From positions 30,024 to 94,023 of the forward strand of contig JACDNU010000004.1 in the NCBI GenBank assembly GCA_017656505.1: a stretch of DNA of 64,000 nt, in the 5' to 3' direction. This DNA is from Archaeoglobus sp. (GTDB lineage: Archaea; Halobacteriota; Archaeoglobi; Archaeoglobales; Archaeoglobaceae). The number at the start of each line of letters is the position of its first letter. Position 1 is the stretch's first letter. Positions 1 to 64,000 of the stretch are shown here, piece after piece. The notes below the pieces were generated by a model. It was not told where the DNA came from, did no database searches, and saw only the letters and a list, made by a program, of their open reading frames with translations. The position numbers and the translations under genes were made by a program.

Positions 1-150
1 AGCTGGGAATTCCTTTATTCTGTTGAAAAAGATGGTAAGGAAGTTGTAAAAGCAAAATCGGTGCAAGTTTGGTATGATCTTAGAAAAAATAAGAGTAAGC
101 CGATTCCAGAAAGGATTAGAGAGGTGCTGGAAGAAGATAGTTTGGATTAG
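1..150 (+). CDS. 3' end of a 4HBT-family acyl-CoA thioesterase-like protein (partial)
   Basis: Frame 1 is open from the window edge: SWEFLYSVEKDGKEVVKAKSVQVWYDLRKNKSKPIPERIREVLEEDSLD*, resembling a hotdog thioesterase C-terminus. Confidence 0.6.
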   Translation, partial: SWEFLYSVEKDGKEVVKAKSVQVWYDLRKNKSKPIPERIREVLEEDSLD

Positions 151-252
151 ATTAAGGCGATTATCTGAGAAAGAGCAACGAAGTCGCTGGATAGCATTGA
201 TTTTCGGTAAAAGCTTTTAAGTTCGCGAGTTATTTTCTGCAGGGGAATCGTT

Positions 253-1080
253 ATGATAGGAATCCTCTTTGCTCTCATTTCGTCAATCCTATGGGGGATA
301 AACGGGATTTTTCTCAGAAAGGGGCTGGAGGGGGAAGATGTTGTTTCAGCGACCTTCACGGTTATTTTCATTGTAACATGCCTGACTTTTTTCTTCTCCC
401 TCGGAGGTGTTGCAGAAGTGGATCTTCCGCTACAGAAGGTTGTTATGCTCATGCTTGCCGGAATAATCTCTTACTTCATAGCAAGGGTGATAACATACTT
501 TTCTGTAACGGCAATCGGCTCATCAAGGGCTTTTTCCGGCACTTCTACAAGGATAATGTTTTCAGCCTTCTTCGGAGTCTTTCTGCTCCACGAAGCCCTA
601 AATGAGCTGATTCTTAGCGGAACGATCCTGATGATCATTGGGTTGTATATCTTCTCCACCGAGAAGATTGATAAATTTGGGATTTATATCTCCGTTCTAA
701 GTGGATTTCTTTACGGTTTGGCATCCCTTTTCATCAAAGAGGGGTTGCTGGGGAGTATTTTCTTCAGTGTCTTCCTAGCTTCCATCTCTGGTTTAGTCAT
801 GCTGGGAATCTTTGCAGCCTTTAAAGGAAAGTTAAAGCTTATCAGAAACAAGTATCTTGCAATTTCTGCAACCTCTCTTGCCTTTGGAAACATCTCTTAC
901 TACTTCGCCCTCTCAATCGCTCCTTTAACCATCGCCGTTCCTATCTCGAATTTGTATCCTTTAGTTACGACAGTTCTTTCCTACTTTTTCATTCAAAAGC
1001 TGGAATTCGTTCAGTTGAAAACATTCGTGGGGTCTTTTCTTGCTGTTTTGGGATCGATACTGATCTCAATCGGTAAATAA
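253..1080 (+). CDS. EamA/DMT-family transporter
   Basis: 275 aa, about 10 hydrophobic segments, EamA-like duplicated halves (ALISSILWGINGIFLRKGL; YISVLSGFLYGLASLFIKEG). Confidence 0.85.
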   Translation: MIGILFALISSILWGINGIFLRKGLEGEDVVSATFTVIFIVTCLTFFFSLGGVAEVDLPLQKVVMLMLAGIISYFIARVITYFSVTAIGSSRAFSGTSTRIMFSAFFGVFLLHEALNELILSGTILMIIGLYIFSTEKIDKFGIYISVLSGFLYGLASLFIKEGLLGSIFFSVFLASISGLVMLGIFAAFKGKLKLIRNKYLAISATSLAFGNISYYFALSIAPLTIAVPISNLYPLVTTVLSYFFIQKLEFVQLKTFVGSFLAVLGSILISIGK

Positions 1081-1213
1081 TTCAAGGGCATGAAACAGTG
1101 GTTTTGGGATCACTCGAAGAGCTTTAAATTTAATTAAATTATTTTTATAAACTTGGATACCACAAAAACTTTTAAAATTGACCTTACTTTTAATCAACCT
1201 TGGAGGTGATGGG

Positions 1214-1900
1214 ATGAAGATAACATGGCTGGGACATGCTGCCTTCCTTTTAGAGGGGTCGAGAAAGATTCTGATAGACCCATTCCTAACCGGAAACCCG
1301 AACGCTCCAGTTAAACCGGCTGAAGTTAAAACGGATTTGATAGTTGTTACTCACGGCCATGGAGATCATTTAGGCGATGCCGTTGAGATAGCGAAGGTTA
1401 ATGACGTTCCCGTTGTCTGCATCCATGAGCTTTCGAGATACCTGTCAAAAAAGGGAGTCGAGGCAGTGGGGATGAATCTTGGTGGAACAGCGAACTTCCG
1501 AGGTTTCAGGATAACACTGGTTAATGCTTTGCATTCGGCTGACGTGGAAGAAGATGATGAGCTGATAAGCACCGGCCAGGCTGCCGGAACGATAGTTGAG
1601 CTAGATGGCGTGAGGGTTTACCACACCGGCGATACCGATGTTTTTCTCGACATGCAGCTCATCGCAGAAATCCACAATCCGGATGTCATGCTTGTTCCCA
1701 TCGGCGATTGGTATACGATGGGGATAAAAGGAGCGGTTAAGGCCTTGGAGCTCGTGAAGCCGAGGTATGCGATTCCCATGCACTACAACACCTTTCCCGT
1801 TATAGAGCAGGATCCGGAGAACTTCAAGAAAGCTGTTGAGGAGGCCGGACTTACCATCGAGGTGATTTTGCTCCATCCTGGAGAATCCTTTGAACTCTAG
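1214..1900 (+). CDS. Metal-dependent hydrolase, UPF0173 / metallo-beta-lactamase fold
   Basis: MKITWLGHAAFLLEG, THGHGDHLGDA motif; ggaggtgat SD 3 nt before ATG 1214 (the ORF track start at 1178 is too early). Confidence 0.9.
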   Translation: MKITWLGHAAFLLEGSRKILIDPFLTGNPNAPVKPAEVKTDLIVVTHGHGDHLGDAVEIAKVNDVPVVCIHELSRYLSKKGVEAVGMNLGGTANFRGFRITLVNALHSADVEEDDELISTGQAAGTIVELDGVRVYHTGDTDVFLDMQLIAEIHNPDVMLVPIGDWYTMGIKGAVKALELVKPRYAIPMHYNTFPVIEQDPENFKKAVEEAGLTIEVILLHPGESFEL

Positions 1901-2016
1901 ATTGTTCTACTTCTGATTTTGAGATTTCATCTTTTTAATTTAAAAACCTATCATTGGAAAAAAGAAAAGCTTAAGTTGTTTGAGTTATTGTTATTGTTAT
2001 TATTAGAGGTCTGACT

Positions 2017-2247
2017 ATGCCCGAACTTCAACAGCTGAACAAACATCTGATAGTCAAGTCGAAGAAAGCTATCGTGGTTGCTGAAATCTCGGGAGAGAGC
2101 ATTCTCAATGTTTACTGCGACTACCGTGAGCGATGCAACGAAGCTGGATTAACCAACAATGGCTGCCCTCCTTACTGTGAATTCATAGTTGCAATTAAAC
2201 GATATCTCTGCAGGCAGCCGACAAAGTTCTCGATCAAAGAACTTTAA
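2017..2247 (+). CDS. Small cysteine-rich hypothetical protein
   Basis: 76 aa, gaggt SD upstream, five Cys (CDYRERCNEAGLTNNGCPPYC...C). Confidence 0.55.
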   Translation: MPELQQLNKHLIVKSKKAIVVAEISGESILNVYCDYRERCNEAGLTNNGCPPYCEFIVAIKRYLCRQPTKFSIKEL

Positions 2248-2264
2248 ACATCAAACATTAAACA

Positions 2265-2813
2265 TTACTTCACTTTTGGAACTAGAATGCTACCGTCCTT
2301 TCCAGAGATGATCTCCCCTCTGTTTTCGAGGTAAAGTTCCACGGTTAAGGCTGCGATGGCTGCATCCACCAAATCAGCATTTTCCAGCTCGTCGAATTCG
2401 ATGAATTTCCTGAGCCCGGTTTTTATCATCTCTAAGCCAGATTTTATGTTCTTCTTCGATTCAGGGGCTATTCCAAGAATCTTTCTCGTCGCATACGGAT
2501 AAACCTCAAAAACTTTTACCGACTTTTCCTCCAACGTTCTGGCTATCTCCATCCCCCTCAAAACAACAGGCCTGAAAAATTCGGCTCCAGAAGGGAAAAG
2601 CTTGATTTCGTATCGGTAAAGCTGCCTTTCACACTCTCTTAAGCTACCTTTTTCTGGAAAAGAGAGAGGTGCGTCGATTCCCGCATATTCTACGGCTAAA
2701 TCCAGATCTTTTAGCTCTCCCTTTTTGAGCTTTCCCTTTTCGACAACCTTTCTTTTCGAGGTTATCACATAGTGGGAGAGCCTTACTCCGACGTCTATCC
2801 CCAGAACCTTCAT
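2265..2813 (-). CDS. DUF429-family protein (RNase H-like fold)
   Basis: MKVLGIDVGV... AGIDAPLSFP... VFEVYPYATRKILG... ADLVDAAIAALT. Confidence 0.8.
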   Translation of the reverse strand: MKVLGIDVGVRLSHYVITSKRKVVEKGKLKKGELKDLDLAVEYAGIDAPLSFPEKGSLRECERQLYRYEIKLFPSGAEFFRPVVLRGMEIARTLEEKSVKVFEVYPYATRKILGIAPESKKNIKSGLEMIKTGLRKFIEFDELENADLVDAAIAALTVELYLENRGEIISGKDGSILVPKVK

Positions 2814-2926
2814 CTTTCCAACTGCCCGAGCTTATCAACTCTAAGCTCCAGCTAACCCGACTCTGGCCAACCTAACTCTAACCTCACTCTGGCTAACCCA
2901 CTTTAGCTAACCCCCGACTCTACACA

Positions 2927-2938
2927 ATATTTAAATAT
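2927..2938 (+). promoter_or_regulatory. Candidate TATA box for the rpsM operon
   Basis: ATATTTAAATAT about 42 nt upstream of ATG 2975. Confidence 0.5.
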
Positions 2939-2974
2939 CTTCCTTCTGTTGCGATATTTCAGTGTGGTGATTGC

Positions 2975-3418
2975 ATGGCAGATTTCAAGCACATAGTCAG
3001 GATCGCCGATACGGATCTGGATGGAAAGAGGAATGTGATGTTCGCGCTAACTCAGATTAAAGGGATAGGCCACCGAATGGCCAAAAGTCTGACGAACATT
3101 CTCGGCATCGATGCAACAGCGAAGCTCGGAGAGCTCGATGATGAAACGATCGAGAAGCTGAAGACGTTCGTAGAGCAGGACATCGACAGCCTACCGGACT
3201 GGATGGTGAATCGTAGGAAGGATCGATACAGCGGCAAAAATCTTCATCTCCTCGGCAAAGATGTTGACTTCTCAAGGATGGTGGATCTGGAGAGGCTCAT
3301 GAAGATAAAGTCCTACCGCGGAATGAGGCATGCGAAAGGCAAGAAAGTGAGAGGTCAGAGAACCCGCTCAACGGGCAGAAAGGGAAGGACGGTTGGAGTT
3401 ATAAGGAGAAAGAAGTAG
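2975..3418 (+). CDS. rpsM: 30S ribosomal protein S13
   Basis: FKHIVRIADTDLDGKRNVMFALTQIKGIGHRMA ... RGQRTRSTGRKGRTVGVIRRKK. Confidence 0.98.
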   Translation: MADFKHIVRIADTDLDGKRNVMFALTQIKGIGHRMAKSLTNILGIDATAKLGELDDETIEKLKTFVEQDIDSLPDWMVNRRKDRYSGKNLHLLGKDVDFSRMVDLERLMKIKSYRGMRHAKGKKVRGQRTRSTGRKGRTVGVIRRKK

Positions 3419-3470
3419 AGGAGTGAAGGAGTGATTGAGGTAAAGAGGTAAAAGAGGTAAAGGTGATAGG

Positions 3471-4022
3471 ATGGGAGATCCGAAGAGGCACAGGAGGAAG
3501 TACATAACACCAATGAGGCCCTGGGACAAGGTTAGGCTGGAGAAGGAAGTGGAGTTAATAGTTAAATACGGCTTGAGAAACAAGCGAGAGCTCTGGAGGT
3601 TCCAGAACATTCTCAGGAAGTACAGGAGGGTTGCTAGAGAGCTTCTCGCCAAGATCGATCTTCCGGGCAGGGAAGGTGAGCTGGCCAAGGCCAAAGCCCA
3701 GATGGTGATAAGGAAGCTCGCAAAGATGAGTGTGCTTGAAGAGAATGCAACGCTGGATGACATTCTCAATCTCAACGTGGATGCCTTCCTGAATCGCAGA
3801 TTACAGACGATAGTTTTCAGACAAGGCTTGGCGAACACGATCAAGCAGGCGAGGCAGCTTATAACTCACGGCCACATAGCGATCGATGGCAGGAAGGTTA
3901 CAGTTCCAAGTCACATCGTTACAAGGGAGGAGGAGACCAAGATCTCCTACTACGAAAACTCTCCCTTCGCGGAGAGAGGTTTGGTCTTGAAGGCTGAGAA
4001 GGCTGAGAGTCAGGAAGCGTAA
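3471..4022 (+). CDS. rpsD: 30S ribosomal protein S4
   Basis: [20 protein letters not shown] ... [25 protein letters not shown]. Confidence 0.98.
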
Positions 4023-4053
4023 ATCTAGAAAGAGTAAGAATAGAGGTGTTTTT

Positions 4054-4449
4054 ATGGAAAAGAAGAAGGGCAAATGGGGTATTGCGAACATCTTTTCATC
4101 CTACAACAATACGATCATCACTATAACCGATATCACGGGGAGCGAGACGATTGTAAGGATCAGCGGCGGAATGATCGTGAAAGCAAGCAGAGACGAGGGA
4201 AATCCCTATACAGCCATGCAGGCGGCGATAAGGGCAGCGGAGAAGGCGATGGAAAAGGGGATTGAAGGCGTGCACATAAAAGTTAGAGCCCCCGGAGGAA
4301 ACAAGCACACGAACCCCGGTCCGGGAGCGCAGGCTGCGATAAGGGCTCTAGCAAGAGCCGGACTGAAGATCGGTAGGATCGAGGATGTAACTCCAATCCC
4401 GCACGACGGCACTAGGGCTCCCGGCGGGAAGAGGGGAAGAAGAATCTGA
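4054..4449 (+). CDS. rpsK: 30S ribosomal protein S11
   Basis: [24 protein letters not shown] ... ITPIPHDGT-type C-terminus ([20 protein letters not shown]). Confidence 0.98.
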
Positions 4450-4494
4450 AATTCGAAATCATCCTCTTAATCTTTTAATTCTGGAGAGGTGAAA

Positions 4495-5283
4495 ATGGAA
4501 CCCAAAATTGAGATTCTGGAAGAGGGAGATCTGAAGCTCAAATTCATTTTGGAGTCTTCGACTGCTTTTGCTAACTCTTTGAGGAGGGCTATGAAAAGCA
4601 TGGTGCCTACGATGGCCGTCGATTACATAGACTTCTACATGAACACCTCCTATCTCTACGACGAAATTCTAGCCCATAGAATAGGGCTAATTCCCATAAA
4701 AACGGATCTCGAGAAGTTCAACATGCCCGACAAATGCGTTTGCGGTGGAGAAGGATGCCCAAATTGCCAAGTTTCCTTCAGACTCAACATCGAAGGGCCG
4801 AAGCTTGTCTATTCCGGAGACTTCGTTTCTGACGATCCGGAGACAGTTCCGGTTTACGACAACATCCCGGTTGTTGAACTCGATGAGGGACAGCAGCTAA
4901 TGCTGGAAGCGGTGGCAAGACTTGGAACGGGAAAGGAGCATGTGAAGTGGCAGCCTGTTTCAGCCTGTACGTATAGGATCATTCCGGAAATAGTCATCGG
5001 TGAAAGCTGTAACGCGTGCAAAGATTGCGTTGAAGTATGCCCGAGAAACGTTTTCGAGGTTGAAGATGAAAAGATCGTGGTGAAAAGGCCCGAGGAATGC
5101 TCGATGTGCATGGAATGTGTTGAGGTTTGCGAACAGTCTGCTATCGACGTGAATGAAACGAACAGATTCCTCTTCAATGTGGAAGGAACGGGAGCTTTAC
5201 CAGTTAAGAGGGTTCTCGTCGAGGCCTTAAAGGCTCTTAAAAGCAAAGCAGAAGAGCTCACCTCGATAGTTGAGATTGAGTAA
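4495..5283 (+). CDS. rpoD: DNA-directed RNA polymerase subunit D with two 4Fe-4S motifs
   Basis: FANSLRRAMKSMVPTMAVDYIDFYMNTS; CNACKDCVEVCP and CSMCMECVEVC; gaggtg SD before ATG 4495. Confidence 0.97.
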   Translation: MEPKIEILEEGDLKLKFILESSTAFANSLRRAMKSMVPTMAVDYIDFYMNTSYLYDEILAHRIGLIPIKTDLEKFNMPDKCVCGGEGCPNCQVSFRLNIEGPKLVYSGDFVSDDPETVPVYDNIPVVELDEGQQLMLEAVARLGTGKEHVKWQPVSACTYRIIPEIVIGESCNACKDCVEVCPRNVFEVEDEKIVVKRPEECSMCMECVEVCEQSAIDVNETNRFLFNVEGTGALPVKRVLVEALKALKSKAEELTSIVEIE

Positions 5284-5334
5284 CGATTGAATGGGTTTTT
5301 AAATTTTAATGCTTTTAATAGATTTTATTTAGAT

Positions 5335-7179
5335 TTATTCAGATAACCCTCTTCTACTCACATAGAGGTAAGAGTAAAGTCCGCCTAACACTATCAGTCC
5401 CATCCCAAGCCATACGAAGTTTGCAAGCCTGTTGATGTGCACTTCTATTCCAACTTTCTTTAAATCGCTTGAAATCCCATTAATTGAGACGTACAAATCA
5501 TGGAGTGGGAAGCTCATGATCTCAACCGAGGAGACAACCCTGTCCTGTCTGATAATCTTGTACTCTCTCATTTCTGGCTTTAGCGTTCCTATAAGCTTCC
5601 CATTCTCGTAAATCTGGATTTCTGCAAAGATGGAGAATTTTTCTCCATCCTCCCTTGCGTTAAGTTTCACAAACTTTAATTCGTATCCATCTATGGTTGC
5701 AGTTTCTCCAGGACTCAGAGCGAATTGCTGGGTGTTGGAGAGACTCCAAACCCCTATCGAACCGATAAAAAGGAACATTACACCTATATGCACAACGTAA
5801 GCACCGTATCTTCTTAAAAACCTCATCTTTCCTGTGTAAAAGGCTACCAGGTAGTTCAGCAAGGAGAAAGCAAAAAGCCCAGCGGCTAGGGAGGCTAGAA
5901 TGCTTCTCGAAAGGGCGAATGATGAAAGCGAAGCGATCAGAAATATGATGGATGGGATTAGGAATTTCTCTCTCAGTTCTCCATCCCAGCCCCACTTCAG
6001 CCTTATGCAGAGTCCGAAAAGGGCGAACAGGATTATTTCAACTGGGAACATTATCGACTCGTAGTATTTCCTCCCCAGTTCAAATCCGAAAGCGGGTATC
6101 AGAGTGCCAATAAGAACGCCAAGAAAGAGCATCAGAATAACGAGTAAATAAACAAGGATGGATGTTTCTCTGTTGATGGAAATCCTAAGCTCATCTCCTC
6201 CCCTAAAACCGTTCCTTTTGACATATATGGATACAACCGCAGAGATAACTATGACCAAGAGAAAAATAACTCCTTCAGGCCCCTCGCCGAAAGCATGAAC
6301 CGATGAAACTATTCCACTTCGGGTAACAAATGCTGCGAATACCACCAGAATGAAGGTTAACACCAGCAGATAGTAATTTGCGGAAATTATCCACGAACCC
6401 TTAGCCCTTTTCTGGAGGTAAAAGGTGTGAAAAACGAGGGTCGAGGTAAGCCACGGAAGCATCGAAGAATTCTCAACCGGGTCCCATCCCCAAAAACCTC
6501 CCCAACCCAGTGTCCGATAAGCCCACCATCCGCCAACGAAGATTCCTAGGCCGAGCAAGATCCATGATGGTAGCAAATACTTCATCGCCCTCTCTTCCCA
6601 GTCCTTTCCTAGGGCATATCCTGAAACGGCCATTGCAAACGGGATGAGGAGTCCGGCATAGGCAGCGAAAACGATTGGTGGATGGATTACCATCTCCAGA
6701 GTTCTTAACAGTGGATTTAATCCCACTCCCTCTGGCTGGGCTGGAATTCTCGTGAAGGGATTTGAGGTTGTAAGCAAAAGGATGTTAATCAGCAGAAGAA
6801 ACAGGCCAGAAATTGCGAGGGTATAAGCGGTCAGACTGTCCTTTTTATCGGAAAGAACGAAAAGATTTACCGTGGCTATGAAAAGAGCCCAAAGCAGAAG
6901 CGAGCCTTCTTTTCCAGCCCAGAATGCACTGACTGTAAGGAGCAAGGAAAGCTTGGAATCGGAGTTATAGAAAACGTATTCGTAAGAAAAATCTTTTGAG
7001 AGGAAGTGAGAGAGGAGCAAAAGACTTGAGAAGAGAATGGCAAGAAAGTACAGAAAAACTGCTTTTTCACCGTTTTGCAGCAAATCAGCCGATCTTTTTT
7101 TTACTCCAGCGTAGAATGCGTAAACGGAGTACGCTACTAATATCAAAGAAGCCAGAAGCAGAATTTCACCCACGTCCAT
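5335..7179 (-). CDS. ccmF: Cytochrome c maturation heme lyase CcmF
   Basis: 614 aa polytopic; WWD-domain signature WGGFWGWDPVENSSMLPWL. Confidence 0.93.
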   Translation of the reverse strand: MDVGEILLLASLILVAYSVYAFYAGVKKRSADLLQNGEKAVFLYFLAILFSSLLLLSHFLSKDFSYEYVFYNSDSKLSLLLTVSAFWAGKEGSLLLWALFIATVNLFVLSDKKDSLTAYTLAISGLFLLLINILLLTTSNPFTRIPAQPEGVGLNPLLRTLEMVIHPPIVFAAYAGLLIPFAMAVSGYALGKDWEERAMKYLLPSWILLGLGIFVGGWWAYRTLGWGGFWGWDPVENSSMLPWLTSTLVFHTFYLQKRAKGSWIISANYYLLVLTFILVVFAAFVTRSGIVSSVHAFGEGPEGVIFLLVIVISAVVSIYVKRNGFRGGDELRISINRETSILVYLLVILMLFLGVLIGTLIPAFGFELGRKYYESIMFPVEIILFALFGLCIRLKWGWDGELREKFLIPSIIFLIASLSSFALSRSILASLAAGLFAFSLLNYLVAFYTGKMRFLRRYGAYVVHIGVMFLFIGSIGVWSLSNTQQFALSPGETATIDGYELKFVKLNAREDGEKFSIFAEIQIYENGKLIGTLKPEMREYKIIRQDRVVSSVEIMSFPLHDLYVSINGISSDLKKVGIEVHINRLANFVWLGMGLIVLGGLYSYLYVSRRGLSE

Positions 7180-7188
7180 CCTATCGCC

Positions 7189-7548
7189 TCATTTCTCAAC
7201 CTTGTATTCTGTGTGGCACTTCGTCAGAACCTTGGAGGCAAAGAATGTTCCATCTTTATAATCTCCCACAACAACCACTGTAACATTCTCTTGATAATGG
7301 GTTGTGCCCTTGTAAACAACCTTCATAACGCTCTTTCCGTCCGTAAGCTCGAAGAGTGTTACGTTTCCTTCGATACGGGTTGAGTTGGGAACTATTGTCC
7401 CATTTACTTGGATGTTGTAAGCTTCCTTAAGTTCTAAAACCTCTGAAACAGTTTTATACGGTGAAACATTTGATATGAATGCATAGGCTATGAAAATGAG
7501 GAAGGCAATTGATGTAGCTCCGAGAAGTATCTTTCCCCGCCCTTCCAT
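7189..7548 (-). CDS. ccmE: CcmE-type heme chaperone (CXXXY variant)
   Basis: N-terminal TM, OB-like domain, C-terminal KCHTEY; immediately upstream of ccmF. Confidence 0.88.
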   Translation of the reverse strand: MEGRGKILLGATSIAFLIFIAYAFISNVSPYKTVSEVLELKEAYNIQVNGTIVPNSTRIEGNVTLFELTDGKSVMKVVYKGTTHYQENVTVVVVGDYKDGTFFASKVLTKCHTEYKVEK

Positions 7549-7607
7549 TGGTTCAACTTGAACATACCTTATTTAATCTTTTCTGGGGTTACCTGAAGCC
7601 AACTGCC

Positions 7608-8714
7608 TCAGAATATGAGATCTTCGATTGCTGCCTTTTCCACGGCAAGCTTTATCTCCCTAGCTATCCTCCTCCCCATGTACATGTTCTCCCCCCACAG
7701 AATGTACGAATAGGCTGAACTTGGAATTCCGCTGTTAGTCCCGGCTACAATTCTGGCGGAGATCTCAAAAACCGTCATTTCAGCATTCTCGTCAAATACA
7801 GCCTCGAGGCAGAAAGGCCCCACCATTCCCGGATAAGCTATCTCCTTTGAAACTTCCACAACATTCTTAGCAGCCTCTAAAGCCTGGGAAAGCAGGCTCT
7901 CCCTCAAAACTATTGGAAAGTTTCCCACAACCGTGTAAGTTGGGGAAGGATCTATTTTCAGCTGGATTGGAGCGGGAACTTTGCCCAAGCTGTCGACGTC
8001 GGCTTCATACCTCCTGTCGATTGCGATCAGCTCAACCCTCTCGAGGATTGGAGAGTAAAAGAAGGAGAAGTATACATTCGCCCCAAGGATGTACTCTTGA
8101 ATGAAAGCTTTTTCAAAGTCTTCCCTTCTGGCAAGCCCCTTCTGAACCATCTCTTCGGACTTCTTGAGAAAATCCTCGTAATCTGTAGCGAGAAAGTAAC
8201 CTTTCCCTCCCTTAGCCCCCGGAAACTTCACTATGGATAAGCGATCAATTTCCTCGGGTTTTTCGATTATCCTTGGCGTTTTCAGGCCAGCCTTTTTCAA
8301 CCAAGCCTGCTGCATCTCTCTAACAGTCTCCCAGTACATTAACTCCCTGTTCCCGAAGATGGGGATTCTCAGCCTCTCGAGGTTTCCAATGTAGGCGTTA
8401 AACGAGCCATGGGGGATAAGGATTCCGTTGAGCTCGATTATCATATCTTGAAAGTTATCCTCAAGTAAATCCGGGAAATCTTGGATTTCGATGAGCTCGT
8501 CTGCAACGGGAAAGGACTCGTAGATTATCCTTTCCTTCTCTCTGCAAAGGCAGACAGTCTTGAATCCTTCTTCCTTTGCCCCTTTTAGGATGTTCAACGC
8601 GGAATGGCTTCCCAAGGTTACGATGCTTATCTTGCTGTGATCGTAATCGTTCAGAACCTCAAGAATCTTCTCCCTGCTCCTCTTTATTACCTCAGCTCTT
8701 TCCTCCAGATTCAT
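7608..8714 (-). CDS. purP: 5-formaminoimidazole-4-carboxamide ribonucleotide synthetase (PurP)
   Basis: Archaeal PurP N-terminus ([29 protein letters not shown]) and ATP-grasp core [12 protein letters not shown]. Confidence 0.9.
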
Positions 8715-8752
8715 AAGATCTCCTCAATAATTTGATTTTATTTCAACTTATT

Positions 8753-9556
8753 TTATTTGTTATTTTGTTTACTGCCTTTTCCGACCCTTTTTCTAATCCT
8801 CCGGCTGATGAGTGAGGCGAAGACCGCAGCTCCGAAACCATTATCCACATTTACAACAGCAACACCCGAAGAGCAGCTCTGGAGCATTGAGAAGAGCGTA
8901 GTCAAACCGTTCAGGCTCACACCGTAGCCCACGGAAGTGGGAACTGCTATCACAGGCAGATCAACGATTCCAGCAACGACAGAGGGCAAAGCTCCCTCCA
9001 TCCCGGCAACCACTATTATGGAATCAACCTCGCTACCCAAAATCTCCTTTATGGGGTTGATCAGCCTGTGCAGTCCGGCAACGCCAACATCGTAGTACTT
9101 CAAAACCTCCAATCCAAGAAATTCGGCTGTAGTTGCAGCCTCTTCAGCTACCCTAATGTCTGAGGTTCCCGCAGTCAGAATCGCCACCCTGCCGAATTTT
9201 TCTTTCCTTTTCCCAACTATAATCGTTCCGGATTTCTCGTTCACAAAGGCATCTGGAAAAGCCTTCAGAATCGCCTCAATCTGCTCATCCGACGCTTTCG
9301 TAACGAGGACTCCTTCCAACACCTTCAAACTTTCCTTTAAAATTTTAACTATCTCTTCCGGAGTTTTGCCTTCCGCATAGATCGCTTCTGGCTTTCCTGC
9401 TCTAGCCTCCCTTAAATGATCAAAATTTGCGAAGTCCTCAACCTGTTTTAGAAATATCTTGACGAGCTCCTCTCTGCTCTCCTCATCAAGCTCCCCGATC
9501 TCTTCCAGAATTTTTCTTATTTCATTGACGTTTTTTTCTTTGGATTTCCCTTTCAT
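8753..9556 (-). CDS. larB: LarB, nickel-pincer cofactor biosynthesis protein (PurE-like carboxylase)
   Basis: DHLREARAGKPEAIYAEGKTPEEI; ILTAGTSDIRVAEEAATTAE; VVAGMEGALPSVVAG; GYG. Confidence 0.9.
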   Translation of the reverse strand: MKGKSKEKNVNEIRKILEEIGELDEESREELVKIFLKQVEDFANFDHLREARAGKPEAIYAEGKTPEEIVKILKESLKVLEGVLVTKASDEQIEAILKAFPDAFVNEKSGTIIVGKRKEKFGRVAILTAGTSDIRVAEEAATTAEFLGLEVLKYYDVGVAGLHRLINPIKEILGSEVDSIIVVAGMEGALPSVVAGIVDLPVIAVPTSVGYGVSLNGLTTLFSMLQSCSSGVAVVNVDNGFGAAVFASLISRRIRKRVGKGSKQNNK

Positions 9557-9596
9557 CGTCCCTGCCTTTGTTTTGATTTATTTTTCTTGGTTTTAC

Positions 9597-12500
9597 CTAA
9601 TAATTCCTGATCTCCTCGTGATACTCCTGGATGGATTTCACAGTCACACCATCCATTCCCGTCCTTCTCAGAGATTCTATCGCCTTAACAACAGCCAAAG
9701 CCCCTGAGATCGTTGTTATGTAAGGCACATTGTGGTCGACGGCAGCCCTCCTTATCAGAAAGCCCTCGGTTTTGCCCCTTTTGCCAGAGGGGGTGTTTAT
9801 TATAAAATCAATCCCCCGGTTAATTATCTCGTCTATGACATTCGGCCTTCCTTCGCTCACCTTCAGCGTTATCTCAGCGTTAACGCCGTGCTCCCTCAGA
9901 AAGCCAGCTGTTCCGGTGGTTGCGAGGATCTTGAATCCCATCCCCTCCAGCTTTTTCGCAATCGGTAGGACCTTCCTTCTGTCTTCCTCTTTCACGCTGA
10001 TGAAAACCGTCCCCTCTAGAGGCAATCGCATTCCAGCGGCGAGCTCTGCTTTATAGTAAGCGAGCCCAAAATCGTAGTCTATACCCATAACTTCTCCCGT
10101 TGCCTTCATCTCTGGCCCCAGAATCGGATCAACGCCGGGAAGTTTTATGAATGGGAAAACTGCCTCTTTAACTGCGACATGCTTTAAATCGAGAATTTCT
10201 TTAACACCAAGCTCTCTGAGCTTCTTACCCGTCATGAGCTTTGCAGCTATCTTTGCAAGTGGCACACCAGTTGCCTTGCTGACGAAGGGAACCGTTCTGC
10301 TGGCTCTCGGATTCGCCTCCAGAACGTAAACGACGTCATCCTTTATCGCGAACTGAATGTTTATCAGGCCTGTAACCTTCAAAGCGAGAGCCATTCTTCT
10401 CGTATAGTCTTTTATCGTCTCAATATGCTCCTCGCTCAGCGATATGGGCGGTAAAACGCAGGCAGAATCTCCGCTATGAATGCCAGCCTCCTCAACATGC
10501 TCCATTATCCCCCCGATAACAACTTCTTCCCCATCGCACAACGCATCGACTTCAACTTCGATCGCATCCTCCAGAAATTTGTCTATCAGCACTGGTTTCT
10601 CCTCGCTGACATCGAAGGCTTCAACGATGAAGCTGTTGAAAGTATCCTCATCGTAAACTATCATCATTGCCCTTCCGCCGAGCACGTAGGAAGGCCGGAC
10701 AAGCACTGGATAGCCTATCTTCTTCACTATCTCCCTCGCCTCCTCTATGCTGAAAGCTATGCCATTGGGCGGCTGGGGGATTCCAAGCCTCTCCAAAAGC
10801 TCGGAGAACCTCTCTCTGTCTTCTGCTATGTCTATCGAGTCGGGAGACGTGCCGAGAATTCTCACTCCAGCTTTCTCCAGCGGAACCGCTATGTTCAAAG
10901 GCGTTTGCCCGCCAAACTGAACCACAACGCCTTCAGGCTGCTCATTCTCGTAGATGTTAAGCACGTCCTCGAAGGTTATTGGCTCGAAGTACAGCCTGTC
11001 GGAGGTGTCGTAGTCTGTTGAAACTGTTTCGGGATTGTTGTTCACCATTATCGTTTCATAGCCATCCTCTTTCAAGCTGAAAACACCGTGCACGCAGGTG
11101 TAGTCGAACTCTATTCCTTGCCCTATCCTGTTCGGGCCGGAGCCGAGGATTATGATTTTCTTTCTGCTGGTTCGGACGGCTTCGTTCTCATCTTCATACG
11201 TTGAGTAGTAATAAGGAGTTTTAGCCTCAAATTCAGCCGCACAGGTGTCTACCATTTTGTAAACGGCCTTTATTCCGAGCTCCTTTCTTCTCTTCCTCAC
11301 CTCAAGCTCGCTCGTATTGAAGATGTGTGCAAGCTGAACATCTGAGAAACCCCACCTTTTTGCTTTCAAAATGTATTCGGCTGGAAGATCGTATATCGTA
11401 TACTTCTTCGCAAGCTTTTTCAGCTCATACTCAAAGTTGAGAATGTTTTTGATCTTCTGAATGAACCATTTGTCTATCCTCGTAAGCTTGGCTACCTCCT
11501 CAACGCTCAGACCTTTAGCAAGGGCATATCTGATGTAGAAAATCCTGCTCGGATGCGGGGAGGTGAGCCTCTTGATTATATGCTCCATCGTGGGATCTTT
11601 GTCCCTCCCATCGCTTCCTATTCCAAAGCGTCTGATTTCGAGACTCCTCAAAGCTTTTTGCAAAGCCTCCTCGAAGGTTCTGCCTATCGCCATAACCTCG
11701 CCCACGCTCTTCATCTGCGTTCCGAGCGTTGGATCGGCAGTCGGGAACTTGTCGAACGCGAACCTCGGGATTTTAACAACCACATAGTCTATAGTTGGCT
11801 CAAAGCTTGCTGGAGTCTCCTTCGTTATATCGTTGGGTATCTCGTCGAGGGTGTAACCGATTGCAAGCTTTGCAGCAATCTTTGCGATCGGAAATCCGGT
11901 TGCTTTGGAAGCCAAGGCTGAGGATCTGCTAACTCTCGGGTTCATCTCTATAGCAACAACCCTGCCATTGTCAGGATGAACGGCAAACTGGATGTTGCTT
12001 CCTCCCGTCTCGACTCCGATCTCTCTTATTATCTTTATCGCGGAATCTCTGAGGTACTGATATTCTACATCAGTCAAGGTTTGAGCCGGGGCAACGGTTA
12101 TGCTGTCACCCGTATGCACCCCCATCGGGTCGAAGTTCTCGATAGAGCATATTATCACAACATTGTCGGCCAAATCTCGCATAACTTCAAGCTCGTATTC
12201 CTTCCACCCAATAACTCCCTCTTCGATTAAGACTTGGTTTATGAGGGACATCTCGAGGCCTCTTTCAACGATATCCTTCAGCTCGGTTCTGTTGAAAGCA
12301 ATCCCGCCACCAGTCCCGCCCAGCGTGAATGCTGGTCTTACAACAACCGGGAAACCTATATCCTCGGCTATCGATATCGCCTCATCCAGATTGTTCGCAA
12401 CCTCGCTTTTGGGGACTTCTAAGCCAATCCTCTCCATGGAAGCTTTGAAGAGATCCCTGTCTTCAGCTTTCTTTATCGCGTCGAGCTTCGCCCCTATAAG

Positions 12501-12842
12501 TTCAACCTCATACTTGTCAAGGATCCCCATATCTCCAAGCTGAACTGCAACGTTCAGAGCTGTTTGCCCGCCAAGAGTCGGAAGCAAAGCATCCGGCAAC
12601 TCTTTTTCAATTATCTTCGCCACGAAGTCAGCTGTTATTGGCTCGATATACGTTCTGTCGGCCATCTCGGGATCGGTCATGATGGTTGCAGGATTCGAGT
12701 TCACTAAGACTACCTCATAGCCCTCCTCCCTCAATGCCTTGCATGCCTGACTGCCGGAATAGTCGAATTCCGCTGCTTGGCCAATAACTATCGGCCCGGA
12801 GCCTATCACCATTATCTTTCTTATATCCTCTCTCTTCGGCAT
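9597..12842 (-). CDS. carB: Carbamoyl-phosphate synthase large subunit
   Basis: 1081 aa, duplicated ATP-grasp halves, [35 protein letters not shown]. Confidence 0.98.
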
Positions 12843-12896
12843 GTTCTCTGCTCCATTTCCTTCTACTCTATTCGGTTCTATTCGTTTTACCTCTAT

Positions 12897-13979
12897 TCAG
12901 TACTCCTTCACCATTTTGCAAAACCTGTCGAAGAAGAAGTAGGTATCATGTGGGCCAGGGCCCGCTTCCGGATGATACTGAACGGTGATAAGGGGAATTT
13001 CCTTATGCCGCATTCCTTCAACCGTGCGATCGTTCAGATTTATCTGGGTAACCTCTAAGCCAGTTCCGTCTAAAGTTCTTTCATCGACAGCGAATCCATG
13101 ATTCTGGCTTGAGATGAAAACTCTGCCCGTTTCGAAATCCTTCACCGGCTGATTCGAGCCGCGATGCCCGAATTTCAACTTGAAGGTTTTTCCTCCTAAG
13201 GCTAAAGCAACAAGCTGATTTCCTAGGCATATTCCAGCCATCGGGAAGTCTCCAGCCAAAGTTTTTATTGTCTCGATCGTTGGTTTAACTCTTGCCGGAT
13301 CTCCCGGGCCGTTTGAGATGAAAACTCCGTCTGGATTCAGCTCCTTAATCTTTTCCGGAGGATAGTCGTATGGTACGAGCGTTACGTTCAGATTTCTTTT
13401 CAGAAGCTGTCTAACGATGCTCAGCTTTATCCCGCAATCAACCAACACAACTTCATATTTCCCCTTTTCAGCCTCCATCCTTTTCGGCTTCTTAACGCAA
13501 ACCTTGTCGACAAGATCGATTTCGGTGATTGAAGGTTGCTCAACCGCTCTCTTCAGCAGTTTCTCCCTGTCATAATCCCCTACTGCAAGAACCGCCTTCA
13601 TAGCTCCGTAGACCCTCGTTTTCTTGGTCAACGCTCTCGTGTCAACTCCTTCAATCCCCGGCACGTTGTATTCTTTCAGAAGCTCATCCAAGCTTTTCGT
13701 GTGTCTCCAGTTGCTGGGATCTCTGCAAAGCTCCCTTACAACGAACCCTTCAACCTTCACCCCATCGCTCTCGAAGTCCTCCTCGCATACTCCATAGTTA
13801 CCTATAAGCGGGTAGGTCATCATCAGAATCTGCCCAGCATAGCTGGGATCGGTTAAAGCCTCGACGTATCCAGTCATCGAGGTGTTGAAAACCAGCTCTC
13901 CTTCAGCATAGCTCTCTGCCCCGAAACCTTCTCCCTCCACAAGAGTTCCGTCCTCGATCGCTAAAGCTGCTCTTACCAT
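12897..13979 (-). CDS. carA: Carbamoyl-phosphate synthase small subunit
   Basis: Class I glutamine amidotransferase AGICLGNQLVALALGG; NTSMTGYVEALTDPSYAGQIL. Confidence 0.98.
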   Translation of the reverse strand: MVRAALAIEDGTLVEGEGFGAESYAEGELVFNTSMTGYVEALTDPSYAGQILMMTYPLIGNYGVCEEDFESDGVKVEGFVVRELCRDPSNWRHTKSLDELLKEYNVPGIEGVDTRALTKKTRVYGAMKAVLAVGDYDREKLLKRAVEQPSITEIDLVDKVCVKKPKRMEAEKGKYEVVLVDCGIKLSIVRQLLKRNLNVTLVPYDYPPEKIKELNPDGVFISNGPGDPARVKPTIETIKTLAGDFPMAGICLGNQLVALALGGKTFKLKFGHRGSNQPVKDFETGRVFISSQNHGFAVDERTLDGTGLEVTQINLNDRTVEGMRHKEIPLITVQYHPEAGPGPHDTYFFFDRFCKMVKEY

Positions 13980-13988
13980 TTTGATCCC

Positions 13989-15008
13989 CTATCTGTTGCT
14001 GTCCCTCATCAAATCCTTCAGCTCCTTCACGACCTCCCTCAAACTCGGCACGTCGAAGAATTTCTTGCCGATAACTTCATTCGCGAACGCCTGATACATC
14101 CTTGCAACCCCATCTCTAAGCTCTTCTGGCAGATTAGGTGGCCTTCCAAGTATTTTCCTCCAGTTTTCAACGCCTTTGGTGACCCTCAATCTTTTGTACC
14201 AGTAAGTTTTTCGGTAATGCCGTCTGAGAATCTCCTTGCTCAGCTGAAATCCGTTCATGCTGAACCTACATTCATCCAGAGTTCCAACAGCATCTACTAA
14301 GGTGAGTTCTCCCTTCTCATTGACAGCAAACTCTACCTTCCCATCCTCGTTTCTAACCCCTATCTCCGATACCCTTGCGGTAATAAGCTCGTTGATCTCC
14401 TTGGTTGTTTTTACAAGTTCCTCGAATTTATCTCCCAAACCCGATATCTTCTTTGCCTCCTCAACGCTGAGATATCTGTCCCCGTCTTCGAGCTTCGTGC
14501 TGAAATCGATGAGGGGTTTTTCGAGCATCATGCCTGGAGTTGGGTAGTCTTTCAATCCCAGATCTTCCAGCCTTAGCTCTCCCCTCTCGAGTCTTGAGAA
14601 AACGCTCGATCCCTCGGGCAGGAAATTTCTGTAGATCACTTCCAACGGCACGAGGTAGTTAACCATCCCTTCCTTGAATTTTGAGTAATCGTAACCGTTT
14701 TTCTTTACCGGCTTAATAACTCTGAAAAGTCTCACCTGCATCTCGTTAACCGGCTTTTCGATCTCATCCAGCTTTCTTACCTTCCCATCCTCTACAAGCC
14801 CGAGATAGTGAGTTTTGATTCCCTTTTTCTCCAATTCTTCGAAAAAGTAAGCTGAAGTTAGGCATAGAGATGAGCCCTTGTTCTCTATTTTATCCGGCAT
14901 TTCTCCGTAGTCAAAAACCGAATATCGATTTGAAAAAAAGAAAATCCCCGTTCCAGCCTTTTTTGCCGTTGGTTTCTTTAATATGGTTAAATCCTTAACG
15001 CTACCCAT
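13989..15008 (-). CDS. purC: Phosphoribosylaminoimidazole-succinocarboxamide synthase (SAICAR synthetase)
   Basis: FFFSNRYSVFDYGEMPDKIENKGSSLCLTSAYFFEELEKKGIKTHY. Confidence 0.88.
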   Translation of the reverse strand: MGSVKDLTILKKPTAKKAGTGIFFFSNRYSVFDYGEMPDKIENKGSSLCLTSAYFFEELEKKGIKTHYLGLVEDGKVRKLDEIEKPVNEMQVRLFRVIKPVKKNGYDYSKFKEGMVNYLVPLEVIYRNFLPEGSSVFSRLERGELRLEDLGLKDYPTPGMMLEKPLIDFSTKLEDGDRYLSVEEAKKISGLGDKFEELVKTTKEINELITARVSEIGVRNEDGKVEFAVNEKGELTLVDAVGTLDECRFSMNGFQLSKEILRRHYRKTYWYKRLRVTKGVENWRKILGRPPNLPEELRDGVARMYQAFANEVIGKKFFDVPSLREVVKELKDLMRDSNR

Positions 15009-15127
15009 TCACATTCTTTCTTGGTGGATTGCTTAATAAATTTTCCTTATGGGTTGGAGTACCTTGGTTAACGTTCTGTAATTTTACATTTCTACCAACA
15101 TTCTATTCAAAAACCTCCTATTCGAGC

Positions 15128-15574
15128 CTATTCAAGAACCTCTCCCCTCTTTTCTTCCTGATATTCTTCTATCGCTTTCCGAAGGTTTTCGTCCTTTAAA
15201 GCGAAAATCTTCGCCACAGCCAAAGCAGCGTTTTCTGCTTCGAGAACAACCATCGGAGCAACTCCTGATGGCATCCTCAATGAAGATAAAACATCCATTC
15301 CAGCAAACTTTTCGCTGTAGGGGGGACATGCTATTACCGGTTTAGTCGTATTGGCATCAACCATCCCACTTAGGGCGTTACTTCTTCCAGCGACTGTTAC
15401 ATAAACGACATCCTCACCCTCAAACTCTTTGATGATCTCAAGAACCCTTAAAGGAGTTTTGTGGGCCGAGGCAACTTGCAGCTCAGAATTTATTCCAAAT
15501 CGATCGAGATAACCAGAAATTTTTCTGCTAAATTCCATGTCTTTCTTAGAACCCATAATGATGACAGCCTTCAT
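15128..15574 (-). CDS. purE: N5-CAIR mutase / AIR carboxylase PurE
   Basis: IIMGSKKDMEFSRKI... VASAHKTPLRV... VAGRSNALSGMVDANTTKPVIACPP. Confidence 0.93.
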   Translation of the reverse strand: MKAVIIMGSKKDMEFSRKISGYLDRFGINSELQVASAHKTPLRVLEIIKEFEGEDVVYVTVAGRSNALSGMVDANTTKPVIACPPYSEKFAGMDVLSSLRMPSGVAPMVVLEAENAALAVAKIFALKDENLRKAIEEYQEEKRGEVLE

Positions 15575-15717
15575 GTTCGTTGGTGGGTGGCTTTAAACAA
15601 AACCCTTTCGTATTTTTGTCTTCTTACGATCTTTCTATGATCATTACAATTATTACCAGAGGGAAAATTTTATATAGGATCGTTTGCAGATTTTAGACTA
15701 TGAGAATAAGTATAATA

Positions 15718-15891
15718 ATGAGCAAAATGGAAGACATGCTTATGAAGATACATGCTGGAGAGATACCTAGAGAAAATCGCGAACTGCTTGAAGTACTAAT
15801 CCTCAGCGGGTTAGTGAAGAAAGAGAACAACCATTATGAGGTAACCGAAAAAGGACTTGAATTCTTGGACAAACCACTTGTTGAGGCCTAG
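15718..15891 (+). CDS. Small winged-helix-like hypothetical protein
   Basis: MSKMEDMLMKIHAGEIPRENRELLEVLILSGLVKKENNHYEVTEKGLEFL; start uncertain (15700 or 15718). Confidence 0.6.
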   Translation: MSKMEDMLMKIHAGEIPRENRELLEVLILSGLVKKENNHYEVTEKGLEFLDKPLVEA

Positions 15892-16003
15892 TATGCCTTA
15901 GTATGCCATACCAAATTCTCTCCAGCTAGTTGATTATTCTTTTCTTATCTAGTTATTCCTCTCATCCAAACCTTTTTAAACTATATTGAATATATATTCA
16001 CTA

Positions 16004-16486
16004 ATGCCAAGACGGAAGAAGAGGAGGTGGGTTTTTCTCGACCTCTATGAACGAGGGGTTGGGGGTAATGTTGAGATCAGCTTTGATGAGCTTGAAGCTT
16101 TGAGACTTGCTGATATTGAAGGCTTTAATCAGAATGAGGCTGCAAAGCTAATGGGAATCTCCCAACCAACCTTTCATAGAATTTTAAAAGAGGCGAGAAG
16201 AAAAGCCGGATTGACAATTCTTTACGGTATGGGATATAAATTAAAGGGAGGTGATCACATTATGAGGAGATTCAAGTGCTACGATTGCGGTTACGAGTGG
16301 GAAGAACCTTTTGGGACGGGGAGGCCTGAGACATGCCCCAAGTGCGGAAGTGCTAACATCCACAGGATGGATCCAGGTAGAGGCAGGGGCAAAGGAGGCC
16401 GAGGAGGCCGAGGAGGAAGCGGAAGAGGAAGTGGAGGAGCAGGCAGAGCAGGAAAAGGTGCAGGCAGAGGAATGGGTAGAGGGTGA
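16004..16486 (+). CDS. DUF134-family HTH protein with C-terminal zinc ribbon and Gly/Arg-rich tail
   Basis: MPRRKKRRWVFLDL...[40 protein letters not shown]...CPKCG; GRGRGKGGRGGRGGSGRGSGG. Confidence 0.88.
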   Translation: MPRRKKRRWVFLDLYERGVGGNVEISFDELEALRLADIEGFNQNEAAKLMGISQPTFHRILKEARRKAGLTILYGMGYKLKGGDHIMRRFKCYDCGYEWEEPFGTGRPETCPKCGSANIHRMDPGRGRGKGGRGGRGGSGRGSGGAGRAGKGAGRGMGRG

Positions 16487-16494
16487 TCCCTTAG

Positions 16495-17691
16495 ATGGAT
16501 TCTGCCCTGAGAGTAAGCAAAGTTTCAGCCTTTGTAAACCTTCTCCTCACCCTTTTTAAGGGTGTGGCTGGCGTATCTGTAGGAAGCACGGCCTTGATAG
16601 CTGATGCTATTCACTCCCTAATCGACGTTTTTGGTTCGGTTTTTGTTTGGCTCGGGATTCGTATTTCTGAAAAACCAGCTGATGAAACGCATCCTTACGG
16701 CCATTTCAAAGCTGAAAGCCTTGCAGAACTGGCTGTTGGTATAATAATCATTCTATCTTCATTTTTTATTATTTATGAAGCTTTGAAGGAGCTGATAGCA
16801 TTTAAGGCTCCTGAGTTTGAATACTATGCTTTGGGGGTTGCCGCGATAGCAACAGTAACGAACGAATTGCTTGCCCGGTATAAGATTTCTGCTGGAAAAA
16901 AGTTCAAGTCTTCCGCTTTGATAGCTGAAGGGAAACACTCAAGAGTTGACGTTCTTGCATCCTTTGCAGTCTTTCTCGGTTTTATTTTCGTGAAAATAGG
17001 GTATTGGTGGGCTGACGGGCTGGTAGCAATAATCATATCGGTAATAATTCTGCAAATTGGGTTTGGCATTCTTAAGGATTCTACAGATACACTTATGGAT
17101 AAGGTTGACGAACAGCTTGATCTCCAAATTTCTGAAATAGTGAGCCGAATCGAAGGAGTTGAGAAGGTTGAGCTTATAGCCTCCCGGGGAACTTGGAGGG
17201 CAAAGATAATCGAAGTTCATTTCTGCATTAAACCAGGTTTGCCAAGTGATATCATCGATTTAATACAGAAAGAAATAGAGGAAAGGATTAAGTCCAGTTT
17301 TCACGAGGTCGTATCTGTAATCCCTGTAGTGAAGGTTTTGAGAGAGAAAGTTGTCCTTGCGATTCCGACGGATGATAAAGGCAGGGTTAAGAACGACATC
17401 AGTTCAGAATTTTTTACGATAGTTGAATTTGATGGAGAAGTAGAAAAGAAGGTAATCGAAAATCCTTATGCACATGCAGAAAAGAAGAAGGGCTTTTTAA
17501 TTTCTGAACTTCTGGAGAAACATGGTGTGACTGCTGTGGTGGCGAAGAAGATAGGGGAGGGGGCAAGAGCCCATCTCAGGAGCAAGGGCATAAATGTTCT
17601 CAACTTAGAGGGAAACACGGTTGAGGAAGTGGAGAAGAGGGCAAGGGAACTTATCAAGGGAAGCTCGTCAGAAAGTGTGGGTGAAGTATAG
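16495..17691 (+). CDS. Cation diffusion facilitator transporter fused to a NifX/NafY-like domain
   Basis: CDF core (GSTALIADAIHSLIDVFGSVFVWLG; DETHPYGHFKAE) followed by VVLAIPTDDKGRV...FTIVEFD...GVTAVVAKKIGEGARAHLRSKGINVL. Confidence 0.88.
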   Translation: MDSALRVSKVSAFVNLLLTLFKGVAGVSVGSTALIADAIHSLIDVFGSVFVWLGIRISEKPADETHPYGHFKAESLAELAVGIIIILSSFFIIYEALKELIAFKAPEFEYYALGVAAIATVTNELLARYKISAGKKFKSSALIAEGKHSRVDVLASFAVFLGFIFVKIGYWWADGLVAIIISVIILQIGFGILKDSTDTLMDKVDEQLDLQISEIVSRIEGVEKVELIASRGTWRAKIIEVHFCIKPGLPSDIIDLIQKEIEERIKSSFHEVVSVIPVVKVLREKVVLAIPTDDKGRVKNDISSEFFTIVEFDGEVEKKVIENPYAHAEKKKGFLISELLEKHGVTAVVAKKIGEGARAHLRSKGINVLNLEGNTVEEVEKRARELIKGSSSESVGEV

Positions 17692-17823
17692 CAGTCAAAG
17701 AGTTAGTCAAAGAGTTAGTCTGTTAAAAGTTAAGCATACGGCCTCGGAAATTCAACCTACTGATGTGAAGAAAAAGATTTAAATTGTTGTAGCTCTGCAT
17801 TTAACTCGGCAAAGGTGAAATAT

Positions 17824-18090
17824 ATGGAAATTGACGATTCAATATTTGAACTAATCGATGAAGAAGAAGAGGAATCAGATGACGATACAAAGCTTGCTGA
17901 AATTTACAGACTTGCAGTCAGGTTAATAAGATTGCTCGATAGCGTTAAAAGTCAGGAACTCAAAGAAGGAGCGTCTTTAATGCTTATTAGGGAGATTCTA
18001 AATGATGACCCCCTCCTCATGGGTCTTGCTTCAAAAATGATTCAGGATCTGAGCTTTGGCCTTACAGAAGATGAAAACTACGTTTCTTGA
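17824..18090 (+). CDS. Small acidic hypothetical protein
   Basis: MEIDDSIFELIDEEEEESDDDTKLAEIYRLAVRLIRLLDSVKS... Confidence 0.55.
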   Translation: MEIDDSIFELIDEEEEESDDDTKLAEIYRLAVRLIRLLDSVKSQELKEGASLMLIREILNDDPLLMGLASKMIQDLSFGLTEDENYVS

Positions 18091-18154
18091 GTTTTGTTTT
18101 GAAGTTTCGTTAGCTGTTATTAGAATTAAAAGTAAAAATAGTAAATAGTGTAAT

Positions 18155-19075
18155 TTAAGCAAAAGCTTTCTCGAAGAATGGCACAACCTGCTTCTTCCTG
18201 CTCATCACGCCCGGTAGCCAAACAGACTTACCCTCTAGTTTCTTTCCAAATGCCCTTTCCACAACAGCTGGATCGTCTGTTACTGAGAGCAGCTCTGTTC
18301 CTTCCTGGATTATGTCAGTCAGCATAAGAAAGATGCTGTGATAGCCACCTTCCTCCTTAACCTTCTTCATCTCCTCATAGAGCGGATCTTTGAACTCGTC
18401 CAGCAAAGAGAGAGAAACAACCTCAATCTGCCCAATTCCAACCTTGTTTCCAGACATGTTGAAGTCCTTGAAGTCTCTGAAGAGAAGCTCTTTTGGCTCC
18501 TTTCCAGCAAGATCTGATTTCTGCTTGAACATCTCCATTCCCAATTCCTGAACATCATCAACGCCGGCAATCTTCGCAAGCTCCTCCACGGCTTTCCTGT
18601 CAGCATCGGTTGTCGTAGCGGATTTCAGGATTACGGTATCGCTTAGAACGGATGCGAGCAGGATTCCTGCTATTTCTTTTGGTATTTCAACTCCATTATC
18701 TTCGTAAAGCTTCTTTACAACTGTCGCTGTCGATCCAACGGGCATGTTGAGATAGAATATCGGATTTGGGGTTGTGATGTCTCCTATCTTGTGATGGTCG
18801 ATTATCTCGAGAATCTCGGCCTTGTCAATGTTGTCGAGAGTTTGCCCAACCTCGCTATGATCGACCAAAATTACCTGCTTCCCTGTTCCATCAGTAAGAA
18901 GTTCTGGTTCGGAAAAACCGAATTTCTCCAAAACGAATTTTGTCTCTGGATTGAGCTCTCCCTGCCTTGCCGGAATCGCATCAACGCCCAGTTTCTTTTT
19001 AAGCTCGGCATATGCAATTGCTGAGCATACCGAATCTGTATCCGGGCTTTTATGACCAACTACATAAACCGCCAT
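18155..19075 (-). CDS. ppaC: Manganese-dependent inorganic pyrophosphatase (DHH family)
   Basis: VVGHKSPDTDSVCSAIAYAEL; LVDHSEVGQ; EIIDHHKIGD. Confidence 0.95.
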   Translation of the reverse strand: MAVYVVGHKSPDTDSVCSAIAYAELKKKLGVDAIPARQGELNPETKFVLEKFGFSEPELLTDGTGKQVILVDHSEVGQTLDNIDKAEILEIIDHHKIGDITTPNPIFYLNMPVGSTATVVKKLYEDNGVEIPKEIAGILLASVLSDTVILKSATTTDADRKAVEELAKIAGVDDVQELGMEMFKQKSDLAGKEPKELLFRDFKDFNMSGNKVGIGQIEVVSLSLLDEFKDPLYEEMKKVKEEGGYHSIFLMLTDIIQEGTELLSVTDDPAVVERAFGKKLEGKSVWLPGVMSRKKQVVPFFEKAFA

Positions 19076-19185
19076 GAGAAGAAGTTTAAAAACAAGCTAA
19101 TAACTTTTTCTGTTTTCAATTTTTTTAATTTTTTCAAATCCCGCTTTGGACAATTTAAAACTATTTTTCGTGATTTTTAGGTGTG

Positions 19186-19860
19186 TCAGTCGTAGATGAC
19201 CTTCCACCTCGTGTATAGTCCGCTTCCGAGCTTTTGGAAGTTTAGCAACTCGAGTTGGAGAGGGGGATCGAAGGAGCGGCCGTCAACTATTGTCGGAGAA
19301 TTTTCTCCACCAATGATGATGCTTCCGAAATAGATATTCAGCTCATCAACGAGCTTTTCCTTGAGCATCGAGCTTATCAGAGTCCCTCCTCCCTCAACCA
19401 TAAGCCTTTCAACACCCATCTCGTAGAGGTAGTGGGAAAGCTCCCTCAAATCAACCCTTTCCTCTCCAAAAATCTCGATTTTCGCTCTTTCCGAGAGCTG
19501 AAGTCTTCTATCCTTGGCCGAAAGCTCTGTTGTAGCAATGAGAGTCTCAGCCTCACCATCTAGTACCTTCGCATTCACGGGAGTTCTTAGCTTGCTGTCC
19601 ACAACAACCCTTAATGGATTTGCGGCCTTGCCGTTTCTGAATCGCTCGATTTTCAGTCCCTCATGCTTTATTGTAAGCGAAGGATCGTCGGAAAGAACTG
19701 TTCCAATTCCAACCATTATCGCGTCTGAAAAAGCCCTGAGCCTGTCAACCCTCATGAAGTCCTCTTTACTTGAAATCCTAACCTGCCTCCTGCTTTCATC
19801 ACTTATCTTTCCATCGACACTTGCTGCCACATTTACGAAAGTGAAGGGACGGGAAAGCAT
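19186..19860 (-). CDS. 2,5-diamino-6-(ribosylamino)-4(3H)-pyrimidinone 5'-phosphate reductase
   Basis: RibD-C/DHFR-like: RPFTFVNVAASVDGKIS...DAIMVGIGTVLSDDPSLT...RLMVEGGGTLISSML. Confidence 0.87.
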   Translation of the reverse strand: MLSRPFTFVNVAASVDGKISDESRRQVRISSKEDFMRVDRLRAFSDAIMVGIGTVLSDDPSLTIKHEGLKIERFRNGKAANPLRVVVDSKLRTPVNAKVLDGEAETLIATTELSAKDRRLQLSERAKIEIFGEERVDLRELSHYLYEMGVERLMVEGGGTLISSMLKEKLVDELNIYFGSIIIGGENSPTIVDGRSFDPPLQLELLNFQKLGSGLYTRWKVIYD

Positions 19861-19878
19861 TAAACCACCATTTCAGTT

Positions 19879-20562
19879 TCATTCCTTCAACAACTTTTCA
19901 AGTCTTTTCTTTGCTTCTTTTACCCTCTTATTGTCCTTCCCGGAGAACTTTACGATAACGTATCCCGGCTTTGGATACGACCCGATCTCTACATCCTTAA
20001 ACTCCTCAACTACCGAATTGAGCTGCTTTAGAATCTTCTCCTCGTATCCCTCAATCCTAAGACTCTCCTCGAAGTAGCGCTCCTTAGAGAATTTCTTTAG
20101 GATTTTCTCAAATGTATCTTCCATCTCCACAGGTACACCAGGCATTACGGCTACATTTCTCACTATGAAGGCTGGTGCAGCTCCTCTATCATTCGGAATG
20201 ACTTCTGATCCTTCAGGCATAGAAGCGACCTTCCTTATCGCCTCCTCGTTCCTTGTTAATCTTCTGAGCATAGAAGCTGCGACTTCATTCAGCTCCAGTT
20301 TTAAGCCAAAAGCTTTGGCAATCCCCTCGGCGGTAACATCGTCATGAGTTGCCCCCAATCCACCTGTTACAAGTACGAAATCAGCCTTCTTGCTCGCTTT
20401 AGAAACTTCTTCTGCAATCTCTGCAACATCGTCGGGAACGACGATAATCCTCTTAACCCTATGGCCCATATGAACGAGCTTTTTTGCCATATAAGCAGCG
20501 TTCGAGTTCGCTATGTCTCCGCTGAGGAGTTCGTTGCCCACTGAGATGATTATAAAATCCAT
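19879..20562 (-). CDS. CinA/MoaB-like molybdopterin-binding-domain protein
   Basis: IISVGNELLSGDIANSNAAYMAKKL...LVTGGLGATHDDVTAEGIAKAF. Confidence 0.9.
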   Translation of the reverse strand: MDFIIISVGNELLSGDIANSNAAYMAKKLVHMGHRVKRIIVVPDDVAEIAEEVSKASKKADFVLVTGGLGATHDDVTAEGIAKAFGLKLELNEVAASMLRRLTRNEEAIRKVASMPEGSEVIPNDRGAAPAFIVRNVAVMPGVPVEMEDTFEKILKKFSKERYFEESLRIEGYEEKILKQLNSVVEEFKDVEIGSYPKPGYVIVKFSGKDNKRVKEAKKRLEKLLKE

Positions 20563-20666
20563 AAGAAAAATAGTTTAAGGAGAAGAAAAAATTTGCGAAT
20601 TTCCCGCTGCAAGATGGAAAAATTTAAATTAGCTCGTGCATAGGCTGGGAGGGAGGATGATCATTT

Positions 20667-21044
20667 ATGAAGACACAGGCAGAAGTCAGACAGCTAAAAG
20701 AAGGTGGTTATGTCGTTATCGATGATGAGCCTTGCGAAATCGTTAGCATGTCGGTAAGCAAGCCCGGAAAGCATGGAGCCGCGAAAGCCAGAATCGATGC
20801 CATCGGCATCTTTGATAAGCAGAAGAGGAGCATAGTCCAGCCTGTTACTGCTAAAATCTACATTCCCATCGTCGAAAGAAAGAGAGCGCAGGTGATAAGC
20901 GTTGTTAATCAGGTAGCTCAGCTCATGGATCTCGAAACATACGAAACCTTCGAGCTTACGGTTCCGGAGGGAATGGATCTCGAGGCAGGGAAGGAGATAG
21001 TTTACATCGAGTCAATGGGGAAGAGGAAGATCGCCGAGAAATAA
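20667..21044 (+). CDS. Translation initiation factor aIF5A
   Basis: [23 protein letters not shown], conserved hypusination loop. Confidence 0.97.
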
Positions 21045-21045
21045 C

Positions 21046-21885
21046 ATGCATATCGATTCCTACTTTTCTCTTTCAAATTCAACCCTCGACAAGGCCGAAT
21101 ACGTTATTTTTGGCATTCCTTATGATGCCACGCAATCCTTCAAACCCGGTTCTCGCTTTGCACCCAATGCGATAAGGGAAGCGAGCTGGAATCTTGAGAG
21201 CTATTCGATGTACTTCGATTTCGACTTGAGTTTCTCGAAAATCTACGATGCTGGAAACATCAATGTTGACGGAGATTTCAGTCAAATTCAGGAAAGAACC
21301 TCTGACTTCCTTTCCAAAACCAAAGCTTTTCCCATCGCTTTGGGTGGGGAGCATACGATTAGCTTCGCATGCCTCCAAAATTTCAGGAATGTTTGCTATC
21401 TGACTCTGGACGCGCATCTCGACTTGAGAGATGAGTTCGATGGTAGCAGATTCAACCATGCATGCACGGTCAGAAGGGTCTACGAAAGATACGAGAAGGG
21501 GGATATCGAACGGGTGATCCAGCTTGGGGTGAGAAGTGGTACGGCTGAAGAAAGGGATTTTGCAAGGAAGAAGGGAATAGAGGTTTACTACGCTTGGGAT
21601 CTGATGGAAGATATAGACTGGGTTTTCAGGAGGCTAGAGAATTACGACAGAATTTACCTCTCTCTCGACATGGATGTATTCGATCCCTCGTATGCGCCCG
21701 GCGTTTCAACTCCTGAACCGTTTGGTCTAAACCCAATTCATTTTCTCAGACTTGTGGAAGAATTGGCTGACAGGATAGTCGGTTTCGATCTCGTTGAAGT
21801 TGTTCCGGATTCAAACAAGATAACGCAGACTCTTGCTGCTAAGCTAGTCTGCGAGCTTATTTCTGCTATAGAATCAAGCCTTTAG
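21046..21885 (+). CDS. speB: Agmatinase / ureohydrolase
   Basis: FGIPYDAT...GGEHTIS...DAHLDLRDEF...SLDMDVFDPSYAPGVSTPEP. Confidence 0.93.
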   Translation: MHIDSYFSLSNSTLDKAEYVIFGIPYDATQSFKPGSRFAPNAIREASWNLESYSMYFDFDLSFSKIYDAGNINVDGDFSQIQERTSDFLSKTKAFPIALGGEHTISFACLQNFRNVCYLTLDAHLDLRDEFDGSRFNHACTVRRVYERYEKGDIERVIQLGVRSGTAEERDFARKKGIEVYYAWDLMEDIDWVFRRLENYDRIYLSLDMDVFDPSYAPGVSTPEPFGLNPIHFLRLVEELADRIVGFDLVEVVPDSNKITQTLAAKLVCELISAIESSL

Positions 21886-21983
21886 CATTACATTAGTTCG
21901 AATATTTTTAAAATTTTTTCTCTTTTTAAACTAAGACATTAATTATTTATACTTTGAAGTAATTTGATGGAATGGCGATTTGA

Positions 21984-22484
21984 ATGGCAACGGAAAAGAA
22001 TCTGGAAGATGCCTTTGCTGGGGAGAGCATGGCGAACAGGAAGTATCTTGCGTTTGCGAAAAAAGCTGAAGAAGAGGGATTTAAGAATGCTGCAAAGATT
22101 TTCAGAACTGCCGCGGAATCGGAAACAATCCATGCGATGAACCACCTGAAAGCGATGGATGCGATTAAATCAACCCTCGAAAACCTGAAAGCCGCTCTGG
22201 ACGGCGAGACTTACGAAAAGCTGGGAATGTATCCAAAATTTATTGAAGAGGCGGAAAAGGATGGTAACAAGAGGGCTGAAAGAACTTTTAAATGGGCTCT
22301 TGAGGCTGAGAAAGTTCATGCTGATCTTTATTCAAGGGCGGTTAAGGCTGTAGAAGAAGGAAAAGATGTTGAGGTTGGAGATCTCTACATCTGCGAGGTT
22401 TGCGGTTACACTGTTGAAGGAAACCCTCCAGAAAAATGTCCAGTCTGTGGGGCAAGGAGAGAGAAGTTCAGAAAGGTAGAATGA
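21984..22484 (+). CDS. Rubrerythrin
   Basis: Di-iron four-helix motif plus C-terminal rubredoxin domain CEVCGYTVEGNPPEKCPVCGA. Confidence 0.95.
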   Translation: MATEKNLEDAFAGESMANRKYLAFAKKAEEEGFKNAAKIFRTAAESETIHAMNHLKAMDAIKSTLENLKAALDGETYEKLGMYPKFIEEAEKDGNKRAERTFKWALEAEKVHADLYSRAVKAVEEGKDVEVGDLYICEVCGYTVEGNPPEKCPVCGARREKFRKVE

Positions 22485-22528
22485 CTTTTATTATTTAGTT
22501 TTCAGTTAAAATAAAATAAAATAAAAAT

Positions 22529-23866
22529 TTACAAAACGTTTTTCTTTTTGAGCTCCTCAAGCCTCTCTTTTGTGAAGCCGACAAACTCAGCGTAAATCAT
22601 CTCGTTGTCTGCACCAACAGGCCTGCAAATCCATTTGATTCTGCCCGGAGTCTTCTCGAATTTAGCCGTAACTCCCTGAACGTTGACCTCCCCATAGTTG
22701 GGATCGTTGATCTTTCTGAGCCCTCCTCTAACCCACCAGTTCTCCTCTTTGAAACTCTCAATGGGCTTGAGAACTTCTCCGGCAACACACGTTCCATCGC
22801 CAGAATAGTCGAGAGTTGCTTGAATTATCTCTTTCACCGTTCTCTGGGTACTCCATTTCTCGATTTCCGCCAGACATTTCGGCCAGTTTTCAGGTGTTAG
22901 CCTTTCCTTTATCGTGGGGAACATCTCTCTCAGATCGGGCCTGTTGATTATCGTTGTTAAAGCATAGAAGTTAATGTCGCTGAATCCTGCCATGAAGGCC
23001 ATCCCGTCTTTTGCCCTTATCAGAGTGTAAACGAAAACAGCCGGATCGAAGTTTGCGATTCTCCCAACCACCTTTCTTTTCGTGTGGTAGTATTGGATGT
23101 AGTAGTTGTTGGTCTTTGCCTGAGCCTCAGCCGGAACGGCATCGATAAACTGTCCTTTTCCGGTTTTTCTTCTGTAGAACAAGGCCACCATTATTCCGAA
23201 AGCTGCAAACCCGCCTCCCACGTACCATCCCATCCATGGGCCGAGTTTCGTCGGAACACGGGTGTGTTCTGGGAACTCTTCATATTCCTCTGGAATGCCG
23301 GTCGTCCACGCCATTCCGCTCATCGCTTGATGGACAACATCGTAGTCTGGTTTCTTAGATTTCGCTTTCGGCCCGAAATGTCCATAAGGCGAGATTGCAC
23401 AGTAAATTAATCCCGGATTTATTTTGCTCAGCTGCCTGTAACCAATACCTAGGGAGTCAAGGTACCCTGGCTTGAAGGTTTCTATGAGCACATCAACCTT
23501 CGGTATGAAACTCCTTAGGATATCCCTTCCCTCTTCTGTTTCAAGATTTAAGGTGATGTGGTACTTGTTCCTTCCCTCCACAATATAGGCGAGGCCACTA
23601 TCCTTGATTTTGAGCCCGAATGGAGTCATCTTCCTTGCTATATCTCCTTCGGGTGGTTCTACCCTGATAACTTTGGCCCCGTATTCAGCGAGCAGGGAGG
23701 AGCAGTAAAGTCCTGCAAAACTCCCATAGCTCAAATCGAGGACCACAATATCATCGAGAGCTTCGGGCTTCTCGGCAGCTTTAAAAGGATCGCAGTTCTC
23801 CTTTGCCCAGTCGTTCCACGGGACTTCTTCATAACTGATCGGGGTTGATTCTTCCAATTCGCTCAT
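22529..23866 (-). CDS. Class III (CaiB/BaiF) CoA-transferase, paralog 1
   Basis: VLDLSYGSFAGLYCSSLLAEYGAKVIRVEPPEGD; PDYDVVHQAMSGMA. Confidence 0.92.
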   Translation of the reverse strand: MSELEESTPISYEEVPWNDWAKENCDPFKAAEKPEALDDIVVLDLSYGSFAGLYCSSLLAEYGAKVIRVEPPEGDIARKMTPFGLKIKDSGLAYIVEGRNKYHITLNLETEEGRDILRSFIPKVDVLIETFKPGYLDSLGIGYRQLSKINPGLIYCAISPYGHFGPKAKSKKPDYDVVHQAMSGMAWTTGIPEEYEEFPEHTRVPTKLGPWMGWYVGGGFAAFGIMVALFYRRKTGKGQFIDAVPAEAQAKTNNYYIQYYHTKRKVVGRIANFDPAVFVYTLIRAKDGMAFMAGFSDINFYALTTIINRPDLREMFPTIKERLTPENWPKCLAEIEKWSTQRTVKEIIQATLDYSGDGTCVAGEVLKPIESFKEENWWVRGGLRKINDPNYGEVNVQGVTAKFEKTPGRIKWICRPVGADNEMIYAEFVGFTKERLEELKKKNVL

Positions 23867-23875
23867 CCAATCACC

Positions 23876-25231
23876 TCACGGATAGAATAATCCTGACTTT
23901 CCATCCCAGTCTGGAGGCGGGCAGGAGAAGAACACATTTGGATCCCATTTGCCGATAACGCCTTTCTCGTAAAGTTCGTCAATCTCATCCTTTGTGAGGC
24001 CAAGCAGCCTGATAAAGATATGCTCGTTGTCTATGCCAGTTGGACGGGCAGTCCACTTTATCCTGCCGGGGCTTTCACTGAGCTTGGGAGTTGGAGCAAC
24101 TTCTGCAAGCGAACCGAAGATCGGATCATCGTAGATCCAAATCGCTTTTCTTGCTCTCCAGTGTTCATCGTTGTACTGATCCTCCGAGCTGAAGACCTTG
24201 TTCGAGGCAAAGCCGAATTTTTCTCCGAGATCCTCTAATTCTTTAACAGTCTTCTCCTTTGCCCATTCATGCAAGGCTGAGTAAATAACCTCTTGGTTTT
24301 CCTCCTTGAGTCTTTCCTCGATATCAGCATACTTTTCAAACAAATCGAGACGATTCATAGCCTCGCAAAGACCTCTGAATTCATCCTCTTTGAATGCTGC
24401 AATCGCTACGAAACCATCCTTGCATTTGACTATGTCTGAGGGAACGATCGCAACGTCTCTGTTTCCGTATCTGTCCCTGTTCTTTCCAGTAAGGCCAACA
24501 TATATCCAAGTCCAGTCCATGCTTCTCATCAGGTTTTCAGCCTGCGGGTGGTCTATGTACTGGCCTTTACCCGTTCTTTCCCTCCAGTGGAGTGCAACCA
24601 TAACGCAAAATGCTCCCATCATCGCTCCATAGTAGTCTCCTATCCACGCCCCAGCTTTGAGTGGGATCGCATCTTGGAAACCTGTGGATTCGATAAGACT
24701 TGAGGTTGCTTGAGCAACCGCATCATAGCTCGGTCTGAAAGTGAAGGGCCCCCATTGCCCGAAACCTGACATGCTTATATAAATTATCCTGGGATTTATC
24801 TTGCTGAGCTGTCTGTATCCTACTCCCCATCTATCCGTTGTTCCTGGGCGATAGTTCTCAACAACCACATCACTCCGTTTTGCAAGCTTGTAGATGAGTT
24901 CCTTTCCTTCAGGGGTTCTCATGTCGATTGCGATGTGGTACTTGCTGTTGTTCGTCGCCTCGAAACCTGCCGAGAGATTTTTATGGAAATCGGCAAAAGG
25001 CGCGAGAGGACGCATCGTATCTCCCCTGCCGGGCATCTCAACGTGGATAACCTCTGCTCCAAATTCTGCTAGGTAGGTAGCAACCATGGGCCCGAAAATA
25101 AGGGTTCCGATGTCCAGCACTCTGATCCCCTTCAGCGGTTCTGGTTTTTCTAGGATTTCCTCTGGATTCATTATTTCTCGTATGTACTCGGTGTAGGGCA
25201 AACTCTCCAGATCTTTTTCAACTCCGCTCAT
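23876..25231 (-). CDS. Class III (CaiB/BaiF) CoA-transferase, paralog 2
   Basis: VLDIGTLIFGPMVATYLAEFGAEVIHVEMPGRGD; PSYDAVAQATSSLIESTG. Confidence 0.92.
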   Translation of the reverse strand: MSGVEKDLESLPYTEYIREIMNPEEILEKPEPLKGIRVLDIGTLIFGPMVATYLAEFGAEVIHVEMPGRGDTMRPLAPFADFHKNLSAGFEATNNSKYHIAIDMRTPEGKELIYKLAKRSDVVVENYRPGTTDRWGVGYRQLSKINPRIIYISMSGFGQWGPFTFRPSYDAVAQATSSLIESTGFQDAIPLKAGAWIGDYYGAMMGAFCVMVALHWRERTGKGQYIDHPQAENLMRSMDWTWIYVGLTGKNRDRYGNRDVAIVPSDIVKCKDGFVAIAAFKEDEFRGLCEAMNRLDLFEKYADIEERLKEENQEVIYSALHEWAKEKTVKELEDLGEKFGFASNKVFSSEDQYNDEHWRARKAIWIYDDPIFGSLAEVAPTPKLSESPGRIKWTARPTGIDNEHIFIRLLGLTKDEIDELYEKGVIGKWDPNVFFSCPPPDWDGKSGLFYP

Positions 25232-25454
25232 CTAACCACCGTTCTTAATTATTTTTCACTACTTTTGTCTAAAACCAATTTAAATCTTTTTCTGTTTGAG
25301 CCAGAATCTTATTTTATCAATTATTTCTCAAAAATTACAATGAAGGGCAAATAATTTCGATGTAAGAGGCCGTAAGGGGTTGATACGCTTGTTTATGCAT
25401 TTAGTTAATGCATAATGTTAAATATTAATCCGGTTATTGAACTATTGATCTACC

Positions 25455-26348
25455 ATGGAAGCTGAGGCGACTAAATCTGGAAGGGAAATTACGGGTGTTT
25501 TTTACCATCCTAGCTTTAGCAGGAGGAGCTATCTTACAATCGGCACTCGCCTGAGAGAATTTCCCGATGCGCTGAAGCCTCTTCAGGAGAAATACTCCAA
25601 CATAGTGGTCTTTGAATCAAAACCGGTTGAAGAAGAGCTGATTCTCAAGGTTCATTCTCCTGAGTTGTTAGAAGGCGTTAAGAGGGACAAGCTCTGTGCG
25701 ACGGCGTGGCATTCCGCAGGCGGAGTTGTTGAAGCAACTGAAAAAGTCTACGGCGAGGACATACGGAATGCTTTCTGCTTTATAGGAGCAGGCGGGCATC
25801 ACGCTGGAAAGAGGAACTTCTGGGGATTCTGCTGCTTTAACGATGTTGTTTTGGCAATTCAAAATCTTAACGACAAGTATGGAGCTGCGAAAATAGCCAT
25901 CATCGACACCGATGCGCATCATGGAGACGGTACAAGGGAGCTAATCAGAGATAACTCAGCCGTGCTGCACTACTGCATATGCTCGAATGACTACTCATCC
26001 GAGGATGGTTTGAAGATTGACGTCAGCTTCGTTGGAAAGACTCCGGATGAGTACATCGAGCTTGTCAGGGACTTCACCGAGCTTGCGAGATCTTTCGAGC
26101 CCTACCTGATTTTCTGGTACTTTGGCCATGACACGCATGAGGGAGACTATGGCGACATAGGGCTTACGATGAGAGAGTACGTGAAGATGGCAGACATACT
26201 GATAGGACTGGCTGAAGAGATCTGTGGTGGAAGGATAGTTGTCGTTTTGGGGGGTGGAAGCTCTCCGAGAATAGCCACTGACTCCTGCCTAGCGATAATT
26301 GAAAAGCTTGCACTGGCTGGTTTGGGAAGTAAAGAAGTTAACAAGTAA
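25455..26348 (+). CDS. HDAC-superfamily deacetylase (AcuC/acetylpolyamine amidohydrolase-like)
   Basis: GAGGHHAGKRNFWGFCCFNDVVLAI; IIDTDAHHGDGTRE. Confidence 0.9.
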   Translation: MEAEATKSGREITGVFYHPSFSRRSYLTIGTRLREFPDALKPLQEKYSNIVVFESKPVEEELILKVHSPELLEGVKRDKLCATAWHSAGGVVEATEKVYGEDIRNAFCFIGAGGHHAGKRNFWGFCCFNDVVLAIQNLNDKYGAAKIAIIDTDAHHGDGTRELIRDNSAVLHYCICSNDYSSEDGLKIDVSFVGKTPDEYIELVRDFTELARSFEPYLIFWYFGHDTHEGDYGDIGLTMREYVKMADILIGLAEEICGGRIVVVLGGGSSPRIATDSCLAIIEKLALAGLGSKEVNK

Positions 26349-26401
26349 AAAATCTGGGGCTAAATATTAAATATTAAAATTTTACAAAAAATTTACAAAA
26401 A

Positions 26402-28078
26402 TCATTCCTCTTTCAGGAACCTTCTCAGCAGTTTACCGGTTGCGGTTCTCGGCAACGGCTCCGTTCTGAACTCTATCTCCCTTGGAAGCTTGTATTTGGC
26501 GATGTGCTTCTCCAAGAATGCGAGAATATCCTTTTTCAGCTCTTCAGAAGGTTCGTATCCTTCTTTGAGCCTTATAACAGCCTTGACTATCTGCCCTCTG
26601 ATTCCTTCCGGATCTGGAACGCCTATAACTCCACATTCAAGCACGGCAGGATGCTGGCTTAAGGGCTGCTCTATCTCATCTGGCCCGATTCTGTATCCGC
26701 TCGACTTGATGAGATCATCATCCCTCGAAACGAAGTAGATGTAGCCGTTCTCATCTTTCCTCACGAAATCGCCAAGAACATTCCAGCCATCGATAACGCT
26801 CTTCTTCTGCTTTTCATCGAGTGGCCTAGTTGGATGGTTCCAGTATCTTATGCCCGTTGGGCCTTTAATGTAGAGGTTTCCAACCTCTCCAGCTTTACAT
26901 TCCTCTTTCGTTTCCGGATCGATTATTCTGGCTATATAGCCGGGAACAGGCCAGCCGATGCTTCCAGCAACTGGCTGGGGGGCACAGGTGTTTGAAACGC
27001 ATATGTGAACCATCTCTGTAGCTCCCAGAGACTCGTAGATGTCCATTCCGAATTTCTCCTTCCACTTGATGGCTGTCTCAGCTCCCAAAGCCTCTCCACC
27101 GCCTGTGCAGAGGCGAAGACTTGAGAGATCGTATTTCTCTATGAACTCATCTAGATTCGGATTCGCGAGAATTATGCGGTAAGCTGTTGGAAGCGAGGAA
27201 AAGATCGTTATGCCATGCTCCTCGACGAACTTGAAGAAGTTCTCAACGCTGAATCCCGGCCAGATACTTGTCGCCGCTCCATGGAAGTACGGAATCAGGC
27301 AGCCGTTTCCATATCCCATCGCGAAGCTTACCGGAGCCGGCCCGCCAACAACATCATCTTCGGTTAGCTTCCACACGTACTTTCCAACCAAATAAACAGC
27401 TGCCAGAACGTTTTCGACGAAGTGAGCACAACCTTTCGGCAAGCCTGTCGTGCCGGAGGTGTAAAGCACGACTGCAGGAGTTCCTATGGCAAGCGGTACC
27501 GGATCGAAGTTTTTGCTCTGCTTGTAAACCTCGCTGAACGGAACGAAGGGATCTTCAAGCTCCTCCTGCTCAGTTACAATTATCTTCTTTACGGTCTCAA
27601 CCTCCGAAGCTGAATCCTTTACAGCGCTGAAGGTCTTCTCATCGCCGGTAACGAAAATCGCTTTGAGTTCGGCATTGTTGGAAACGTGAACGATCTCCTT
27701 CTTCGCCCACATTGGATTTAGAGGCACGGGAATAGCTCCAGCCTTCATTATTCCGAAGTTCACCGCTATCGCTTCGGGCATGTTTCGCATTCTGAAGCCG
27801 ACGCGATCGTACTTCTCTATCCCAATGCTCTGCAGGAAGTTCGCAACTCTGTTGCTGAGGTTAACCAAGTCTAGATAAGTTACGCGTCTATCCATAAAGT
27901 AGACTGCAACCTTTCTCCCCCTCCCTAGCTCTATGTTCCTGTCGAGAATCTCTTCAGCAAGATTGAGCTCCTTTCTATCCCCAATGTAGTTTTTCACCTC
28001 ATCCGGTATTATCACTTCCGGCCAAGTATCTTTTGGAACGAGGTAATCCATTATATCTCCCATATTCTCACCCTTCAC
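26402..28078 (-). CDS. AMP-forming acyl-CoA synthetase (possibly aryl-CoA ligase)
   Basis: VVLYTSGTTGLPKGCAH; ESLGATEMVHI; LPRTATGKLLRR. Substrate not determinable from sequence. Confidence 0.9.
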   Translation of the reverse strand: MKGENMGDIMDYLVPKDTWPEVIIPDEVKNYIGDRKELNLAEEILDRNIELGRGRKVAVYFMDRRVTYLDLVNLSNRVANFLQSIGIEKYDRVGFRMRNMPEAIAVNFGIMKAGAIPVPLNPMWAKKEIVHVSNNAELKAIFVTGDEKTFSAVKDSASEVETVKKIIVTEQEELEDPFVPFSEVYKQSKNFDPVPLAIGTPAVVLYTSGTTGLPKGCAHFVENVLAAVYLVGKYVWKLTEDDVVGGPAPVSFAMGYGNGCLIPYFHGAATSIWPGFSVENFFKFVEEHGITIFSSLPTAYRIILANPNLDEFIEKYDLSSLRLCTGGGEALGAETAIKWKEKFGMDIYESLGATEMVHICVSNTCAPQPVAGSIGWPVPGYIARIIDPETKEECKAGEVGNLYIKGPTGIRYWNHPTRPLDEKQKKSVIDGWNVLGDFVRKDENGYIYFVSRDDDLIKSSGYRIGPDEIEQPLSQHPAVLECGVIGVPDPEGIRGQIVKAVIRLKEGYEPSEELKKDILAFLEKHIAKYKLPREIEFRTEPLPRTATGKLLRRFLKEE

Positions 28079-28160
28079 ATGGTTCTTGGACTCGGTTATA
28101 AGTTTTTCGTAATTTATCGTTTATGTTCGCTGCTGGAGGCGATAATATAAATATCCGCGG

Positions 28161-28220
28161 AATTTATAACGATTTAAAACGATCTAAAACAATTTAAAAC
28201 GATTAAAAACGATTTAACAA
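28161..28220. repeat. Six-unit 10-bp degenerate tandem array (consensus GATTTAAAAC)
   Basis: aatttataac gatttaaaac gatctaaaac aatttaaaac gattaaaaac gatttaacaa, read directly. Confidence 0.85.
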
Positions 28221-28283
28221 GAAAAAAGGAATTAGCGAAAAGTTTAGCGAAAGTGAGTTATATCTGCATCGAGATTTTAGAAT

Positions 28284-29342
28284 GTGCGGTTGAAGAATAT
28301 TCTAGTCGAACTTTTGAGAGAAAATGGTTTTGAAAGGATTTACACCCCGATACGGATGGAAAGCAGAGATCCTATCCAGCAAATTGCCGTTTACGTTGCG
28401 AATGGCGAGATGCAGGTTTGCAAAGCTGAAAGGGAGACCGCCTTTTCTTATACTCTTGATGGAAAATACGTTGAAATGCCGGCTGATGCTTTTGCTGGAA
28501 ATTGCGACAAGGCTGTAATCGAAAGGATTGATTTAATCAAAAAAGCTAAGGAAAAGAACTTTCCTTATATCCTTATAGACTGCTCGTTCTTCGATTTGCA
28601 TTCTGAAAAGGAGAAATCGAGGCTTAAAGTACAGCTTAAGGCAACCCTTGGAGTTGTCAGAGACTTCATGTGGGATGAAAAGCTCGTTATCAGCGGTAAG
28701 CTACCTTCCAATTTTGTAGGGGACCTCTCTTCAAAAGTGATGTTTTTCGAGAAATCGATTGACTTCCTGAAAGGTTTGAACAAAACAATTATCCTGCTCG
28801 ATCCCAGTGCAAAGGAGGTTTTCAGAGGAGAGAAAGCCGGATGCTATATTGTAGGAGGGATAGTCGACAAATCGGGAAGTAAGAAGGGGTTAACAGGCAA
28901 AATAGGGGAAATTCTTGAAAAAGAAGGAATAAAGTTCAAATCGATGAGGATAGAGCTGAGGGGAGATGTCGTTGGTGTGCCGGATAGAATAAACGCGATT
29001 ACCGAAATCTTGCTTTTAGCCGTTCTCGATGGGCTTGAGATTGAGGAGGCAATCAGGAAAGTTCAAAGCCCTCTTGTTGCGAAATGGAGGCTGAAAAAGG
29101 AACTTCCGAAAATATCCACAAGGATAGATGTCGTGGGAAACGGTATCAAACCAGTTAAATCGTTCAGATTTATTAGAAAATCTGATTTTAGCAAATTCAG
29201 CTGGTTAAACCTCTCATTTAAGGAATTTCTTGACGCATGTAGGCAGCTCGGTTTCATCGTCGTAAGCGACGAGGTCTTGGAGGATATAGAAAAGCTCGAA
29301 TTCGATCATGCGAAGAAGAGATATATTTTAAAAAGATATTGA
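28284..29342 (+). CDS. Archaeal Trm10-like SPOUT tRNA (position 9) methyltransferase, probable
   Basis: GTG start; C-terminal YIVGGIVDKSGSKKGLTGKIGEIL...VPDRINAITEILLLAV resembles the Trm10 SPOUT core. Confidence 0.65.
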   Translation: MRLKNILVELLRENGFERIYTPIRMESRDPIQQIAVYVANGEMQVCKAERETAFSYTLDGKYVEMPADAFAGNCDKAVIERIDLIKKAKEKNFPYILIDCSFFDLHSEKEKSRLKVQLKATLGVVRDFMWDEKLVISGKLPSNFVGDLSSKVMFFEKSIDFLKGLNKTIILLDPSAKEVFRGEKAGCYIVGGIVDKSGSKKGLTGKIGEILEKEGIKFKSMRIELRGDVVGVPDRINAITEILLLAVLDGLEIEEAIRKVQSPLVAKWRLKKELPKISTRIDVVGNGIKPVKSFRFIRKSDFSKFSWLNLSFKEFLDACRQLGFIVVSDEVLEDIEKLEFDHAKKRYILKRY

Positions 29343-29386
29343 AGGTATTGTGGGTATTTAAGCAATTTTTACCTCTATTTCCGTCT

Positions 29387-30052
29387 CTATTTTCGTCTCT
29401 TCAGACTCTCCTTCAGTATTCTCCTCAAGGGAAACATCTTGCTGTTTAGCCGGGTGTTTCCGGCCCTGATTTCTTCGAGGATATCCCCAACTTTTGATTT
29501 TGTATCAATAATCGTTACTCCAAAGCCAACACCCTCCTTCGAGTGGGCATCGCTTCCAGCTATACAGCTTTTTCCGTACTTTTTAGCAAGCCTCAAAGCC
29601 ATTCGGTTGAAAAAGGGAATAACCGATCTTGCATTGAAAACTTCTACCGCTTCAACTGCTGAGACTACCTTGGATGGCCTAGGAACACCGTTCCTGTAGA
29701 ATTGATACGGATGGGCCAAAGCGGTCAAGCAATTTCTCCTTCTCAACTCTTCGGTAGCCTCTCTGATCCCAATCCCCTTCTCCAATACCTCAATTCTGTC
29801 AGCTTCCCCAAATACGAGCAGGTGCCCCTCCTTTGCCGAGAGCTCATAGCCTGGAAGGATTGTAAGGGGAAGGTCTTCTTTCTCAACGATTTCCAGAGCT
29901 ATTAATGAGCCCTCCAGAGTATCGTGATCGGTTATCGAGATCACATCGATCTTTTTTTTCAAAGCCTCGTGAAGTAAGGTGGAGACTGAATCGATACCAT
30001 CGCTTAAATTCGAGTGAACGTGAAGTTCGCATCTGAGTTCGTTCTTTAGCAT
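29387..30052 (-). CDS. PHP-domain metal-dependent phosphoesterase
   Basis: CELHVHSNLSDGIDSV...ISITDHDTLEGS...ALAHPYQF...AGSDAHSKEGVG. Confidence 0.92.
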   Translation of the reverse strand: MLKNELRCELHVHSNLSDGIDSVSTLLHEALKKKIDVISITDHDTLEGSLIALEIVEKEDLPLTILPGYELSAKEGHLLVFGEADRIEVLEKGIGIREATEELRRRNCLTALAHPYQFYRNGVPRPSKVVSAVEAVEVFNARSVIPFFNRMALRLAKKYGKSCIAGSDAHSKEGVGFGVTIIDTKSKVGDILEEIRAGNTRLNSKMFPLRRILKESLKRRK

Positions 30053-30089
30053 GAAGAAATTTTTTATAAGCGGTGATTAAATTCTTTCG

Positions 30090-31550
30090 ATGAGAGTTCT
30101 GGCCGTAACGGGAAAGCTCGCCGAGAAAGACGTTAGGAGATATGCTGTGGGAGCTGACATTTTGGTAGTTGATATTGATGTTGCCGCATTTATAACTCCA
30201 AAGCATTTGGAGAGAGAGGATTTAAGCGGTTACGATCTCGTTCTCGTTCCGGGTTTAACCTCGGCAAATTGGGAGAGGCTGGAAAAAGAGAAAAATGTAA
30301 AAATCAGACTCGGCCCGATTCACGCTTACGATCTCCAGTTTCTCATGCCCTTGATTGGAGAAATAGAGCTGAGCCATACGGTTCCTGCATGTAGGCTGAT
30401 CAAAGAAAGAAAGAAGGAGGAAATCCTAAGTTTGGTTGGGCAAATTCAGGATTACAAGTTTAGCATAGGAAATGTCCCGGTTGGTGGTAAAAGCCGGATG
30501 AAAGTTGTTGCAGAGGTTGTTGATGCTACGAAGCTCGGTGAGAATGAATTAGCCAGAAAAATAAGATATTACGAAAAAAGCGGAGCAGACATAATCGATC
30601 TCGGCTTACCGCTGGAAGTAAAGCCTGAAGAGGTTGAGTTGGCAATCGATATTGCAAGAAAGGCGACAGATCTACCTTTGAGTGTTGATACCTTCGACAT
30701 CAAAGCGATAGAAGCAGCGATCGATGCTGGAATAGACATGGTGATGAGCATCTCTCAAAAGAACGAGGAAGCAATCGACTTGATCGATGGACAAGCTGTC
30801 GTTGTGGTCGAGAGGGATGTTAAAGCTTTGCTTAAACTTTTGGGCAAGGTTAGGGAGAAAACCGAGAAAGTTATAGCCGATCCCGTTCTTGATCCACCTT
30901 TAAGGCTGGCAGAATCAATTTTGCGGTACAGGAACTTCAGAGAGCTGGATAAGGAAACACCCATGCTGTTCGGGGTTGGAAATGTTACCGAGCTCGCAGA
31001 TTCCGATTCAATTGGAATCAATGCCATTCTCGCTTTTATAGCGGAAGAATTGCAAGCGAACCTTCTTTTTACGACGGAAGCAAGTCCGAAGACAGCTGGC
31101 AGCGTTAGAGAGTTATCCGTAGCGTCTTACATGGCAAAGGCTGCGAAACTTCGAAACACTGCCCCAAAAGATCTCGGGCTAGATCTGCTCGTTTTGAAGG
31201 AGAAAGTCAGGCTTGAAAGCTGCTCTCTGCCGGAAAATGCTTTAAATGCCGAAGAGAGCGAAAAATTCATCAGAGATCCGTTTGGCGACTTCAGAGTATG
31301 GATCAGCGAAGGCAAGATCGTTTGCAGCCATGAAAGGCTCACAGTGGTGGGCAGAAATGCTAAGGAGATATATGATACCGTTTTAAGGAATAAACTCATC
31401 TCAAGGCTTGATCACGCTTGCTACCTGGGGAAAGAACTGATGAAGGCGGAAATCGCTCTGATGCTTGGAAAGAACTATACTCAGGATCAAGATCTGAATT
31501 TCGGAATATATTCTGATTCGCTTGAAGATGGGGAGAGGGAGCATAACTAA
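30090..31550 (+). CDS. Dihydropteroate synthase-like protein
   Basis: Pterin-binding barrel features: SGADIIDLGLPLEVKPEEVE...PLSVDTFDIKAIEAAIDAGIDMVMSI. Confidence 0.8.
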   Translation: MRVLAVTGKLAEKDVRRYAVGADILVVDIDVAAFITPKHLEREDLSGYDLVLVPGLTSANWERLEKEKNVKIRLGPIHAYDLQFLMPLIGEIELSHTVPACRLIKERKKEEILSLVGQIQDYKFSIGNVPVGGKSRMKVVAEVVDATKLGENELARKIRYYEKSGADIIDLGLPLEVKPEEVELAIDIARKATDLPLSVDTFDIKAIEAAIDAGIDMVMSISQKNEEAIDLIDGQAVVVVERDVKALLKLLGKVREKTEKVIADPVLDPPLRLAESILRYRNFRELDKETPMLFGVGNVTELADSDSIGINAILAFIAEELQANLLFTTEASPKTAGSVRELSVASYMAKAAKLRNTAPKDLGLDLLVLKEKVRLESCSLPENALNAEESEKFIRDPFGDFRVWISEGKIVCSHERLTVVGRNAKEIYDTVLRNKLISRLDHACYLGKELMKAEIALMLGKNYTQDQDLNFGIYSDSLEDGEREHN

Positions 31551-31625
31551 GAGAGAGCATAATTAAATTTGAGAAATCCAAAAATCCAAAAAAGACTTCT
31601 ACTTTTAACATCGAAATGGTTAGAA

Positions 31626-32510
31626 ATGACGGTCATCGTCGATCGGGTAGAGAGTTATGAGAAAGTTTGGGGCTTCGTTGAAAGGGTTTTTGCCAACCTC
31701 GATTTATTTGAAAATCTGAAAAGGAGGTTTTCAAAAAACTTGCTAGAAATTGACGATTTGCCTAGGAAGGTAATCGTAAAACCGAATTTTCTCAAATGGA
31801 TTGATCTGGATTCGGGCTGCGTTACCCATCCGGAGTTGATAAAGGCGGTTGCCTCATTTTTAGCCGGCAGTAATCAGGAGATTTTTATTTTAGAGGGTGG
31901 TTTCACAAAGAATGCTGCCGATCGCTATTTCAACGAATTCGGGCTTTACAGATATGGAAATTGTATAAACTTGAATACTGGCAGATTTATCGAAGTTCAG
32001 GTTGACGGAGAGAAGCTTAGGAGCGTTAAAGCCTCCGAAATTGCGGTTAAATTATTGAAAGAATCATTTTTCATAAGCCTCCCGAAGCTCAAGGTACATC
32101 ATTTAACGAAGGTAACGATCTCGATCAAGAACAACATGGGTTTTCTGAAGAAGCCGGCCGTAAGCATGCACCTCAGCATAAATCCAAAACTCGTCGATCT
32201 TTTGAACGTTTTCAACCCCCATCTGATTATCGTTGATGGTGTGGTGGGCGGAGAAAATTCGGAGAGCAATACTAGGCCAGTCAGGCATGGGGTTATGCTC
32301 GCCGGAGACAACGCTGTGGAGGTTGATGCTGTGGGAGCCTATTTGATGGGATTTGAGCCTGAGGACATAGGATTCCTCAAAATCGCTTGTGAAAGAGGGC
32401 TTGGAGAAATCAGAATCGATAAGATAGACGTTGTCGGGGATTTGGAAGGATTAAGAAAGAGATATGGTATTTCGAGTTTGAGAAGATTTTTAGGGAGATT
32501 GAGCATCTGA
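31626..32510 (+). CDS. DUF362-family protein
   Basis: KVIVKPNFLKWID...SLPKLKVHHLTKVTISIKNNMGFL...VVGGENSESNTRPVRHGVMLAGDNAVEVDAVGAYLMGFEPEDIGFL; exact start uncertain. Confidence 0.8.
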   Translation: MTVIVDRVESYEKVWGFVERVFANLDLFENLKRRFSKNLLEIDDLPRKVIVKPNFLKWIDLDSGCVTHPELIKAVASFLAGSNQEIFILEGGFTKNAADRYFNEFGLYRYGNCINLNTGRFIEVQVDGEKLRSVKASEIAVKLLKESFFISLPKLKVHHLTKVTISIKNNMGFLKKPAVSMHLSINPKLVDLLNVFNPHLIIVDGVVGGENSESNTRPVRHGVMLAGDNAVEVDAVGAYLMGFEPEDIGFLKIACERGLGEIRIDKIDVVGDLEGLRKRYGISSLRRFLGRLSI

Positions 32511-32607
32511 CGGAAATTTTTCTTCAGAGAGGAATATTCAAGCCCTTTTTCATTCATTTCATCATCATTTAAATCAGAAAGTAATTAATAAATGGCTCCC
32601 AACCCTT

Positions 32608-33654
32608 TTGCTGAGAATGAAGGTAAAGGAGAAAAGGATTGATGAGGGCAGACTTAGCCTGGACATGCTGATAGGTTTATCCATCTTTCTCTTCGCATTC
32701 ATATTTATCGGGCAGTTTCTGCCATCTGTCTTTGCCGATGCAAGGAGTGAAATCTCCGTTTTTGCGGAAGCTTACAAGGTTAGTGTTTTGCTTACGGAAG
32801 ATCCAGGGAGATGGATTAACCGTGCGAATACAAGTGAGAAAGGTTTCCATTGGGAGAGCGAGTGGTACAAGGATAATATAAGTTTCAGACCAGGCCTTGC
32901 GAGGGTTGGAAGGGCTGGTTTTATAAGTTTAAACAAATTAATGGAATTCAAGAATGCAACCCTTCATTATGGGGGATCGTATGCCAATGATACATGGATA
33001 AGAGACGTTTTCGGGCTTGATAGTCCTTCAAATTCATATCATGTGAATATCTCCCTTCTTATTCCCTATTCCACCTCATATAACCAGTATTACTCTAGAA
33101 ACAATAGCGGTCAAAATGTTTTGACAATAGGCCCTCCAATTCCTAACAAAAAAGTATCCCGATATGAGAGACTTGTAAATCTTCCAGTTTATAGCGACTT
33201 CATCCAGCATTACGCTAACTTGCCGAATAACGTTAATTACAGGATAAATTCGACTTTTCCACTCGGTGGAGCACTGCTGATTGTTAGGAATACAAGCAAT
33301 ATACATGCACAATGTTGGGTGGAGGTTAGAGTCAATCTAACAAATACGACCTCTCTCAATTCCACTTACGAAACAGTCTATGAACTGGGTGACAGAGTTG
33401 GAAGCACTTGCGACATCACAAATCTAACTGGAATTTACCCCTTAACAAGAGAGCTTAATGAAGGTTATGAAGAGGTTTATGAGAACTTCACTCAAACTTA
33501 TAACGAATTACCCGATAACCAGTCTGTCGTGGTTAGAATTAAAAATCTCAATTGTACTTTTGCCCTTTCCAATGTTGGAGAGATTATCGGAGATTTGTCG
33601 AGCAATGAGGCAAGGATAGTTTCAAAGCTTGTAGTTACGGTATGGGAGGGGTAG
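32608..33654 (+). CDS. Type-IV-pilin-like secreted/membrane-anchored protein
   Basis: N-terminus RIDEGRLSLDMLIGLSIFLFAFIFIGQFL then an N-glycosylation-sequon-rich ectodomain; start uncertain. Confidence 0.75.
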   Translation: MLRMKVKEKRIDEGRLSLDMLIGLSIFLFAFIFIGQFLPSVFADARSEISVFAEAYKVSVLLTEDPGRWINRANTSEKGFHWESEWYKDNISFRPGLARVGRAGFISLNKLMEFKNATLHYGGSYANDTWIRDVFGLDSPSNSYHVNISLLIPYSTSYNQYYSRNNSGQNVLTIGPPIPNKKVSRYERLVNLPVYSDFIQHYANLPNNVNYRINSTFPLGGALLIVRNTSNIHAQCWVEVRVNLTNTTSLNSTYETVYELGDRVGSTCDITNLTGIYPLTRELNEGYEEVYENFTQTYNELPDNQSVVVRIKNLNCTFALSNVGEIIGDLSSNEARIVSKLVVTVWEG

Positions 33655-33655
33655 C

Positions 33656-34216
33656 ATGATTCGGGTAATGTCAGATGAAAAAGGCCAGGCATTCACGCTC
33701 GAAGGAATTACAGCCGCACTGCTCATTCTCATCGTTACTTACACTTTATTTGAGAGCTCGGTTGTGGTTTCGCCCATATGGAGCGAGTATGGAGATATAC
33801 AGTTAAAGCAGCTTGGTTACGACGTTCTGAGATCATTGGACGTTCACAGAACTAACATGAATCTTTCTGCCTGTCCAGATACGCAAAATATCACCAGAAA
33901 CTCGCTGCAGTATATGCTCATCCAGCTCAATACTTCAAATCCACAACCCAACCAAGAATTTCTAAACGCCCTCGACATGATGCTTGATCCTTCAATTAAG
34001 AAAAGACTTGAAGTTTACTGGGTCAACCAGTCGAATAATAACACCATCGAGCATCTGGTGTTGATTAACAATACCCCTATTCCTGACGCTGTAGGCGTGA
34101 GCAGGATTATCGTGCTTTATCCGTGTGATGTAACCTCGTCTTCGCCGTTTTATGGAAGCTTTACCAACGATACAGCCTTGGCCGTTGAAGTTAGGATGAT
34201 CCTATGGCATGTTTAA
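33656..34216 (+). CDS. Type-IV-pilin-like protein
   Basis: SDEKGQAFTLEGITAALLILIVTYTLFES, class III signal-peptide-like. Confidence 0.75.
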   Translation: MIRVMSDEKGQAFTLEGITAALLILIVTYTLFESSVVVSPIWSEYGDIQLKQLGYDVLRSLDVHRTNMNLSACPDTQNITRNSLQYMLIQLNTSNPQPNQEFLNALDMMLDPSIKKRLEVYWVNQSNNNTIEHLVLINNTPIPDAVGVSRIIVLYPCDVTSSSPFYGSFTNDTALAVEVRMILWHV

Positions 34217-34222
34217 GAGTAA

Positions 34223-34672
34223 TTGAGAGGTGAAAAAATGGTTAAAAAGAGTTTAAGAAAAGGAGAAAGAAAAAGAGAACTGAGAAATGATGAATCGGGA
34301 CAGGTTCTAATTCTTTTCTCGCTCATAGTTGCAACTCTAATCGCATCTCTTGCAATCCTTCACGCTCAAAATCTTATTGCTGGGGTAGAGAGCTCCAGAG
34401 CATTTCTAAGCTTTCCCAAGGATGATATAAGGAATTTAAAGGTTATAGCACGGTTGGATTTTCAGCATCTAGATTGTGATGCTGAAGAGAAGCTGATTGA
34501 CCAAATTAAATTGCTCTACGCCAGCAAAGGGACTTATGTGGATTTCGAAACGATATCTAGCCATCATTACCAACTCGTTTACAGCAACAGCGAGGTATAC
34601 TTTACCGAGTCGCTCTATGTTGAAGATGAGGATATTTGGTTGCCCTCAGGTGGTGGAGGAGGTGCATCGTGA
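34223..34672 (+). CDS. Type-IV-pilin-like protein
   Basis: RNDESGQVLILFSLIVATLIASLAILHAQ; TGATG overlap with the next gene. Confidence 0.75.
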   Translation: MRGEKMVKKSLRKGERKRELRNDESGQVLILFSLIVATLIASLAILHAQNLIAGVESSRAFLSFPKDDIRNLKVIARLDFQHLDCDAEEKLIDQIKLLYASKGTYVDFETISSHHYQLVYSNSEVYFTESLYVEDEDIWLPSGGGGGAS

Positions 34673-37524
34673 TGAATTGTAAGTTTAGCGGTAGGAAAAT
34701 TTGTATGGAAAGTTTGAATGGATTTTTGGAAGATGAAAAGGGAGTCTCTCCACTTTTAGAGTATCTGATGCTGGTAACGATAGCTTCGGTTTTCGTTCTC
34801 TTACTTGGACTCTATCTCAATTCCGTTTTTGCAGATTCTGTGACAAAAACAGTTCTTGAGAACCAGCTGTCTGATGTTGGAGCAGAGATCAGCGCGCAGA
34901 TGGTTGATATGTATCTGCTTTACCCTTCCGATGGACAGTTTTCTGCAAAGATTTACATGCCTGAAAAGGTTGGGGACTATGAGATAATCAGCACTTTTGA
35001 AAACATAGGTGGAAAGCCGTATTTAGTAATTCAATCCGAAACTGGGGAAATCAAGAAATACGTCGGTCTGGGGAATCTACCTCTCGATTTCTCTCTCAAC
35101 GGGTCGACTCATAGCATGCAAGAAGATAAAAACATAACCTATTCAACTGAAAATTACATCTATCCCACGGCTATAATTATCGCCGGACCGACTTTGATAA
35201 AGAGTGGTATGCAAGTTGAATTTGATCCAAGATTCTCCAAGACCGATGATGGGTATTTTGAATACCAAATTGATTTTGGAGATGGAAACGTCACTCCAAG
35301 ACTGGTTTATGATGACTTCAATGATACGGTTCTCCACACCTATTATACCTCCTCAGAAACGAATTACACGGCAACACTCCAGATTTGGGACAGACTTGGT
35401 TACACAGCAAATGATTCTATTAGGATTCATGTCATGCCTAATACTAGCACGCCAAATCCTGAGATGTTCATAGATAAGTTCGTTAGTCCAGGGTATGCAA
35501 ATCTTGGTGATCCTGTGACCATCCATATTTTCATGAGAGGTGAGGGTTTCAGAACCGCTCCTCGATACTTGGATGTAGTTCACGTTATTGATGTCTCGGG
35601 CAGCATGTCTCCGGATTACATGGACTACTACTTTAATGACAGGGATTACGGTTATACACCCTACCATACGTTTTCAGGTACCTTAGGCCCAGAGGTGTGG
35701 GAGGATACTTTTGAAGTTAACCAAACCGGAAGCGATGTTGTTTATGAGGTTGTAGCGTATACGAATGACACCTATGGTTCAGTAAATCACTGGTATAGTT
35801 CCAGTTACTATGATTCAATTCAGCTTTACGTGGAAGGGCCCACGGGATCAGTTGGCAACTCCAATGGAATAATCAATTCTCCGCCAATGTATGGAAAAAG
35901 ATTCACAGTTACGAATCCTCAAATTGGCAATTGGACGATTAAGGTTATTGGACTATTCCCCGATGAATCCCCTTACGATAGAACCGACCTTCATGTAAGA
36001 GTTTATAGATATAACCTAAGCACTCAGTATGAAACGGGTTCCGTTACTCTGGGATGGGGATATGATGTAGAGAACTACTACTTTAATGTGGGATCAGACG
36101 TTTCAAAACTTACGATCAAAACATCGAGCAATAAGAAATATTATCTGAGAATCTACAACCCCAGTGGAGGAATTGTTTACAACGGCGGCTATTCAACGTT
36201 ACATCTCTGGAGCACGGATGATCCCGAGGACGGAACTTGGAGGTTGCGGATTTATAAATATTGGGGGGGTTCAAGAACAGTAAACATCAACATAACCAAA
36301 CAAAACCAAACCAATACCCAGTTGATAAAAACTTGGGATACTGACTACTACTCGTCATCGCAGAAATTGGAATTCAACTTGTCAATACCCTGTGAAGACT
36401 TGAAAATCACCTTCGATAGCACAGCTGTTTCACCAACTTATGCTTGGATAAATGGTTTGGGCTTTACGCTAGATCCAATCGACATCAGTTCTTCCCAGCA
36501 AGAAGTAAGAGCTTCGGATTCTGTTGATCCACAGGGAGATTACAAAATATATATTGTTGACGGATATAGCGAAAGCAACATAAATTACAATGTAGAAACC
36601 AGAATAGGAAAACTGGACGCGGCAAAAATATCTGGTCTGAGCTTCAATGGGGTACTTGCAAATAATGATTCTGTTGGATTGGTAGAGTTCAGCTCAAACT
36701 ATAATGGATATTTTGGAACCCATTCGATCGCTCAGCTCGATAATTACCTAACGAGTGACAAAACCATGGTTAATGGATCTATCTTGGCTCTATTCGGTGC
36801 TGGAGGAACCGGAATGGGTGAAGGCATAAAATTAGCCTACAACGAACTTAAAACCAACGGCACTCCAGGGAGGATTCATGCGATAGTCTTGCTCTCTGAC
36901 GGTGAAGCAAACATTGCTGATGGATGGTGTGGTGGGAATTATTACTACTGTGACGGCTCGAGTTCGTGTGTCGATGAAGCAAAAGATTATGCAAGATGTT
37001 GGGCTAGTATGGCTAAAGCTGATAACATAACGATTTACACAGTCGCTTTGGGTGATGCAGCAGATCCAAACCTTATGGAGGAATTGGCTTCCGGAACCGA
37101 CTACTTCTATCCAGCGGATAGGGCTGATGAGCTCATCAACGCATACATACAAATCGCAACAGAATTAAGGGAAAAGGCTGCCGAGAACATAACCGTTACT
37201 GATGTAATACCGCCAAATGTTGAACTCGATCCAAGCTCTATAGAGATTAAGCTTGGAAGTGGATTAGTAAATAACTTCCAGATAATAGATACGCCTAACG
37301 GAACTGCTCTGCAATGGGAGATTCCACAGATAAATATCTCAGACATTTGGCATGTCTCATTCAGAGTTACCTCAAATACTACAGGCCTGATAGGCCTTGA
37401 TGTTCCGGATGTTAGCAATGTAACATATACACCCTATCCCTTCAGCAGTACAAAAATCTACTATCTGCCGAACGAGACTGTGATATACTCTACCGGTCAG
37501 AGAGCAAGCATGACCCTTGGTTAG
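34672..37524 (+). CDS. Large surface vWA/PKD-like protein with pilin-like N-terminus
   Basis: ATG 34672 overlaps the upstream TGA (ATGA); DEKGVSPLLEYLMLVTIASVFVLLLGLY; PKD-like YQIDFGDGN; MIDAS DVSGSMS; GVLANNDSVGLVEFSSN; LLSDGEAN. Confidence 0.85.
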   Translation: MNCKFSGRKICMESLNGFLEDEKGVSPLLEYLMLVTIASVFVLLLGLYLNSVFADSVTKTVLENQLSDVGAEISAQMVDMYLLYPSDGQFSAKIYMPEKVGDYEIISTFENIGGKPYLVIQSETGEIKKYVGLGNLPLDFSLNGSTHSMQEDKNITYSTENYIYPTAIIIAGPTLIKSGMQVEFDPRFSKTDDGYFEYQIDFGDGNVTPRLVYDDFNDTVLHTYYTSSETNYTATLQIWDRLGYTANDSIRIHVMPNTSTPNPEMFIDKFVSPGYANLGDPVTIHIFMRGEGFRTAPRYLDVVHVIDVSGSMSPDYMDYYFNDRDYGYTPYHTFSGTLGPEVWEDTFEVNQTGSDVVYEVVAYTNDTYGSVNHWYSSSYYDSIQLYVEGPTGSVGNSNGIINSPPMYGKRFTVTNPQIGNWTIKVIGLFPDESPYDRTDLHVRVYRYNLSTQYETGSVTLGWGYDVENYYFNVGSDVSKLTIKTSSNKKYYLRIYNPSGGIVYNGGYSTLHLWSTDDPEDGTWRLRIYKYWGGSRTVNINITKQNQTNTQLIKTWDTDYYSSSQKLEFNLSIPCEDLKITFDSTAVSPTYAWINGLGFTLDPIDISSSQQEVRASDSVDPQGDYKIYIVDGYSESNINYNVETRIGKLDAAKISGLSFNGVLANNDSVGLVEFSSNYNGYFGTHSIAQLDNYLTSDKTMVNGSILALFGAGGTGMGEGIKLAYNELKTNGTPGRIHAIVLLSDGEANIADGWCGGNYYYCDGSSSCVDEAKDYARCWASMAKADNITIYTVALGDAADPNLMEELASGTDYFYPADRADELINAYIQIATELREKAAENITVTDVIPPNVELDPSSIEIKLGSGLVNNFQIIDTPNGTALQWEIPQINISDIWHVSFRVTSNTTGLIGLDVPDVSNVTYTPYPFSSTKIYYLPNETVIYSTGQRASMTLG

Positions 37525-37567
37525 TTGGAAACTGGTAGCTAATTAAGAAAATTTGGTTGGAACTTGG

Positions 37568-38359
37568 ATGAAGAGGAGACAAAAGAAACAAAAACGGGAA
37601 AGTAGGATGGATTCAGGAGTTTCAGAGGTACTCGGTAGTGTAATCATCATTCTGATAATCTCCGCAACCATCGCAATCCTCTTCGCAACCGCATGGCCGA
37701 TAATGGATGGTGTTAGGGGTAACATCAGGGAGGGCGGTATAAAGGATGCCTTCTACAGCTTTAAGGAGATGGTCGACAGAACCCTGGCTGGTGTGGATCC
37801 GGAGATGGCGATAAAGTTCCCACTAAGCGGTGGCAGGCTTTATACGAATTCCTCCACCAAGGTTGTGATAGGAGTCTACCGGTGGAATGCGAGCAACGGT
37901 TCAATGGATCTTGTCTATTCAACACCTGCAAAATACGAGTATGTTGGCAGGATGGTTTATGATTACAATGGCGATTGGAAGTACATTTACGAGCTTGGTG
38001 CCCTAATCAAAGAGCGGGATGGTTATGCAAAGGTTATCTCATCCCCACGAATCACTTATTTAGAAAGAACCCTCGGTCACAGATATCTCAGCCTCCCAAT
38101 TGTAATCGTCGATGGAAACATGTCGTATGGAGGGTCTGGGAGTCCGATGGTTAAGGTGGAAGTGCTGGAAGTCAAAACATACGACTTCTACAACGCAACT
38201 TTGGAATTCTCTGTCGAATCTGAGAACAACTTTGCTTGGTATAACTATCTTAACAGTATTGGGATGAATGTCTCGATCGTTGGAAATCAGGTAACAACCT
38301 TCCAGCGGCATTATGATGAGGTTCATTTTACCTATTATCGGATTCAGGTGGGGTACTGA
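37568..38359 (+). CDS. Type-IV-pilin-like protein
   Basis: RMDSGVSEVLGSVIIILIISATIAILFATAWP; ATGA overlap with the next gene. Confidence 0.75.
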   Translation: MKRRQKKQKRESRMDSGVSEVLGSVIIILIISATIAILFATAWPIMDGVRGNIREGGIKDAFYSFKEMVDRTLAGVDPEMAIKFPLSGGRLYTNSSTKVVIGVYRWNASNGSMDLVYSTPAKYEYVGRMVYDYNGDWKYIYELGALIKERDGYAKVISSPRITYLERTLGHRYLSLPIVIVDGNMSYGGSGSPMVKVEVLEVKTYDFYNATLEFSVESENNFAWYNYLNSIGMNVSIVGNQVTTFQRHYDEVHFTYYRIQVGY

Positions 38360-39159
38360 TGAGGGTGGTTAATCCAAAAATTAATTCAAACAAACAAAGA
38401 AAACAAAAGCAAAGCCCGGATGAAAGGGCGGTTTCGGAGGTATTGAGTTACATCTTCGTTTTCGCAATAGTTGTGGCAGTCGTCTCTATAGTTTATCTCC
38501 AAGTCAATCACATCATCGAAGATACCCGTGACAAGATGAAAGTCGAAGGATTGAGGCAGAGCTATAAAAGAGTTCAGAATGTAATTCAGATAACGACTTA
38601 CTCCGATGCACCTTCTCAAACGATCGAATTCGAGCTTCAGGGTGGGTCTCTATACTTGAGGCAAGACCCGACCTTCGTGATTATGGTTGAAAATGACACA
38701 ATACCCGTTTCAACCGGCTCGTTAACCTATGAATTCAAAGACTATGAGATCACCTATGAGAATGGAGGGATCTGGGAAAGCTATTATGGGAACCACAAGA
38801 TGGTTGCGGAGCCAAGAATCTTTATCCACCATCGTAACATCGATAACCAAACGATAATCGTGGTGGTTCTTACGAGGTTAAACGGTTCCTTCTCCTACTC
38901 TGGGTCTGGTTCTGTAAGACTCGATTTTGAGAAAGTAAATACCACAGTTAGTACCTATGAAATAAACGGGAATCTGAGGATTTATTACGGAAATTCAGAG
39001 TATGCCGATATGTGGGAAGACTTCTTCCAAAACATAAAAACCGTAGAAGGAAATGTTGCATCGGTGCAAGTTGACACGATAAACGACTATGCCCAGTTTT
39101 CATTTAACAAGCTGATAATAACTTCCTATGAGGTGCTTGTGAGGAGTATTGCCACCTGA
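38359..39159 (+). CDS. Type-IV-pilin-like protein
   Basis: PDERAVSEVLSYIFVFAIVVAVVSIVYLQV. Confidence 0.75.
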   Translation: MRVVNPKINSNKQRKQKQSPDERAVSEVLSYIFVFAIVVAVVSIVYLQVNHIIEDTRDKMKVEGLRQSYKRVQNVIQITTYSDAPSQTIEFELQGGSLYLRQDPTFVIMVENDTIPVSTGSLTYEFKDYEITYENGGIWESYYGNHKMVAEPRIFIHHRNIDNQTIIVVVLTRLNGSFSYSGSGSVRLDFEKVNTTVSTYEINGNLRIYYGNSEYADMWEDFFQNIKTVEGNVASVQVDTINDYAQFSFNKLIITSYEVLVRSIAT

Positions 39160-39268
39160 AAGCATTTGGAGGTATCATTTTTTATTATAAGTTTTCCATT
39201 CCCCTCGCAGAAAACTCCTGACTTTCTCGGATTCAAGCCAGCCTTTATCCAATCTTCTTATTAAATCC

Positions 39269-41032
39269 TCAATATGCTTTATGGATACCATTATATATAA
39301 TCTCCCGTAGCTCCCCTAGTTCGCCATCTTTTCCCTCCAGCCCTACCTCTATCACCCCTGAAATTCTAGCAAGTGGGTTTCTTATCTCATCTACCAGAAT
39401 CGCATAGTTTTCGATATTCCTTTCAATCTGCTCGAATGCCCTCTTTTTGGATTCATCTAGCTCAATTTTGTTCAAAGCAAAGGCAAGATCGTTTGCAAGG
39501 GTTTGGAGCAAGCTTATCTCTTCTTGGGGAAAAGCTTTTGGAGAATGGATGATTGTAAAACCTACAGTCTTATTATCAGATACCATTGGCAGCAATAAAC
39601 AGTAAAGTTTCTCATCGCAATTAGGGCAAACTGATTTCTTTTTATTGGGTGTGAGCATCATAACTCTATTCCCTTCAGCAAACCCCAAGCGTTTCATACA
39701 TTCGGGTTCTTCTTTTTCAGAGGGTGGCGCATTACCATGAAAGCTCGCGAGTTCAAACCGCTCACCATTTTTTAGCCAAACGCAGACTATGTAATACTCT
39801 TTAAGGGAGGATAGAAGTTTGCATGCCTCGTCTAACAGAAGTTTCGGATTTGTTTCACGAACTATAAGCTGGTTGATGTTATTTACAACACCCAAAATTC
39901 TATACATTCTTTTTGTTTCGGTTATCTCATTGCCTATCGCCATACAGTATCTTTTCCCTTGAAATGTGATCGGGAGTCCGGTGATTATGAAATCTCTCCC
40001 CTCTCTTGAATCCTCAAAAGTTACTATCCTATTCTCACTTAGAACCAAATTGAGAAACTTCATTCTTTTGTCGGCGACTTCTTTGGGAAGAATGTCGTAA
40101 ATGTTCTTTCCTATCGGATTCTCCCCTAAGCTCTTCTGTGCACTCGAATTTGCATCAATAAAAGTTCCATTTTCATCAAGAATTGCAATCAACGCGGGAG
40201 ACATTTCAAAAATCATCCTGTATTTTTCTTCACTCTCCTTTATAATCCGCTCTGTAGCCTTCCTATCTGTTATATCTCTAAAATTCACGACTATTCCTTT
40301 AACAGCGGGATCGTGCAGTAAATTCTGGCCAGTTGCCTCGACCCATACAATTCTCCCTTCTTTATGAACCGTCCTAAACTCTATTGTTTTTGGAACCCCT
40401 GGATTTTCAAGGAGAAATCTCAAATTTTCCAAAACGAATTTGATGTCTTCAGGGTAACCAAATTTAAATACGCTCTCTCCTATGAGCTCTTCTGGCTCAT
40501 ACCCTGCAATCCTTTTTACTGAAGGTGAAATGTATTTTATTGCTCCCGTTTCATCTATAACCATCATTATGTCTATCGAGTTCTCAACCAAAGCCCTGAA
40601 CCACCTATCCTTTTCTCTAAGTTTCTCTTCTACTTTTTTATCTTTGGTGACGTCTCTGGCTATTCCTTGGATCGCTTTGACTTCATTATTCTCGATTATC
40701 GGCCTAAGTTTTACATCTACTAGTATTTCCTTTCCATTGCCCCTCCACAAAAGCTCCGAAATTGAAACTTCAGCTTTGGATCTAATTACCTCCTCTATTT
40801 TCCTGAAAAATTCAGGCAGGTGTCTTTTATCGACGATCTTTTTTAGATTCAAACCTTCTATTTCATCATCTTTATAACCAAGCAGATTTCTAGCGGTTTT
40901 ATTTAACTCCAAAAAATTTCCTTTAGGGTCGATGACAAAAAGAATATCACTCGCATTTTCCCAGAGATATCTGTAACCGTCTTTATCTTCTATCGCTTGA
41001 GCTAACGTCTCGCTCTGGAATTTTTGTACCAT
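39269..41032 (-). CDS. PAS-PAS-PAS-GAF signal-transduction protein with degenerate DHp-like segment; apparent C-terminal frameshift
   Basis: Three PAS repeats, GAF-like region, YAILVDEIRNPLARISGVIE; no HATPase; coding-like C-terminus continues in another frame to 39175. Confidence 0.8.
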   Translation of the reverse strand: MVQKFQSETLAQAIEDKDGYRYLWENASDILFVIDPKGNFLELNKTARNLLGYKDDEIEGLNLKKIVDKRHLPEFFRKIEEVIRSKAEVSISELLWRGNGKEILVDVKLRPIIENNEVKAIQGIARDVTKDKKVEEKLREKDRWFRALVENSIDIMMVIDETGAIKYISPSVKRIAGYEPEELIGESVFKFGYPEDIKFVLENLRFLLENPGVPKTIEFRTVHKEGRIVWVEATGQNLLHDPAVKGIVVNFRDITDRKATERIIKESEEKYRMIFEMSPALIAILDENGTFIDANSSAQKSLGENPIGKNIYDILPKEVADKRMKFLNLVLSENRIVTFEDSREGRDFIITGLPITFQGKRYCMAIGNEITETKRMYRILGVVNNINQLIVRETNPKLLLDEACKLLSSLKEYYIVCVWLKNGERFELASFHGNAPPSEKEEPECMKRLGFAEGNRVMMLTPNKKKSVCPNCDEKLYCLLLPMVSDNKTVGFTIIHSPKAFPQEEISLLQTLANDLAFALNKIELDESKKRAFEQIERNIENYAILVDEIRNPLARISGVIEVGLEGKDGELGELREIIYNGIHKAY

Positions 41033-41436
41033 TTGAATTTATGTAATACATAAGCTATAATATCTTTTTGAAAAAATAAATGATGAGATAAAATTTGAGT
41101 ATTGAGATGTATTGAAAGACTTTATTTTATATTTTTCTCAGTAAAATGGAATGGGTGAATAGAGCTTTAGATGTAAAGGCTAGGTCTTTGGAAATCGAGG
41201 GAATTTCTTCCACCATTTGAGGGTTCACTTCATCTTTTTCTCAATTTTGATTTAGGGTGATAAGTCCGCTTTCTAAAGATTCTTAAAAAATACTGCTATT
41301 AGATAGATTATCTGATAAAATAAGAGCTGAGAGAATAGTATTCATTGGCACTTATTACCCAAGAGTATTTTCAATCCTCAAAAAATTTTTTAAACTCTCA
41401 AGTGAAGATTCATTGACTTTTGATGGTAGTGATGAA

Positions 41437-42102
41437 ATGGCACTTAAGAAAAGCATAAGTCTGGGGAAGCTCCAGAAGATAAGGAGCTACATTTCTTCAC
41501 GGAGAACTGACAGAAAAAAGGTAGGTCTCCTAATCGACGGGCCGAACATGCTGAGGAAAGAATTCAACATCAACCTTCATGAGATAAGGGAGATCATTAA
41601 CGAGTATGGGGATATAAAGGTTGCGAGAGTTTTTCTGAATCAGTATGCAGGAGATAAGCTTGTTGAGGCAATAGAGAACCAGGGTTTCGAGCCGATTATA
41701 ACTTCGGGCGATGTGGACGTGAGGATGGCGGTCGAAGCGATGGAGCTGATTTATAATGAGTCAATCGACGCTCTTGCCTTGGTGACGAGGGATGCCGATT
41801 TTAAGGCAGTTCTCAAAAAGGCGATGGAGATGGGGAAAGAGACGATAATAATCGGAGCTGAACCCGGTTTTTCTGCAGCTTTGAAAAACTCTGCTGACAT
41901 TGCGATTGTTTTGAATCAAGAGGACTTCGAGGAAGTTGATGAGAGTGGAAGGCTGGACGTTGAGGATGAGGTTGAGGTTGTTAAGTTAAATCCTACGTCA
42001 AATCAGCTAAAACCTAGTGTTGAAACCCTAAAACTCCAGGAGGGCAAGTTTGAAAAGTTTGGAAAACTTGAATCATCGAAAGGAGATCTTGCCGAGAAAT
42101 AA
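41437..42102 (+). CDS. NYN-domain (LabA/DUF88-like) predicted RNase
   Basis: KVGLLIDGPNMLRKEFNINL...GDVDVRMAVEAMELIYNESIDALALVTRDADFKAVLKKAMEMGKETIIIG. Confidence 0.88.
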   Translation: MALKKSISLGKLQKIRSYISSRRTDRKKVGLLIDGPNMLRKEFNINLHEIREIINEYGDIKVARVFLNQYAGDKLVEAIENQGFEPIITSGDVDVRMAVEAMELIYNESIDALALVTRDADFKAVLKKAMEMGKETIIIGAEPGFSAALKNSADIAIVLNQEDFEEVDESGRLDVEDEVEVVKLNPTSNQLKPSVETLKLQEGKFEKFGKLESSKGDLAEK

Positions 42103-42189
42103 GAGAAATAAGATTGGTAACTAGAGTGAGATTAGAACCAAAACTGGAATCGAAAATTTTATTCTTGATTTTCGAATGATATCCAAATT

Positions 42190-43239
42190 ATGGAAGTTTT
42201 TCTTTTTGAGTACGTTACCGCGGGAGGAGAAGTGCCAGAGGGAATAATCGTCGAAGGATTAGGTATGTTCAAATCTTTTTATTCCGGGTTTCATAAAGTT
42301 TTAAATAAAGTTTTAAAGGTTGATAAGGTTAATTCGGTTGTTAAGCCGGAATACCTCTCTGTTTTATCCTTTCCGTGTAAGGTTAAAGACGACAGAGATA
42401 TTGAAGAATGGGTGAAAGAGCTTGCCGAAAAATCGGATTGTTTTCTCATAATAGCTCCTGAGGACGACAATCTCCTTCTCAATCTGACAAAAATCGCTGA
42501 AAAAAGGAGTGAAAACCTTGGTTCGGAAAGCAAGGGGATAGAGATAACTTCGGATAAATGGAAAACGTATAGAAAGCTGAAGAATAAGGTTAACATGCCG
42601 GAAACCTCGGAAAAAGCTCTTGATCCACCATTTGTGATAAAACCAAGAATATCGTGTGGCGGAGAAGGGATTGAAATCATTAAAACTGAGAAAGAAATTT
42701 TAAAGTTTGAGGATCTGGGTACGGGCTACATAGCCCAAGAACTTGTGGATGGAAGAAATTTGAGCGCTAGTTTGATAGTTGGAGATGAAATCCGTCTTAT
42801 AAGCATAAACGATCAGTTGATTGAAAATTTCAGGTATAAGGGAGCTGAGGTTCCTGCTAGGATTGGGGAAAAAGATTTTAAAGATGTGTTAAGCGAGGCA
42901 ATTGAGGCTGCTGGCTGTATAGAGGGATTACACGGTTATGTGGGAATAGATCTGGTTCTTGCCGACGTTCCATACGTGATTGAAATAAACGCAAGGCCAA
43001 CCACCCCTTCAATACTTTTCGAGAAGGTTTATGGATTCAGTCTTCCGGATCTAATTTTAAAGAATCATTTTGGTTTGGGCATTAGTTGGGCTGAAGTTGA
43101 AGACACAGTCAAAAGGAGAATTGGGTTAAAAGAGAGTTTTGTCCTAAAAAAAGTTGAAGGTTCAAATAGAAATTTTGAAAAAGTGGTTGAATACGGCGGT
43201 TATGCTCTAGCCTATTACAAAAAACCGAACCGGTGGTAA
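42190..43239 (+). CDS. mfnD: ATP-grasp protein, probable tyramine-glutamate ligase (methanofuran biosynthesis)
   Basis: MEVFLFEYVTAGG...FVIKPRISCGGEGIEII...VGIDLVLADVPYVIEINARPTTPS. Confidence 0.65.
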   Translation: MEVFLFEYVTAGGEVPEGIIVEGLGMFKSFYSGFHKVLNKVLKVDKVNSVVKPEYLSVLSFPCKVKDDRDIEEWVKELAEKSDCFLIIAPEDDNLLLNLTKIAEKRSENLGSESKGIEITSDKWKTYRKLKNKVNMPETSEKALDPPFVIKPRISCGGEGIEIIKTEKEILKFEDLGTGYIAQELVDGRNLSASLIVGDEIRLISINDQLIENFRYKGAEVPARIGEKDFKDVLSEAIEAAGCIEGLHGYVGIDLVLADVPYVIEINARPTTPSILFEKVYGFSLPDLILKNHFGLGISWAEVEDTVKRRIGLKESFVLKKVEGSNRNFEKVVEYGGYALAYYKKPNRW

Positions 43240-43287
43240 AAGCTTTCATGTGGTAAAAGTTTTTTACTGAAGAGAGGTTGCAGGATT

Positions 43288-43893
43288 ATGCTGGAAGTGC
43301 AGATTAAAACATCCTTGCCGGAATCATGTGTGCTTGGAGCCTTAAATGAGATATTAAATCAGGCAGTAATGGAGATTGAAGGCCTTACACAGGTAAATGA
43401 TGAGATAAAAGGCCTTCTGAACGTTAGGGCTAGGAAAATCGAAGATTTAATCGAAAATCTTCCTTCTTACTGTGAAGGAATAAGCCTATCTTCAAAGGAG
43501 GCTAAGGTTCTTGTTAAGGAGCACACATGCTTGCTTGCTCACTCCATAATAGCCTCGGGTTGCCTGATTACCAAAGCAAGTGTTGATGGTAGGGAGATCG
43601 TATGGAACGTTATATGCGATGATGAGTCCTTTCTTCAGCTTATGAAAAATTTGGAAGAAACTGAAGTTGATTTCGAGATACTCTACAAGGGAAGACCAGC
43701 TGGTGAAAAATCAAAGATAACTTATCGTGAAGAGGAAATCCTTAAGATAGCCCTTGAGAGAGGATTTTTTGATTTTCCAAAGCGCATAAAGCTGGAGGAA
43801 CTCGCGGATATTTTTGGTATAGCGCCCTCTACCCTTTCTGAGATTCTGAGGAGAGGGCAGAAAAAGATCCTGAAAAGTTATTTCGGGATATGA
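43288..43893 (+). CDS. Bat-like HTH_10 domain regulator
   Basis: ITYREEEILKIALERGFFDFPKRIKLEELADIFGIAPSTLSEILRRGQKKIL. Confidence 0.8.
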   Translation: MLEVQIKTSLPESCVLGALNEILNQAVMEIEGLTQVNDEIKGLLNVRARKIEDLIENLPSYCEGISLSSKEAKVLVKEHTCLLAHSIIASGCLITKASVDGREIVWNVICDDESFLQLMKNLEETEVDFEILYKGRPAGEKSKITYREEEILKIALERGFFDFPKRIKLEELADIFGIAPSTLSEILRRGQKKILKSYFGI

Positions 43894-43953
43894 GTTTGGA
43901 TATAGGTTGATGTGGGTTAGGAAATAGATGACATTCGTCAGACCAACTTTTTA

Positions 43954-44292
43954 TCAAATCCCTTCAAATGAAACAACTTCGTCTTTTCTTAGAATTTCAC
44001 ATATTCTGCAGAGGTATTCCACTTCTTTGTTGAAATCAAATTCGCCGTTTACTATTTTATCCAGCAGTTCGGTGATAACTGCCTCTGCGTTTCTTGAACT
44101 CTCAATGAGCTTGATACCTTGCTGTCCTCTTTTGCTATTCATGTACTGCGAGACAGCAGCTTGAGTTAAGCCGAGCATTTCTGCTGCCTCCTTGCTTCTA
44201 AACCCATGTTTCTCTACTAATTCTTTGGCAAGCTTTGCTCTTATTGCCGGAAGAACGTATCTGACGATAACCATGCACGGAGGTTTAGTCAT
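43954..44292 (-). CDS. HTH transcriptional regulator (COG2522-like)
   Basis: RAKLAKELVEKHGFRSKEAAEMLGLTQAAVSQYMNSKRGQQG. Confidence 0.8.
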   Translation of the reverse strand: MTKPPCMVIVRYVLPAIRAKLAKELVEKHGFRSKEAAEMLGLTQAAVSQYMNSKRGQQGIKLIESSRNAEAVITELLDKIVNGEFDFNKEVEYLCRICEILRKDEVVSFEGI

Positions 44293-44333
44293 TGGAATAA
44301 GTTGAACCTATTAAGATTTAAAGCTTGGGGTTG

Positions 44334-44396
44334 CTTTAAACCTTTTAAACTCTTTAAGCCCTTTAAACTCTTTAGATTCTTCGGATTCTTTAGATC
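44334..44396. repeat. Seven-unit 9-bp degenerate tandem array (consensus CTTTAAACT)
   Basis: ctttaaacc ttttaaact ctttaagcc ctttaaact ctttagatt cttcggatt ctttagatc, read directly. Confidence 0.85.
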
Positions 44397-44478
44397 TTGT
44401 ATGAACTTTTGCTTTCTTTAAGGCAGAATAATGGCGGAATAATTCTACGATCAACTACAATCAAACAATTTAGGGAAA

Positions 44479-44940
44479 ATGATGATATGTATTTCAGGCA
44501 GCATGCTATGCATGAGACAGTGGCCGTTGAAAATACTACTGGTGCACCCAAAAGCACCTTTCATGCAGGACAGAAAGATAACCATCGCCGCCGATTGTGC
44601 ATTGGTTATTGAGAAGAAAATCGTGGAGAGATATGGAAGGGAAGCAGTCATAATTGGCTGTCCGTTACTGGAAGATCCCAGGAGAGTTTTTGAGAAAATA
44701 AGGCTCATCGCGAACGAATCTGGGGCTGAGGAGATAGATATCTTCACGATGGAAGTTCCTTGCTGCCACGCTTTGCATTTGATGTTCGATAGGGCAAATC
44801 AGGAGAGAGAAGAGGCGGGAAAGGAGAAGCTGAGACTTAATAAAAAAATCGTTAGGGTTACGGGAGAAGTTGAGGACCACTCCGGTAAAGTTGACAAAAG
44901 CATGTTTGAGGCTGAAGTTAGGGCACATAGGGGACTTTAG
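44479..44940 (+). CDS. Stand-alone C-terminal half of the ferredoxin/'LRQWP...ADC' iron-sulfur protein family
   Basis: CMRQWPLKILLVHPKAPFMQDRKITIAADCALVIEKK...VIIGCPLLED...IDIFTMEVPCCHALH; start uncertain. Confidence 0.75.
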   Translation: MMICISGSMLCMRQWPLKILLVHPKAPFMQDRKITIAADCALVIEKKIVERYGREAVIIGCPLLEDPRRVFEKIRLIANESGAEEIDIFTMEVPCCHALHLMFDRANQEREEAGKEKLRLNKKIVRVTGEVEDHSGKVDKSMFEAEVRAHRGL

Positions 44941-44970
44941 ATTTTATTTTTAACTTTTAGAGGGTCTCAA

Positions 44971-45291
44971 ATGAAAAAGTCAACGAAAATGCCAATGAAA
45001 AGGATGATCATAGCCATAAACGAGGATCTCTGTGTGGGATGTGGGAGGTGCGTTAACTCTTGTCCAACGAATGCTTTGGAGCTAAGGAATGAAAAAGCGG
45101 CGTTGAAGGATGAAAGAATATGCGATGGATTCGGTTCTTGTATAGCCGTTTGCCCCGAGAACGCCCTTTACATCGAAGAAAGAGAAGCAGAGCCATTTGA
45201 CTGGGATATTCTGGCGAAAATTGATTTTGAAGATTTTATTGAAAAACTGAGCTTACACTACAAACCTCAGTCGATAAAAGAGGAAGATTAG
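44971..45291 (+). CDS. 2[4Fe-4S] ferredoxin-domain protein (matching N-terminal half)
   Basis: INEDLCVGCGRCVNSCPTNALELRNEKAALKDERICDGFGSCIAVCPENALYIEEREAEPFD. Confidence 0.9.
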   Translation: MKKSTKMPMKRMIIAINEDLCVGCGRCVNSCPTNALELRNEKAALKDERICDGFGSCIAVCPENALYIEEREAEPFDWDILAKIDFEDFIEKLSLHYKPQSIKEED

Positions 45292-45397
45292 CTGTCTTCC
45301 CAGTTTTGTTGAAATTCAATACCGCGATAGGGTTATAAGGAATCGTTTGGATAGTATAAACAATGGATTAATTTATAAAAAATTTGGAGGTGTGTGT

Positions 45398-45781
45398 ATG
45401 GAACTTTTTCAGACCGCTGATTGGAAAGCCGAGAAGCATGTGCCCGTTATAGAACTGCCTGAAAAGGTGAAAAGGGGGGAGGTTTTTGAAGTAAGAGTTA
45501 CGGTTGGGAAGGAAATACCCCACCCAAACACGACCGAGCATCACATAAGATGGATTGAACTTTTCTTCCTGCCTGAAGGGGAGAAGTTTCCGTATGAGAT
45601 CGGAAGGGCGGAATTTCTGGCTCACGGAGAATCGGTTGACGGGCCTAATACGAGTAGCGTCTACGCAGAACCGATAGCAGTCTTTACTTTCAAAACCGAA
45701 AAATCCGGAAAACTTGTAGCAGCTTCTTACTGCAACATCCATGGACTGTGGCAGAACGAGGCTGAAGTTAAAGTAGAATAA
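45398..45781 (+). CDS. Superoxide reductase (class II, 1Fe)
   Basis: AEKHVPVIE...GKEIPHPNTTEHHIRWIELFF...SYCNIHGLWQNEAEVKVE; ATG 45398 after ggaggtgtgt. Confidence 0.93.
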   Translation: MELFQTADWKAEKHVPVIELPEKVKRGEVFEVRVTVGKEIPHPNTTEHHIRWIELFFLPEGEKFPYEIGRAEFLAHGESVDGPNTSSVYAEPIAVFTFKTEKSGKLVAASYCNIHGLWQNEAEVKVE

Positions 45782-45839
45782 ATTCTTAAATTAATTGCTT
45801 ATATTTTATTATTTTATTCTACCTTTTTTTGTTTTACAC

Positions 45840-46484
45840 CTATTTTTGAGCTGCTATAACGACGAATCCACCTTCTCCATAACCTTCCCTAACAGGTTCG
45901 ATTGAATTCACTTTCCTTGGATCTTTAAAGATCGTCTGACAGGTTCTGATGTCTTTGAAACCTAGCTCTTCGAGCCAGTTGATCACCTCTCTAGCAGAAT
46001 AAAATTTAGCTTTACTGTAAAACACGCTTTTCTCTTTCTTTTTTTCGTACAGCTTGCCCAGAAAACTCTCCTTATCGATTATGCCTATAATAACCCATCC
46101 TCCATGCTTTAGAACCCTTTTTGCCTCTTTAAGTGTCTGAATGGGATCCTGAACAAAACAGATTGTGACAACAATTAGCACGAAATCAAAAGAGAAGTCA
46201 TCGAACGGAAGCATCTCTGCTTTTGCCTCATAAACTTCTATTCCACGCTTTCTGGCTATCTCTGCCATCGCCTTTGCCGGTTCAACTCCTATCCTAATAC
46301 CGAGTGGAGCAGCAAATCTTCCCGTGCCAACACCTACTTCTAAACCCCTGCCTTCAGGGATGAATTTTTTCAAAGCTAGAAGCTCGGATTCATATACGAA
46401 TTTATTCTCCTCAAACCATTCATCGTATTTCTGGGCATGTTTTTCAAAAACTTCTATACTATCCATGGCCTCCATAATCTTCAC
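45840..46484 (-). CDS. Class I SAM-dependent methyltransferase
   Basis: GLEVGVGTGRFAAPLGIRIGVEPAKAM...LKEAKRVLKHGGWVIIG. Confidence 0.9.
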   Translation of the reverse strand: MKIMEAMDSIEVFEKHAQKYDEWFEENKFVYESELLALKKFIPEGRGLEVGVGTGRFAAPLGIRIGVEPAKAMAEIARKRGIEVYEAKAEMLPFDDFSFDFVLIVVTICFVQDPIQTLKEAKRVLKHGGWVIIGIIDKESFLGKLYEKKKEKSVFYSKAKFYSAREVINWLEELGFKDIRTCQTIFKDPRKVNSIEPVREGYGEGGFVVIAAQK

Positions 46485-46560
46485 AACCCCTGAGTTTTTT
46501 ATAATCCCATTGGTATAATCTCTTTGGATTCAAGTTATAAATAACCGAAGGGGTGATAAA

Positions 46561-47001
46561 ATCGAAAAGAAGAGGGTTCTCTTCGTCTGCACGAACAACT
46601 CAGCAAGATCTCAAATGGCAGAAGGCATTCTGAAAGATCTTTTTGGGGATAGATACGATGCCTACAGTGCTGGAACCTCTCCAACTTCTGTCAACCCCTA
46701 TGCAATAAAGGTGATGGCCGAGCTTGGAATAGACATTTCAAAAAACCGTGCAAAAAGCATTGAAGAGTTTAGGGGAATGGACTTTGATTATGTTGTTACA
46801 GTGTGTAACGATGCAAAGGAAAGTTGCCCCTTCTTTCTTGGAAAAATACATATCCACATGGGTTTTGAGGATCCAGCCTTTGCCAAGGGAACGGAAGAGG
46901 AAATCCTTAAAACCTTCAGGAAAGTGAGAGATGAGATTAGAAAATGGATAATCAAATACTTCGGTGATTTATCTCAAAATTCGGGGCGAGAAAATGGATA
47001 G
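46561..47001 (+). CDS. arsC: Arsenate reductase / LMW protein tyrosine phosphatase-like protein, apparent ATC start
   Basis: EKKRVLFVCTNNSARSQMAEGILKDLF; TVCNDAKESCPFF. The ORF-track start at 46615 would delete the CX5R motif. Confidence 0.8.
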   Translation: MEKKRVLFVCTNNSARSQMAEGILKDLFGDRYDAYSAGTSPTSVNPYAIKVMAELGIDISKNRAKSIEEFRGMDFDYVVTVCNDAKESCPFFLGKIHIHMGFEDPAFAKGTEEEILKTFRKVRDEIRKWIIKYFGDLSQNSGRENG

Positions 47002-47809
47002 GGCGAAAAGGCGCTATAGATTTCCCAAAGGAATGAGACCATCGACCCTTGAAGAAAGAAAGATGTTCTATTCGAGGGAATTTGATTTGAATGCGGTAAG
47101 GAAATGGCTTGAACACAGGCAGATCAGCAAAACAGCATTCGCGGTTATAGTTGGCAGGCATTCAGATATATATCTGCCTGAATATGCCGAAATCAAAAAC
47201 AAGGCAGTGATAATCGATGATCATAAAGATTTGAACGATGTTTTGGATTACATTTTCCAATACCTGCCTGAGGGCGTTTACTATGACAGGAACGTTTACA
47301 GGGAATTAGGCGCCTGCGAGAAATGCGGAAAAAGCTACAAGGATTGCTGGGATTGTGATAACTTCTTAGGACAAGAACTCGCCTTCGATGTGGACCCAGA
47401 GAATGTTCACTGCCCCTACCACGGATCAATAAAGGATAGGATGGAGAGAGGGGAAGGATTGAGCTTCTGCATGCTTGAATTTAAAAAGGTCAGGAGGCTT
47501 ACATACGAACTTTTTCTCCAGCTTGAGCATGAATTCAGGAATTTAAGGATAGTTTTCTCCGGAAGGGGATTCCACATCCATGTTCTGGACAGAAAAGCTA
47601 TGAAGCTGACAAGAGAGGAAAGAAACGAGCTTGCTAAGAGATATTCACGCTTTGCGATAGATCCTTGGGTTACGAATGGCGAAATGAGGCTGATAAGGCT
47701 ACCTTACTCTTTAAACGGACTTGTTTCGAGGATTTGTACTCCCATCGAACCAGAAGAACTTCTTTCTTTCGATCCAAGAGAAAAGGCTATTCCTTCTTTT
47801 CTGCTTTAG
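46994..47809 (+). CDS. Archaeo-eukaryotic primase (PriS-like) family protein
   Basis: RKMFYSREFD...ELAFDVDPENVHC...Cys cluster CEKCGKSYKDCWDC...RIVFSGRGFHIHV; overlaps the arsC stop. Confidence 0.7.
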   Translation: MDRAKRRYRFPKGMRPSTLEERKMFYSREFDLNAVRKWLEHRQISKTAFAVIVGRHSDIYLPEYAEIKNKAVIIDDHKDLNDVLDYIFQYLPEGVYYDRNVYRELGACEKCGKSYKDCWDCDNFLGQELAFDVDPENVHCPYHGSIKDRMERGEGLSFCMLEFKKVRRLTYELFLQLEHEFRNLRIVFSGRGFHIHVLDRKAMKLTREERNELAKRYSRFAIDPWVTNGEMRLIRLPYSLNGLVSRICTPIEPEELLSFDPREKAIPSFLL

Positions 47810-47894
47810 TCTCCTCACCGTAGTAGTAGGCTTTCTTTTTCGCCTTTACTTCCTCACCCTCGTAGTAGTACTCCTTTTTCTTTTTCTCTTCCAT
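47787..47894 (-). CDS. 35-aa Lys/Glu/Tyr repeat microprotein (not in ORF track)
   Basis: MEEKKKKEYYYEGEEVKAKKKAYYYGEETKAEKKE*; TATA-like ttttaaata about 25 nt upstream. Confidence 0.55.
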   Translation of the reverse strand: MEEKKKKEYYYEGEEVKAKKKAYYYGEETKAEKKE

Positions 47895-48012
47895 AGTATA
47901 ATTTATGCAGTTTTTTATTTAAAATTAATGCGGTAGTTTAAGTTGGTAGATACCGGCTATATTTGTTGTGGCTATAACTTTTGTATATCATAATAACACA
48001 GAGATTAACAGA

Positions 48013-48975
48013 TTAACCCATGGGCTTTGCAAAAGTAAGGCTGTAGAGGCTGCCGTTGTACTTAACGCAGCTCCTGACGTGACTGCCTAATTCAGTAAAG
48101 ATCCTGTCCATGTCTTTTACGCTCATTTTAACTCTTACCTCACCTATTTCAACGCTGATCTTTCCTTCTTTTCTGGTTTCGTTGGCACCTCCAGCCTCAA
48201 GCCTCTTAAACTCCTTTTCAGCTTCTTTCAATCCTTTTTCGAGTAAGGGAAATTCTTCTACTTTCTCTGCTGGAACGCATTCGTTCGGATTCAGATAAAA
48301 CTCATATCTGAGTCTCGCTTTAAGGAAAATTTGGAATGTAGCATTATCGAATCTAAAAATTTCTCCTTTTGCGTTTATCAGCTCTTCTACGGCTTTGATT
48401 TCTTCTAGGGTTGCAGCTGCGGTATAAGCATCGTTTTCTCTGTAGCCTCTCGTCCGCTCCACCTCATTGTCCAGCTGCCAGTAATAGATTGAAAGATTAA
48501 GCGGCCTATATTTTTTAAGTTCTGTTTCATTTAATTTCGGTATCCGTTGAGGTGTTTGTTGAGGTGTTTGCTGAAGCATTTGCTGAGGTATAGAGCTTTT
48601 GAAACTCTCATTAATCTCCTTCACCCCAACAAAGGCGGAAGAGCTTATCTTGTAGTAACTACCATTTATCTCCACGTATCTACCTTTTCTCAGCAATGCT
48701 GAAATTTTCTTGTAGTCTTCAATTGTAATATCCATTGAGAAATATTTCTCTCCGGAGTTAATAGCTTCCATAATTTCTGGATAGGTTATATGGGTTATAG
48801 CTTTCTCAAGCTCAGAATTTTCTTTTGGTATGCTGAGATGTTTGATGTTAATGTATCCTTCGATAGGCTGAGAGAGATAGATAAGGGCAAATGTTCCAAG
48901 GTAAATTATAGCTACCGCAGTTATTAACGCTATTAACGCTATTACCCACCTCCGCATTTTCCCCATTTGCACCAC
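48013..48975 (-). CDS. Membrane-anchored hypothetical protein adjacent to multiheme cytochrome
   Basis: N-terminal TM; QQMLQQTPQQTPQRIP linker; abuts the upstream gene. Confidence 0.7.
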   Translation of the reverse strand: MVQMGKMRRWVIALIALITAVAIIYLGTFALIYLSQPIEGYINIKHLSIPKENSELEKAITHITYPEIMEAINSGEKYFSMDITIEDYKKISALLRKGRYVEINGSYYKISSSAFVGVKEINESFKSSIPQQMLQQTPQQTPQRIPKLNETELKKYRPLNLSIYYWQLDNEVERTRGYRENDAYTAAATLEEIKAVEELINAKGEIFRFDNATFQIFLKARLRYEFYLNPNECVPAEKVEEFPLLEKGLKEAEKEFKRLEAGGANETRKEGKISVEIGEVRVKMSVKDMDRIFTELGSHVRSCVKYNGSLYSLTFAKPMG

Positions 48976-50613
48976 TTATTCCAGAATTTTCTCAGAAACA
49001 GCAACAACTGTTGTTTTCTCCATTTTGCCGTAATTCCCAAGAAATTCGTTTACGAGAGCTGTAGGAGTTTTTGAGAGATCTGAAAGAAAGCGATGGGAGA
49101 CGGGCTGATAGAAAACCTCAACTAGAACTTTCCTAGCCCTTCCATCATCTGCTATGGTATAGGTTACAGTATCACTCCCACCAATGAAATTCTCGTCTCC
49201 ATCCACACCCCTAGGAACCGTGTCAGAATGCATTTTGTTTGGATCAGCCCCCTCTGGTAGAATTCTGTTATCTTTGATGTATTCTGCTGCTCTAAGGAGC
49301 GTTGAAGTTACCATTCCACCGGAATCAACCATGACTGACTCGTAGATCTGAACCTCGTTTTCGCTGGTTATTACATCGTGATGTTTTTCAAACGGCTCGT
49401 CTTCCCCGATAATCCTTCCGTTGGCAGTATAATTCCCCGATTCGAAGATGGTCTTTCCTTCTCCATCCACGACTTTCAGATAAATCCAGGCTCTTCTGGA
49501 GGGGAAGCCAGTCGGGAACTTATGGCCTGCGAAATTCAAAATCCTAACTTTGACGACGAGTTTATCACCTTCTCTCTCCGTCTCAAGGCTAACTGAAACG
49601 GCTGACTTTAGTTTATCTAAAGTGGCTGAAGCATTCATTCCCATAAGTTTAAGAATTTGAACGTTTCCTCCTGCAAATTCATGGATGTAGAATGGAGACC
49701 TTGCCGGAAGAAACTTGGGGTTTGCAGGGATTTTTGAGATTCTCACACCTTTGGTTTGAGGCATGTGGCAGCTCTGGCAAGACACCTTTTTCGCATAGCT
49801 GCTCGACAACCACTCGAGATATGGTGTTTGTTCGGGGAAATGCCCTAGAAACTCCCCCTTTTCATCAAAATAGGGTGTGTAGAGGGTGTGACAGATCGCG
49901 CAGAGTTCGGCTTTCTCAATCTGTTCGCCTTTTTTGGGCAGGTATCCGACGACACCTCTCATTAACTCTGCCATTTCAGGCTCAAATGGGCCGTAGATAA
50001 GTCTATCCGGCTTAAAAGTTGAAGAATCGATCGAATAGTTTCCTGAAAAGCTATCTTCATTCCCCAATCTTTTGTTTTCAATCTGATGGCAGAGCGTGCA
50101 TGACACTCCTTCAACCGCAAGCTCATGGTATTGATTATCTTTTTCGAGTAAGGTAAAGAGTGCACTCTCTTCTCCGTCGACCTTTGCCTGAAATGCCGCC
50201 ATGGGTGTATGGCACTTCGCACATTCCCTCTCTATGATCTTGGAATCTCCAGAGAATTTTTCAATTTCCGAAGTAAGCTTTGCCAGGAAATAAGGATCTT
50301 TCGCTGCGTTTGCAAGCATCGTATTTCTCCAGCTTGAGTGAATTGAAACGTCATTGCCAAATGAGTCTTTCAACCCATTGTGGCATTTCGAGCAGGGTTT
50401 TGATGGAGAGAACATCTCCGGAATTTCTTCTGAGCGTTGAACCTCTGAAATCTTTTGCGTCTCCTTTGGGGTTTCAGGCTGAGGTTGAGGTTGAGGCTGA
50501 GCACATCCGATTAGAAAAGTGGTGAGTAAAAAGCAAACAGAAAAGGCTAAAACAGTTAAAAGAGTTGAGGCAGTTAAAATAGAGGAAAATCTCTTCTCAG
50601 ACATAATAACCAT
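48976..50613 (-). CDS. Pentaheme c-type cytochrome, probable lipoprotein
   Basis: Five CXXCH: CSKCH, CAKCH, CTLCH, CAICH, CQSCH; N-terminal hydrophobic segment ending LIGC then PQPQPQP. Confidence 0.92.
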   Translation of the reverse strand: MVIMSEKRFSSILTASTLLTVLAFSVCFLLTTFLIGCAQPQPQPQPETPKETQKISEVQRSEEIPEMFSPSKPCSKCHNGLKDSFGNDVSIHSSWRNTMLANAAKDPYFLAKLTSEIEKFSGDSKIIERECAKCHTPMAAFQAKVDGEESALFTLLEKDNQYHELAVEGVSCTLCHQIENKRLGNEDSFSGNYSIDSSTFKPDRLIYGPFEPEMAELMRGVVGYLPKKGEQIEKAELCAICHTLYTPYFDEKGEFLGHFPEQTPYLEWLSSSYAKKVSCQSCHMPQTKGVRISKIPANPKFLPARSPFYIHEFAGGNVQILKLMGMNASATLDKLKSAVSVSLETEREGDKLVVKVRILNFAGHKFPTGFPSRRAWIYLKVVDGEGKTIFESGNYTANGRIIGEDEPFEKHHDVITSENEVQIYESVMVDSGGMVTSTLLRAAEYIKDNRILPEGADPNKMHSDTVPRGVDGDENFIGGSDTVTYTIADDGRARKVLVEVFYQPVSHRFLSDLSKTPTALVNEFLGNYGKMEKTTVVAVSEKILE

Positions 50614-50692
50614 TTCTTTTTTGAAAAATTTAAATTTTGTGATATATGTAAGAGCTTTATCCCTAGGTTGCCAAAAATTCAGAGCTAAAAGT

Positions 50693-51448
50693 TCAGATCT
50701 CCAAGAATTCTAGAATGGCCTTATTCACCTCTTCCGGCTTTTCGAGCATCACCATATGGCCAGCATCTTCTATCTCAACAACCCTCGCCCCAATTGTTTT
50801 CTCAAAGAATGCTGAATACTTTGGAGGTGTCATGATGTCATCCTTCCCAACGATGCATAAAACTGGCACGCCAACAGAGATTCTTCCTTCCTTGTATTCA
50901 CTGAGCAAATCGAACTTGTCGCATGCGTTGAAGTCTCTATAGGTAACTTCGCTCCCGCATTCGAGTATTTCTTCTAAGGTTTTTCTCTTTACGCCTTCAT
51001 CCTTAAAGTTTCTGGAGAAAAGCATCTCTACGAGCTTTTTGGCTGTGTTCTCGAAATCGTTTATTAGTCCGTCTAGCAATTCCGGAAGCACTCTGAGTCT
51101 TGCCCCCGTACCGACGAGAATCAACCCCCTAACAACATCTTCTGCCATCAAGTAAACTGTCTGTGCGATAGCACCACCCAGAGAGTGCCCGGCAACGTAA
51201 GCTTGGCCAACCTCTTCCTTTATAAATTCCACAACGTGTCTTGCGTAATCTTCGACCGTTGAAATGCTTTCATCGTCTGCTGAACCTCCATGCCCCGGGA
51301 GATCGATTGCATAACCCCCTATTGCCGAGAGCTGATGCGCCCAGACCTTCCCAGTTCCACCCGAACCGTGGATGTAAACTATAGGCGTATCCTCTGACTT
51401 ATAAAAGTTCAATCTCACCTTTTTTAACTCCATAACCGCTGCACTCAT
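50693..51448 (-). CDS. Alpha/beta hydrolase
   Basis: VYIHGSGGTGKVW...VAGHSLGGAIAQ...IEDAGHMVMLEKPEEV. Confidence 0.93.
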   Translation of the reverse strand: MSAAVMELKKVRLNFYKSEDTPIVYIHGSGGTGKVWAHQLSAIGGYAIDLPGHGGSADDESISTVEDYARHVVEFIKEEVGQAYVAGHSLGGAIAQTVYLMAEDVVRGLILVGTGARLRVLPELLDGLINDFENTAKKLVEMLFSRNFKDEGVKRKTLEEILECGSEVTYRDFNACDKFDLLSEYKEGRISVGVPVLCIVGKDDIMTPPKYSAFFEKTIGARVVEIEDAGHMVMLEKPEEVNKAILEFLEI

Positions 51449-51557
51449 CCAATCATCTCCCCGTTAGGACTTAGGATTTCATTTCCTTTTTAATAAATTT
51501 TCTCGATTTTCTTGGACAATCTAAGATCTGGATAACTTGCTTACTCTTCTTAACCCT

Positions 51558-51851
51558 TCAGTCTTTAAGCTTCTTTTCAACTGATTTCACCTTGTAGTCA
51601 AGATCAACATCTTTGAACCGTTCATCGGCTTTTATCACAACGTAAACCCTTGGGCAATCTTTCTTTAATTCTTCCACAATCCTATCAACGAGTTTGCCTA
51701 GCTCTTCAAAGCTTTCCACCTTCAGAATTGTCCCCATTGCCGTTAGCTTATGCTCAAACCCGGAATCCTTTATTATTTTAAATGCCCTTGCAACATAATT
51801 GCTTAAGGACTCCCCAACCCCAATGGGCACAACGGATAATTCGACAAGCAT
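51558..51851 (-). CDS. MTH1187/YkoF-like thiamine-binding family protein (UPF0045)
   Basis: MLVELSVVPIGVGESLSNYVARAFKIIKDSGFEHKLTAMGTILK. Confidence 0.9.
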   Translation of the reverse strand: MLVELSVVPIGVGESLSNYVARAFKIIKDSGFEHKLTAMGTILKVESFEELGKLVDRIVEELKKDCPRVYVVIKADERFKDVDLDYKVKSVEKKLKD

Positions 51852-51916
51852 GAAAGAAATCGGAAAAAAAGAAGAAAAAGTTTATGATCTATTTATGATC
51901 TGTTTTCGATCTATTT

Positions 51917-53143
51917 TTACAGAAAGTCGATCCCCCTAACGCTAAGCTTCGAAGCCTTTAGGGGTTTAACTTTCGTTCTAACCCTTGCTGTAGGTGCGGG
52001 ATGACTTGCTTTTGTGGTTCTGGCAGTTCTAACCCTTACCTCAGCCCTTCTCTGCGGCTTTGAGAAAATTCTTTCATCGAAGGCCGAGCTTTTTGAATAG
52101 CTCTTGAAGCTCAAGCTCTCCTTTGCCATTATGTTTGGCGAGGTAACGCCGGTCATTATTGCCATAACTCTCACACTGCCCTCAAGCTCGTTAGAAATTC
52201 TGGCCCCCCAGATAACGTTTGCTGTGCTATCGATCTCGAAAGTGAGATTCTCGACTATCTCCTCAGCCTCCTTTATCGTAAGATCTGGCCCGCCGCTGAT
52301 GTGAATAAGCGAACCCTTCGCGCCTCGATAATCAACTTCAAGCAGCGGATGGTTCAGACAGTCTTTAACGACATCCTTGGCTTTCGACTGCGACTTTGCT
52401 TCTCCAACGAGCATCACCGCAACTCCGCCCTGGCCCATTATAGCCCTAACGTCCGCAAAGTCGATGTTCATCAGCGAGGGTTTGGTTATGGTGTCGGAAA
52501 TCCCTTTTATTGTCTCGGCTACGAGCTGATCCATGACGCTAAATGCCTGCTCAATCGGCAGATTCGGGACGTATTCAAGCAGTTTGTTGTTATCCAAAAC
52601 CACTACCGTATCGGCGTTCTTTCTCAGCTCTTCAAGTCCTTCTTCTGCTTTGAAGATCCTCGCCCTTTCAACTCTGAATGGTGTCTGAACCATTCCAATG
52701 ACAATTGCTCCCTGCTTCTTGGCTATCTCGGCTATAACCGGAACGCTTCCAGTTCCAGTGCCTCCTCCCATTCCGGCGCAGACGAAAACCAAGTCGGCCC
52801 CTTCCAAAAGCTCTTCAATAGTTCCTCTTGCTAATTCGGCGGCCTTTCTTCCTATTTCGGGGTAGCCGCCTGCACCTAACCCCTTCGTTAACGTCCTGCC
52901 AATTAAAACCTTCTTGTCGGCTCTAATGCTTAACAAATGCTGTTTGTCCGTGTTTATGGCTATGGTGTTTACTCCATCAACTCCGAGCTGCTTCAGCCTG
53001 TTTATCGTGTTGTTACCGCTGCCTCCGCATCCCACTACAACGATTCTCGGCAATCCGAATTCCTCGATGTCGAAGTTCTCGCTCATCCTTCTGTTTCTTT
53101 CCTCCTCATAAAACTTCTGGGCCTTACTAACAAACGACTTCAT
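51917..53143 (-). CDS. ftsZ: Cell division protein FtsZ
   Basis: [56 protein letters not shown]. Confidence 0.97.
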
Positions 53144-53156
53144 ACAAAATTCCTCC

Positions 53157-53330
53157 CTAAATATAAGAGTTGAGCCGCTGGCTCCTCTCTATTACCTCCA
53201 CCTTTTCGGCGATCAGTTTCCTGATCGCATCTCTAATCGCCTCACTAACTGAGGCGTACTCTCCCACCGTCACCAAAGCTTCGAGCATTTCATAATGCTG
53301 ATCTGTTAGCCGGATCGATATTTTTCTCAT
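53157..53330 (-). CDS. Ribbon-helix-helix (CopG/CdrS-like) regulator
   Basis: [48 protein letters not shown]; start at ATG 53330 rather than 53381. Confidence 0.88.
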
Positions 53331-53354
53331 GCATATCCCTCTACAGGAAGTGAG

Positions 53355-53383
53355 GGGTGGCAGTCGCATGCCTGCTGCCACCC
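53355..53383 (-). promoter_or_regulatory. Leader hairpin upstream of RHH-ftsZ
   Basis: Perfect 9-bp inverted repeat GGGTGGCAG-N11-CTGCCACCC. Confidence 0.6.
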
Positions 53384-53396
53384 AGTTGTGCCCCTC

Positions 53397-53428
53397 TTGT
53401 CCGACAATGTATGCCTATTGTCCGACAT
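53397..53428. promoter_or_regulatory. Twin palindromic operators TTGTCCGACAA / TTGTCCGACAT, 21 bp apart
   Basis: Read directly; just downstream of a TATA-like element for the minus-strand RHH-ftsZ operon. Confidence 0.6.
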
Positions 53429-53662
53429 TATACTATTTAAAGATTTTGGTTGAATTATGCAAATTGAATATATTTTTGTTGGATAACGCTGTAAAGGCAG
53501 TCTTATGGGAGGGACATTTTTTACTAATTTGGGTAATCTGGCGAATTATGTTCACCGAAATTTCAGCAAATTAGAATTATATTCCGAAAAATTAAAAATC
53601 GAGGATGAAATCAGGAAGTATAAAAATGTGTTTAATGTTTAATTTTTAATTTTCAATTTTCC

Positions 53663-54199
53663 TTAACATTCCTCATATTCTTCATACTTTTCGATTCGTG
53701 AGTGAATTTTCGCTAGATGGAGGTATTCTTCCCACCTGTCGGATACTTCTCTTTTGAATTCTTCTTCCTTTATCTCCCTTACGATCTTTGCCGGAACACC
53801 CATCAGCACCGAGTTAGGAGGAAATTCCTTTCCAGTAACGACCGAGCCTGCGGCAACGATGCTTCGATCCGAGATTTTCGCCCCATTCAGGATGCATGAA
53901 TTCATGCCTATCATAACGTCGTTTCCTATTGTTGCACCATGGATGACTGCTGAATGTCCCGCGATAACCCTGTCTCCTATGCTCACCGGGTATCCTCTGT
54001 CAACGTGAACGGTAACATTGTCTTGGATGTTCGTTTTGCTTCCTATTCTAATTCTTTCGAGATCCCCCCTCACTACAGCATTGTACCACACGCTCGAAAA
54101 ATCGCCGATTTCGACATCACCAATCACTATTGCTGTTTCAGCGAGAAAAACCTTTTTCCCGAACTTTGGGACTTTAGAACCGATTTTATAAACCCTTGC
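53663..54199 (-). CDS. Gamma-carbonic anhydrase-like hexapeptide-repeat protein
   Basis: VIGDVEIGDFSSVWYNAVVRGDLERIRIGSKTNIQDNVTVHVD...IAGHSAVIHGATIGNDVMIGMNS. Confidence 0.9.
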   Translation of the reverse strand, partial: ARVYKIGSKVPKFGKKVFLAETAIVIGDVEIGDFSSVWYNAVVRGDLERIRIGSKTNIQDNVTVHVDRGYPVSIGDRVIAGHSAVIHGATIGNDVMIGMNSCILNGAKISDRSIVAAGSVVTGKEFPPNSVLMGVPAKIVREIKEEEFKREVSDRWEEYLHLAKIHSRIEKYEEYEEC

Positions 54200-54282
54200 C
54201 ATGATAGGTGGGAGATGCATGAGAATAAAACCTTTTCACCGCGTTTCTGTGGATCACCAAGTCTTAACAGACTTCATACTGA

Positions 54283-55515
54283 TCATACCAAACCCAGTTC
54301 ATTTTTTACAACTTCAGCAACCTCCAATCCGGCTTTTATGCTCCCGTTCATGCTCCTTTCCGGATAATTGGGTGGAGAGGTCATCCCAGCTACGTAGAAG
54401 TTCTTGATTGGAGTGCGATAGTCCGTGACCTTTTTCAGATATCCTTTTTCAAAAATCGGACCGCTGTATTTTGCTTTAAAAATTTTAATCCAGTTAACAT
54501 CTTTTTCCTTCAGACCGTACTTCTCAACCTCTTTCAAATAGAGCTTCTTTAACTCGCTTTCTGGCTTGGTGAATAACCCTCCTGTCGGCGAAGAATAGCT
54601 CGCAAGGTAAATCAGATCCTCTCCGTAGTCGTCCCGGGGCATGAAGTTCGTATGCTCTATTATCGCTCCGAAAATCGATTTATCTCTAACGTTCGTCCAG
54701 TAAGTGTCCTCACTTAGGGTTGTTTCAGCTCCTATTAGCGCACATACCGAGCTCTGATATCTTACATCGGGCAATTTCGCGGCCTTTTTTATCTTATCCT
54801 GCAGCAAGGGAATCGGGCCCGTGTATATAATTGCATCATACCTCTCACCATTTACCGAAAGCGGAAACGAAATACTAGGGGTTTTTTGGACTATTAAGAG
54901 CCTTTCAGCCATTCTTTCTATCAGCTGATGAAATCCATGTCTCAAGTATCCGAGCTCCTCACCTGAGTACTTTCGATTGCTCCTTATTGAAACCCTAGCA
55001 AGCAACCATGCATAGCTCACGTCAACGTAATTCTCGCCGAACTTGCTTCTTAGCAAGGGCATAAAAAATTCCTTGAACAACTTCTCCCCCAGCTCATCTC
55101 TAATGCCATCGACAACCCTGTAATCGTCGAAATCCCTGAAATTTTTCTTCTTGGAGGATAAAGTAAATCTGGCAAGCTTTATCTTATCGAAAAACGAAAG
55201 AAATGGGTAGCGAAGAATCTCAAATGGGGTATTGAGGGGATAAAGCTTTCCATTTGATGCAAAAGCGGTTTTAGCAGTCCTCCAAACGAGTTTTCTTCCG
55301 AGCCTGAACTTATTTATCTGATCTAGTAAAGCTTCATCCCCCCTGAAGCAGTGATGGTAGAACTTCTCAATCCAGTATCCCTTGTCTTCATTCTGGTATG
55401 ACCCGGCAAGCCCCCCAACTTCGGCTTTTTCGTATACCGTAACCTCTGAGTATTCCTTCAAGGCGTTAGCAGCGCTCAAACCCGTCAGGCCTGCACCAAT
55501 AATAGCGATTTTCAT
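54283..55515 (-). CDS. FAD-dependent amine oxidase / protoporphyrinogen oxidase-like protein
   Basis: MKIAIIGAGLTGLSAANALKEYSEVTVYEKAEVGGLAGS. Confidence 0.88.
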   Translation of the reverse strand: MKIAIIGAGLTGLSAANALKEYSEVTVYEKAEVGGLAGSYQNEDKGYWIEKFYHHCFRGDEALLDQINKFRLGRKLVWRTAKTAFASNGKLYPLNTPFEILRYPFLSFFDKIKLARFTLSSKKKNFRDFDDYRVVDGIRDELGEKLFKEFFMPLLRSKFGENYVDVSYAWLLARVSIRSNRKYSGEELGYLRHGFHQLIERMAERLLIVQKTPSISFPLSVNGERYDAIIYTGPIPLLQDKIKKAAKLPDVRYQSSVCALIGAETTLSEDTYWTNVRDKSIFGAIIEHTNFMPRDDYGEDLIYLASYSSPTGGLFTKPESELKKLYLKEVEKYGLKEKDVNWIKIFKAKYSGPIFEKGYLKKVTDYRTPIKNFYVAGMTSPPNYPERSMNGSIKAGLEVAEVVKNELGLV

Positions 55516-55535
55516 CCCTCTTTCATTCCCCCACT

Positions 55536-56738
55536 TTAAGTTGTGTACTCCGCGTTGAGCTTTACGTAATCGTAGCTTAAATCACAGCCTATTGCACAAC
55601 CTTCGCCATTGCCAACGTTTAGCTCAACAATGATCCTGAAATCGTCTGTGTTTTTTAAAAAATTTGAGGCTTCAAGCTCAAGTCCGGTTTGCTGGCCTTT
55701 TTCAAGCAAATAAATTCTTTTTGCTTCTGCTGAAGAATCCACACTCTCGAAATAAAGAGTTATCTCCTCCGTTAGCTCAATTCCTGAATAGCCCAAAGCG
55801 GCGATTATTCTACCCCAGTTTGCATCACAGCCAAAAATTGCTGTTTTTACAAGCAGAGAGTTTGCTATCGCTTTTGCGGCTTTCTTAGCTTCTTCATCGC
55901 TTTTCGCGTTCCTCACGTGAACTTCGAAGACCTTCGTCGCCCCCTCTCCATCCCTCACGATCATCTTTGCAAGCTGGAAACACACCTCTTTCAGGGCTTC
56001 GCTGAACAGATCAAATTCGATCTCTTTTTCCTCCGTAGAAATTAGCAGAACTGTGTCGTTTGTGGAGGTGTCTCCATCAACCGTTGCGACATTAAACGAT
56101 TCCTCCACAGCTTTTAGCAAAGCTTCATCCATCTCCGCTTTACTCAACTTCGCATCCGTGAAAATGAATGCGAGCATCGTAGCTGTTGGAAGGGTCATTT
56201 CTGGATTTATCATTCCCGCTCCCTTAGCAACCCCAGCGATAACAACATCTCTTGCTTTAACCGCGTATTCCTTGAGAAATCTGTCCGTCGTAGTGATAGC
56301 CTTTGCAAAATTTCTCGCAGCCTTCCTGCTGTTTTCTATGTTTGAAAAGACCTCATCGAACTTTTCCTCGATCCATTCCATGTCAAGCTGCCTGCCGATA
56401 ACACCAGTAGAGCATACGGCTATTTCCTCCTCTTTGCACGATAGCTTGGAGGCAAGCATTTTAGCCATCTTCTTTGCATTTTCAATTCCCTTTTTTCCGG
56501 TAAAAGCATTAGCATTCCCGCTGTTGACGATGAGTCCCTTGAACGAGCCTTTTTTTATGTGTTCCGATGTCACGATTACCGGCGCCGCTTTAATCCTGTT
56601 GGTTGTGAAAACTCCGGCAGCAATTCCATCGCAAACCACTACTCCGAGTCCATCTTTCCCTTCTTTAATCCCCCAGCATTTCAAGCCATTGATCGCGTTA
56701 ATCGAATCGTCGATTCTCTCGATGTAGGAATTTTGCAT
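55536..56738 (-). CDS. argJ: Glutamate N-acetyltransferase / ornithine acetyltransferase
   Basis: AAGVFTTNRIKAAPV...VNSGNANAFTG...KGAGMINPEMTLPTATMLAFIFTDA. Confidence 0.96.
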   Translation of the reverse strand: MQNSYIERIDDSINAINGLKCWGIKEGKDGLGVVVCDGIAAGVFTTNRIKAAPVIVTSEHIKKGSFKGLIVNSGNANAFTGKKGIENAKKMAKMLASKLSCKEEEIAVCSTGVIGRQLDMEWIEEKFDEVFSNIENSRKAARNFAKAITTTDRFLKEYAVKARDVVIAGVAKGAGMINPEMTLPTATMLAFIFTDAKLSKAEMDEALLKAVEESFNVATVDGDTSTNDTVLLISTEEKEIEFDLFSEALKEVCFQLAKMIVRDGEGATKVFEVHVRNAKSDEEAKKAAKAIANSLLVKTAIFGCDANWGRIIAALGYSGIELTEEITLYFESVDSSAEAKRIYLLEKGQQTGLELEASNFLKNTDDFRIIVELNVGNGEGCAIGCDLSYDYVKLNAEYTT

Positions 56739-56867
56739 GAATGGATTGCTCTTTTTTTGTTTATAAAATGTTAGCTATTGGAAGTTGCCTCACTAATCTT
56801 GAAACACTAAACCATCAATGAAACCAAGAATGACAAAACCTTTTTAGGTGACGGTTCATCTTCCCTT

Positions 56868-57329
56868 ATGGAATTCACGCACATCGATGATTCTGGGGTA
56901 AAAATGGTTGACATCTCTGAGAAATCTGACGTTCTTCGGGTTGCGACCGCTGAAGGAAAGATTAAGCTCAGAGAGGATACGGTTAAGGCTATTGCCGAAA
57001 ATAGAATTGCCAAGGGCAATGTTTTTGCGACCGCAATTGTGGCGGCAACGCTTGCAGTGAAGAAAACATCCGAGCTAATTCCGATGTGTCATCCCATCCC
57101 GATCTCTCACATCGAAGTGAGCTTTGAAACATTTGATGATGGCATAAAAGCATCATGCACCGTGAAATCTACGGGAAAGACGGGGGTAGAGATGGAAGCC
57201 CTAACCGGAGTTAGCACTGCTCTGCTTACCATCTGGGACATGGTAAAATCAATGGAGAAGGATGAAACCGGGAACTATCCCGAAACCGCTATCGATGGGA
57301 TTAGGGTGGTCAGGAAGGAGAAATTTTAG
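56868..57329 (+). CDS. moaC: Cyclic pyranopterin monophosphate synthase MoaC
   Basis: [14 protein letters not shown]...[15 protein letters not shown]...[24 protein letters not shown]. Confidence 0.96.
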
Positions 57330-57411
57330 GGTTTCAGGGTTTTAGGTTTCAGTAATTAAGAGGTAGGTGGAAAAGGGCAGTTTGACCGATTAAGCTTAAA
57401 AGGGTAATAGC

Positions 57412-58812
57412 ATGATGGATAATTCCGGCAAGCGGGAAATTATTAAAGAAAAACTGGAAAAAATCGCTGAAAAACTGTCAAAATCCGGTATAGAAGTTTA
57501 CAACGCAAGAGATCAGCCGTCCTATCTTTACGATGAAACCCCGCCAACTCTCGGTGTTAAAGCAGCAGAAAACGTTTTGATCGTGAAGCCGAAAAGTACG
57601 CACGAAATCTCGCAAATCCTTAAGCTTGCCGGTGAGCAAAAAATCCCGGTTTTCCCGAGGGGGGGTGGAACGGGGCTTAGCGGAGGGGCCGTTCCTACAT
57701 CGGATGGAATCGTTCTTTCAACTGAGAAGCTGAAGTGGATTGAAATCGATGTTGAGAATTTCTGTGCCGTTTGCGGAGCTGGAATAACGCTTAGGGAGCT
57801 GATAAGTGAAGCGGAAAAAAACGGGCTGAGCTTCCCACCCCATCCAGGGGATGAGAGTGCAACTGTGGGCGGGATGATAGCTACAAATGCAGGCGGCGTT
57901 AGGGCTATGAAGTACGGTGTAATGAGGAACTACGTTCTCGGGCTTGAGGCCGTTTTAGCGAGCGGCGACGTAATCAGGCTTGGTGGGAAGCTGATAAAAA
58001 ACAACGCAGGGTATAACCTGATGCATTTGCTAATCGGCAGTGAGGGAACGCTTGCTGTGGTAAGCGAGGCAATCATCCGCTTACTACCACCGTTTAAAAG
58101 AACCGCAACCGTGGCGATCCCCTTCGAGAGCATCGAAGGTGCAATCGAAGCGGTGGTTGAAATCCTGAAAGATGGGATCATACCCCTCGCCTTGGAGTAC
58201 GTCGAAAGAAAGGCCTTAGAAATTGGCGAGAAAGTTAGTGGAAAGAGATGGCCTCCGAAGGATGAGGCAAATCTGATGGTTATAGTTGATGGTAGGGACG
58301 AGGATGAGGTCGTTTCAATGGCCGAGAGGATAGAGGAAATCTGCCTGAAAAAGGGAGCGAAGAACGCTTACATAGCGATGGGTGCGAAAGAGCAGAGGGA
58401 CTTGCTGGAAGTCAGGAGCTTAATCTATGAGGGAATGAAAGATCTGGTTGTGGAAGTGCTTGATGTGAGTGTTCCTCCAGCAAAAATTCCGGAATACATA
58501 AAGAGGTGCAATTCGGAAGCGGAAAAGATGGGATTCCAGATCGTTAACTACGGGCATGCTGGAGATGGCAACATCCATCAGCATCCGTTAAAGGTTGAGG
58601 ACTGGGAATCCAAATATCCAAAGCTTAAAAAAACTTTTTTCAGGATAGCGAAGGAGCTCGGAGGAAGCATAACCGGAGAGCATGGAGTCGGGATCGTTAA
58701 AAAATCCGATCTAAAGGAGCAGGTATCTGAGGTGGAATACGAGCTCATGAGGAGAGTAAAGCAAGCATTCGATCCGGAGGGCATTCTTAACCCCGGGAAG
58801 ATTGTGGACTGA
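57412..58812 (+). CDS. FAD-linked oxidase (GlcD/D-lactate dehydrogenase family)
   Basis: PVFPRGGGTGLSGGAVPTSDGIVLS...GHAGDGNIHQHPL...GEHGVGIVKK. Confidence 0.93.
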   Translation: MMDNSGKREIIKEKLEKIAEKLSKSGIEVYNARDQPSYLYDETPPTLGVKAAENVLIVKPKSTHEISQILKLAGEQKIPVFPRGGGTGLSGGAVPTSDGIVLSTEKLKWIEIDVENFCAVCGAGITLRELISEAEKNGLSFPPHPGDESATVGGMIATNAGGVRAMKYGVMRNYVLGLEAVLASGDVIRLGGKLIKNNAGYNLMHLLIGSEGTLAVVSEAIIRLLPPFKRTATVAIPFESIEGAIEAVVEILKDGIIPLALEYVERKALEIGEKVSGKRWPPKDEANLMVIVDGRDEDEVVSMAERIEEICLKKGAKNAYIAMGAKEQRDLLEVRSLIYEGMKDLVVEVLDVSVPPAKIPEYIKRCNSEAEKMGFQIVNYGHAGDGNIHQHPLKVEDWESKYPKLKKTFFRIAKELGGSITGEHGVGIVKKSDLKEQVSEVEYELMRRVKQAFDPEGILNPGKIVD

Positions 58813-58899
58813 AGCCAGCGATAGTTTGAGTATGAAATACTCGGAAGTGAGTGGACAGGAAATGCTATAGAATGCAGCTGTTTAAACGTAAGTGGTAAG

Positions 58900-60234
58900 A
58901 TGTTCGTTGAAATTGAGTATGATAGGGGAACTTTAATCGTGAAAGGAGACGCACACGTTCCTTTCGGCAGGTACGATGAAAGATCGCGCTGTTTCAGACT
59001 TCCGGCTTACAAGTATCGCGATCTAATTGACTATCTCGATCTTTCCGGTATTGAGTATACTGAGAGGGTCTTCAACCTTCCACCAACTCCCTTCTTCGAG
59101 GCGGAATTTGAGCTAAGAGATTATCAGGAGGAAGCTGTTGCGAGATGGATGGTTGATCGTAGAGGGGTTATCGTTTTGCCAACCGGGGCCGGGAAAACTT
59201 ATGTCGCGATGGAAGTGATAAGGGAGCTGAACGTTTCCACGCTGGTTGTGGTTCCGACTCTCGATCTGGTTGATCAGTGGATCGAGAAATTAGCCGTCTT
59301 TGGGGAGGTTGCTGAGTTTTCCGGCAGAAGCAAGGAAATAAAAGCGATCACGGTTTCAACCTACGATTCGGCTTACATGAATGCGGAAAAACTTGGAAAC
59401 AGGTTCATGCTTATAGTTTTCGATGAGGTTCATCATCTGCCCTCCGAAAGCTACAGCAGTATCGCTGAGATGAGCGCTGCCCCCTACCGGCTCGGTCTTA
59501 CAGCCACGATGGAAAGGGACGATGGTCTGCATGCGAAGCTTCCGGAGCTTGTAGGAGGAAAAGTTTTCGAGTTGAAGCCTGACGACATCGCGGGAAAGCA
59601 CCTCGCCCCCTATACGATCAAAAGACTGGTAATTCCGCTTGATGAAATGGAAAAGAAGGCTTACGAGGCTAAAGCTAGAGTGTTTAAGGATTACGTCAAA
59701 AGGAGAGGCCTGAAGTTCTCAAGCCCTGACGACTTCAGGAAGATCGTTATGCGAACTGGATTTGACAGTTTGGCTTATGAGGCTTTAAAATCGTGGGATG
59801 AGGCGAGGAAAATCGCCTACAATTCAAAAAACAAGCTTAAGATGCTTAAAAGGATACTTGAGGAGCACAAAAATGATAAGATAATCATTTTCACCCGTCA
59901 TAACGAACTCGTTTACAGGATCTCAAAGATCTTCCTGATTCCAGCGATAACATATCGAACCGATCAGAAAGAGAGGAAGGAGATCTTTAAGTACTTCAAA
60001 AAAGGGCTTTACAGGGCTATTGTGAGCAGCCAAGTTCTCGACGAGGGAATTGATGTTCCGGATGCGAACATCGGGATCATAATGAGCGGTACCGGAAGTT
60101 CGAGGGAGTACATCCAGAGGCTTGGAAGGATTCTCAGGCCGTCCGGCAAGAAGGCGATACTATACGAGCTGGTCTCAGCTGAAACCTCGGAAACCAGGAC
60201 CTCTTTTAGGAGAAGAAGAAAGTTAAAAGAGTAG
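58900..60234 (+). CDS. xpb: Archaeal XPB-family DNA helicase
   Basis: [33 protein letters not shown]...[11 protein letters not shown]...[15 protein letters not shown]. Confidence 0.92.
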
Positions 60235-60411
60235 TGTTGAAAATAAGGCCACCATTAATTTATTAACTCGCTCTCAATTTCATTTTAGTCGTTTTAGGCT
60301 TTATTGAAAGTCGAAATCTAATAAACTTGCAAAAAGATTTTACATTAAAACAATCTTATGAAACTTTCCAGCCATCACTAAATTAATAAAGCTTCAATTT
60401 AAATTTCTCAC

Positions 60412-61893
60412 GTGCTTCCAAAGGAATTTCTCGAGGTCAGAAAATATAAAGGCAAGATTTTTCCGAAATTTCTGAAAGCCGGGGACGTAGAAATTGCAGA
60501 ACTCGTGCTCGATGTTTACAGGAGTAATCTGGGCAAAAAACTCAAATTTGCGAAAAAAGAGCTCAAACAGTTGGAAAACTCAAAAAATTACAAGAAAATG
60601 AGGGGACTTGCTAGGATTATTGAGAATAACGTTCGCTTTGCCAATTCGACATCTCTTCCTCCCCCTCAGGTAAGGAAATTCCTCTTCTCAAGAGGTTTTG
60701 TAACTACGAAAGACGAGAGGAGGAAAATCATAAAGGAGGCTGCAGAAAAGTTTGGGTGCTCGTTGGAGGAAATAGAAAACTCGATATTTGCTGATCTTGA
60801 GGAAGAGGCTATTATCGATGAAATCGGAATTGAGAATGCCGAGGATTTGTTGAGGAAGTATAATCTCTCTCTGCTTCAAACAACGATTTTCAACTCCCTC
60901 CGAATGACCTTCTGGACGAAAAGCGAACACAAGAAGATCTTATGGGCTGTCAAAAAGCTGGGTTTAATGTATGAGTTAGGAGATAACGGGGGCATAACTC
61001 TTACCGGGCCAGCCTATGTGCTGAAACAAACGAGAAGATACGGCACGAGTTTTGCCAAACTAATACCCATAATCGTCTCCTCTCCAGAATGGTGGATTAA
61101 AGCAGAGATTCTTGACGAGTACTCGAACAAGGTTTACAAACTGGAAATTTCTAGCGGAGACGCGCTACTCCCGCTGATCGAGCCGAAGATGGAATTCGAT
61201 TCCTCGCTTGAAGAGGAACTTTATTTCAGACTAAAAGCTTCTAAACCTGAAATAGAGATCTCGAGAGAGCCGGAAGTGATCAGGGCGGGAGATTTCGCCT
61301 TCATACCAGATTTCAAGCTGAAAAAGGGTGAAAAAGAAGTTTACATTGAAATCGCGGGTTTTTGGACGGAGGAATATCTTAAAAAGAAGGTTGAGAAGAT
61401 TAAAAAACTGAATGTTCCGCTGATCGTAATCGGGAGGGAGGAGATCAGCTTCGTCTCCGAATTTTTCATTCCAATCGAAAAAAAGCTTCCCTTCATTAAA
61501 ATTCTGAAACTCGTGAACAGCTACTTCGGAGAGACTGGAGGTACTAAAGATCTAACCCCAGAAATGGACTTGGCGGAGACGCTGAAGAGAGTGCAAGGGG
61601 CAGAAGTCGCGAACATTGCTAATCTTGCGAGAAAATGCGGGATAGAGGTGGGTGAACTCAAAAGGAGAATTGCGGAATCGCTGGGAGCTTCAAAGATAGT
61701 GATCGAGAACTGGATGTTCGACAGAAAATACGTCGAGGAAGTTAGAGAGAAGTTGGAAAAAGGTCTGAATGAAAACTTGGATGATTTGGAATCTTTACTT
61801 AAAAAAGATGGGATAAATGTTCTTCTGGATTTTCTGGGTTACAAAATCGTTTGGGAAGGGATTACGGCTGCTAGAGTTGTGAAAAAATTTTAA
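60412..61893 (+). CDS. Bax1-like (DUF790) XPB-partner nuclease
   Basis: GTG start; C-terminal nuclease-like region FAFIPDFKLKKGEKEVYIEIAGFWTEEYLKKKVEKIKKL; next to XPB. Confidence 0.88.
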   Translation: MLPKEFLEVRKYKGKIFPKFLKAGDVEIAELVLDVYRSNLGKKLKFAKKELKQLENSKNYKKMRGLARIIENNVRFANSTSLPPPQVRKFLFSRGFVTTKDERRKIIKEAAEKFGCSLEEIENSIFADLEEEAIIDEIGIENAEDLLRKYNLSLLQTTIFNSLRMTFWTKSEHKKILWAVKKLGLMYELGDNGGITLTGPAYVLKQTRRYGTSFAKLIPIIVSSPEWWIKAEILDEYSNKVYKLEISSGDALLPLIEPKMEFDSSLEEELYFRLKASKPEIEISREPEVIRAGDFAFIPDFKLKKGEKEVYIEIAGFWTEEYLKKKVEKIKKLNVPLIVIGREEISFVSEFFIPIEKKLPFIKILKLVNSYFGETGGTKDLTPEMDLAETLKRVQGAEVANIANLARKCGIEVGELKRRIAESLGASKIVIENWMFDRKYVEEVREKLEKGLNENLDDLESLLKKDGINVLLDFLGYKIVWEGITAARVVKKF

Positions 61894-61947
61894 GTTTTTA
61901 AGTTTTGGATTTTAAAATTGAAAAATGGGATAAGCAGGGCAAACGGA

Positions 61948-62652
61948 ATGGACAAACGGAATAAACTAAAAATAAAATTAGGATGTCTGAAAATCATGTC
62001 TGAGATCATGTCAAAACCATATAAAATAAACAAAAACGCTCTCAGGCAGCTTGTCGAAGCTAGAATGTACAGCAAGATAGCTTCTGCTGAGAGAAAAAAG
62101 AGAACTGCAACGACTCTGATCTCCTTTCTTTACGGATCAGAACCATTCGTTTTTTACGCTGCTGAAGCTTTAGGAACAATCTGTGGTGTTCTGGAAAAGG
62201 AAAATGAATCTGAATTTGTTAGAGAAATTCTCAGGAGGTTGTTCTGGCATCTGAGAGATGAATCCGGAGCGTACTGCAAAGGTGCGCCCCTTGCAATAGG
62301 AGAGATAGGAAGAAACGCACCCATAGCCTTTGAAGGGTTCAAGAACATGCTTCTCTCCCTTCTCAGGAACGAGGAGGTGGAGTTGAGATATGTGATTTAC
62401 GGAATTAGCAGAGCTGCTATGCACATGCTCGATGCCTATCCAAATCCAATCGAGGAGCTTTTACCTTTCCTTCAGCATGAAGATCCGGCGATTCGAGGAT
62501 ATGCTGCGATAGCACTATGTAAGTTGGGAGCAAAGCTTGAAAAAGATCATTTTAAAGGGGACGAAGAATTTGAAATCTATTTTGAAGGTAAGATATTGAA
62601 AACAAATCTCGAAAGGCTGAAAGCTCTCATTTCGGATTGCTTCGACTATTGA
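61948..62652 (+). CDS. HEAT-repeat-like protein
   Basis: Helical repeats with GEIGRNAPIAFEGF, DPAIRGYAAIALCKLGA; start uncertain (61918-62008). Confidence 0.7.
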   Translation: MDKRNKLKIKLGCLKIMSEIMSKPYKINKNALRQLVEARMYSKIASAERKKRTATTLISFLYGSEPFVFYAAEALGTICGVLEKENESEFVREILRRLFWHLRDESGAYCKGAPLAIGEIGRNAPIAFEGFKNMLLSLLRNEEVELRYVIYGISRAAMHMLDAYPNPIEELLPFLQHEDPAIRGYAAIALCKLGAKLEKDHFKGDEEFEIYFEGKILKTNLERLKALISDCFDY

Positions 62653-62740
62653 GCTTAATTCGATTAAATATTAACTGACACTTTGAGCTTCAGAAGTTCT
62701 TAGTATTGGGGTTCTTAGTATTTGAAATCAAAAAATCTTT

Positions 62741-63886
62741 ATGGACGGGAAGACAGTAAAGCACATGGTTTCAGCGATTCCTGAAATGCTGAAGCAGCAT
62801 GACGCTCAATTTTTTGTGATGTATGCCTCGAGCAAGAATGCGAACTTCTATTACGCAACTAGATTCAAAATTCCCGATCCCGCATTTTACATGATCGGTG
62901 ACGATGGGACAGATTTGCTCGTCGTTCACGACATGGAGAAAAGAAGGGCTGAAAGGGAAAGCAAGGTAAAAGAAATAGCATCCCTTAAAGACTTGGGCTT
63001 TTACGAATTGCTGAAAGAAAAGAAAAATCCCTCCGATGCTTTGTGTCAAACCCTTTTCGAGCTTATCAGAACACATGGAGGGAGGAAGGTCCTTGTTCCT
63101 CCAGACTTTCCATCCTTTTTGTCTTTCTATTTCAAAGAAAGGATGAGCGTGGAGGTGGTTGAAAACCCGTTTTCAAAGCTTAGGGCGGTGAAAAAGGGTG
63201 AGGAGATCTTGGAGATAAGAAGAACGAGCGAAGGAATAATTAGATCTCTCGAATATGCTTTGAAGCTGCTAGATTCAAAAAGCGGAATGAAATGTGAAGA
63301 ACTAAGGAATGAAATCGAGCTGTTTCTCTTTAAGGAGGGTTTTATAGCGGAGGAAACGATTGTTTCCAGCGGTTTGCTATCTGCCGATCCTCATGAGATA
63401 GGAAGGGGGGAAATAGAGGATCATGTGATCATAGACATATTTCCAAGAAGTAAGGAGAGCAATTACCACTCAGATTTCACGCGAACGGTAATTCTTCGAA
63501 AAAACCCTGAGATCGATGAAATGCTCGATGCTGTCATAGAGGCGAAAAATAAGGCGATTTCGCTGATCAGAGATGGAATTCTTGCAAAGGAAATCCATCA
63601 TGCTGTTTGTGATGTTCTTGAAGAGAGAGGCTATACAACTCTGAGGAGTAAGGCATCTGAGGGCTTCATTCATTCAACTGGCCATGGAGTGGGGTTGGAG
63701 ATCCATGAAGAGCCAAGAATTTTCGAAAATGAGGATGTGATAAAGAAGGGGATGGTATTTACAGTCGAACCCGGACTTTATTACAAAAAAATTGGCGGGG
63801 TTAGGGTGGAGGACACAGTTCTCGTTAAGCAGAAAGGATGTGAGGTTTTAACTTCCTATAAGGATTACGTAACTTTGGAAAGATGA
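62741..63886 (+). CDS. M24-family Xaa-Pro aminopeptidase
   Basis: VIIDIFPRSKESNYHSDFTRTVILRK...IHSTGHGVGLEIHEEPRIF...FTVEPGLYY. Confidence 0.93.
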   Translation: MDGKTVKHMVSAIPEMLKQHDAQFFVMYASSKNANFYYATRFKIPDPAFYMIGDDGTDLLVVHDMEKRRAERESKVKEIASLKDLGFYELLKEKKNPSDALCQTLFELIRTHGGRKVLVPPDFPSFLSFYFKERMSVEVVENPFSKLRAVKKGEEILEIRRTSEGIIRSLEYALKLLDSKSGMKCEELRNEIELFLFKEGFIAEETIVSSGLLSADPHEIGRGEIEDHVIIDIFPRSKESNYHSDFTRTVILRKNPEIDEMLDAVIEAKNKAISLIRDGILAKEIHHAVCDVLEERGYTTLRSKASEGFIHSTGHGVGLEIHEEPRIFENEDVIKKGMVFTVEPGLYYKKIGGVRVEDTVLVKQKGCEVLTSYKDYVTLER

Positions 63887-63964
63887 GAGCGAGGTCTGAA
63901 TGGCAAAATGTCTGTATGGGGCAAGATGATAGAATTAGATAATAGATTTAGGGTCCTTACAAAA

Positions 63965-64000
63965 CTAACCCTCAGCCAATCTCTGCAAAGCCTTCTTTTC
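63965..64000 (-). CDS. Possible 3' end of a minus-strand gene (partial)
   Basis: EKKALQRLAEG* open to the window edge; too short to identify. Confidence 0.25.
   Translation of the reverse strand, partial: EKKALQRLAEG

Follow-up and report, generated by a model that had tools for sequence, protein, structure and literature searches.

Six Pilin Genes of Archaeoglobus, One Bearing a vWA Domain: A Probable Tip Complex of a Known Kind of Archaeal Pilus

What kind of surface structure is encoded by a row of six archaeal genes in which small pilin-like proteins surround a giant protein with a vWA domain, and what might this giant protein do? Such a locus lies in the 64-kb window analysed here (G000:C4:30024-94023), taken from an Archaeoglobus genome of 2.52 Mb in 95 contigs. 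An initial annotation made from the window alone had interpreted it as an operon of type IV pilin-like proteins and as a candidate for a new archaeal surface pilus. Below, we argue that the genes most probably belong to a pilus of an already described kind, while the vWA graft on one of its pilins is new.

Organization of the Pilin Operon

According to the open reading frame list and to inspection of the sequence, six consecutive, co-directional + strand genes occupy positions 32608-39159, as initially annotated. They are listed below, with a slash marking the predicted cleavage site.

32608..33654, + strand: slot 1 pilin, DUF7287-like (E 3.7e-5), 348 aa; start at TTG 32608 or ATG 32617; predicted cleavage after G14 (DEG/RLSLDML)
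33656..34216, + strand: slot 2 pilin, DUF7288 (E 7e-15), 186 aa; predicted cleavage after G10 (DEKG/QAFTLEG)
34223..34672, + strand: slot 3 pilin, DUF7261-related (via orthologs), 149 aa; predicted cleavage after G26 (DESG/QVLILF)
34669..37524, + strand: slot 4 modular pilin, 951 aa; class III signal (DEKG/VSPLLEY), DUF7266 module, PKD domain, split vWA domain and C-terminal beta domain
37553..38359, + strand: slot 5 pilin, DUF7289 (E 1.7e-16), 268 aa; predicted cleavage after G22 (MDSG/VSEVLG)
38359..39159, + strand: slot 6 pilin, DUF7289 (E 3.8e-26), 266 aa; predicted cleavage after A24 (DERA/VSEVLS)

From gene 1 to gene 6, the intergenic spacings are +1, +6, -4, +28 and -1 nt. The two overlaps (34669-34674 and 38357-38361) had been described as ATGA but are TGATG stop-start overlaps instead. 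Ribosome-binding-like sites precede genes 2, 3 (at ATG 34238), 4 and 6. Judging by its position behind a GAGGTGA site, ATG 34238 is very likely the start of gene 3; genes 1 and 5 perhaps start at ATG 32617 and ATG 37568, respectively. Upstream, at 30090-32510, there are genes for a DHPS-like pterin protein (TIGR00284) and a DUF362 protein, which probably stand outside the operon, since none but the nearest relatives have retained them.

Pilin Families and Class III Signals

Pfam recognised DUF7288 in protein 2 and DUF7289 in proteins 5 and 6; the DUF7287 match of protein 1 was just under the cut-off. Protein 3 itself had no Pfam match, and DUF7261 was matched by 9 of its 25 aligned relatives (best E 2.5e-7). 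For protein 4, PKD_4 and VWA were found together with a weak N-terminal DUF7266, a family for which a short ortholog (L064) scored above the cut-off. A search of NCBIfam added nothing of use on these proteins. A literature search on the DUF names of these families returned no paper using them. The reading proposed here would give provisional roles to five Pfam families of "unknown function": DUF7261, DUF7266, DUF7287, DUF7288 and DUF7289.

The AlphaFold model of the slot 6 protein, built with 37 relatives (pLDDT 90), consists of a 62-residue helix (residues 20-81) followed by an all-beta head. A Foldseek search with this model matched no solved structure at E <= 0.001, giving insignificant matches only, and for this reason the assignment of a pilin fold relies on the helix-plus-beta architecture together with the family signal. 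The same order, a long N-terminal helix and then strands, recurs in the other modelled protein, that of slot 4 (helix 28-84).

Class III signals on all six proteins had been proposed from the start, and the motifs bear this out. A charged stretch followed by G/A and a hydrophobic helix is found in 6/6 operon proteins versus 3/54 other genes of the window, by a rule (acidic/basic residues, G/A, hydrophobic helix) written after the motifs had been seen. A strict FlaFind-like residue rule is passed by three of the six (P2, P4 and P6); P1 misses it because of R at +1, and P3 and P5 because of S at -2. In our view, the stronger evidence for the signals is their conservation in orthologs: under the loose rule, 41/43, 42/43, 41/42, 44/46 and 70/78 members of the five families carry the motif, often just 3-8 residues past the start codon. 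Each slot has its own version, namely G/[QKR]LSLDxLIG in slot 1, G/QxFTLEG in slot 2, G/Qxx[IL] in slot 3 (with Q at +1 invariant in 25 orthologs), G/VSxLxEY in slot 4 and [GA]/VSEVLG in slots 5 and 6. We suppose that the six proteins would be inserted into the membrane and cut after G/A by the product of the single prepilin peptidase gene of the genome (G000:C12:15968-16264). The proteins also contain 56 N-glycosylation sequons versus 22 expected from composition, a density about eightfold that of other window ORFs and one that is to be expected for surface proteins.

The Modular vWA Pilin

The giant vWA protein of the initial annotation is the 951-aa product of gene 4. Its parts are as follows, all on the + strand.

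34729..35118, +: DUF7266 pilin module, residues ~21-150; long helix 28-84 and short strands
35164..35427, +: PKD domain, residues 166-253 (E 1.1e-7); structural match to the PKD domain of ColG (4tn9)
35590..35604, +: first part of the vWA MIDAS, D308-V-S310-G-S312; DxSxS in 18/18 sequences covering the site
35635..36603, +: beta-rich insert inside the vWA domain, residues ~323-645; species-variable and nearly absent in L050
36658..37128, +: second part of the vWA domain, residues 664-820; MIDAS T714 (36808-36810) and D744 (36898-36900), invariant in 19 sequences
37174..37521, +: C-terminal beta domain, residues ~836-951; the ortholog L046 matches DUF11 and, weakly, a tip-pilin GBS104-like Ig domain

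In the alignment of 19 relatives, the MIDAS of protein 4 is complete (D308, S310, S312, T714 and D744). The model has a pLDDT of 82 overall, with modest values of about 60-70 in the pilin part, and its best solved matches are SpaC, Mfa5 (a type V pilus tip), PitA and RrgA, all of them pilus adhesins. When the sequence of the vWA protein was searched against the PDB, collagenase PKD domains were the only matches.

In most genomes, the slot 4 protein is a DUF7266 pilin of ~130-180 aa, to which ~800 residues have been added in Archaeoglobales. When a tree was computed from the pilin portions alone, 18/18 vWA-type clusters formed one clade (100/100). Among the matches listed, DUF7266-family frames of >= 750 aa come from Archaeoglobales only (at least 24 Archaeoglobaceae, plus G037), and the longest one outside this order has 506 aa. 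Such a topology, together with the confinement of long frames among these matches, most likely indicates that the vWA graft arose once, on a pilin that is small elsewhere.

Conservation of the Module and Alternative Adhesive Heads

A single-sequence scan of the genome contigs revealed two near relatives and no more. Across the relatives, DUF7288 is present in 46/60, all five families occur together in 40/43 loci with module members, and the order DUF7287-DUF7288-DUF7261 (slot 3)-DUF7266 (slot 4)-DUF7289 is kept in 37/43. The module ranges from Archaeoglobaceae to methanogens and haloarchaeon-like genomes, and a DUF7266 pilin is found in 153/197 genomes across the phylum. The genes flanking the cluster are not conserved beyond the nearest kin; therefore, we delimit the module to five or six genes here. 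The initial annotation had made its reading depend on conservation of the cluster in related genomes, which thus proved to be strong; families, signals and conserved order agree with its proposal that these are pilin-like proteins of one operon.

The vWA head is not the only one found in this module. In three clusters (L044, L051 and L060), few as independent cases, the slot 3 protein reaches 787-907 aa and carries bacterial Ig-like domains, slot 4 being small there. No locus among those examined combines an Ig-like slot 3 with a vWA slot 4. G037 has two clusters with alternative giant subunits, an Ig-like slot 3 in L060 and a vWA slot 4 in L061. A separate large vWA protein adjoins the module in L052 and L068. 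With slot 3, slot 4 and neighbouring genes all involved, adhesin-like heads appear to be repeatedly tied to the module in alternative positions.

It is tempting to go further and to suppose that the six proteins are a fixed hetero-oligomeric tip complex that starts pilus assembly across Halobacteriota, with slots 3 and 4 as sockets for exchangeable adhesive heads. Lineages, and even the single genome G037, might then switch binding specificity by which pilin bears the vWA or Ig-like head. We offer this broader scenario tentatively and would not be surprised if it proved wrong.

Some of these loci have further features. The protein adjoining the module in L052 (L052:2837-6130, +), where slot 4 is small, is a 1097-aa vWA/PKD/Ig protein encoded on the opposite strand with an apparently ordinary Sec signal. 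Locus L069 (G047:C1:2410000-2429999) has the complete pilin module twice in tandem; L068, from the same genome, harbours a third, rearranged pilin set, and its adjoining vWA/Ig protein has 1310 aa.

Putative Assembly Machinery

The 64-kb window contains no T2SSE or T2SSF gene (pilB/pilC), in agreement with the initial annotation, which had placed the assembly machinery elsewhere. Indeed, PilB-like ATPases are encoded on contigs C5, C7, C32 and C12, all but that of C7 having a PilC partner on the contig; the C12 locus is that of the archaellum. In 11 relatives (L042, L046, L049, L052, L057, L062, L066, L067, L074, L075 and L076), genes of PilB/PilC type are found near the cluster, and we therefore attribute the missing motor of the window to gene dispersal.

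In the ATPase tree, the C5 PilB grouped (100/98) inside a 100/100 clade with the PilBs found beside the vWA-type clusters L046 and L049. The C32 PilB joined the PilBs that accompany the small-type clusters L042 and L057, which have no vWA graft, and this is why we prefer C5 over C32. The C5 PilB/PilC pair is thus the likeliest partner motor of the pilin set, a preference and not a proof, since archaeal motors can share pilin sets (PMC4858521; PMC6491452). The PilB of C7 was considered as well, with C5 preferred. The PF00437 match on C6, weak at 25 bits and with no PilC neighbour, is unlikely to represent a pilus motor. Two genes past the PilB/PilC pair of C32, a 1250-aa DUF11 surface protein is encoded (L014:5151-8903), possibly an S-layer-like component of the C32 pilus.

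Does the module need a motor at all? The proteins might be processed as pilins and yet form a membrane-anchored, bindosome-like complex that never grows into a long filament and serves as an adhesin or sensor at the level of the S-layer. Such a complex would fit the large ectodomains rich in glycosylation sequons, as well as the fact that no motor gene stands beside the locus in its own genome and in many relatives. We nevertheless hold it for hardly probable, as motor genes are close by in the 11 relatives, which come from several lineages, and the helices are preserved as in filament pilins.

A second possibility is a type-II-secretion-like pseudopilus, i.e., a short piston or scaffold for protein export whose vWA protein handles cargo and takes no part in adhesion. 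Class III signals and linkage to PilB/PilC would look identical in this case, and type II secretion likewise has several distinct minor pseudopilins in one operon, GspH-I-J-K. However, the module has no consistent linkage to any gene for cargo or specific to secretion, and its slot 4 head is similar to pilus adhesins, Ig-like heads being the alternative. Moreover, an outer membrane is not known from such archaea. Overall, we regard a pseudopilus as very unlikely and retain a pilus as the preferred reading.

Relation to Known Pilus Systems

The initial annotation had proposed a new pilus, a claim that we do not uphold: the pilin set matches a published one, and the pilus is thus not a new system. 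In our literature search on Archaeoglobus vWA pilins, only the 2016 census by Makarova, Koonin and Albers was directly relevant. It describes two euryarchaeal clade-2 type IV pilus systems (PMC4858521), and the six genes correspond to its PilB4-type pilin set, by description and PilB linkage, not by arCOG numbers. Both are multi-pilin sets linked to PilB/TadC. The duplicated, variable-length all-beta pilin of the census (arCOG02911) resembles, as described, the DUF7289 pilins, which are mostly 217-508 aa long and often come in two copies. The PilB4-type set also has a dedicated major pilin, arCOG03926. In addition, the module of L067, from a haloarchaeon-like genome with high GC and acidic proteins, is adjoined by an 867-aa PilB, similar to the extended halobacterial PilB4. 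The roles of most minor pilins of the PilB4-type set are stated there as unknown (PMC4858521). In contrast to our locus, the census text describes no pilin with a vWA graft, its archaeal vWA proteins being ArnB-type regulators. Similarly, in the Haloferax volcanii PilB1-C1 operon, needed for full adhesion, PilB/PilC adjoin pilins of clade-2 type (PMC6491452), but no vWA pilin is mentioned and the motor belongs to clade 4C.

We found no paper describing an archaeal vWA modular pilin in the open-access literature. Bacterial counterparts are known, one being PilB of S. sanguinis, a solved modular type IV pilin that is active in adhesion and has a metal-binding MIDAS (PMC8179133). It shares with the slot 4 protein a class III signal, a small pilin module and a bulky vWA domain with MIDAS flanked by arms. 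The archaeal head is larger (PKD, long beta insert and C-terminal beta domain), and the pilin modules differ, bacterial in one case and DUF7266 in the other, so the vWA graft was apparently acquired independently. The Gram-positive tip pilins RrgA, GBS104 and SpaC also have a vWA domain with inserted arms plus Ig-like domains, but they are joined by sortase, while slot 4 uses a prepilin-type N-terminus.

A resemblance to bacterial TadE/F/G had been noted as well. It holds for architecture: in Caulobacter CpaL, a TadG ortholog, the vWA domain is split by a beta-rich domain (PMC12607857), and CpaL shares with slot 4 a minor-pilin-like N-terminus, a set with several minor pilins and the structural neighbours SpaC, RrgA and Mfa5. 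It does not extend to homology, as no TadE, TadF or Tad family appeared among the Pfam matches to the six proteins up to E 1; hence we reject membership and treat TadE/F/G as an analogy. Convergence is indicated by the fact that most of the phylum has the slot 4 pilin without the graft.

The same architecture raises the question of whether the vWA pilin, with the pilin part as in our preferred reading, is mainly a force or contact sensor that controls the pilus, as proposed for CpaL and for PilY1 of P. aeruginosa. Such a role is favoured by the shared layout, in which a beta-rich region interrupts the vWA domain that is joined to a pilin-like module. No signalling pathway, however, is conserved beside the cluster, and the alternative heads of slot 3 are Ig-like repeats, better suited to adhesion, which makes a primary sensor rather unlikely in our opinion.

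We thus consider it quite probable that the six genes encode co-assembled minor pilins of a euryarchaeal type IV pilus that form a tip complex, with the vWA pilin as the adhesin; the tip location and the adhesive role are suggested by precedent and architecture. In this scenario, PilB/PilC encoded elsewhere, most likely the C5 pair, would assemble the processed pilins via their N-terminal helices. The six pilins would probably make up the initiating and tip complex, and the bulk pilin would come from another locus, two PilA-type genes on C19 being candidates. The DUF7266 part of slot 4 would dock in the filament, and the exposed PKD-vWA-beta head might bind a ligand or surface via the MIDAS metal. 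New here is therefore not the pilus itself, which is of a known kind, but the vWA graft on slot 4, along with adhesin slots that can be interchanged. A gene order conserved over six slots, a vWA graft of single origin and Ig-like grafts on slot 3 together lead to a testable idea, namely that these are tip subunits of which the grafted one is the adhesin. If true, the vWA pilus-tip design known from sortase pili, Bacteroidetes type V pili, S. sanguinis and Tad pili would extend to hyperthermophilic archaea, apparently as an independent invention.

Other Genes in the Window

Convergent with the pilin operon is a gene for a PAS-PAS-PAS-GAF sensor protein (39269-41032, - strand), which stops just past its HisKA segment, leaving ~110 nt before the operon. 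Pfam found no HATPase domain in it, so the protein looks like a histidine kinase without a catalytic domain. The window also encodes a 545-aa multihaem c-type cytochrome (48976-50613, - strand) with five CxxCH motifs and weak similarity to MtrC/MtrF, and a CcmF-type cytochrome assembly gene is found at 5335-7179.
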